Of a stretch of DNA of 34,926 nucleotides, positions 1 through 34,926 are shown in pieces. The notes beneath the pieces were generated by a model. It did no database searches. It saw only the letters and a list, made by a program, of their open reading frames with translations, and was not told where the DNA came from. The stretch comes from a virus. The stretch covers positions 1 through 34,926 of IMG/VR virus record IMGVR_UViG_3300030109_002021. The stretch is one strand, 5' to 3'. The translations under genes were made by a program, and so were the position numbers. The stretch's first letter is position 1. Each line of letters opens with the position of its first letter.

Positions 1-2441
1 GCATTGCAGCCAAGCAAGACACTCTAAGTGGTTCCAATAGATTGAACGCCCAGTTTGTTGGAGACGGCAGCGTATCAAACACAGAGCTTGATTACCTCGA
101 CGGAGCTACTTCAAACATCCAGAACCAGCTCAACCTCAAGCTTGGTCTGTCTGGTGGAACCATGTCAGGAAACCTTGATATGGACGGCAACTGGGTAACA
201 AATGTCGCTCGTCTTCAAGGGAACGAGAATCTATTCATAAACGCAGGTAACGGGGAGATTGGGATCTATATCGATCAAGATGAGCAAGTAGCTCTATACT
301 ATAATGGAGTGAAGAAATTCGAGACCGCTTCAAACGGAATCGATGTAGCGGGTTCTATAACTATTTCTGGAACCGTTGACGGAAGGGACGTAGCCACTGA
401 CGGATCAAAACTCGACGGCATTGAATCTAGTGCGGATGTAACTGACACGACAAATGTTGTAGCTGCCCTAACTGCTGGCACGAATATTTCTATCTCTTCG
501 GGTGGAACTATTACAGCCACTGATACGAATACGACTTACTCAGTCGGAGACGGTGGACTGACTCAAAAGAATTTCACGACTACATTAAAGTCCAAGCTAG
601 ATGGTATTGAAAGCGGAGCTACAGCAGATCAAACAGCTAGTGAGATCCTCACCCTTATCAAAACTGTTGATGGATCTGGTTCTGGATTAGATGCAGATAC
701 TCTTGATGGTATTAGCTCTGCCTCGTTCTTGAGGTCAGATGCAAATGACACGCTGACAGGTAACTTAACTCTTAATGGGAATGCCATAATACAGGATGGT
801 CACAGCATTCAATTTGGAGACCCTGCGGAGTTTTATATTAGTGATGCTGGAGTTAGTGGGAATCTTGCAGTCTCTGGAACAGTTGACGGTAGGGATCTAG
901 CATCTGATGGATCTAAACTAGATGGTATTGAAGCTAGTGCTGATGTAACCGATACAACAAATGTTGTAGCTGCCCTAACTGCTGGCACGAATATTTCTAT
1001 CTCTTCGGGTGGTACTATCACAGCCACTGACACGAATACGACTTACTCAGTCGGAGACGGTGGACTTACTCAAAAGAATTTCACGACTACATTAAAGTCT
1101 AAGCTAGATGGTATTGAATCAAATGCGACTGCGGATCAGACTGCTAGTGAAATCCTTACTCTTATCAAGACTGTAGATGGAGCTGGTTCTGGGCTAGATG
1201 CTGATACAGTTGATGGTCTAACTAGTGGAGACTTCATTCTTTCAAATGACAATGATACCGCTTACGGGGACTTAACCTTCAAAGGTTTCTGTCACTTCGA
1301 TAATGATCACCTTCCTGCCGTTAAGATTACCTCAGACGATTTTGCAGAGAGTCTAGAAATACACAGGAACCATGCGTCTAATGCTGCTGCTATTAAGTTT
1401 AGTAATAACGCTGGGCAGAGAGGTATTTTATACGTCGATAATGGAGGAGTAATCCGTTGGAGACCCACGACATCCAGCAGCACATTTTCACTCTGGCATG
1501 AAGGTAACGATGGGTCTGGTTCTGGTTTAGATGCTGACACGCTTGATGGAGATCATGCTTCTTCGTTTTATAAATCAGGAAGCAACGCTTCTTTCGCTGA
1601 TGTCAGTATCACGGATGCAAACAGTAAGATTGATGTAGATGGTTCTTATGGCGGAGACTATGGATCATTTGGAATCGGGACAACAAACTTAACAAATGGT
1701 CATCACAGAATCTTCGCCAAAGCTTCTGACCATATGTATTTTGCTGCTGCCTCTAGCAAAGGATTCAGGTTCAGACCGAATGGGGGAAGTTCTAGCAGTG
1801 GGGTTCAAAGTGCAATTACTAGCGCAGGTAATTGGGCCTTGGGAACTACAAGTGCTTCAAGCAAACTTGCGGTCAATGGGGGTGTTGCTATCGGGGCTAG
1901 TTACACTGGATCGACTGCTCCTACGAATGGAATGCTTATCCAAGGCAACGTAGGTATAGGAACTAGTTCTGTATCAGGTTACTATGCCTTACAAGTTAAC
2001 GGTAGCATTCAAGGTTCTTATAAGAGTTTTGTAATTGACCACCCAACCAAAGCTAACAAGCAACTTGTTCACGCCTCTCTAGAGGGGCCAGAGATTGGTG
2101 TTTACTTCCGAGGCAAGAGTAATATCGACACAATAACCATGCCTGATTATTGGAGCGGGTTGGTAGACCTTGATACGATGACGGTAGAACTAACTGCTAT
2201 TGGGTCTAATCAATGTCTCTTTGTTGCTTCTATGGAATCTAATGGGGATGTAGTTGTGGGATCAAATACTGATGAACCTCTTAATTACTACTACGTTGTT
2301 TACGGAGAAAGAAAAGACATTGATAAGCTTGCAATCGAGGTTGATATTGAAGAAACTGAAGAAGAAGAGTCCATAGCAAATAGCCCTGCTGAAGTGGACA
2401 CTGACTCAGTTGATTACATTGACTCTCTAGCTAATGCTTAA
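1..2441 (+). CDS. Tail fibre protein, 5' end missing (partial)
   Basis: The reading frame is open to the left edge (first full codon at position 3), so the TTG at 42 is not the real start; 812 residues are visible. It is a repeat-built receptor-binding fibre. Segments such as ELDYLDG, SKLDGIES and GLDADTLDG recur, a pattern familiar from phage tail fibres. Two 115-residue units (366-710 and 873-1217) repeat with a 507-bp period, and a third short GSGLDADTLDG copy lies near 1515. The C-terminal 130 residues form a separate domain with DHPTK, SLEGPE and VYFRG motifs. That domain is common at the ends of marine phage fibres and may be a trimerisation or chaperone tip. An acidic tail of glutamates closes the protein. 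The stop overlaps the next gene by 8 bases. The fibre assignment is firm; the receptor is unknown. Confidence 0.87.
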   Translation, partial: IAAKQDTLSGSNRLNAQFVGDGSVSNTELDYLDGATSNIQNQLNLKLGLSGGTMSGNLDMDGNWVTNVARLQGNENLFINAGNGEIGIYIDQDEQVALYYNGVKKFETASNGIDVAGSITISGTVDGRDVATDGSKLDGIESSADVTDTTNVVAALTAGTNISISSGGTITATDTNTTYSVGDGGLTQKNFTTTLKSKLDGIESGATADQTASEILTLIKTVDGSGSGLDADTLDGISSASFLRSDANDTLTGNLTLNGNAIIQDGHSIQFGDPAEFYISDAGVSGNLAVSGTVDGRDLASDGSKLDGIEASADVTDTTNVVAALTAGTNISISSGGTITATDTNTTYSVGDGGLTQKNFTTTLKSKLDGIESNATADQTASEILTLIKTVDGAGSGLDADTVDGLTSGDFILSNDNDTAYGDLTFKGFCHFDNDHLPAVKITSDDFAESLEIHRNHASNAAAIKFSNNAGQRGILYVDNGGVIRWRPTTSSSTFSLWHEGNDGSGSGLDADTLDGDHASSFYKSGSNASFADVSITDANSKIDVDGSYGGDYGSFGIGTTNLTNGHHRIFAKASDHMYFAAASSKGFRFRPNGGSSSSGVQSAITSAGNWALGTTSASSKLAVNGGVAIGASYTGSTAPTNGMLIQGNVGIGTSSVSGYYALQVNGSIQGSYKSFVIDHPTKANKQLVHASLEGPEIGVYFRGKSNIDTITMPDYWSGLVDLDTMTVELTAIGSNQCLFVASMESNGDVVVGSNTDEPLNYYYVVYGERKDIDKLAIEVDIEETEEEESIANSPAEVDTDSVDYIDSLANA
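366..1217 (+). repeat. Two direct repeats of 345 bp, 507-bp period, in tail fibre gene
   Basis: Unit 1 (366-710) and unit 2 (873-1217) encode nearly the same 115 residues, starting at SGTVDGRD and ending at GLDAD. The longest exact match I checked is 56 bp (450-505 equals 957-1012). The intervening 162 bp encodes different sequence. Retained nucleotide identity implies recent duplication or gene conversion. Such repeats can let fibres gain or lose length by recombination. Confidence 0.9.
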
Positions 2442-3120
2442 CACAATATTTTTAATACCTATAGACCACAGAGGAATTCACGGACGTTTATTTGACCAAT
2501 ACTTAGAACTTCAATCTTGGTGTGAAAAAAACAATTCGCAGATATTTACCTGTAGTGGTCTTTTCCTAAACTTTGCTAGGAACTTCTTAGCTACAGGGGG
2601 CAGAGGAAACTACGATACAAGACCTGTAGAAGCTGAATGGTTGTTTTGGATTGATTCAGATATTCAATTTACTATTGATCAAATAGAACATTTACATCGA
2701 ATAGACCCTAAACATAAGTTTGTAACAGGTTGGTATAAGTCTGACTATTCAGATACCGCAATGGTGGGAAAATGGGATAAAGATTATTTCCGTGAGAATT
2801 TGCATATGCCTTTTTACTCCGCTGAATTTATGCAGAAGAAAGCAGAGCAATCTCCCTCTAAATTAATTAGAGTGGATTGGTGTGGTTTTGGATTTACCAA
2901 AGTCCACAGGTCTATTTACGAAGAGATGGATTACCCCTATTACCCGCTTAATCCTGTAGAAATCAAAGGATGTAAGGACAAAAAAGGAGGTAAAATTGAC
3001 GTAAGAGATATGTCTTTTGAGGATGTAAGCTTCTGCAATAACTGTTATGATATCACAGGTATTAAGCCTCTCGTAGTACCCAAATTACGGGTAGGACACC
3101 TCAAGTCTTTTTTTGTTTAA
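2434..3120 (+). CDS. Glycosyltransferase-like protein (GT-A type)
   Basis: This 228-residue soluble protein starts inside the last codons of the tail fibre gene (8-base overlap), so the two are probably translationally coupled. An early IFLIPIDHRG strand is followed by WIDSDIQF at about residues 72-79. That is a DXD motif (D74, D76), the metal and nucleotide-sugar site of GT-A glycosyltransferases. A central VDWCGFGF segment (about 149), MSFEDVSFC (about 194) and a late VGHLKS histidine (about 223) match the acceptor and metal-binding landmarks of that fold. No membrane segment or signal peptide is visible. The adjacent fibre is the obvious candidate substrate; host surface glycan or modified DNA are alternatives. 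The fold is likely; the substrate is inference. Confidence 0.68.
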   Translation: MLNTIFLIPIDHRGIHGRLFDQYLELQSWCEKNNSQIFTCSGLFLNFARNFLATGGRGNYDTRPVEAEWLFWIDSDIQFTIDQIEHLHRIDPKHKFVTGWYKSDYSDTAMVGKWDKDYFRENLHMPFYSAEFMQKKAEQSPSKLIRVDWCGFGFTKVHRSIYEEMDYPYYPLNPVEIKGCKDKKGGKIDVRDMSFEDVSFCNNCYDITGIKPLVVPKLRVGHLKSFFV

Positions 3121-3163
3121 AGATCTTGAAAACATTAACTAAACCCATTACTTTTCTGAACAT

Positions 3164-3367
3164 ATGAAACAAATTGAATTCACCGACGGAGAAAGAAAGG
3201 CTATTATTCAGCTAATCGACATCGCAATTAAGCACCCCACCCTTGGAGGTGCGAATATTGCAGGAGCTGGTAGTTTCTTAATTACCAAGTTTGTTGATGA
3301 TCCTGCACCTGAAGCAGAGGAATCTGACGCAGAGCAGCTAGAAGAAGTTGAAGAAGTAGAAGCGTAA
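3164..3367 (+). CDS. Small acidic protein of unknown function
   Basis: This 67-residue protein has an amphipathic N-terminal half (ERKAIIQLIDIAIK, then a Gly/Ala stretch) and a C-terminal tail made almost entirely of Glu, Asp and Ala. It has no membrane segment or recognisable catalytic motif. A 43-base AT-rich gap separates it from the glycosyltransferase, and no Shine-Dalgarno sequence precedes the ATG. Its stop overlaps the next start as TAATG. Small acidic proteins of this shape are frequent beside phage structural genes, but I cannot assign a role. Confidence 0.7.
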   Translation: MKQIEFTDGERKAIIQLIDIAIKHPTLGGANIAGAGSFLITKFVDDPAPEAEESDAEQLEEVEEVEA

Positions 3368-4674
3368 TGCCTGTTCAGCGGAATCAACCCAGCCCTCAAA
3401 GGCAAACCGTTCTAACATTCGTATCACCGAATGTTCAGGACTTACTGTTTTTTGAAACAGTAGACGCTCAGAGGGTCGGGAAGAATCCTCCTGCATATGG
3501 AACCGCGCATCCTGACACTGTAAACTTTCCCGATCATACTTTAGCGTATGTGAAGCAAGCTGACCCTAATGGTCAGTTTTATTATTACTATTACGCTAAT
3601 ACGAGGACATCTCAGGATGACTACAATTTTGAATACTCTCAATCTAGTTTAGGCCAAACCAAGTTTAACACTGTAGTAAGAACTTATATCAGCTTACGGT
3701 CTTCCTTTACAGAAGATGACAGCTCTGTGACAGCGGGTTCTGCTATGCCTACAGCCCCTGCTGCGGCAAACTTTACTGGCAAAGGCTATGTGCTGATGGG
3801 CCGTCAGCAAAAAAGAATTGGAGACAGAGAGCTAGATGGAATCTTTATCGTCGAACAAAGAACTTATTTTGTTCGTGAGGATATAGAGACTTTGAAGTGG
3901 GATGACCTATCTCACAGAAACCTAAAAAGCACTCTCAGCTATTACTATACTGGAGAAACTCCTTCGGGAGAGAGCACAACGATTGATGCTCTTGTTGTAG
4001 ATTCAGACAATGCTTGGTGGCAAACCACGTTGATTGTAGATGATGAGTCTCCTAACCCCGATATTAAAGTGGCTTGTTACCGAGAGGGGCGGCAGATTTC
4101 TTCCGACTGGTTTGAAGTCATTAAGAAAGAGACAATAGCAGGAGAAGGGAATGGAAACATACTCGCAGTAGATGAGTATTTAACTACGATGGATCATACA
4201 TTCCCTCCCGTTTTAGAAAGTATAAATGTTGTTGGGTTTGAGAGACATGACGGGCAGGTGTTAGCTTTTCCTGAATATCATATGAACCCTGAAGGTTACC
4301 GAGGGCCGTGCAAAACAAAAGTAACTGTTCAATATTCCCCAAATAAATTTACTGATAGTAATGGGGGTGAACCAAAGGCAAAGGCAATGGTTCCTCAGTC
4401 GTTTACTTTCGGCACACCTTATGTCCGAATTTCTGTTCCGCCATGTCTTATGAATGGGGGCCTTGTCCGTTGTTCAACAGGAACAGTAGACCCTGTTTAC
4501 AAGTATACTATTTATGAGAAACAGTTACCCGAAACCAGACCCCCTAATCTAAGTGGCATAATAGAGCAGCCTGACGGAAGTGGTGGACTTGTTGTCCGCG
4601 ATAAACAAGAACCAGCTAGAGGTGGCTATGTGAGAACTACTTACACTGTGTTCCCCCCTAAGTTTGATGACTAA
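3367..4674 (+). CDS. Probable virion protein, function unknown
   Basis: This 435-residue soluble protein is rich in Tyr, Thr and Ser, consistent with a mostly beta structure. A short run of five tyrosines lies near residue 72, and several aromatic strand-like segments follow (YFVREDIETLKW, WWQTTLIVDDE). The C-terminal 60 residues are Pro- and Gly-rich. No enzyme motif was recognised. It is coupled at both ends (TAATG at 3365-3369 and 4672-4676) to neighbours in the late structural run between fibre and adaptor genes, so a tail or baseplate role is the likeliest reading. That is inferred from position only. Confidence 0.72.
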   Translation: MPVQRNQPSPQRQTVLTFVSPNVQDLLFFETVDAQRVGKNPPAYGTAHPDTVNFPDHTLAYVKQADPNGQFYYYYYANTRTSQDDYNFEYSQSSLGQTKFNTVVRTYISLRSSFTEDDSSVTAGSAMPTAPAAANFTGKGYVLMGRQQKRIGDRELDGIFIVEQRTYFVREDIETLKWDDLSHRNLKSTLSYYYTGETPSGESTTIDALVVDSDNAWWQTTLIVDDESPNPDIKVACYREGRQISSDWFEVIKKETIAGEGNGNILAVDEYLTTMDHTFPPVLESINVVGFERHDGQVLAFPEYHMNPEGYRGPCKTKVTVQYSPNKFTDSNGGEPKAKAMVPQSFTFGTPYVRISVPPCLMNGGLVRCSTGTVDPVYKYTIYEKQLPETRPPNLSGIIEQPDGSGGLVVRDKQEPARGGYVRTTYTVFPPKFDD

Positions 4675-6935
4675 TGGCAAAAGAAAGTTTCTTCCAAAAA
4701 ATTAAGAACTTTCTCTTTGGCGAAAGTGAAGAATCTATTACTGAGTTCTCACAGCCCGAAGAGGCTGATGTTTCTATCCAAGAACCTGAAGAGTCTGAAG
4801 TTCCTAGATTTGAATTTAATCCTTCAGGGGTAGGGCCTGTTGAACCCACTGCTGAGTTTGCTGATCGGAGTGTAGACGTTGGAAGAGAAGTAGATCATGT
4901 TGATGTCCGATATAGGCAAGAGCATGAACCATATAGATATGAACCAGATGGAGATAAAACTCTTTGTATAACTAAAGCTCATCTTTGTGAGATACACCCC
5001 CAAGCTGCTCTCGCTGGGGTAGCCATAGGCAATGGAGATAAAACGGTCAGGATTTTTGATTTGATGCCTTTAAAGATAAAGGTGTTGCCTGATACAACAG
5101 TTATTTACACTACGTTTCATACGAACGATCACGGTGCTATAATAGCAGACCCAGATCATCCTCAGATTGATAACCCAAATCATGATGCGAATAATCCTGA
5201 TCCTGCTGAACCCGAAAAGATTGCTGATCCTGATCATGGAATTTACAGACTAGACCAAGGGGAAGCACTACCTGAATCAACTAATTTTGTTTTGCCGTCT
5301 GAGGACGGTGATGATGGGGTTAATGGTCAGTATTTCATACCAATAGTTTACATAAAAGATGGGAAGCTAGAGCGGAATTATTGGAACGACGAAGAAACTC
5401 CACCGAGACAAACCCAGCTATACGGAGGACTGGATGGACACAGAGGCCCTTATTGGTGGCATAGAGGTTACAACGCAATACTCAATTTAGGTGTAGGCAA
5501 AAATATATACAAAAGTTACAGCCCAACTTTAGACGTAAAAAATTTCAGGAGTTTAGACGAAAGATCTTCTGTGGCACTTGGACAGTCCGATGATAATGGT
5601 GACCCTATTACTACGGATAGAAAAGACGCAGATGGCAATAATCTTGTTAACCCTCCCTTTTCTGGAAGCGCACAAGTAAAAGTAAAGTATAACAACGCCA
5701 ATAAAGATAATGCGACTGAGATTCATATAACTGGAAACGATTACAATAAGTATTGGAAGATAGGGGGAAAGGGAGTTGGTATTGTAGAAGACGGGCTTGT
5801 TACTTGTCTATCAGATCTTACCTGCAAGGACTTATCCAATTTAACTTTAAACACAACTAGTGTTCTTTCTTCAGCATCAGGAACTGCAACAGTTATAACG
5901 TCTGGGTCTACAACTTCTGTAGTGGCTATGCCAGTATCAACGCAGGTGACTGCAGTTCTTACTAGTGCTGGAACGGTCACGGTAGCCTTAGAACCTCAAA
6001 ATAGTAATATGGTTTCGGTTGTAGCGGCTTCTGCTGTAACAACTGTCGCAGCTCCAGTTACATCAGGAAACTTAACGGCTGTGGTAAACAGTGTCGGGGC
6101 AACAACTGTCGCAGCTCCAGTTACATCAGGAAACTTAACGGCTGTGGTAAATAGTACTACGGCAACTAATGTTGTTGGTAGTGTGGGGTCTACTTCAGTC
6201 ATAAACAGTGTTGACACCACTACAGTAGCCGAAGGGCCAGCAGGGTCAGATTATGCTAATAATGTTTGGAGTGGTGGCACTGCTTCTGCTGGTGGGGGTC
6301 TCACTGCTGTTAAAGTTGCTGGTTGTGGTAGCACAGGAGGGAGCGGGGATACTTGTTATTGGGTATTGGGATACGAGGCATCAGGGGCTTACGCATCTTC
6401 TCCCCCAACATTTCCCTCTTTGATAACAGGGGCAAATCAGTCCACTCCTGTTATAAAATCATTGAGCACGACGAGTGTGTTGAATTCTTCAACTGCAACA
6501 AATGTCCACAACTCTGTTAACACTACGAGTGTTTTAAATTCTTCAACTACAACAAATGTCGCTTTTGAAACTACAGACATAAGTGTGTTGAATTCTTCAA
6601 CTACAACAAATGTTGCTTACGAAACTACGGACGAAAGTGTCATTAAATCTTCTGGGTCTCCCGTATCTGTTGTTGCTAGTTTACCTACAGCAGATGTAGC
6701 TACAGCAGGTAACACTGTAAATGTGATAAAAAGCAACGTGACTCCTGTAGATGTCCTTACAACATCCACTACCGCCACAGTGCTTACAACGGGGACAACA
6801 GTATCTGTTTATGCTCCGACAGGCACAGCGAGCAACGTCACGGTTCTTAGAGAAGCTCCTGACGGTACTTCTGAAAATTCCCTAATAAAAGTCGTTGAAT
6901 GTCCTACAACTGACGGATGCCCCGCATCTGAGTAA
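4674..6935 (+). CDS. Large virion protein with repetitive Val/Thr/Ser C-terminal half
   Basis: This 753-residue protein has three parts. The first 90 residues are acidic and low-complexity. A middle region (about 90-400) holds WWHRGYNAILNLG near residue 265 and aromatic motifs suggesting a globular virion domain. The C-terminal half (about 400-720) is a run of short repeats of roughly nine residues around TTSV or TTNV and LNSS, with few charged residues. Regular spacing of Val, Thr and Ser suggests a beta-helix, beta-prism or other fibrous fold. An exact 51-bp repeat lies inside this half. Four cysteines sit close together in the last part of the repeat domain (SCG-type segment near 545-560), and two more near the C terminus. 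A tail spike, needle or decoration role is plausible. I do not recognise the family. Confidence 0.75.
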   Translation: MAKESFFQKIKNFLFGESEESITEFSQPEEADVSIQEPEESEVPRFEFNPSGVGPVEPTAEFADRSVDVGREVDHVDVRYRQEHEPYRYEPDGDKTLCITKAHLCEIHPQAALAGVAIGNGDKTVRIFDLMPLKIKVLPDTTVIYTTFHTNDHGAIIADPDHPQIDNPNHDANNPDPAEPEKIADPDHGIYRLDQGEALPESTNFVLPSEDGDDGVNGQYFIPIVYIKDGKLERNYWNDEETPPRQTQLYGGLDGHRGPYWWHRGYNAILNLGVGKNIYKSYSPTLDVKNFRSLDERSSVALGQSDDNGDPITTDRKDADGNNLVNPPFSGSAQVKVKYNNANKDNATEIHITGNDYNKYWKIGGKGVGIVEDGLVTCLSDLTCKDLSNLTLNTTSVLSSASGTATVITSGSTTSVVAMPVSTQVTAVLTSAGTVTVALEPQNSNMVSVVAASAVTTVAAPVTSGNLTAVVNSVGATTVAAPVTSGNLTAVVNSTTATNVVGSVGSTSVINSVDTTTVAEGPAGSDYANNVWSGGTASAGGGLTAVKVAGCGSTGGSGDTCYWVLGYEASGAYASSPPTFPSLITGANQSTPVIKSLSTTSVLNSSTATNVHNSVNTTSVLNSSTTTNVAFETTDISVLNSSTTTNVAYETTDESVIKSSGSPVSVVASLPTADVATAGNTVNVIKSNVTPVDVLTTSTTATVLTTGTTVSVYAPTGTASNVTVLREAPDGTSENSLIKVVECPTTDGCPASE
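6038..6151 (+). repeat. 51-bp exact direct repeat, 63-bp period
   Basis: Positions 6038-6088 are identical to 6101-6151, giving two copies of a 21-residue unit containing TTVAAPVTSGNLTAVVNS. Exact identity in a region otherwise repetitive only at protein level points to a recent tandem duplication, so the repeat domain may still be changing length. Confidence 0.92.
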
Positions 6936-6947
6936 TAAGTCCCCACC

Positions 6948-6976
6948 TTGACTATTCAGGCTTTTTCCCTTAAACT
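6948..6976 (+). promoter_or_regulatory. Sigma70-like promoter for a leaderless transcript
   Basis: TTGACT (6948-6953) and TAAACT (6971-6976) are separated by exactly 17 bases, matching the bacterial consensus at 5 of 6 and 4 of 6 positions. Only five bases separate the -10 box from the ATG at 6982. Transcription would therefore start at about the A of the start codon, and no Shine-Dalgarno sequence is possible on such an RNA. It lies in the 46-base gap after the 753-residue gene, so it would drive the adaptor and lysis genes. Confidence 0.6.
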
Positions 6977-6981
6977 ATGGT

Positions 6982-7938
6982 ATGGCTACTCTTACCGTAG
7001 CGGGAGTCGAAGAGGCCCTGTCTAAATTTAAATCAGTAGGTTCCTCATTTAAACAGGAACTTAACCTCGTATTACCCCGTCTCTATGCGATGGGTATGTG
7101 GCGAGATCTTCTGTACGAGACCACAATCTCCACTACAGATGGTAATTTTACACTACCTGATGACGCTGAGTCAATTGTTTCGGCCTTAGTTGACAATGAT
7201 CCAGCAAAAGCTCAGAGTCAATTTCATGACTACAGGATAACAGGAAGGAATAGAGACGGCACTACGTTAGGTGGATTTGGTATTATTGACGATGGTCTCG
7301 TTCCTACGATCAATGAATTAGAGGCTGGTAAAAACTATACTATATTTATAGAGCCTATTAAACCTGAGACAACTATTGCTAGAACTAGCAATAACTTTAT
7401 TACCGTTACGGGTTTAGATAATAGCTCAACCCCCGAAACAAAAAAATATACTCCTGCTTTTGATACAGCAGGGACTAGTATTTCTTCTTCTTTTACGTTT
7501 ACTAAAGTTACTGAGATTAGAAATGGGGACTCCACATTAAGTCACCCTGTAAAAATAACTGCCGTAAATGCAGCAGACGCTACTGATAAACTTGAATTAG
7601 CGACAGTTCAGGAAGCAAACAAAGTAAATTCTTATCGCAGATATAGGATTGCTAATAGAGATACTGTTAAAAAAACAATGCGCGTTTTGGTTAAGCGCAA
7701 GTTTAAAGAACTTATAAACTCTTATGATGTAGTAAGACCCAGTAACCTCAACGCTATTAAGCATGGTCTCTTAGGTAATGTGGCCGAAGAGAACGCAGAT
7801 TTAGAACGAGCAAACTATCATTGGAATGTTTGCCGACAACTTCTTGATGAAGAGCTAGACGCTTACCGTGGAGAAGCCAAACCAATTTTGAAGTTCGATC
7901 CATCTGGGTCGGGAAGCCGAGTAATTAACTTAACCTAA
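6982..7938 (+). CDS. Virion structural protein, candidate tail tube/adaptor (gp11-like)
   Basis: This 318-residue protein opens with a helical segment (EEALSKFKSVGSSFKQELN, then LPRLYAMGMWRDL), has a beta-rich, Thr/Ser-rich insertion, and ends with a long helical part. The end contains YRRYRI, RVLVKRKFKELI, NLNAIKHGLLGNVAEENADL and LLDEELDAYRGEAKPIL. This helix-sandwich-helix order and the end motifs resemble the adaptor or tail-tubular-A proteins that bind under the portal in podoviruses. It is preceded by its own promoter and followed six bases later by the lysis cassette. The assignment is by remembered family resemblance; a generic virion protein is the fallback. Confidence 0.66.
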   Translation: MATLTVAGVEEALSKFKSVGSSFKQELNLVLPRLYAMGMWRDLLYETTISTTDGNFTLPDDAESIVSALVDNDPAKAQSQFHDYRITGRNRDGTTLGGFGIIDDGLVPTINELEAGKNYTIFIEPIKPETTIARTSNNFITVTGLDNSSTPETKKYTPAFDTAGTSISSSFTFTKVTEIRNGDSTLSHPVKITAVNAADATDKLELATVQEANKVNSYRRYRIANRDTVKKTMRVLVKRKFKELINSYDVVRPSNLNAIKHGLLGNVAEENADLERANYHWNVCRQLLDEELDAYRGEAKPILKFDPSGSGSRVINLT

Positions 7939-7944
7939 TTTAAC

Positions 7945-8133
7945 ATGACTGAATTTATACAGTACCTAAGTGACAACAAAGAAAGCATAATCGCAACGCT
8001 GACAGCTATTGTTGCTGCAGCTTCTGCTCTTTGTGCATTAACGCCAACTCCTAAAGATGACACCATTGTTCGTAAAATTTACAAGGTAGTCGAATGGTTG
8101 GCACTAAACGTAGGAAAAGCTAAAGACAAATAA
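7945..8133 (+). CDS. Small single-pass membrane protein, holin candidate
   Basis: This 62-residue protein has a short polar N terminus, one hydrophobic segment (about residues 14-33, IIATLTAIVAAASALCALT), then a PTPKDD turn and an amphipathic helix ending in KIYKVVEWLALNVGKAKDK. Its size, single membrane span and basic tail fit a phage holin or pinholin. The position, first of five overlapping small genes leading to the amidase, supports a lysis role. The neighbouring 57-residue membrane protein is an equally good holin, so one of the two may act as an antiholin or release partner. Confidence 0.6.
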   Translation: MTEFIQYLSDNKESIIATLTAIVAAASALCALTPTPKDDTIVRKIYKVVEWLALNVGKAKDK

Positions 8134-8348
8134 TGCGCTTTATGCGTTTACTAACCGCTGCATTAGAAGCTTTTGTAGCGTATATAAACTTAAAGAATAG
8201 ACGTTACATAGATGAGATCGAAGATGAAATTGATGAGCTTGCCCGCGATGGTTCTCCTTCTGCAAAGCTGCGGATTGAAAGACTGGGCAAACGACTCAGT
8301 CGTGAACGACAGCGCACTCTACGATCCACCGACGATAACTCTGATTGA
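8133..8348 (+). CDS. Putative inner-membrane spanin-like (Rz-type) coiled-coil protein
   Basis: This 71-residue protein starts on the last base of the previous stop (TAATG). A moderately hydrophobic N-terminal helix (LLTAALEAFVAYINL) is followed by a highly charged helix with coiled-coil character (IDEIEDEIDELARD, LRIERLGKRLSRERQR). The outer partner candidate is encoded in another frame inside its 3' part, the arrangement known for lambda Rz/Rz1 pairs. The N-terminal segment is weak for a transmembrane anchor because it contains a Glu, so a membrane-associated peptide is the alternative. Confidence 0.52.
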   Translation: MRFMRLLTAALEAFVAYINLKNRRYIDEIEDEIDELARDGSPSAKLRIERLGKRLSRERQRTLRSTDDNSD

Positions 8349-8454
8349 GGGTCAACAATATAATTTTGTTGAAGGTGTTTTAACTGGCAGGAAGAAACAC
8401 AAATTCCATAGCGACTATTCTTATTTAAGAGCAATCACTATCGGTAACAAATGA
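8224..8454 (+). CDS. Putative outer-membrane spanin-like lipoprotein (Rz1-type)
   Basis: This 76-residue protein begins within the preceding gene in another frame. A positively charged start (MKLM), a hydrophobic core (LPAMVLLL) and LQSC form a lipoprotein signal with Cys16 as the lipidated residue; Gln at -2 is not the textbook choice. The mature part, about 61 residues, has DPPTITL and HSDYSYLRAITIG motifs. I chose the ATG at 8224 over 8212 because it gives the more typical 15-residue signal. Overlap with a charged coiled-coil gene in a lysis cassette is the hallmark of i-spanin/o-spanin pairs, which fuse inner and outer membranes at lysis. This implies a Gram-negative host. Its stop overlaps the next ATG by four bases. 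Confidence 0.6.
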   Translation: MKLMSLPAMVLLLQSCGLKDWANDSVVNDSALYDPPTITLIEGQQYNFVEGVLTGRKKHKFHSDYSYLRAITIGNK

Positions 8455-8624
8455 ACTCCTCTAAATTGATAGACACTCTTTTGGGGACTTTAACTCCCAC
8501 AATAGCTATTGCGGCTTCAATGCAAGAACAAATAGAATATTGGCTGCGTGTAATTTCGCTTATACTAGGCATCTGTGTTGCAGCCGTTTCTTTATATAGA
8601 TTAATTTTTAAGTATAAGAAATGA
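8451..8624 (+). CDS. 57-residue membrane protein, holin candidate
   Basis: This short gene fills the space between the spanin-like lipoprotein and the amidase. It begins with ATGA shared with the upstream stop (8451-8454) and ends with ATGA shared with the amidase start (8621-8624). Its product has a mildly hydrophobic N-terminal stretch (LIDTLLGTLTPTIAIAAS), a polar QEQIEYW loop, a strong membrane span (VISLILGICVAAVSLY) and a basic end (FKYKK). One or two spans plus a basic tail directly before an endolysin resembles T7-type class II holins. The start is fixed by coupling; the family is not recognised by sequence. Confidence 0.66.
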   Translation: MNSSKLIDTLLGTLTPTIAIAASMQEQIEYWLRVISLILGICVAAVSLYRLIFKYKK

Positions 8625-9169
8625 TAGGATTAGCAATAGGCCATTCACGAAGAGGAGATTCAGGTGCTTACACTGTAGGCAAACCTAGTGTCAGTGAGAA
8701 AAAGTTTAACACAGAACTGCTGCCTCTGATAACGCCTAAACTAAAAGTTTCTTATAAGATATACGACGATTATAATGCTTCCAGTTATGTGGGGGCAATG
8801 AACTACGTTTCTCGAAAAATGAGAGAAGACGGAGTAGACGCTTGTATTGAGTTTCATTTTAATGCCGCAGGGCCGAGAGCAACAGGACACGAGTGGCTAC
8901 ACTGGGAGACTAGTAGGGGAGGAAGAAGACTTGCTAATAAATTAAAAGAAGCAATGGATAAAGCTTATCCAGACTTAGCTTCTCGTGGGGCTAAACCTAG
9001 AAAGAAAGGTCAGCGAGGTGCTCTTTTCCTTCGCAAGACCCCTTGCTATGCTTGCATAGCGGAGCCTTTCTTTGGCTCAAATTTATCTGATGTTGAATTA
9101 ATACAATCAGATTTAAACAAATTAGCATCAGTTTACGCCAAAGGAATAAATGACTTCTATGGCAAATGA
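8621..9169 (+). CDS. N-acetylmuramoyl-L-alanine amidase (endolysin, Amidase_3 fold)
   Basis: This 182-residue enzyme would cut the amide bond between N-acetylmuramic acid and the stem peptide, opening peptidoglycan at lysis. The four Amidase_3 landmarks are present in order: GHSRRGDSGA with zinc ligand His8, Glu26 in SVSEKKFN, EFHFNA with His79, and the catalytic AEPFF Glu148. The chain is a bare catalytic domain with no signal peptide and no separate wall-binding domain. It would therefore need the holin to cross the membrane. It overlaps the preceding membrane protein by four bases and the following gene by four. Confidence 0.87.
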   Translation: MIGLAIGHSRRGDSGAYTVGKPSVSEKKFNTELLPLITPKLKVSYKIYDDYNASSYVGAMNYVSRKMREDGVDACIEFHFNAAGPRATGHEWLHWETSRGGRRLANKLKEAMDKAYPDLASRGAKPRKKGQRGALFLRKTPCYACIAEPFFGSNLSDVELIQSDLNKLASVYAKGINDFYGK

Positions 9170-9465
9170 TTATACCAAAGAGCATACGGATAGCGGGACA
9201 GACAATTAAGATTCGTTTTGCGGATCTAAGCGATGATGATTTGTATGGGTATTACAGCCACGAGCGAAAAACTATTTTTATCTCTGAAGTTTTAGAAGGT
9301 AAGACCCTTTTAAATACTGTTCGTCACGAACTGATGGAAGCATCACTGTGCCTTTCTGGAGTAGGATTCTGCGAAACCTTTGAACAGGAAGCTGTGGTGC
9401 GGTGTATGGATGAAGTCTTTTTCCCTGCCTACGAGCGTTTTTTAAAACGAGTAGGTGAGGGATGA
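9166..9465 (+). CDS. Zincin-like small protein with HELMEA motif
   Basis: This 99-residue soluble protein starts with a beta segment (IRIAGQTIKIRFAD), then an ISEVL segment, then VRHELMEASLCLSG at about residues 52-65. HELME resembles the zinc-protease HExxH site but has Glu in place of the second His. A later FEQEAVVRCMDEVF (about 71-84) corresponds to the third ligand helix. Phage proteins with HExxE in this setting form a known small family next to lysis or nuclease genes, but their activity is unclear. The gene overlaps both neighbours (ATGA with the next). A metal-dependent peptidase is possible; an inactive scaffold is the alternative. Confidence 0.62.
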   Translation: MIIPKSIRIAGQTIKIRFADLSDDDLYGYYSHERKTIFISEVLEGKTLLNTVRHELMEASLCLSGVGFCETFEQEAVVRCMDEVFFPAYERFLKRVGEG

Positions 9466-9998
9466 GCAGAAAAAAATTACCCCAACACTTTAAAAGATCT
9501 AACGGAATGTTGGTCTTTACGCCTACTAGTGACCATGTCAAAGAGGCTTTTGAGCGTAGCGAAAAGCTAGGGGTTCTACCTAATTCTTTTACCAGAGGAG
9601 CGGGGCGCATGACGGGTTTCTTGGGGGAGGTTGCTTTTGAGTGTTTGTATCCTGAAGCTGTTTACGAAGGAGATGTGATGTATACTCATGACTACGTTCT
9701 CGGCAAAAAGACGATAGACATAAAATCAAAAAGCTGTGCGGGGGTTCCTCAACCCCACTACACAGCTTCTGTGAATTGCCCAGAAGGAAAGAAGTTACCC
9801 GCTAAAGCGTATTTCTTTGTTCGCGTCCGAAAGGATTTCCAAAAGGCTTGGCTGCTTGGTTGGGCCACAGCTTTTACTATCCAGAAGAAAGCCGAATATA
9901 AACTTCGGGGTGAACCAGATGATTATGGATTTACTTACAAAGTTGACGGATACCATTTGCCAATAGCGGCCCTTAGAAAGGCTGGTTCTCTAAAGTAG
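9462..9998 (+). CDS. PD-(D/E)XK superfamily nuclease-like protein
   Basis: This 178-residue soluble protein shows GFLGEVAFE (Glu56), a DYVL strand (Asp77) and TIDIKSK (Asp86-x-Lys88). This is the Glu...Asp...(D/E)xK order of restriction-endonuclease-like enzymes. A following strand AYFFVRV and AWLLGWAT complete the expected core. It may be a DNA end-processing or host-DNA-degrading nuclease. It is the last gene of the plus-strand late run and overlaps the previous gene by ATGA. Its last 26 bases overlap, tail to tail, the 3' end of the primase-helicase gene on the other strand. Confidence 0.68.
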   Translation: MSRKKLPQHFKRSNGMLVFTPTSDHVKEAFERSEKLGVLPNSFTRGAGRMTGFLGEVAFECLYPEAVYEGDVMYTHDYVLGKKTIDIKSKSCAGVPQPHYTASVNCPEGKKLPAKAYFFVRVRKDFQKAWLLGWATAFTIQKKAEYKLRGEPDDYGFTYKVDGYHLPIAALRKAGSLK

Positions 9999-12150
9999 CT
10001 TCTTCGTAGTCAATGTCGAAGGGGGAAGTAACATCTATTATCCAGATCTTGCCACTTCCTTTTCCAACAGACTTTATAGGTCTAGTAGTTTTACTATGCT
10101 TTCCAACATCCTCTAGATGAGATAAACCATTTCTAATAAAGTCGATCTTGTTAGATGCCCCTAATGGTCGGCCTCCGTTATACGAATGCAAGGCCACTTG
10201 GAGTTCCAATATTGTTCCACGCCATGAAGCCATCTTCTCGTTTTGTTCTCTACACGCTTTAGCAAAGAAGTCTATAAGCTCAGATACTTGAGATCTGCTA
10301 GAGTTATCAAAGGCAGCGTAGGAAATACTCCGATCAATAAAGCTCTTAATCCCAAATCGATCATCATCTAGAATTTCTACAGGAGGTTTCCACTCCATAA
10401 GCCATTTAGCAAAGTGAGGTAATTCTTGTTCAATGATGGCTTCTAGCTCTGCTTTTTTGGGGAAGTCGAATGGTTCCTTACAAACCTTGAAGGCCATGAG
10501 TTTGTCTTTATTACTAGAGTCCATAGTAGGAAGAACACTCATAGAGTTTGGGTCATCGTTGAGACTTACTATAATCCTACCCGCCCAAGGTAGTGTTACC
10601 GCATCCGCATACTTTGCCATGAACTCGATTCTTGGATTAGCAACCCCACGTTTAATAAGCTCTGTAGCTTTACGTTGATCTTGAAAAGAAGCAGCACTAA
10701 CTGTATCATCAATAACCCAGCAAGCAGCTCTACCTAAGTCTTTGTTAAACTTTGTTCCACCAGACAGATAGTCACTTGCATCCGCAAAACCCCCAACAAG
10801 AGCTGCTATAATTTTGTTTGATAAAAGAGTTTTGCCTCTTTTTGCGGGGCCTACTAAAATACAAGCTTGTCCTTGATCTTCTCGGTTGTGGTAGAAAGCT
10901 TTGTAATATCGTTGCAGCCACCCAAAGAAATAATATTTACTTCGTACCTCAGTAGAGTCTACAAAGAATTGGTCGAAGAAATTATTCAACCAAGGCCAAT
11001 TACTGGGGTCACCATCAGACGCTGGTTCTATGGGAAGGACTGTTGCTGAGTTAAGGATTTGTAAACCATTATATGAAACAAGTCTTTCATTTCTCCTAAA
11101 TACAACGGGGGCTATTTCATCAATCCTGTTTGTGTTGCTTATAAGGACGATAGCTGCTTCCACTTCAGATATGTTTTCCCCTTTCTTTGGTCTCCCCCCT
11201 TTAAATCCTCTTTGCTTTAACTCTAATACCAGTTGATCTCTGGGTATGGGTTTTGCTGTTCCGTGTAATAGTTTAAAGAACTGCCTCCCATTAAACCAAT
11301 ACTCATCGAGAAGATCCCCCATCTTCTGCTCCTCGAAGTCTTTGACAAAGTCAGGGCCAAAAATATCTCTCCATGTTTTCCATGCTAGGTCACGATCTGA
11401 ATATACAATCATGCCATCTTCAAATACCTGACAACCTTCTCTCTCAATTCCGTCATCAATCCAGAAGAGAGGGCCTCTTGAACCCACTTCAAAATCTCCT
11501 ATCCATCTGTTGGGGAATCTCTTTTCTACCTCATCTGCAATAATATCAATCGGAATGGATGTATCCTTTGATTCAGGAGGCTTCTCTTTAGCGGCTTTAA
11601 ATAGAGCTGTTTGAACAATAGAGCTAGGGATCTTACCCCCCATATTTACCCAATCTGTTCCTATCTCCATCAACTGAGAGGGAGCTTCTGACTTTTTGTC
11701 ATACCCTGCAAAGATCTTGTGGTATTGCAGCATCTGCTTTAGATGCTTAAAGAAGGGAGTTACCAGTGTGTAGTGAATAGAGAGAGTCTCCTCTAATTCA
11801 AAGAACAACCGTATGTATCCACTATATGTTCTGCAATACCATGCGGGGAGAGCCTTCGGACACTTCGCATTTATAATGTCTTTTACGTTAGGCCAATCAG
11901 GGGGAGCATCGAAGTCTGCTGGGATAGCGTGGATCTTACATATTTTATTTTCCCCTTCAATTCGTGCATTCGGATTTATACCCTCGAACCCTGTTAAGAA
12001 TGCGTGATCTGTATCACTCTTAGCACACCATTCTCTATATAAAGCTTTTGATTTAAAATGGGGTATTGGTTTTACTTCGATCTCCGTTGGATCGGTTACT
12101 GTTATTAAAGCGTCTTTTGATTTTAAGTTTTTAAGGTATTTAATTTTCAT
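9973..12150 (-). CDS. Primase-helicase (AEP-like primase plus D5/SF3-like helicase)
   Basis: This 725-residue replication protein has two parts. The N-terminal part carries IPADFDAP (Asp79, Asp81), the metal-binding DxD of archaeo-eukaryotic primases, followed by TYSGYIRLFFELE (109-121) in the place of the usual SGxH motif. The C-terminal ATPase has Walker A GPAKRGKT (434-441), Walker B CWVIDD (477-482) and a polar sensor IIVSLN (526-531), the layout of D5/VirE-like phage helicases. It would unwind the fork and make primers for the adjacent DNA polymerase, to which it is coupled by an ATGA overlap (12147-12150). The primase motif 2 lacks the expected His, so primase activity is less certain than helicase activity. 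Confidence 0.8.
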   Translation of the reverse strand: MKIKYLKNLKSKDALITVTDPTEIEVKPIPHFKSKALYREWCAKSDTDHAFLTGFEGINPNARIEGENKICKIHAIPADFDAPPDWPNVKDIINAKCPKALPAWYCRTYSGYIRLFFELEETLSIHYTLVTPFFKHLKQMLQYHKIFAGYDKKSEAPSQLMEIGTDWVNMGGKIPSSIVQTALFKAAKEKPPESKDTSIPIDIIADEVEKRFPNRWIGDFEVGSRGPLFWIDDGIEREGCQVFEDGMIVYSDRDLAWKTWRDIFGPDFVKDFEEQKMGDLLDEYWFNGRQFFKLLHGTAKPIPRDQLVLELKQRGFKGGRPKKGENISEVEAAIVLISNTNRIDEIAPVVFRRNERLVSYNGLQILNSATVLPIEPASDGDPSNWPWLNNFFDQFFVDSTEVRSKYYFFGWLQRYYKAFYHNREDQGQACILVGPAKRGKTLLSNKIIAALVGGFADASDYLSGGTKFNKDLGRAACWVIDDTVSAASFQDQRKATELIKRGVANPRIEFMAKYADAVTLPWAGRIIVSLNDDPNSMSVLPTMDSSNKDKLMAFKVCKEPFDFPKKAELEAIIEQELPHFAKWLMEWKPPVEILDDDRFGIKSFIDRSISYAAFDNSSRSQVSELIDFFAKACREQNEKMASWRGTILELQVALHSYNGGRPLGASNKIDFIRNGLSHLEDVGKHSKTTRPIKSVGKGSGKIWIIDVTSPFDIDYEEATLENQPF

Positions 12151-13940
12151 TTTTCATATCTGTCTTGTATTGATCCTTCTGCGTCTACGGGTATATCGCC
12201 AATCCATTTAGGGGGTTCCGACATAATTTTGATGACTTCTTCTAAAGTCTCTTGTGCTTTGTCGGCATCCGATTCCACAACTAGTTCATCATGAACGTGC
12301 ATAATTATTTTATGCCCTGCTGCATCAACTCTTAGGAGCATATCAGAAAAGATATCTCTCGCTAATGCTTGAGAGGCATTCTCTGCTACTAGTCCTCCCC
12401 ATAATCTGACGGCTGCATACTTGCCATGACGAGGGACTTTAGCAGTGTATTGTGTGTTCGTTGGGTCTCCCCCTTTGTGTAGAGTTCCGTAATCTAAAAC
12501 TCTTTCGCTAGGAAGCTCTACAGTAAATGTAGATTTTAACTCATTCCCATCTTTATCATATCCTTTTGTAACACGAGTAGATCCTGCAATATCTTCGCTA
12601 TAGGAAAACCAAAGATCTTTAATCTTCTTCATCTTGTTCCTGTAAGTATCCACTCTTTTCTGAGCTTCCTTTTCTGTGATGTCAGACATACTCGCAAATC
12701 GTTTTGCTCCTGCCCCATAACCACAACCTAAGACCATCGCTTTTACAGCGTGACGCTTCTCTGGGTTTTCCTTTTTGAGTATGCCGTCCTCTTTATTCCA
12801 CATCCCAAACCTGATGGCGAATGCTTCGTAGATATCATCTGTGTTTTTAATCTCCTCCATCATTTCGCGATCATTAGCTAACCAGCAAAGTGTTCTTACT
12901 TCAATCTGAGAAAGGTCTACCACGATTAATTTTTTGTCAGGTTGAGGGCAAATCAAATGCCTCAAGTTAACCCCAAACATTTCATCTCTGGGGAGGTTCT
13001 GTAAATTTAAGTTTCCACCAGACCCACTAAATCTACCCGTGTGTGCTCCAAAATACATACACCCACCGTAATATCTACCGTCTGGCATGGTGGCGTAATC
13101 AAAGCTTTCTAGCTTCTTTTTGATGGAGTTTATTCTTCTCCAGTTCTTAACAGCTCCTATCCACTTGTGTTCTTCGCTATGCTTCTTGATCCACTCTTGG
13201 GCATCTTCATCCGCTTCCGCGAGACTTACTGGTGGTTCAAGACCAAGCAGTAAACACTGCTGATCAAAAGCTGCCCTACTAAGAAGGGGTTTCTCATCCA
13301 ACCAAGGGATGTTTTCTTCAGCTTCAAATAAAGCTTTGTTGATTGTCTCTAACTGTTTCTTTAGAAGTCCAGTATCAATTGGGATGCCTCTTTGAACTAT
13401 CCTTCGATTTACCCGACTGATGTCCCTTTCAAACTGAGGCCATTTATCTTTAAGTGTCTCCCATAGCTTGAGACATAGTTCACTATCCTTGAGGGCATAT
13501 TCACTTACCTCTTCTTTAAACTCTGGGGACATATCCTCCCATCGTTTGCCAGACATATTGTCTCGTGTAGATTTATCTACAGTGAGATTGAAGAGTTGAG
13601 CCGTGGATCCTTTTAGTGATCTAGGTAACTTGCAATACGCTGCTAGGTCTGCAGTGCAGTGCCATTCTGCTGGTTCACAATTAGGCCACCAGTTACGGGA
13701 TACACCATACAGATACAAGGTTTCATCAAAGGAGGCATTGTGTGACAGAACAACATTGCCGTCCAACAGACTCCAATCAAAGTCTCTAGGGTGACCAACA
13801 AAATTTGTCCCCTCCGTTCCAACAACTGATACCATGTAGGCATCGAAGTTGGGGTGACTAAAGTATCCCAAAACTCCTAGAGTTTTTATTGAGCATTCTT
13901 TGTCATAGTATGTTTCGTAATCTAAAGCAAAAGTGTCCAT
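12147..13940 (-). CDS. DNA polymerase A with 3'-5' proofreading domain
   Basis: This 597-residue family A replicative polymerase has a DnaQ-type exonuclease first: DYET (Asp7, Glu9), SHNASFD (Asp72) and YALKDSE (Asp152). The polymerase domain follows: TGRFS (301-305), NLQNLPR (312-318), motif A VDLSQIEVR (Asp342), motif B with Arg396, Lys400 and Tyr408, and motif C HVHDE (Asp551, Glu552). There is no 5'-3' exonuclease, as usual in phage. In motif B the residue aligned to E. coli Phe762 is Leu404, a variant that comparative studies have linked to slower or less lytic replication. The gene starts 10 bases after a perfect GC hairpin (13951-13990) with no Shine-Dalgarno sequence, and is coupled to the primase-helicase downstream. 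Confidence 0.93.
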   Translation of the reverse strand: MDTFALDYETYYDKECSIKTLGVLGYFSHPNFDAYMVSVVGTEGTNFVGHPRDFDWSLLDGNVVLSHNASFDETLYLYGVSRNWWPNCEPAEWHCTADLAAYCKLPRSLKGSTAQLFNLTVDKSTRDNMSGKRWEDMSPEFKEEVSEYALKDSELCLKLWETLKDKWPQFERDISRVNRRIVQRGIPIDTGLLKKQLETINKALFEAEENIPWLDEKPLLSRAAFDQQCLLLGLEPPVSLAEADEDAQEWIKKHSEEHKWIGAVKNWRRINSIKKKLESFDYATMPDGRYYGGCMYFGAHTGRFSGSGGNLNLQNLPRDEMFGVNLRHLICPQPDKKLIVVDLSQIEVRTLCWLANDREMMEEIKNTDDIYEAFAIRFGMWNKEDGILKKENPEKRHAVKAMVLGCGYGAGAKRFASMSDITEKEAQKRVDTYRNKMKKIKDLWFSYSEDIAGSTRVTKGYDKDGNELKSTFTVELPSERVLDYGTLHKGGDPTNTQYTAKVPRHGKYAAVRLWGGLVAENASQALARDIFSDMLLRVDAAGHKIIMHVHDELVVESDADKAQETLEEVIKIMSEPPKWIGDIPVDAEGSIQDRYEK

Positions 13941-13950
13941 AATTTAAATT

Positions 13951-13990
13951 TACCCCGCCCCCCACAATGATGCTAATAGGGGGCGGGGTA
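13951..13990 (-). promoter_or_regulatory. Perfect 12-bp GC hairpin before DNA polymerase start
   Basis: TACCCCGCCCCC (13951-13962) is the exact reverse complement of GGGGGCGGGGTA (13979-13990), with a 16-base AT-rich loop. On the minus strand the stem ends 10 bases before the polymerase ATG. The spacer is itself a perfect palindrome (AATTTAAATT, 13941-13950). The site lies in the 125-base gap between the coiled-coil gene and polA, the longest non-coding stretch in the window. No T-run follows on either strand, so a translational operator or attenuator is more likely than a simple terminator. Confidence 0.8.
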
Positions 13991-14065
13991 TATTGTTATT
14001 GGGCTTTTATGCGCTTACCCAAGGGCGGATGACTAACCAGTGTGATATAAACACCGACGCATTAC

Positions 14066-14257
14066 CTAATCTGTTACGAGTTCCAATTCAGTTTCCTTAT
14101 GGACATCCTGAAGATTCTTCTCCAGTCCTTCCAAAAGAATTCTATTAGCAATCAAAGCAGTCTGCGAATTTTCCAGAACTGACTCTAACTCCTGAATAGT
14201 TTTCTTCATGGCTTGAATTTCAGTCTCGTATACTTCTTGTGGTGTAAGAGTAGCCAT
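14066..14257 (-). CDS. Small coiled-coil protein, unknown function
   Basis: This 63-residue protein is almost entirely a predicted charged helix with heptad-like leucines (IQELESVLENS, LLEGLEKNLQDV). Its ATG lies one base after the stop of the upstream gene in the minus-strand replication run, so it is probably translated with it. There is no catalytic or membrane motif. Possible roles are oligomerisation partner or accessory factor for the neighbouring replication proteins. Confidence 0.66.
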   Translation of the reverse strand: MATLTPQEVYETEIQAMKKTIQELESVLENSQTALIANRILLEGLEKNLQDVHKETELELVTD

Positions 14258-14258
14258 A

Positions 14259-14915
14259 TTATTGATTCATAAACCCTTCCACAAATGAGACTACTTCTTT
14301 GCTTGGCTCGTCTTGTGTAATTGCAAGAGAAGGCGCAAACCATGAATACTTACCTCTGGTAATAGCAGAGGAAGTAAGATTCCACAGTCTAGTGTGAATT
14401 GGTGTAGTCTTGTTAAAGACGGCAAAGGTTGTCAGCCTTTTGAAAGTCTGCCTGTAAGCATCCTTAGCTACGTTAATACGCCCCATAGCGTAGTTCTTCT
14501 TACCAAGCGGAAGAGGGAAAGCCTCAACATCATCATCCCCCTCAAAGAGGAAAGTAATCTCAGCAAATTCAAGGAGGTTATACTCGCTATCCAAAGCTAA
14601 TTGATTCTTCTCCGCTTCAGACCCCGCAATTCTGGGGACATCGTCAGAGTCATAAGGGATATCCTCTCTCCATTGCTTCGTTGCAATAAGAGGCACGACC
14701 TTAATAGCCGTTTCTGGCTGGGCCAATACAATAGACTTATCGAGAACAAGTGATCCGTAAGGAGCGGGTTCACCGTCACGACAAGTAATGTCGCTAGTCT
14801 TTTGGACTACGTTAACGCGAGGGATATCAATATCCGAAGCGTCGATGGTATCTGGCAGTGCTGCTGTTGACAGTGCATTGACAGGTTGGGTTGCTAGTTC
14901 AGTTTCTTTACTCAT
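14259..14915 (-). CDS. Conserved phage-type protein, possible ssDNA-binding or replication accessory
   Basis: This 218-residue soluble acidic protein begins with a flexible Ala/Thr/Glu-rich N terminus, then IDIPRVNVVQKTSD, a GSLVLDK strand and IKVVPLIATKQWREDIPYD. A core with GKKNYAMGRINVAK and an aromatic segment (GKYSWFAPSL) follows. The beta-rich core and acidic ends are compatible with an OB-fold single-strand binding protein. The position between a Cas4/RecB-like nuclease and DNA polymerase fits that, and no other SSB candidate is seen, but I cannot confirm the fold. Five 7-bp tandem repeats occupy the space directly before its ATG, where a ribosome site would be. Confidence 0.62.
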   Translation of the reverse strand: MSKETELATQPVNALSTAALPDTIDASDIDIPRVNVVQKTSDITCRDGEPAPYGSLVLDKSIVLAQPETAIKVVPLIATKQWREDIPYDSDDVPRIAGSEAEKNQLALDSEYNLLEFAEITFLFEGDDDVEAFPLPLGKKNYAMGRINVAKDAYRQTFKRLTTFAVFNKTTPIHTRLWNLTSSAITRGKYSWFAPSLAITQDEPSKEVVSFVEGFMNQ

Positions 14916-14950
14916 GTTTCTAGTTTCTAGTTTCTAGTTTCTTGTTTCTT
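14916..14950 (-). repeat. Five tandem 7-bp repeats immediately before a start codon
   Basis: On the minus strand the leader reads AAGAAAC twice then TAGAAAC three times, ending directly at the ATG at 14915. The repeat replaces any Shine-Dalgarno sequence. A change in copy number by strand slippage would alter leader length without touching the coding frame. It may act as an unstructured, A-rich ribosome landing region or a protein-binding site. Confidence 0.92.
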
Positions 14951-14957
14951 GTTATCC

Positions 14958-16073
14958 TCAAGACAATGTATGTCTCGCGGGAGATTCTTCGATGATCCCT
15001 TGATCGTTGCATCTCTGCATAAACTCATCGGATCGTTTTTGTTTTTGCCCTCTCTCCGCTTTATCACCAATGCTTTTGGCAATCTTGGAAAGGGGGATGG
15101 AAACTTGTTCTAAGACTTGGCTGCTGTCCATTCCAAAATCATTCGCAAGTTCGATAAATTTTTTGCGATCAGTTATATTCCGCCTACCCGACATTTTCTT
15201 CAGACGAAGGTTGGGAAATTCTAGCCCTTCTTGTGCGAGCTTGATTGCTCTTTTCTTAAACCCATCCGCCCAATTGGTTACGATTTTTTGAATCGCCCAC
15301 AGTTGCTCAATTACTTCTGGGTCTTCAGTTGAATCAAGGTCAACATCAGGAAGCTGTGGATTAATCTTTTTGGCAACCTCTACAACCAGACCACCGAGGG
15401 CAGGACAAACATCTTCAAAAGCACAAAACCTACAATTAACAGTGGGTGTGAGTTCTCCCAAATCGGGAGTCCCTTCTTCCCATTTTGGGCGGACTCTTTC
15501 TGCTTCAAGTATGACAGAAGAAAGATCATCAATAAGATCTTCTAATTCATCTCGCTTAAAAGTATCTGACAAAATCTCATTGCGTTGAGGTATGAAGAAT
15601 ACGAACTCAATCTTTTCGAGCTTTGGAAATTTCTGAAAGCACCCAATGGTATATGCACGGGCTTGATAATTATTTTTGGGAGTGTCGATCTTACTGATCC
15701 CAGTCTTGTAATCGATCAACACTCCCTCTGTTTCCCCATATATGCTGAGATGGTCACAGGTTCCAAAGGTAGATGTTCCTTTTAATTCTATATCTAAAAC
15801 AATTTCTGAGTGAGTCTCGGATAGTTTTCTATCTTCGTAGTTCTTTAGATACTCAGTCTGATCAGCGATTATCTCTTCATAAATAGATACCTCTTCTTCA
15901 GATTGCAAATTAGACGGGTCTAAAATTTCAATAGCCTCGTGAATACGAGTACCCATTTCAGCAGCAGCATTAGTGCCTTCTCTACCTTTGTAGCCAGCAC
16001 AACCCGCGCAGTATTTTAAAGAGGACGGAGAAAACTCAGCGTGTCCTCTGTCAGCGTGGTCTGGTGTGTTCAT
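14958..16073 (-). CDS. Cas4/RecB-like PD-(D/E)XK exonuclease, probable iron-sulfur type
   Basis: With the ATG at 16073 (preferred over the GTG at 16082) the protein has 371 residues. N-terminal FSPSSLKYCAGC gives Cys22 and Cys25. Then come GTRIHEA (His45), GTCDH (Asp107), the core LIDYKTG (Asp121, Lys123) and NYQARAY (Gln137), which is the full motif order of RecB/Cas4-type nucleases. NCRFC...C (Cys214, Cys217, Cys223) supplies the C-terminal cysteines of a 4Fe-4S cluster closed by an N-terminal Cys, as in Cas4, AddB and Dna2. It resembles the phage DUF2800 family. It likely trims DNA ends for recombination-dependent replication, consistent with the RuvC-like resolvase upstream. The C-terminal 130 residues are helical and unassigned. 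Confidence 0.8.
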   Translation of the reverse strand: MNTPDHADRGHAEFSPSSLKYCAGCAGYKGREGTNAAAEMGTRIHEAIEILDPSNLQSEEEVSIYEEIIADQTEYLKNYEDRKLSETHSEIVLDIELKGTSTFGTCDHLSIYGETEGVLIDYKTGISKIDTPKNNYQARAYTIGCFQKFPKLEKIEFVFFIPQRNEILSDTFKRDELEDLIDDLSSVILEAERVRPKWEEGTPDLGELTPTVNCRFCAFEDVCPALGGLVVEVAKKINPQLPDVDLDSTEDPEVIEQLWAIQKIVTNWADGFKKRAIKLAQEGLEFPNLRLKKMSGRRNITDRKKFIELANDFGMDSSQVLEQVSIPLSKIAKSIGDKAERGQKQKRSDEFMQRCNDQGIIEESPARHTLS

Positions 16074-16118
16074 CAGACGCACTGTGGAACAGACCCAGAA
16101 TTAGGTCAATGAGTTTTT

Positions 16119-16604
16119 TCAATTTTTTTGTGTATCCCTATAATAACGGGCAACAAGGAACGCATCGACCATACCATCGTGGGGTTTGCGGCATCTTTTG
16201 TTTTTAATCCAACACTCTTTCGGGGCCAGTTCTTCTGCTTTGGCGAGAGCAGCTTGCTTGGTCATTCCTTTCGCAATGAAGCCCAACATTTTCTTTTGCC
16301 ATTTATGAACAGATATTCTTTGAACATCATATTCATTTGCTTCTGCCATGCCTACAATCTTCCCGAAAGACAACGCCATAGACCTGATAGCTTGTGAACT
16401 TTTCGCGTGGGCAAGTGGCTCTTCAATAGCGATGGTGAAGGGGGTGTTAAGAAAAAGGATCCACTGTTTAAGAGCGCGAGTATCAACCTCTCGTTTTTTT
16501 AAGACCCATTTTGTGGGCATGACAATCTTGTCTATAACTGACCCGTCAAATTTAGATATGGCACAAAGTCCACCATCCAGTCCGTTATCTATTCCAATGA
16601 TCAA
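16119..16604 (-). CDS. RuvC-like Holliday junction resolvase
   Basis: This 161-residue protein has the RNase H-like RuvC fold signature: MIIGIDNG with Asp6, IAIEEP with Glu61/62, and PHDGMVDAFLVARY with His142, Asp143 and Asp147 as the C-terminal acidic cluster. A basic helix (HKWQKKMLGF) lies between, as in phage and bacterial RuvC. It would cut four-way junctions to leave packageable linear DNA. The start is a TTG at 16604 whose last two bases belong to the TGA stop of the upstream gene. The strand beginning MIIGID begins exactly there, so the rare start is well supported. Confidence 0.85.
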   Translation of the reverse strand: MIIGIDNGLDGGLCAISKFDGSVIDKIVMPTKWVLKKREVDTRALKQWILFLNTPFTIAIEEPLAHAKSSQAIRSMALSFGKIVGMAEANEYDVQRISVHKWQKKMLGFIAKGMTKQAALAKAEELAPKECWIKNKRCRKPHDGMVDAFLVARYYRDTQKN

Positions 16605-16834
16605 AATAAATTTAAAGTAATTATTAATCCGTTCCCTTCTGCGGGAGCGTATATAAATACATTCTTGGGGAGAGCTTGTAAAAAGAAAACTTCTTTTGCG
16701 GTGGCGGGTATGACCCTATAGAAGGATCCTTCTAGTTGCTTAATAGAAAAGTTAAAATCATCCTTCAAAGGATCATCTTTCCTGATAATTACTTTGGGAT
16801 CATGGATAAGCTCTTTGTCTCTAAACAACGTCAT
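16601..16834 (-). CDS. Small protein of unknown function
   Basis: This 77-residue protein starts at an ATG that shares a base with the preceding stop (TAATG, 16832-16836). An upstream ATG at 16867 in the same frame would give 88 residues but would overlap the neighbour by 34 bases. The sequence mixes charged and beta-prone segments (HDPKVIIRKDD, SFYRVIPATAKEVFFLQ, NVFIYAPAEGNGLIITL). There is no membrane span, signal or catalytic motif. It overlaps the RuvC-like gene by four bases and sits between packaging and recombination genes. Confidence 0.62.
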   Translation of the reverse strand: MTLFRDKELIHDPKVIIRKDDPLKDDFNFSIKQLEGSFYRVIPATAKEVFFLQALPKNVFIYAPAEGNGLIITLNLF

Positions 16835-17163
16835 TACTTTTCTACTATACTGGTATCCAAAAAGCATGGAGCAGCAGGGCCTAAGTCAGCATCTATGAGC
16901 TGGGACAAAGCAAACTTCGCATCTTCTTCGGACAAACCATGTTGCTCTTGCAAGATTGCCTTCGCAATAGAACTACTATAACAGGCAACAGGAGGCCCTT
17001 GTGCTAACTCAACTATGCCCACTAAGGCTTCTTCTAGTTGATGAAAAAATATGACCTCTGCAAAACTTGATTCGCGCCCATCACTAGGGGTTATTGCCCT
17101 CTTGTTATATGGATCTTTTTTGGGGTCGTAGTGCCAAGAAAAATTATCAAAATTATTTATCAT
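16834..17163 (-). CDS. Conserved phage-type protein of unknown function
   Basis: This 109-residue soluble protein starts at the ATG at 17163, overlapping the small-terminase stop by 11 bases; a further ATG at 17193 would overlap more. Its C-terminal half contains ELAQGPPVACYSSSIAKAIL, then HGLSEEDAKFALSQL and GPAAPCFL. The order resembles a widespread small phage protein with a PVACYS strand and a GxSxEEA helix whose function is not known. The acidic helices suggest protein-protein contacts. Coupling to the terminase gene suggests co-expression, not necessarily a packaging role. Confidence 0.64.
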   Translation of the reverse strand: MINNFDNFSWHYDPKKDPYNKRAITPSDGRESSFAEVIFFHQLEEALVGIVELAQGPPVACYSSSIAKAILQEQHGLSEEDAKFALSQLIDADLGPAAPCFLDTSIVEK

Positions 17164-17746
17164 TTGGTTCGATGTCAATAATGGTTCCCCCACCTCTATC
17201 GGCTTTCTTGTTGTTAAGAATCGATATGTCTATTTGCATTTTACTAGACGCTCCTCCTCCCGTCTTAGAATTAAGCCCTAAATTACGCCTAATTAGTTGA
17301 TCAAGTTCCGAAAGTTCCCTCACTGTCTTCGGCCCTTTTAAGTTATTCATGTTGTCTCTTAAAAGTTTTATTCCCGCAGCAGCAATATAGTGCTGATATT
17401 TTTCTGCGGGACTACTCTGACTCTCCGCGATCTCCATAATCGTTTCGTCTTCTTCCAATCGAGCGTCATGTTTTGCTCTAAGAACAGCTTCATCGGTCAT
17501 GTTCTCTAAGTTTTGCTCTATGTCTTGGCCCAGTTTATCTTGAGGTTCTTGCTTTGTAGGTTTGTCTTCTGCTTTCTCCGTCATTACCAAACCATTTTTT
17601 CTTGCTGGAATTCCTCTCTTTTTAAACCAACGTCTTACTGTTCCTGCATGAACACCCAACTCCTTTGCAATCGAACTTGTTTTCCAGTCTAAATTGTATA
17701 GCTGGACAGCTCGCTCTTGAATCTCTTGTTTGGAATTGATACCCAT
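17153..17746 (-). CDS. terS: Terminase small subunit candidate (HTH DNA-binding protein)
   Basis: This 197-residue protein opens with a helix-turn-helix (QERAVQLYNLDWKTSSIAKE, then LGVHAGTVRRWFKKRGIP, about residues 10-50) like those in small terminases and transposase-like regulators. A Lys/Glu/Gln-rich linker and long central helices (EKYQHYIAAAGIKLLRDN, VRELSELDQLIRR) that could form the oligomeric ring follow. The C terminus is a charged tail. It lies head-to-head with the large terminase across 29 bases, which supports a packaging role. Divergent orientation of the two subunits is unusual. A transcription regulator with the same HTH is the main alternative. Confidence 0.68.
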   Translation of the reverse strand: MGINSKQEIQERAVQLYNLDWKTSSIAKELGVHAGTVRRWFKKRGIPARKNGLVMTEKAEDKPTKQEPQDKLGQDIEQNLENMTDEAVLRAKHDARLEEDETIMEIAESQSSPAEKYQHYIAAAGIKLLRDNMNNLKGPKTVRELSELDQLIRRNLGLNSKTGGGASSKMQIDISILNNKKADRGGGTIIDIEPNDK

Positions 17747-17765
17747 TTTTTTCTGACTTATTGTT

Positions 17766-17771
17766 TATAAT
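17766..17771 (+). promoter_or_regulatory. Consensus -10 box before the large terminase gene
   Basis: A perfect TATAAT lies four bases before the terminase ATG at 17776. It falls in the 29-base divergent spacer (17747-17775), whose other strand carries TATAAA 18 bases before the small-terminase ATG. No good -35 was found at 16-18 bases. The spacing again predicts a transcript with almost no leader. Confidence 0.45.
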
Positions 17772-17775
17772 AATT

Positions 17776-19563
17776 ATGGCTTTAAATGAACAAAGGAGCA
17801 AGCAGTTACTGGAACCAAGGATAGACCCGAAAACCAAAAGGATGGATGTCGGGGGGTTTAAAATCCCACCAACTAGTTTACTTACTGCACTTCTATACGG
17901 GTTTGCAAACCATGAAGTTGTCGCAGCGAAGGAATATTATTTTTGGAGAATATGTGATGAGCTGTGGAATAATGATGAGTTACCAGAAAAATTAATGGTT
18001 CGTCATCCTTGGGCCACGCTCATGATTCGTGCAGCTCTAGAGAATAAATACCTTGCTGTTGGTGGATCTGCTTCTTCTGGTAAGTCTCACACTATGGCAG
18101 CGTGGGGGATTGTTAATTGGTTATGCCAGCCACAAGACACCCTTGTTTTAATGACCTCTACTACTTTGCGTGAAGCCCGTAAACGAATCTGGGGTAGTGT
18201 AATGTCTCTCCTGTCAGTGATTGATGATGCACCAATCAAGATTCGGGATTCAATTGGTAACGCAGCTTACATTAATGAGAAAGGAACACTCATTGAAAGA
18301 GCGGGACTTTCTTTGATCTCCGCAGAAAAGAGCAAGACTAAAGAAGCTGTTGGAAAATTTATTGGTATCAAACAGAAAAGAGTGATCCTGATTGGGGATG
18401 AGCTTTCAGAACTTTCTGAAGCTATCTTAAATGCAGGACTTACAAACCTTTCTAAAAACCCATCATTCCAGATGATAGGGATGAGCAACCCCAATAGCAG
18501 GTTTGATGCATTCGGTATTTGGTCTACACCCAAAGATGGTTGGGATAGTGTGGATACAAACCTTGATGATGAATGGGATACAAAGTGGCAAGGTAAATAT
18601 CTACGCTTAGATGGTGAAAAATCTCCCAACATTTTGGCGGGGGAAACTGTTTATCCTTGGCTACCTACGGAGGAAAAACTTGATGAAGACAAAGCATTAC
18701 TGGGAGTTGAAAGCAGGGGTTATATGCGAATGGTCAGAGCGGTCTTTTTCGACAGTGATGAGACCACAGGCATATATACTGAGAATGAGATCACATCTAG
18801 CGGGGCCATGAAGAAAGTAGAGTGGCAAGGAACACCCGTAAATCTATGTGGTATTGACCCTGCTTTTACAAACGGTGGAGATAGAACAATTTTATATACT
18901 GCTAAATGTGGCTATGACACTAGTGGTCAGTATGTCATAGAGTTTGGTGAGGCATTACACTTGAACGACGATGCAACCAACAAAGCAGTTCCACGAACTT
19001 ATCAGATTGTTCAGCAAATAAAAGACAAGTGCTTGAAGTTAAAAATATTACCAGAGAATGTGAGTGTGGATGCCACGGGAGCGGGTGCTCCTTTCTGTGA
19101 TGTTCTGGCGGGGGAGTGGTCTAACAAGTTCATGCGTATTTCGTTTGGGGGAAAAGCGAGTGACAAGCGTGTCAGTGCTAATAGCCCAAAGGTTGGTTTA
19201 GATCTGTATGTAAACAGGGTATCGGAGCTTTGGTTTGTAGGAAAAGAATTGATGAGGACAAAGCAAGTCTTCGGAATCAACTCAGATCTGGCCCAAGAAA
19301 TAACTGAAAGAAATTATGACATGGTTAAAAGCGGAAGTCTCCGCATGAAGATTGAATCAAAGCCAGAGTTCAAAGCTCGTTTTGGCAGGAGTCCTGACTT
19401 AGCGGATGCAGCCTTTTTAGCCTTAGATTGTGCAAGGCAAAGGCTAGGATTAGTAGCAGTTGACCCACCTGAAACAACAAATACCACAATGCCTTATAGG
19501 AGAACGACTATAAAAACTTTAAGTAATGCTTTACAAAACGCGGAGAGCACCCTCATCGATTGA
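17776..19563 (+). CDS. terL: Terminase large subunit (packaging ATPase-nuclease)
   Basis: This 595-residue motor threads DNA into the prohead and cuts it. The ATPase half has Walker A GGSASSGKS (96-104) and Walker B VILIGDE with Asp208 and Glu209. The nuclease half has the RNase H-like acidic triad in GIDPAFT (Asp361), VSVDATG (Asp432) and PDLADAAFLAL (Asp541/Asp544). The chain has the usual TerL length. I place the start at the ATG at 17776 because the in-frame TTG at 17761 overlaps the -10 box. The gene is divergent from the small-subunit candidate. The portal gene does not follow it, which is uncommon. Confidence 0.92.
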   Translation: MALNEQRSKQLLEPRIDPKTKRMDVGGFKIPPTSLLTALLYGFANHEVVAAKEYYFWRICDELWNNDELPEKLMVRHPWATLMIRAALENKYLAVGGSASSGKSHTMAAWGIVNWLCQPQDTLVLMTSTTLREARKRIWGSVMSLLSVIDDAPIKIRDSIGNAAYINEKGTLIERAGLSLISAEKSKTKEAVGKFIGIKQKRVILIGDELSELSEAILNAGLTNLSKNPSFQMIGMSNPNSRFDAFGIWSTPKDGWDSVDTNLDDEWDTKWQGKYLRLDGEKSPNILAGETVYPWLPTEEKLDEDKALLGVESRGYMRMVRAVFFDSDETTGIYTENEITSSGAMKKVEWQGTPVNLCGIDPAFTNGGDRTILYTAKCGYDTSGQYVIEFGEALHLNDDATNKAVPRTYQIVQQIKDKCLKLKILPENVSVDATGAGAPFCDVLAGEWSNKFMRISFGGKASDKRVSANSPKVGLDLYVNRVSELWFVGKELMRTKQVFGINSDLAQEITERNYDMVKSGSLRMKIESKPEFKARFGRSPDLADAAFLALDCARQRLGLVAVDPPETTNTTMPYRRTTIKTLSNALQNAESTLID

Positions 19564-19588
19564 CTTTCAACCTAAAATACTATATATT
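19560..19588 (+). promoter_or_regulatory. Strong sigma70-like promoter for a leaderless transcript
   Basis: TTGACT (19560-19565) and TATATT (19583-19588) are spaced by 17 bases and each matches consensus at 5 of 6 positions. The -35 begins at the last base of the terminase TGA stop codon. Seven bases separate the -10 from the ATG at 19596, so the RNA should begin at or within a base or two of the start codon. It would drive the coiled-coil genes and possibly the giant gene. Confidence 0.7.
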
Positions 19589-19595
19589 TAAGCTT

Positions 19596-20468
19596 ATGCC
19601 ATCTCACACACAGTCGTTCGGAGAAAAACAACTTTTAAAGGAAATTGATAGGGAAAAGCGTTTGGCTGACCAGCTCAAAGAGGAACAAGATAGGATGGTG
19701 AGCACGGGTGCTTCAGACTTTGATATAGCTGAATTTGCAAGACAAGGTGGAAAGCTTATGAGATCCGTGCAGATGTCACAAAAAGATAGTGACGCACTTT
19801 CAAAACCTCTTGCAGGAGCTTTTAATCCTGAAGAAAAACAAGCTCTTGACGAGGCCGAGGCACAATTAGATGCCGAGTATAACAGATCAAGACAAAGAGA
19901 AAATAAGAACGAGAGGATTGCTTTAAGACAAAGATTGACTGATGCGATGAACTTGTCGATCGAAGAGGGTAGAGAAGAAAGGCTTGCCGAAATAAAAGAC
20001 ATTGGAATCAACGAGCTAGGAATTGATCAGCAAGCGATGACCCGTGAGGTTCTCGAAGAACGAAGCAGACTCGGAAAAGAATTCGGAGAAAAAGTAAGGT
20101 CAAGGCGTGACGCACAAAAGAAAGCTGAGTATGATGCCTTCTTTGCACGAGCAAATGATCCGAATAGAACACTAGGTGTCGGCAGTCGTAGAAGTCTTCA
20201 CTCTAGAAATGACGGACTTAGAAAAGCTAGGAAGCTTAGGAGAATGGGTTTTGTAAAAGCAGCAGAACAAGCGGCATCAGATTGGCAGAGATCCGCAGCA
20301 GCAGATGCTCCTGCTATCAGCACCCCCGCAATGAGAGCACAGCAAGAGCAAGATGCAGCGAGAGTAGCAGATGTCAGAGAATCAAACAGAAGACTACAAC
20401 AACTACTTATTAATAGAGGTATTAATCAAGTAGAGGGAGACCCTGATTTCAAGCCTTTCAACCGATAA
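19596..20468 (+). CDS. Charged coiled-coil protein, probable virion or scaffold component
   Basis: This 290-residue protein is dominated by Glu, Lys, Arg, Gln and Ala helices (EKQLLKEIDREKRLADQLKEE and similar), with few aromatics, no cysteines and no membrane span. A short Gly/Ser/Arg-rich stretch (GVGSRRSLHSRNDGLRKARK) near residue 190 is strongly basic. I chose the ATG at 19596: the in-frame TTG at 19560 is part of the -35 box. Its place between the large terminase and the giant protein suggests an internal core or scaffold-like protein. No family is recognised. Confidence 0.68.
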   Translation: MPSHTQSFGEKQLLKEIDREKRLADQLKEEQDRMVSTGASDFDIAEFARQGGKLMRSVQMSQKDSDALSKPLAGAFNPEEKQALDEAEAQLDAEYNRSRQRENKNERIALRQRLTDAMNLSIEEGREERLAEIKDIGINELGIDQQAMTREVLEERSRLGKEFGEKVRSRRDAQKKAEYDAFFARANDPNRTLGVGSRRSLHSRNDGLRKARKLRRMGFVKAAEQAASDWQRSAAADAPAISTPAMRAQQEQDAARVADVRESNRRLQQLLINRGINQVEGDPDFKPFNR

Positions 20469-20472
20469 CAAA

Positions 20473-21504
20473 ATGGCGGAACCAAGTTTAAATTTTTCGA
20501 CAGACATTGCCCCTATTAGGAATACCTTTGGTCTTACTAGTAGGGAATCTTCTTATACTAATCGTGTAGCGGATGAGGCAATGGCTCCGCAGCTTGACAT
20601 GATGCTCAAGCTAAGAAATCAATTAACTAAAGAGAGGAACTCTGACTTAGCTTATCAGTCCAGCTTGTTTGATTTACAGCAGAGAAAGAAAGCAGCAGAA
20701 GACAGAATAGAATTTGCTCAGAAATCAGAGGAACTTACGGAGCCTTTGTTGCAGATAATGGATCAAGAAGATGCAGATCCTTTTGATCAAATGCAAGCCC
20801 TGCAGCGTTTTGGAATACAGAATAACAAAGTGCTACAAAGATCTCCTGAAGCAAAACAACTATTTGATTCAGCAACTAAAGGTCTTCAGGCTAAGTTGAA
20901 TCAAGATAATCAAGAGTATGCTAAAAAGCGGACAGAAATTGAAGATACTAGGTATGACAGGAAAGAGCAGGATTCCACTTCACTCTTATTGAGACAAGCT
21001 GCGGGAGTTAAAACAGCCGAAGATTTACAAAAGCTTAAAGACAATCTTAATTCCAGCGACGGAGCAGATCCAAACTTCTACCGCAAAGCGGATGCTTTAG
21101 AAGGACTAGGTGATCAAGCTTTTGAGGCAACTAAAGTAGCCAGAGCAAAAGAAACACGAGACCAAAATGCTCAGGCAGCTAGTCTCTCTCAGAAGAGAGC
21201 TGGTGATTTATTTGATCTAGATAAAAGTTACCTTGATAATATAGACGCACAGATCACTGCTGCGGATAAAGCGATGGCTGCTATTGAAGGTCAAGATGAC
21301 GATTCTTTGGATAAGAAACAGGCTCTTGTTGATCAATTCAGAGGAATGGAATTTCCTGATGGAACGAAAATAGAATCTGCTGATAACTTAGGAGCCGTCC
21401 GCAAGCAACTAAATCAACAACGCAAAAAACTTAGTGACCAATATAAAGCTACCCTAAAGGGTGGCTCTAGTTCTACAAAGGTAGGAAAAGGATTCGGGAG
21501 ATAA
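20473..21504 (+). CDS. Helical coiled-coil protein, probable internal virion component
   Basis: This 343-residue protein starts four bases after the previous stop. Long helices rich in Gln, Lys, Asp and Ala make up most of it (MMLKLRNQLTKERNSDLAYQ, LFDLQQRKKAAEDRIEFAQK), ending with a Ser/Gly/Lys-rich tail (GGSSSTKVGKGFGR). The N-terminal 30 residues look globular (FSTDIAPIRNTFGLTSRESS). It has no membrane span. Podovirus ejection complexes typically contain two or three mid-size helical proteins encoded just before a giant one, so this gene and its upstream neighbour may be partners of the 3,911-residue protein. That is inference from order only. Confidence 0.68.
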   Translation: MAEPSLNFSTDIAPIRNTFGLTSRESSYTNRVADEAMAPQLDMMLKLRNQLTKERNSDLAYQSSLFDLQQRKKAAEDRIEFAQKSEELTEPLLQIMDQEDADPFDQMQALQRFGIQNNKVLQRSPEAKQLFDSATKGLQAKLNQDNQEYAKKRTEIEDTRYDRKEQDSTSLLLRQAAGVKTAEDLQKLKDNLNSSDGADPNFYRKADALEGLGDQAFEATKVARAKETRDQNAQAASLSQKRAGDLFDLDKSYLDNIDAQITAADKAMAAIEGQDDDSLDKKQALVDQFRGMEFPDGTKIESADNLGAVRKQLNQQRKKLSDQYKATLKGGSSSTKVGKGFGR

Positions 21505-21532
21505 TTTAAAAACCAACATATACGCTTCTGCT

Positions 21533-24500
21533 ATGTCAGACCCAAGCAAACCAAAACTAGTCAACGAAACACCTTATTCTCAATGGTCAGCCGATAACAT
21601 CTATGAAGATGAAGTAGAAAGTTATGGCAGATATGCGAATCATTTGAGGGGAGAATACCTTTCTGCAGGAGCATACACCCCAGAAGTAGAACAAGATTTA
21701 AGGGGCGGGTTACAAAATATTTTAGAAACCGAAGGACTACTGGGGGTAGATACAGCAGACCAAGTTCAAGATACTCTTGAGAGTATTAATAAGCCTTCGC
21801 TTTTTGAGGAGGCAAGTCTTCTTGCGGACAACATTAATACAGTAAAAGCCGCACCTGAAGATAAAGAAAAGATCCTTTCGTATGTAGCGAGTCAGCAAGC
21901 TGGCGGAGAACCCGACGATGATTTAGATCCTGATGAGATTTCTCGCCTTGTTAAAGAGAACAGAAGAGATGTCATTACTGATTTGTATAACAGAGGTGAA
22001 ATACTTGCGGGTGTATATGAAGATGAAGATGGAAATGAAACTTTCTTAGGTGGTAAGTTACCCGACAACCTTACCGAATCAGAGGTAATTAAGAACTCCT
22101 CTGCCTATGGAGTTCAGCCAAGGCATTTGTTTAATCTTCAAGCTAACAGGCAAAGGATCCCACAAAGAGGAAACCTTAGATTTTATGAGCTTAAAGAAAG
22201 ACAAAAAGTTGAAGTAGAGGTTGATGAATTCTTTGTTAAGACTGACGAGAAAACAAAAGCACAACTGCAAGGTCTAGCTACTGCGTTAGGAAAACAAAAG
22301 TCTTGGGACTTCGGAGATAAAGCTTGGGAAAATACAGGAGATTTTACTGGTGATATTTGGAGATCCATTCGTATTGGATGGAATGATTTAACTGGTGATG
22401 ACGAAGAAGCATTAGAGCTTAGGCAGAAAGAACGCTTTGAAAATAATGCGGAAGCTGCCGAAGATAATGCACAAGCAGTTAAAGCTACCCTTGTGCAGAA
22501 GTTAATAAATCAAACAGGGTATGACGCAGAGGTTCTGGAAGATGTAGTCGATGACTACGTTACTAAGTTAGCCTTTTATGGAGACGGTGGAGAATTCCAA
22601 CCGACTTTAAAATACACAGATGACGAAGATGATCTCGCGCAGAATGTAATAAAAACAAAATACAATGGCGTTTTAATTCAAAGAGACCTGCAATTAAAAC
22701 CAGAAATGTATGCGAAAGCTCTCGCTGGAGCTGGTTTATCCGAAGAAGAAATTGCAGAGCAGGAAACATTCAGACAAGCAGCAAACGAAGGACAGTTTGA
22801 TTCGTATAATAAAGTTTTATCTGCTGATGAAGATCACGGGGACGAATGGCAAGCAGCTTTAGTAAGGGGCAGACTGAGTGGCCTTAGTAATTCAGCTATC
22901 TTAGAAAAGTTTGTTAGAGACACAGATGTAAGCTTTAGAAGCAGGGGAGTTTGGACAAGTGTTAAGCAGTCTTTCTCTACCTTGGGGTATGGAGTAGCGG
23001 CAATGTTTGGTTCTGAGTGGGGGCAAGATGGGCTGGTAGAAAATGAAAGGATAAAAAACCACAACAGAGAAATAGCTGGCATCTTTGGTATAGAGATGGG
23101 GACGTTCCAAGAGATGGCCGAACAGGTTGCTCCAATGTTAACAGATGCCGTTATTGGTGGCGTAGCTGCACTTGCAGCAGCCCCTACTTTTGGTGCGTCT
23201 GCTGCTGGAGGAGCTGCCTACTTTAGTGCAAAGACTTCAGCTACTACTGTCGCAAGAGGTATCATAAAAGAATCCTTCAAAGGAACTCTTAAACGTGGTG
23301 TTAAACGAGACGGTTTGTTGCCAGCGGGTAAAATGGTAAGAGAATCCCTAGAAGATGTAAGGGATAGGATTATAAAGAACTCAACTCTTGGGCCAGATGT
23401 AACGGGCGATACTATAATGGCTGCTCTAAAAGGTTACAACGGAGTGTTGGGTAGTAAGATGGGGGTCACAGCAGCCACCTTTGTCCCCGCTGCTACTAGG
23501 TCTGGATCGATGACTTATGGTTCCGTGTTTAGTACCATGACTGACAGTCTAACGGCAGAACATAAAGATGCTGGAGGAGAATGGCACGAAGGTTGGAGTG
23601 AACAAAGAGTTAGAGAAGAAGCACATAAGGTTGCCTTTGGTGCTGGACTTCAAGCGGGTACAACAACAGGTCTTTTGACTGCTGGAATGGGGAGAATGTT
23701 TGGGGGTAAACTAGGTGGTCTAGAAAACACTTTCTTAAAAGGTTTGAGTTATAGGCAAACAAGGATTGTTGCTTCGCGATTGCTAGGCAAAGAAGTTAAT
23801 GATGCTGTTTTCCAAAAAGCTTTAAAGAAAAGTGTCAGTGAAGTGATGCGGAAGAATGGAATGGGTGTGCTGAAAGAGGTAGGTTTGGCAGCAGCAGGTG
23901 AGGGTTTTGAAGAAGGTGTGGATGAATTAGTTAATAGCTTAATTCAGGATGCCTACACAGGACAAGATACTTCACTACAAGAAAGGATGTCATCAGCTTG
24001 GCAAGGCTTTCTATTGGGAGGACTCATGGGAGCGGGGTCTCCTGCACTAGGTAGGACATCTCGTAATGTTGCCGTCAAGTTTAGGTTCAACAAAGATGAA
24101 GCCCGTCTACTTCAAGATGAAGTCTTACAAAACTACAGACAGAGGATAGCTGCTGATGAACAGCTCAATGAGAAATACAGCAAGCTATATGATAGTGGAG
24201 CACCTCAAACAGCAGAAGCTGCTAAAGATGCAGATAAAAGGCAGCAGATAAACGAGAAGTATAATCAACCAGATAGTCCCGAAGCAGATCAAGATGCACC
24301 ACAAGATCAACAAGATGCTCAAGCTGATGCGGGTGCTGCTGAACAGCAACAAGAAGATGATCAAGAGGCACAAGAGGCACAAGACGAAGAGACACTAGAA
24401 CAACTAGAGCTTATCTTTGCCAATACTCCGCAGGAACAAATTGAAAAAACAATTGATGATGTAGCTTCAGAGGCGGATCAAGATACAGACATTCCCGTAG

Positions 24501-27500
24501 ATCCTGAAGTAGGGGGAGACCCCACCATTTCTAAGGTTCTTGATTCAGACGAAAACGTATCATCTAGATCAGACCAAGCTTCTGTTACTTCTCCCCATCC
24601 AGCAAATGTTGATCAACTTACAGCGCGTCAAAAGCACTCAGCTTCGCTCGCTGATATTGAAAGGAAAACTCGTCGATACCAAGAAGAGCAAGAGAAGCTT
24701 TCAGTATTAGAGGGAGAAGATCTTGAAAAGGCAGAGCGTATAATCGACCAAGGTGTAGCGGAGGGTAGACTACACACTCCAGAGACTGCGTCCTTTAGTA
24801 GGAAAGAAGCAGATAAAGTTTTAGAACAGGATCTAGCGGATGAACGTAAACCTAAAGTCGTGTCTGAAAAAGACATCTCTTCATTGGGGGAACTAGAAGA
24901 AGCAGGGTTCCCTGTTACTTTGATTAAAGAACATCTTAATCAATTTGATCTAAACCTAGATAGTTCTGATCCAAAGTATCTAAAGGCCGTAACAAATAAA
25001 CTAGCCACTGCTATTAGGAAAAGATTTCCTCTCCTTAAAAAGAGGATGCCTACAGGAGGAGCTAGAATACCTAGCTCTTTTGGATCTGCGAGAAGTGTAT
25101 TTGTAGACGCAGATGGTAATGGGGTATTTAACAATGACCCACAATCAATGCTCACTCTGCTGCAGAATGGGATCCCCATTCCGCTAACAGAACAAGATGC
25201 GGGGAGCACAACTTTAAACCCGTCCTTTAAGATAAAAACTATTGCGGGGCAGAAATTTGTAACAGACGTTTTTGTTCCTGTCTCAGGTGGTTTCGTGTCA
25301 GCACGAACTGCCTTTAATAAGGTAGGTGTTCACCAAGCTGATTATAGGAATATCACAAATCTTATTGCACAAAATAAACAGCTAAGAAATAGCGGCATAG
25401 AAAACCGTGAAGGTCTTAAAGATAAAAGATTTACAGATCCTTTAAATCCTAGAAGGAAAGCCACGCTCAAAGAACTCTTAAAGGACGCGAAAGATATTGG
25501 TAAATTAAAAGGCATCATTGCTAATGATGAGACTCTTAATCTTAACAAAGATTATGTGGATGCAATGGCTGTGTCTCTTAGCTTATCTCTACAGAATAGA
25601 CTTTATTCATATGGCGTTACCGTTGTTAGTGGGGATGCCAAATCAGATGTGCCTTACAACATAGCTCAAGTTAGAGATAATCAGGCTAGGTTCTATAGGA
25701 AGCAACAGGCAGAAAGGGCTAATAAAGCTAGGCGTGATTTAGCTAGTATCATTAACCCCAACTCACCTGTACTTGAGAACCCAACTGTTCTAGATGTTGA
25801 TGCTTCTCTTGAAGATGCACAGATCCCACCACGGACAAACCCAATTGCACCAGTACCTCAAGCTAAACTACGACAATACCTTGGTAATTTATTTACAGAA
25901 GGTAGTGAAGCACTGAGGGATAACTCACAGTTACGCGCTGCAGTTAAAGAGCTTCTCGATAATAAATTACACGGTGGTAAGAAAACCACTAGGTCTTACT
26001 CACCAGAAAAAACCTTTGAAGAGCTAGTATTCTTTTTAGCTAGGGGTGGCAACATCACTACTATGGAGGCTGTTCAATTAAATGACACCCTTAAACAAGG
26101 CCAAGTCTTTGGAGAAACAGGGACTAAACTTAGAAGATCGTTAATGCTTCTAGGTATATCAACTCCTACAGTTGAAGGTTCGCCTCAATCAAATCTAGAA
26201 TTTGGAGAGCTAGTTAAAGGAGAATTGCAGAAGCTAGTCGGTAAAGACACCGAGGTTACTATTAATGATGCTAGAGATTTCTACAAACAAGTAAGGAATG
26301 GTGCTGCTGTCTACCGACAGAGAGCCATCATAGATGGTAAATCAAGGAGAGATACTGCTCGCAAAAACTATAGAGAAATAGAAGAGCTAGGTCTTGAAGA
26401 AGGAGACCCAGAGACAGTCATCGCTGCACTGGAGCAGATAGCTAAAGGTAAAGTCAAACAACTTAGGCTTGCTGCTGAAGCGATACTTCAAAATAAAGAT
26501 TTAATACGATCAGTCAGGTTTGAGATAGATGCGTCCGCTGCTAACTACGCAGGTCTGTATTACAGAGATGCTAATGGGCAACCTGTTATTGTAATTAATC
26601 CAAACAGGACTGGTGGTAGAGGGGTAGCTGATACTTTAGTCCACGAATATCTACACGCATTTACCACTGACGTTATCAATGCAGATCCTGCATCAAGAAC
26701 ACCTGCTCAAAACGAAGCAGTAGCTGGACTTAGTCGTTTGCTAGAAGCTATTAAACGAGAAGTCAAAGGGGATGACCCACAGCTATTAAAGTTTGGCACT
26801 GAAAATCTAGATGAGTTCTTAGCTTATTTACTTACAGCTCCTAAGTTCCAGAACTTTGTCAGAGGTATTAGACCGAGAGACGGAGGACGTAACTACTTAC
26901 AGAGACTCTTTGATTTTATAGCTAAGGTATTTCGCGTCCCTAACAAAGCATTTAACCAAGCTATCAGTGATGCCCTTGACCTAACAAAGAGGGCAGGAAT
27001 CCCTGACCCTGAATCCCAAGCAGGGTTCGTGGATCAGGTTGCAGGAAGCATATCAGAAGAGCAAACAGCTCTCGCTTCAATGGCTGAAGATATGGGCATG
27101 GCTGAGACAACTCAGAGTAGTGCTGCACTTGAAAGAGCAATTGATACTTATAAGGCGTGGGCTAGGAATTATCTTCCTGATGAAATCGGTCTAGTCTTTG
27201 ATGAGACTTCCGATGTCATAGTCAAGACAGACCCAGCAACAGGGGCTATCATCATGAACCCAAGAAGAGCTGCTATTAAGTTAGCTCAAGTGGTTTCAGA
27301 AAATGAATTAGATCCAATGAGGCGGGAGCACATACTCGCTTCGTTGCTTAATGAAGAGATGGCACACACCGCATCCTTCGCTACTCTGACTGATACACAG
27401 ATTGCAGAGATTGCGAATGCGATGACAGAGGAGGACTACAATAGAATCCTCGACGAATACTACCCCATTGATGAACGCGCTGAAGCCAGAGAAAGGTTGT

Positions 27501-30500
27501 TCAGTGAAGACCCTGTAGAGTCCAGTAAAGAGAGATACATTCTCGTTGAGGAATCTCTCCGAAGCCACGCACAGAAAGTGATGCGGGGAACTGAGACCAA
27601 CGCAGAGATAGATTTCTTGCTTACGAATCCATCATTGATGGCATCGATTAAGCAATACTTTAAGAACCTCATAGCAAAACTTACTTATCACAGAACTCTA
27701 AATCAGGTTTCACCTGAGATGAAAGTTGCTGTGATGAATGTAGTTAGGGAGATAAGAGCTATTGAAATGGGGTATGCTACAGCAGATTCCAATATGGATT
27801 TCAATCCGAGAAATCCTAAAGCTGTTATTGATCAACTTATCAAGCAAGCTATGGGAACTAACTCTCTTGTTAAAGATACATCGGGAGAGCGTGGTGAACC
27901 TATATACACAGCGGCAATTTTGAATAACCCAACAGATGCATTGCGTGTCTGGGAGGATACGACTGGGGAACCATTGCTGCAGAAGAAGTATGGGCATCAT
28001 ATGACCATTACTTTTAAGCCCACAACTGATCAGTTCAATGACACCCCAATAGGTGCGGAAGCGAAACTCAAAGTTATTGGATATGCCTCAGATGACAATG
28101 TACAAACCTTAGTTGTTAAGGCCGAAAGAGATGACTTTGTTTACGGAGGAGGGGGAATACCCTTTGATAGTAGCAACGCTGTCGCACACATTACAATTGC
28201 TACTGATGGTATAACCAGCCCCGCTTATTCTAATACTCTACTAGAGCAGGGATACACTGAAGTGGACGGGCCTGTGTTATCCGCCAGAGTTGGTTACGTT
28301 GACTCTAACGGAGCAGACATCTTTTCAACAGAGGATGTAACTCTGGAGTCCCGCTTTGGTGCGGGTGAATTGTTACCTGTTAACACCGCTCAGACTGAGG
28401 TTGATGACGCGCTGCTCAATGGTCGTGAGGATATTGATACAGGTATAAAAGGTTCTGCTGTCCACGAGCTTGCGAAGTTCATGGATAGTTTGATGCCGAC
28501 CAAAGAAAAGATTGATTGGCAAAAGAACTGGAGAGGGAAGAAGAAGAGTTTCAAAGATATCCCTCAGAAAGAGAAAGCCTTTAACAGGGACATCGAAAGG
28601 TCAGGAACAAGACTAGTCGGAGTCCTCCAACGAGCACTTAATGAATACCCAGACTTTGTTTCTTGGTATGAAGAACGTGTGAGTATGGCGATGAATATCT
28701 TTGCCGAGTTAGATTCAGACGCAGCCAAACCACAAGACGATTTCATCTTGAAAGTTCTTATGACTGTTACCTCGAATGGTAACAAAGTTAAAGAACAGAC
28801 AGAAGATTCATGGGCGTTGTATCAGAATTGGAAGAAGACTGGTGCGTTAGTTCCTGCTACAAAGAACAATCCTGATAGAACTCAACTAGATAAAGATGGC
28901 AAAGAAGTTCCAATCTCTTGGATAAGGGGAGACAGACAAGACCAGATTAAAAAGCACCTAGCTTTAGTTGACAAACTTATTGCAGAGCACTCATGGGAAA
29001 CTGTTAGTGAATTCTTTTCTAGGTCAGGAACAAGAGCAGAACTTATATCTGATCTACAAGAGTCGTTTGGCTTCACCAAAACCAGAGCAGAGAAATTAAC
29101 AGGGGGTGAGCTAATGGATGAGCAGGTTCCTTACTCTCTTGTTTTCGGAGCCAAGCTGGGGTCGTTTTATAATAACCTCAATGGAGATTTCGAGACGATC
29201 ACAATGGATCGCTGGTTCATGAGAACTTTCGGTAGAACTTTAGGGACGCAACTCCGCAAGTATAACCGAGCAGAAATGAAGGAGAAGCACGACCGCTTTG
29301 ATAAAGCTCTCGCTGCATACCTGAAGCTAGATCCCAAAGCTACACTATTTAAGTTTGCTGATTCACAAAGAACAGACAAGACAAAGCTAGATCCAATAGG
29401 TCGGAAGAGGAAAAGGAATGCCAATATGGTTTTAGCTTTGGCGAAGCATTTTACTAAGTCTTCTAATAGGAAGTTAGCCTTCGATCCTGAGACAGGAACT
29501 ATGGAACAGTTCGCAGGTGAGATGGAAAAAGCAGCCCCGATCACTAACGAACTAAGGCTCGCAACAAATGGTTTATCTAAAGCAATCGATTCATTTGAAT
29601 TAATAGAAGCCCCTGCTAGTGGGGGACATCGTAGGTTTATAAGACTTGCGATGAGGAATGCTCTGGGTAAATTAGAAAAGGAACAAGGAATCAAGATGGT
29701 TCCTGCCGAAGCACAAGCAATATTATGGTATTATGAAAAAGCCCTCCACGCAGAATATGGATCAGGACAAGATGGTGAAGCCCCAGACTACGCGACAGCA
29801 GCGAACGAAGTCTTCAAGGAGTCCAGAGGAACGAGCGCAGGATCCTTTAGAGAATCCACCGCCAACATTAGAGGAAGAGGAGTACGACAAGAATCTGTCG
29901 CTACTGCTGGAGGAACTGGGTTAGCATCTCAAGGAGATATAGCACTTGAATCTAGATTCGGTGCGGACTCTTACATCCCTGCAGAGATAGATGTAGAGGG
30001 TGCAGACTTCTCTAACTGGTTAGAGATACTAGAAGTTCCTTTGATGGACTTCGCTAAGTATGACGCACCCAATACTCTTAAACAAATCTTCGCAAGGAAA
30101 GCAGACAAGAGAGTCATAATGTTCCTTGATCAGACCCAAGCGTTTATCAGGGAGACAAAGAAGATTGTTAAAGTATATCAGGACAGAGCTAATAAAGTCC
30201 TAGATGAGGAGGAAAAGAGAGGAGTAAAAATATCTCCGAGACTTATATCCATTGCTTCTGGTTCCAACATGGGAACTCAGTTAAGCGACGAACAGAAAGC
30301 TCTAGTAGACAATCAATTCAAGGCAGACCTAGCTAAGGCTAGAGGGATACCTGAAAAGGAGAAAGCAAAAGTTCGTCAGCAAGCTGAAGATAATAAGAAG
30401 GCAAACATTACGAGGTTCAGAGAGCAGAACCATGACAGGCTCATAGCCGAAAGGAATGCTGCTCTTGAAGATCTTCTAGTCGTATCTCCTGCAATGTATG

Positions 30501-33268
30501 AAATTGTGGTGGAGATGAGGAAGCTAGTAGATCAACTCTCCATGAAAGGAGAAACGATCTTCGATGGTGCAATGGATCGTGATGATTTCAAAGCAGCCTT
30601 TGATTTCAACAGGGGTATCTACATCACCAGAAGGTATCGTATGTTTGAAGAGCCAAACTTTATTAATCAGGTTCTTAACGAAGACGATGATACCTACGTC
30701 AAAGAAAGAGAAGCTGCCATCCAATACTTTGCTCGTCGATACAAGGCACAAAGAATCGAGGAGCTGATGGAGAAAGAAGGACTCACGAAACAGGATGCAA
30801 GAAAAAGGGCGGACGATGAAATGAATCAGAAAGATTCTGTTCATCTCTCCGAAGGTAAGCAGATGATGGAGAACTTCGTCAGAGCATACGCTGCAGGAAA
30901 GGTTCGTCGTGAGATAGGAACTGCTCAATCTGTTGACGGGGCTTCAGCACTTATTATAGATGAGGACAAGTTCCCGAAAGGCCCGCTTAAATCTTTTGCT
31001 CAAGAACTTAATGAGAAGAAAGATATCCCAGAACCAATTAGAAAATTACTGGGTGAGTATGGTGCTGAGACTGGCTTAGATAACTTGGCCTACACTGTTG
31101 TTCATACAGCTAGTGTTATGGCTAACCAATCTTTCTTCAACAAGATGAAGAAGCTAGGAACAGAATCAAAAGAGCCTTGGCTTTTGACAGCTCAAGAATT
31201 TGAAAAGCTATCTAAAGAAAACCCTAGCAAGTATGCGGAGTGGTCTAGGATTGCTCCCGATAAAGGGCAGCTAGATCTAAATCCTTTGAAGGGTCTCTAC
31301 GCGCCTGACATAGTCATCTCTAACTTGAATGACCTCATCAAGAATGAGAGGGTAGAAACTTCTAGGGCAGCACAGGATGATCTCAACAAGCGTTCAATAA
31401 TCCTCCAAAAGATGGGAGCCTTTATAAGGAAGGCAACTGGATACAGTTTGGCATACAAGACTCTAGGTGGTGTTGGTTTCTATGGCCGTAACTTTATAGG
31501 TAACGCTTTGTTCTTCGGCCCAATGCAGGGATACTACGGTGGTATCGGCAAGGCTATTGAAGAAACTAAAAAAGCAATCGTAGGAGATGATACATCCTTT
31601 ATAAGGAGAGCAGCTCAAGGATCTAAAGCAGACTTAGATTTTGCTATGATCGAACTGGCTACCATGAACGTCTTCGGAGATGAGTTGGAAGTTAACTTGT
31701 TGCAGAGTCTTCTTAAAGATGAGAAGTCTTATAAGAGTCTTGAAGATGACACAGCAAAAGCAGGTGGTCTTGCTGTAGAAGTTTTGAAGTTGATGGATGC
31801 TGGTAAAAAGACAGTGCCAGAATCACTACGCAAAGAATTAGCAGACAAAGGATTTAAAGTAGGAAGGACTCTAAAAGAAACACATGACTTCTTGCTAGAG
31901 TTTGGTTCGCGGATGGCTTCCGCAGCAGACGCTTATTATAAGGTAGGACTTTATGATTACGAATTGAGTGTTCTTAAAGAAGCTGCTCAGTGGGAAATCC
32001 AAAATGGTAAGACCGATGGTAGGTATGCTCGACTCCTTGATAAGGATGGCAAGCCCACTACAGCTATGAAACAAATGGCTGCAGAGATTGTTAAAGATAC
32101 TGCTCAGTCATACAGCAGGGCGATCCCGATTATTAAAGACATAACAAATAGCAACCTGTCTGTTATCATGGCTCCGTTCATTAGGTTTGCAGCCGATGTT
32201 CCAAGAGTAGCTTTCAATGGGTTCCTAAGAATTGGTAAAGAGAAGAACGATTCTAATCCTAAAATCCAAGAGAGGGGCAGGAAAAGAATGCGAGGTTTCA
32301 TTGGGATGAATGCAACCATTACTCTTGTTCCGATAATACTCAGAGCACTTCAAGGAATTGGAGAAGATGAGGACGAAGCACTACGCGCAAGCCTTCCTCC
32401 ATATATGAAGGACAACACTTTCTTCTACACACCAAACCCATTTAAGAAAGATGGAACATGGAGCTGGGATTTCACTTACCTGAACCCATTCGCTATCATT
32501 CAGGATCCTCTATTGAGAATGGGTGACGAACTTTTCAGGGGCAATGTTACAAAAGGAGGATCAAAGTTATTCAATCTCTTGAAGCCATACCTTCAAGAAC
32601 AGATCCTTGCCAAAGCTGTATACCAATCAGTGGTAAACAAATCTGATTATGGTGATAAGATAACTTATGAGGGTGAGCCAAGAGCCTTGCTGAAGAGAGC
32701 AGTATATGCAGCAAACACTGCCTTTGCTCCACGATCTTTGAAAGCACTCAATGATGCACAAGTATCTTTGAGATCTGATGAGACAGAACTAGAACGAAGT
32801 CCCCTTGGCGTGTTCTTTAGAGAAGCTCTTCCTGTTAAGCCATACCCAATGGATCCACTCAGGAGCTATAGGTCTTACCTAAAGAAACACATGGAGGATT
32901 ACCGTGCTTCATCAAAACCTTTAAGTCGTTTGGTTAACACAAAGGGTATGACCAAAGGACAGATAGAGCGACTGTATAATGATTACGCCAAGACAAAGAT
33001 CTATCAGAACAATCAACTGCGAAGAGTTCTTCGGGGCTTCAAGGGTCTTGGTGTTACATCGGATGAGCTGAGAGAGAACGCTTTGTCCAGAGGTATAAGT
33101 AAGAAGAGATACCGTCAGGTCATGACAGGCTTTACCGACAGACCAATTTTAAGTAAGCCACTTGAGAGTGCTTTGAATAGGACATCTCAAGGAAAAGAAA
33201 GACTCAAGGTTTTGAAGAGTTTCTACGAAACTAAATATCCAAAACCAGTAATATCACTAGGAGATTAA
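21533..33268 (+). CDS. Giant polyvalent protein, probable injected internal virion protein
   Basis: This single 3,911-residue frame fills one third of the window. Residues 1-470 are acidic and unassigned. About 470-850 is Gly/Ala-rich with hydrophobic stretches (strongest about 535-567) that could cross a membrane. About 890-965 is a Gln/Asp/Glu linker. An HExxH zincin is centred on His1704, a degenerate zincin-like region on 1940-1945, and a 2H-phosphoesterase-like domain on His2156 and His2219. A region resembling HhH-GPD glycosylases has Lys2541 and Asp2559. LESRFGA occurs at 2271-2277 and 2805-2811. The last 1,100 residues are helical, with membrane-prone segments near 3305-3330 and 3590-3605. 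This matches the large polyvalent proteins that phages package and inject. N4-type RNA polymerase motifs are absent. No Shine-Dalgarno sequence precedes the ATG. Confidence 0.85.
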   Translation: MSDPSKPKLVNETPYSQWSADNIYEDEVESYGRYANHLRGEYLSAGAYTPEVEQDLRGGLQNILETEGLLGVDTADQVQDTLESINKPSLFEEASLLADNINTVKAAPEDKEKILSYVASQQAGGEPDDDLDPDEISRLVKENRRDVITDLYNRGEILAGVYEDEDGNETFLGGKLPDNLTESEVIKNSSAYGVQPRHLFNLQANRQRIPQRGNLRFYELKERQKVEVEVDEFFVKTDEKTKAQLQGLATALGKQKSWDFGDKAWENTGDFTGDIWRSIRIGWNDLTGDDEEALELRQKERFENNAEAAEDNAQAVKATLVQKLINQTGYDAEVLEDVVDDYVTKLAFYGDGGEFQPTLKYTDDEDDLAQNVIKTKYNGVLIQRDLQLKPEMYAKALAGAGLSEEEIAEQETFRQAANEGQFDSYNKVLSADEDHGDEWQAALVRGRLSGLSNSAILEKFVRDTDVSFRSRGVWTSVKQSFSTLGYGVAAMFGSEWGQDGLVENERIKNHNREIAGIFGIEMGTFQEMAEQVAPMLTDAVIGGVAALAAAPTFGASAAGGAAYFSAKTSATTVARGIIKESFKGTLKRGVKRDGLLPAGKMVRESLEDVRDRIIKNSTLGPDVTGDTIMAALKGYNGVLGSKMGVTAATFVPAATRSGSMTYGSVFSTMTDSLTAEHKDAGGEWHEGWSEQRVREEAHKVAFGAGLQAGTTTGLLTAGMGRMFGGKLGGLENTFLKGLSYRQTRIVASRLLGKEVNDAVFQKALKKSVSEVMRKNGMGVLKEVGLAAAGEGFEEGVDELVNSLIQDAYTGQDTSLQERMSSAWQGFLLGGLMGAGSPALGRTSRNVAVKFRFNKDEARLLQDEVLQNYRQRIAADEQLNEKYSKLYDSGAPQTAEAAKDADKRQQINEKYNQPDSPEADQDAPQDQQDAQADAGAAEQQQEDDQEAQEAQDEETLEQLELIFANTPQEQIEKTIDDVASEADQDTDIPVDPEVGGDPTISKVLDSDENVSSRSDQASVTSPHPANVDQLTARQKHSASLADIERKTRRYQEEQEKLSVLEGEDLEKAERIIDQGVAEGRLHTPETASFSRKEADKVLEQDLADERKPKVVSEKDISSLGELEEAGFPVTLIKEHLNQFDLNLDSSDPKYLKAVTNKLATAIRKRFPLLKKRMPTGGARIPSSFGSARSVFVDADGNGVFNNDPQSMLTLLQNGIPIPLTEQDAGSTTLNPSFKIKTIAGQKFVTDVFVPVSGGFVSARTAFNKVGVHQADYRNITNLIAQNKQLRNSGIENREGLKDKRFTDPLNPRRKATLKELLKDAKDIGKLKGIIANDETLNLNKDYVDAMAVSLSLSLQNRLYSYGVTVVSGDAKSDVPYNIAQVRDNQARFYRKQQAERANKARRDLASIINPNSPVLENPTVLDVDASLEDAQIPPRTNPIAPVPQAKLRQYLGNLFTEGSEALRDNSQLRAAVKELLDNKLHGGKKTTRSYSPEKTFEELVFFLARGGNITTMEAVQLNDTLKQGQVFGETGTKLRRSLMLLGISTPTVEGSPQSNLEFGELVKGELQKLVGKDTEVTINDARDFYKQVRNGAAVYRQRAIIDGKSRRDTARKNYREIEELGLEEGDPETVIAALEQIAKGKVKQLRLAAEAILQNKDLIRSVRFEIDASAANYAGLYYRDANGQPVIVINPNRTGGRGVADTLVHEYLHAFTTDVINADPASRTPAQNEAVAGLSRLLEAIKREVKGDDPQLLKFGTENLDEFLAYLLTAPKFQNFVRGIRPRDGGRNYLQRLFDFIAKVFRVPNKAFNQAISDALDLTKRAGIPDPESQAGFVDQVAGSISEEQTALASMAEDMGMAETTQSSAALERAIDTYKAWARNYLPDEIGLVFDETSDVIVKTDPATGAIIMNPRRAAIKLAQVVSENELDPMRREHILASLLNEEMAHTASFATLTDTQIAEIANAMTEEDYNRILDEYYPIDERAEARERLFSEDPVESSKERYILVEESLRSHAQKVMRGTETNAEIDFLLTNPSLMASIKQYFKNLIAKLTYHRTLNQVSPEMKVAVMNVVREIRAIEMGYATADSNMDFNPRNPKAVIDQLIKQAMGTNSLVKDTSGERGEPIYTAAILNNPTDALRVWEDTTGEPLLQKKYGHHMTITFKPTTDQFNDTPIGAEAKLKVIGYASDDNVQTLVVKAERDDFVYGGGGIPFDSSNAVAHITIATDGITSPAYSNTLLEQGYTEVDGPVLSARVGYVDSNGADIFSTEDVTLESRFGAGELLPVNTAQTEVDDALLNGREDIDTGIKGSAVHELAKFMDSLMPTKEKIDWQKNWRGKKKSFKDIPQKEKAFNRDIERSGTRLVGVLQRALNEYPDFVSWYEERVSMAMNIFAELDSDAAKPQDDFILKVLMTVTSNGNKVKEQTEDSWALYQNWKKTGALVPATKNNPDRTQLDKDGKEVPISWIRGDRQDQIKKHLALVDKLIAEHSWETVSEFFSRSGTRAELISDLQESFGFTKTRAEKLTGGELMDEQVPYSLVFGAKLGSFYNNLNGDFETITMDRWFMRTFGRTLGTQLRKYNRAEMKEKHDRFDKALAAYLKLDPKATLFKFADSQRTDKTKLDPIGRKRKRNANMVLALAKHFTKSSNRKLAFDPETGTMEQFAGEMEKAAPITNELRLATNGLSKAIDSFELIEAPASGGHRRFIRLAMRNALGKLEKEQGIKMVPAEAQAILWYYEKALHAEYGSGQDGEAPDYATAANEVFKESRGTSAGSFRESTANIRGRGVRQESVATAGGTGLASQGDIALESRFGADSYIPAEIDVEGADFSNWLEILEVPLMDFAKYDAPNTLKQIFARKADKRVIMFLDQTQAFIRETKKIVKVYQDRANKVLDEEEKRGVKISPRLISIASGSNMGTQLSDEQKALVDNQFKADLAKARGIPEKEKAKVRQQAEDNKKANITRFREQNHDRLIAERNAALEDLLVVSPAMYEIVVEMRKLVDQLSMKGETIFDGAMDRDDFKAAFDFNRGIYITRRYRMFEEPNFINQVLNEDDDTYVKEREAAIQYFARRYKAQRIEELMEKEGLTKQDARKRADDEMNQKDSVHLSEGKQMMENFVRAYAAGKVRREIGTAQSVDGASALIIDEDKFPKGPLKSFAQELNEKKDIPEPIRKLLGEYGAETGLDNLAYTVVHTASVMANQSFFNKMKKLGTESKEPWLLTAQEFEKLSKENPSKYAEWSRIAPDKGQLDLNPLKGLYAPDIVISNLNDLIKNERVETSRAAQDDLNKRSIILQKMGAFIRKATGYSLAYKTLGGVGFYGRNFIGNALFFGPMQGYYGGIGKAIEETKKAIVGDDTSFIRRAAQGSKADLDFAMIELATMNVFGDELEVNLLQSLLKDEKSYKSLEDDTAKAGGLAVEVLKLMDAGKKTVPESLRKELADKGFKVGRTLKETHDFLLEFGSRMASAADAYYKVGLYDYELSVLKEAAQWEIQNGKTDGRYARLLDKDGKPTTAMKQMAAEIVKDTAQSYSRAIPIIKDITNSNLSVIMAPFIRFAADVPRVAFNGFLRIGKEKNDSNPKIQERGRKRMRGFIGMNATITLVPIILRALQGIGEDEDEALRASLPPYMKDNTFFYTPNPFKKDGTWSWDFTYLNPFAIIQDPLLRMGDELFRGNVTKGGSKLFNLLKPYLQEQILAKAVYQSVVNKSDYGDKITYEGEPRALLKRAVYAANTAFAPRSLKALNDAQVSLRSDETELERSPLGVFFREALPVKPYPMDPLRSYRSYLKKHMEDYRASSKPLSRLVNTKGMTKGQIERLYNDYAKTKIYQNNQLRRVLRGFKGLGVTSDELRENALSRGISKKRYRQVMTGFTDRPILSKPLESALNRTSQGKERLKVLKSFYETKYPKPVISLGD
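26510..26932 (+). other. Domain: HExxH zinc metallopeptidase in giant protein
   Basis: Residues about 1660-1800. A strand pair ending in PVIVINPNR is followed by TLVHEYLHAFT with His1704, Glu1705 and His1708. A candidate third ligand lies in NLDEFLAYLL (Glu1761), 53 residues on. This is the usual arrangement of the metallopeptidases found in phage polyvalent proteins. It may cut host proteins after entry, or process the giant chain itself. Confidence 0.72.
27160..27700 (+). other. Domain: second zincin-like region with EExxH motif
   Basis: Residues about 1877-2055. GAIIMNPRRA parallels the strand before the first zincin site. The helix LLNEEMAHTAS then has Glu1941, Glu1942 and His1945 where HExxH is expected, so the first metal His is replaced by Glu. 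ILVEESLRSHAQ, about 65 residues later, could supply a ligand. It may be a degenerate duplicate of the upstream protease or a variant zincin. Confidence 0.5.
27884..28320 (+). other. Domain: 2H phosphoesterase-like in giant protein
   Basis: Residues about 2118-2262. Two H-x-T-h motifs, GHHMTITF (His2156, Thr2158) and VAHITIAT (His2219, Thr2221), lie 63 residues apart. Each ends a predicted strand, and KLKVIGYASDDNVQTLVV lies between. SPAYSNTL follows. This matches 2H enzymes, which cut cyclic or 2'-5' phosphodiesters in RNA repair and in phage anti-CBASS proteins. Confidence 0.62.
28400..29760 (+). other. Domain: HhH-GPD DNA glycosylase-like region in giant protein
   Basis: Residues about 2290-2742. 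The core at 2539-2566 (GAKLGSFYNN, then TITMDRWFMR) aligns without gaps to E. coli endonuclease III (GRKTANVVLN, then TIAVDTHIFR). It keeps a Lys and an Asp exactly 18 residues apart (Lys2541, Asp2559), like catalytic Lys120 and Asp138. Mostly helical flanks fit the all-alpha fold. No C-terminal 4Fe-4S cysteine cluster is seen. Confidence 0.5.
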
Positions 33269-33499
33269 ATGAAAAAGAAAGACTTCAAACCACATACAAT
33301 GTACAACCCCAAGACTGGGGAAGGAACTAAAGCAGCCACATACGAACAACACCTAAAGCTAAAGAAGATGGGATACGGACACAGCAAACCAGCCAAGAAG
33401 ACAGCTAAGAAAAAGACAGCTAAGAAGAAGACAGCAAAGAAGAAGAGTAGAACTTCTTTTACTGATGCCGTTGCGAAGCGGATGAGCGGGGGATATTAA
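33269..33499 (+). CDS. Lysine-rich small basic protein (histone H1-like tail)
   Basis: This 76-residue protein starts right after the giant gene's stop and has one of the few clear Shine-Dalgarno sequences here (AGGAG, seven bases before the ATG). The N-terminal half (FKPHTMYNPKTGEGTKAATY, then EQHLKLKKMGYGH) matches a small family common in marine phages. The second half is a Lys/Ala/Thr repeat (residues 42-59, AKKKT units) like eukaryotic or bacterial histone H1 tails, followed by a polar C terminus. It probably binds DNA or the virion interior. Function is unproven. Confidence 0.7.
   Translation: MKKKDFKPHTMYNPKTGEGTKAATYEQHLKLKKMGYGHSKPAKKTAKKKTAKKKTAKKKSRTSFTDAVAKRMSGGY
33392..33445 (+). 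repeat. 15-bp coding repeats (AKKKT units)
   Basis: Three and a half copies of a 15-bp unit resembling gctaagaaaaagaca encode Ala-Lys-Lys-Lys-Thr. Copies differ at synonymous positions, so the protein sequence rather than the DNA appears to be maintained. Length could vary between relatives. Confidence 0.85.
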
Positions 33500-33500
33500 T

Positions 33501-33668
33501 GTGAAGTCCGCCTCGTCTTTGTTGGAGACCATCCTTGTGGTGGTCTTAGCAATGACACTTAGTATGGTGCTAATTCAAACTGCCTTCAATGTGTATGACA
33601 TCTTCTACGATATGAAGGAGATTGAATCCACCTCTGACTTTTCTGTAATTAAAGGATCTTCTCCTTAA
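33501..33668 (+). CDS. 55-residue membrane peptide (GTG start)
   Basis: This short gene begins with GTG two bases after the lysine-rich gene's stop, with GGGGGAT upstream as a possible ribosome site. The product has a short basic start (MKSASS), one strong membrane span (TILVVVLAMTLSMVLIQ, about residues 10-26), and an acidic C terminus (IFYDMKEIESTSDFS). It has no lipobox. Its 3' end overlaps the opposite-strand NTP pyrophosphohydrolase gene by 20 bases. It may be a membrane accessory or superinfection factor; no family is recognised. The GTG start makes it less certain than its neighbours. Confidence 0.52.
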   Translation: MKSASSLLETILVVVLAMTLSMVLIQTAFNVYDIFYDMKEIESTSDFSVIKGSSP

Positions 33669-34065
33669 TAGATTGGGTGAAAGTATCTTTCAAAGCGGTG
33701 TAATCTTCTTCGGAGCAACTAGTTTTTTCCTTTAGATTATATGGCTTTGATTCCCTCTCCTGACGGAACATCGCCTTCGCCAAGATAGCGTAGTTGATGA
33801 TGTCTTCACACGCATCATCCACCGTCTCTCCTGATACTGATAGTTGCCCATCGTTCGTGAAGGTTTTGATACGTTGGATCTTATCCATTACACGCATCAT
33901 GATTCCCGTTACAGGATGCACATCCAGTATGGTTGAGCAACGGAAGTTAGCGAACACATCGTCCGCCTCCTTCCCTCCTGTATAATCATTGTTCTTCTGC
34001 TCCATTATCTGACGGCATCTATCCGTTGTTTCTTGGTGTAGTTCTAGTAATTCTGCAAGGGTCAT
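33649..34065 (-). CDS. All-alpha NTP pyrophosphohydrolase (MazG/DUF1599-like)
   Basis: This 138-residue protein is mainly helical. KNNDYTGG (about 24-31) and DDVFANF (about 35-41) are followed by RVMDKIQRIKTF and ETVDDACEDIINYAILAK. The acidic pairs in the last helix and the upstream Glu/Asp residues are the metal-binding pattern of MazG-type NTP pyrophosphatases, and the KNxDYxGG start is typical of DUF1599. It would hydrolyse a (d)NTP to the monophosphate, either to shape the nucleotide pool for replication or to reset alarmone levels. Its ATG overlaps a 33-residue membrane gene by four bases, and its 3' end overlaps the plus-strand 55-residue gene. Confidence 0.74.
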   Translation of the reverse strand: MTLAELLELHQETTDRCRQIMEQKNNDYTGGKEADDVFANFRCSTILDVHPVTGIMMRVMDKIQRIKTFTNDGQLSVSGETVDDACEDIINYAILAKAMFRQERESKPYNLKEKTSCSEEDYTALKDTFTQSIKEKIL

Positions 34066-34163
34066 AGTTCGTATTTAACAAGGGCTATAAATAAAATAAA
34101 TAGGGCAATCAATAGGAATACGCTGCCGTGTATTTCTCTATCAGAAATTATCTCCGCAATCAT
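34062..34163 (-). CDS. 33-residue membrane peptide
   Basis: A minimal gene linking two neighbours. Its ATG lies inside the last codons of the 87-residue gene, and its stop is TGA in ATGA shared with the pyrophosphohydrolase start. The product has a short polar head (MIAEIISDREIHG), then a very hydrophobic run (VFLLIALFILFIALV) and a short tail (KYEL). The continuous coupling on both sides and the clean span make a chance frame unlikely, though the length is small. The role is unknown. Confidence 0.55.
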   Translation of the reverse strand: MIAEIISDREIHGSVFLLIALFILFIALVKYEL

Positions 34164-34404
34164 CTAGTTTTCTAAGGATTCGAGTGAGCCTTACAGCTAC
34201 CCCATTGACTAGCTTCTGTCTCTTATTTGGTGGAGTATCTTCAACTAGATCAGGGCCTACCATATCCTTACCACTAAAGTTTTCCCAGACTGGGTAAACC
34301 TTAACGGTATCAGGACACACATAGTCCTCGACCACTGCTCCTTCAATTAACATCTTTCCGTATGGCATCTTCTTTGTGTCTATAACTTGTCTTATTATTC
34401 TCAT
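34141..34404 (-). CDS. Small protein of unknown function
   Basis: This 87-residue soluble protein has a beta-prone start (MRIIRQVIDTKKMPYGKMLI), a VKVYPVWENFSG segment and a basic C-terminal helix (VRLTRILRKL). It contains two cysteines and no membrane span. Its ATGA start overlaps the stop of the upstream gene, and GGAG seven bases before the ATG is one of the few Shine-Dalgarno-like sites in the window. It belongs to the operon headed by the helicase at the right edge. I do not recognise the family. Confidence 0.65.
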   Translation of the reverse strand: MRIIRQVIDTKKMPYGKMLIEGAVVEDYVCPDTVKVYPVWENFSGKDMVGPDLVEDTPPNKRQKLVNGVAVRLTRILRKLDDCGDNF

Positions 34405-34685
34405 TTAAATTCTCCATCGGTTACGTTGTGTATTGTTTCCTCTACTAGTTTGTATTTGCGGGGGTCTATATTAGGCTCTCCTGCTAGAGCTAAGATGCTC
34501 CATATGAATAAGTTCAAGTGTCTAGGTTGATGTGCTCTCACACATCGGATGCTGGCGGACGGAGCAAACACAATGATGCTCCACCCTGAAGGGTTCATGT
34601 CATCATTATCTCTCCTCGCTTTGATAGATATGGATGCGTTATTCAAAGTTATAACTTCCGCTGTAGTATTTTTAGGTTCTTTCAT
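34401..34685 (-). CDS. Small protein of unknown function
   Basis: This 94-residue protein has a beta-rich N-terminal half (AEVITLNNASISIKARRDND, then WSIIVFAPSASIRC) and a C-terminal half with one moderately hydrophobic helix (LNLFIWSILALAG) followed by a charged tail. That helix could be buried rather than membrane-spanning. The start lies two bases after the helicase stop, and the stop overlaps the next gene as ATGA. Placement suggests a helicase accessory or DNA metabolism factor. The family is not recognised. Confidence 0.62.
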   Translation of the reverse strand: MKEPKNTTAEVITLNNASISIKARRDNDDMNPSGWSIIVFAPSASIRCVRAHQPRHLNLFIWSILALAGEPNIDPRKYKLVEETIHNVTDGEFK

Positions 34686-34687
34686 TT

Positions 34688-34926
34688 TTAAAATGGTTTG
34701 TCTTCGTTGTAATAAGAGGAGGTAAACTCCCCAACTTGTGAGTGATGGATCCTGTTCATGTTCCTCATCTTTTTACTGATGGCTCGCATGACATATTGTT
34801 CTATGGATCCGTTCGATATCATTACTTTTTGTAAGGCATCAGACTTAGCACCGTTACGATGTATACGTCCTAACACCTGTGAGAATTCTTTAGCATTAAA
34901 GCTAGGGCTAATCAAAGATAAGCGAG
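34688..34926 (-). CDS. SF2/SNF2-type helicase, C-terminal end only (partial)
   Basis: The frame is open to the right edge, so the TTG at 34915 is internal and only the last 79 residues or so are present. LISPSFNAKEFSQVLGRIHR is the SF2 helicase motif VI region, with QVLGRIHR holding the arginine finger. SIEQYVMRAISKKMRNMNRI then matches the end of phage SNF2-like helicases. It would be an ATP-dependent DNA translocase or helicase in replication or recombination. The gene heads the minus-strand operon that continues into the two small unknowns, the membrane peptide and the NTP pyrophosphohydrolase. Confidence 0.82.
   Translation of the reverse strand, partial: RLSLISPSFNAKEFSQVLGRIHRNGAKSDALQKVMISNGSIEQYVMRAISKKMRNMNRIHHSQVGEFTSSYYNEDKPF

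Follow-up and report, generated by a model that had tools for sequence, protein, structure and literature searches.

The start codon of a phage family-A DNA polymerase gene was found to be preceded by two conserved RNA elements, a GC-rich, terminator-like hairpin whose stem is maintained by compensatory changes and, directly upstream of it, an apparently undescribed RNA domain predicted to form two interlocked pseudoknots. The arrangement is tentatively interpreted, with somewhat less than even confidence, as an attenuating leader, in which the terminator-like stem would limit transcription into the polymerase operon and the folded RNA upstream would modulate passage. The analysis was performed on an IMG/VR virus record of 34,926 bp, taken at its full length and hereafter referred to as the window.

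The polymerase and its neighbours are encoded on the minus strand (Table 1), the ATG of the polymerase being located at 13940-13938. A DUF2800/PD-(D/E)XK exonuclease and a Holliday junction resolvase are found farther upstream of the polymerase, and most close relatives carry a small ORF at the position equivalent to that of the 63-aa ORF listed in Table 1. On the plus strand, a single ORF of 3911 aa (21533-33268) occupies one third of the window.

Table 1. Features of the polymerase leader and of the adjoining genes in the window
Feature	Position	Strand	Remarks
DUF5906 protein, 725 aa	9973..12150	-	next gene in the operon, 4-nt overlap
Family-A DNA polymerase, 597 aa	12147..13940	-	downstream gene; PF00476, phrog_17
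A/T-only palindromic spacer AATTTAAATT	13941..13950	not specified	from hairpin to ATG; U-rich tail here in relatives
GC-rich terminator-like hairpin of the polymerase leader	13951..13990	-	12 perfect bp, 15 bp counting G-U
Double-pseudoknot RNA domain, about 74 nt	13997..14069	-	covariance model 52 bits
Helix P4, 3' strand GCCCAA	13999..14004	-	
Helix P2, 3' strand GCGCA	14010..14014	-	
Helix P4, 5' strand UUGGGU	14017..14022	-	pairs with GCCCAA at 13999-14004
Helix P3, hairpin GGUGU...ACACU	14039..14055	-	
Helix P2, 5' strand UGCGU	14057..14061	-	pairs with GCGCA at 14010-14014; crosses P1 and P4
Helix P1 remnant GG	14065..14066	-	pairs with CC near 14024-14025
Small ORF, 63 aa	14066..14257	-	stop codon touches the RNA domain

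The earlier note on this DNA had described a perfect 12-bp stem with a 16-base loop, standing ten bases before the polymerase start codon and separated from it by a palindromic spacer, and these coordinates and complementarities were reproduced in every particular. The perfectly complementary arms lie at 13951-13962 (TACCCCGCCCCC) and 13979-13990 (GGGGGCGGGGTA) and enclose a loop of 16 nt, and the 10-nt spacer is a perfect palindrome. With the polymerase and its neighbours encoded on the minus strand, the hairpin reads 5'-CCCCGCCCCC...GGGGGCGGGG-AUG in the RNA sense. The stem also stands out in the window, as had been claimed; no other perfect stem with arms of 11 bp or more and a 3-20-nt loop occurs in the 34.9-kb sequence, the GC content of which is about 38-45%, and 100 Markov shuffles yielded 0.21 such stems on average and at most 4. 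The plus-strand RNA fold of the region 13920-14020 has an energy of -38.4 kcal/mol (z = -4.2), and none of the 200 shuffles was as low. A chance origin of the hairpin is rejected on the basis of this z value, the uniqueness of the stem relative to the shuffles and its conservation relative to control gene starts. The structured leader as a whole is longer, extending to about position 14069, and the hairpin makes up just its 3' half.

Conservation was examined in the region 5' of the ATG in 42 polymerase relatives (58-96% identity) and in a second, more distant set, the hairpin being scored at non-redundant loci as a GC stem, 9 bp or longer, before the ATG. Such a stem precedes the polymerase in 29 of the 32 loci that carry the RNA domain and in 39 of the 42 that do not; it was recorded in 2 of 13 among polymerases of 36-40% identity and in 3 of 126 control gene starts. 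Different lineages carry unrelated but fully re-paired stem sequences (such as ACCCCGTCCCC/GGGGGCGGGGT, AGCTCCACCTC/GAGGTGGAGCT and AGCCCACCCCGA/TCGGGGTGGGCT), which argues that the stem is selected and not its sequence. The loop ranges from 4 to 37 nt among the relatives and has no motif in common, and the distance from the end of the stem to the ATG varies from a few to about 20 nt. Comparison with relatives was among the checks proposed in the earlier note, where a stem not conserved or not compensated was to count against the proposal; the stem is both conserved and compensated and has stood up to this comparison. Leaders without the double pseudoknot in another polymerase branch (L402, L413, L416, L422 and L424) have hairpins directly before the ATG that carry YGUGGGG in the apical part and are sometimes preceded by a second hairpin, and these may represent another kind of leader RNA in the equivalent position.

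The same comparison bears on the suggestion in the earlier note that the hairpin is a translational operator to which the polymerase binds, repressing its own translation as in T4-type phages. The location just before the polymerase gene and the T4/RB69 precedent (PMC3014915) are in keeping with such an operator, but neither the loop, which differs in length as well as in sequence among the lineages, nor the stem sequence is conserved, the hairpin lies 10 nt and not about 40 nt before the ATG, and the enzyme belongs to family A and is not T4-like. An operator of this type is hence considered highly improbable, and this part of the earlier proposal is not sustained.

From its conservation and position, the hairpin is best read as a leader terminator or attenuator, because a U-rich tail terminates many of its copies; 5 or more T in the 10 nt after the stem were counted in 48 of the 74 leaders (21/32 with and 27/42 without the RNA domain). 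The stable GC-rich hairpin expected of an intrinsic terminator is accompanied by a U-tract in these 48 leaders, and the U-tract is weak in the window, the tail of which (AAUUUAAAUU) is a poor one; its subclade has an A/T tail with short T runs only. A terminator pattern, defined as a stem of at least 7 bp plus a U-tract, is present within 110 nt downstream of 40 of the 223 RNA elements listed, as against 3 of 462 random places, and among the matches listed it follows 33 of the 54 elements of the polymerase group and 7 of the 169 outside it. The attenuator or transcription block envisaged in the earlier note therefore draws support from the compensated stem, the U-rich tail in most relatives and the position before the ATG.

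The listing of the leaders brought out a second and far more conserved block, GGNAWU-GYGN-CGG-[hairpin]-CUGGUYA...CAU-NCC-...G-UAA-NCRC-AUAAAA-..., immediately upstream of the hairpin, which the earlier note had overlooked. This RNA domain is present in all the 38 close polymerase relatives for which upstream sequence exists, a set selected on the protein and not on the RNA, and in the polymerase leaders the hairpin stems mostly start 6-18 nt past its AUAAAA strand. The copy in the window matches the covariance model with an E-value of 2.7e-12 in 1 Mb, or 9.8e-14 in the window record. The structure was deduced from 81 non-redundant copies and consists of helix P1 (NNGGN/NCCNN), helix P2 (UGYGN/NCRCA), a variable hairpin P3 and helix P4, which has 4-8 pairs and ends with a G-U pair beside UAA. 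The strands follow the order P1-P2-P3-P3'-linker-P1'-P4-P2'-P4', and P2 crosses both P1 and P4, so that two interlocked pseudoknots are predicted. P1 has 4-6 bp in most relatives and is weak in the window, with about two G-C pairs. The single-stranded residues CUGGUYA, UAA and AUAAAA are strictly kept, although most copies were gathered by a pattern fixing some residues, the invariance of which is therefore partly due to the way the copies were selected; P1, P3, P4 and the partner combinations of P2 were left free by the search pattern.

Pairing was evaluated on 96 matches, 83 of them distinct, aligned to the covariance model; 95.1% of the paired cells in this alignment are standard pairs. Cells changed on both sides number 352, as compared to 104 +/- 10 in shuffles, and the covariation score of 0.571 falls to 0.158 +/- 0.009 on shuffling and to 0.083 or less when the partners are slid by 1-3 columns. 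One of the two variable P2 pairs alternates between C-G and U-A and the other takes the forms G-C, G-U, U-A, U-G, A-U and C-G, P2 being absent from the structure of the model; archaeal copies contribute the further pairings GAGG/CCUC and GCAG/CUGC. At the level of sequence comparison, this covariation lends decisive support to the predicted double pseudoknot.

No family of Rfam 15 matches the RNA domain at gathering or at permissive thresholds (E up to 1-5), the sub-threshold chance matches falling on the hairpin and not on the domain, and no tRNA or tmRNA was detected by ARAGORN. BLAST, which is weak for so short an element, returned no convincing match in isolate phages and plasmids, and a non-exhaustive search of the open-access literature yielded no description of the domain. 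The RNA family is thus, as far as these tools reach, undescribed and new by sequence and strand topology.

On a polymerase tree of 66 rows, the presence of the RNA domain requires 2 changes as against a mean of 21.7 in shuffles, which argues that the domain has stayed beside the polymerase gene, and the pattern fits a single gain and a single loss, the latter in L387. The hairpin is found in polymerase branches outside the RNA-domain clade as well and is therefore probably the older of the two. L387 has kept the hairpin and lost the domain, L053 (from the same record as L381) has kept the domain and lost the hairpin, and the two modules are thus separable, neither needing the other. Such single losses, together with a hairpin that is as frequent in leaders without the domain, favour the view of the hairpin as an ordinary insulating terminator or mRNA-stabilising stem with the RNA domain as an unrelated neighbour; this is nevertheless judged very unlikely, the tandem having been co-inherited through deep polymerase divergence.

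The attenuating leader would have the following form. A conserved stem resembling an intrinsic terminator in the 5' leader of the polymerase operon would act as an attenuator and, since a promoter could not be accommodated between the stem and the ATG, transcripts from the upstream genes would have to pass it before the polymerase is reached. The RNA domain would have been gained directly upstream of the hairpin in the phage clade of the window, the two together would make up a cis-acting leader, and the folded domain would most likely set the frequency with which RNA polymerase (or a ribosome) passes the hairpin. No conserved alternative pairing between the domain and the hairpin was seen on inspection of the leaders. 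In the window and in several relatives, P4 could pair with the arms of the hairpin (GGGUA/UACCC), but this is impossible in L025, L028 and L033, and the pairing was dismissed as not conserved. The poor U-tract of the window, the separability of the modules, the scarcity of terminator patterns outside the polymerase group, the diversity of downstream gene clusters and the Bathyarchaeia copies that lack a same-strand downstream gene (both described below) speak against the attenuating leader.

The RNA domain extends well beyond polymerase genes. Pattern scans of viral contigs and genomes identified at least 231 distinct elements, flanks counted, with over 200 in uncultured viruses and many unrelated genes downstream. 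Virus records of 16-211 kb carry one copy in 39 of 40 cases; the sole record with two (L202:2215-2290 and L202:6021-6108) has copies of clearly different sub-types. Among the matches listed, the neighbouring proteins form 72 clusters upstream and 82 downstream (56 of the latter singletons), mostly singletons on both sides, these numbers being approximate as a simple ORF caller was used. The neighbours that could be named include the polymerase, gp2.5-like SSB, Sak4, RusA and exonuclease VIII, as well as HNH endonucleases, a DNA methyltransferase and probable structural genes, and about half of the nameable downstream genes function in replication or recombination. Locus pairs sharing the upstream side only (30) are about as numerous among the matches listed as those sharing the downstream side only (36), and a tie of the element to one neighbour is rejected on this ground. 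Closely related phages with the same upstream gene and element and a different gene starting right behind it were noted in groupings such as L154/L155, L064/L142 and L049/L110/L153, the 3' edge of the element being a mosaic boundary in these cases. In L051, L052, L066, L074 and L144 the element follows an HNH/endonuclease VII-like gene and is succeeded by several hundred ORF-poor nucleotides with conserved blocks such as GCAAAAAAAGTTATGCGGGGGGTGATAATAATATAGAAAGAACGCAGGC; this stretch may be either an origin or another large RNA, and a large RNA of the GOLLD/ROOL kind was discarded for it as Rfam gave no match.

Occurrence in cellular genomes is sporadic, with 5 of 256 genomes in the class of a Bathyarchaeota MAG, 6 of 236 in the class of a verrucomicrobial MAG and 1 of 299 in the family of an Altibacter MAG; the surroundings of the verrucomicrobial copies L212 and L213 resemble, by eye, phage recombination and replication genes. 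Eight dispersed copies were found in one Bathyarchaeota MAG (four in L198 and the others in L199, L200 and L201), within a repeat unit, about 140 nt in length, which is bordered by the direct repeats AACCTTTAA-CGGTGATG and contains a closing stem (GUGCGUGAGGG/CCCUCACGC) with the promoter-like CGTAACCTTTAAG about 22 nt upstream of it. Several of these copies have no downstream gene on the same strand, and some are antisense to both neighbours.

Viral elements usually start within 20 nt of the upstream stop codon, the median distance to P1 being 9 nt. A read-through or frameshift pseudoknot was considered because of this proximity and was rejected, as another stop lies within or before the element in 113 of 129 cases and the spacing varies. 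A position close behind a stop codon, along with the usual single copy per virus, the absence of a fixed gene partner and the dispersed archaeal copies, would also suit a new self-cleaving ribozyme by which the polycistronic transcript would be cut from one gene to the next, with the hairpin capping or ending one of the products. Compact pseudoknotted RNAs with strictly kept residues are the profile by which ribozyme candidates have been picked by others (PMC10085705), and an RNA of about 74 nt with two crossing pseudoknots and strict single-stranded residues conforms to it. Riboswitch aptamers, however, look alike in silico, the strict conservation derives in part from the search pattern, no Rfam ribozyme matches and the strand order is unlike that of the HDV-like ribozymes, and a ribozyme is regarded as somewhat unlikely.

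The single copy per virus at varied locations, the promoter-like sequence in the Bathyarchaeota repeat unit and its copies antisense to both neighbours suggest, alternatively, an autonomous small RNA that would act in trans, for instance by binding a host or viral factor; in this clade the hairpin would be its terminator and the polymerase would be expressed through read-through. In 51% of the elements, as against 23% in a re-paired control, an outer closing helix has 6 or more (weighted) pairs, which points in the same direction. The vertical retention of the domain directly before the polymerase throughout one clade and, in most viral contexts, an interval between the upstream stop and the element that is too short for a promoter of its own make such a small RNA unlikely. 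Both the ribozyme and the small RNA account better than a metabolite riboswitch for the gene-independent distribution. In broader terms, it is conceivable, though short of probable, that the RNA domain represents a new catalytic (self-cleaving) or RNA-only regulatory class controlling gene-to-gene passage, common to uncultured tailed phages and archaeal mobile DNA and usually present as a single copy in each viral genome.

The RNA domain is an orphan family with strong covariation and hundreds of viral copies, ranging from marine phages to Bathyarchaeia and having no Rfam entry, and orphan RNAs of similar profile have earlier proved to be riboswitches, ribozymes or protein-binding regulators. 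If regulatory, it would provide a rare RNA control point for replication genes of uncultured phages; if cleaving, it would constitute a new ribozyme class.

Known phage systems resemble the leader in part. The HDV-like (theta) ribozymes of phages are likewise compact double pseudoknots, of the nested type, with the strand order P1-P2-P3-P3'-P1'-(P4 hairpin)-P2' and a catalytic C in J4/2; the present domain differs in a conserved linker of about 12 nt between P3 and the 3' strand of P1 and in a fourth helix that crosses P2, and an HDV-like ribozyme was rejected on the strand order and the lack of an Rfam match. The leader of T4 gene 32 also places a pseudoknot before a phage replication gene, in that case one H-type pseudoknot and one gene, whereas here a double pseudoknot precedes many unrelated genes. 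The T4/RB69 gp43 operator, a hairpin of 16-18 bases, lies about 40 nt upstream and has a conserved loop of the UAAC type (PMC3014915); it shares with the window hairpin the location shortly before a phage DNA polymerase gene, while the latter has no conserved loop, UAAC-type or other, and differs in spacing and in the polymerase family. HK022 put RNA, an antiterminator RNA of two stem-loops downstream of early promoters (PMC9378689), is a phage RNA of about 70 nt, and the present domain could also act on terminator passage, although as a double pseudoknot and not as two stem-loops. The conserved pseudoknotted, multi-helix domain is aptamer-like as in riboswitches, but the consistent class of downstream genes that characterises these is absent. 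Leader intrinsic terminators and attenuators, including riboswitch expression platforms, have in common with the present leader the GC-rich stem, the U-rich tail in most relatives and an untranslated position just before the gene with a structured, pseudoknotted RNA ahead, and differ in that the U-tract is degraded in the clade of the window and no ligand, alternative pairing or fixed pathway was found. Taken alone, the hairpin is of an ordinary kind, a probable leader terminator retained ahead of one phage polymerase clade, and the mechanism of the RNA family may well be of an already known type.
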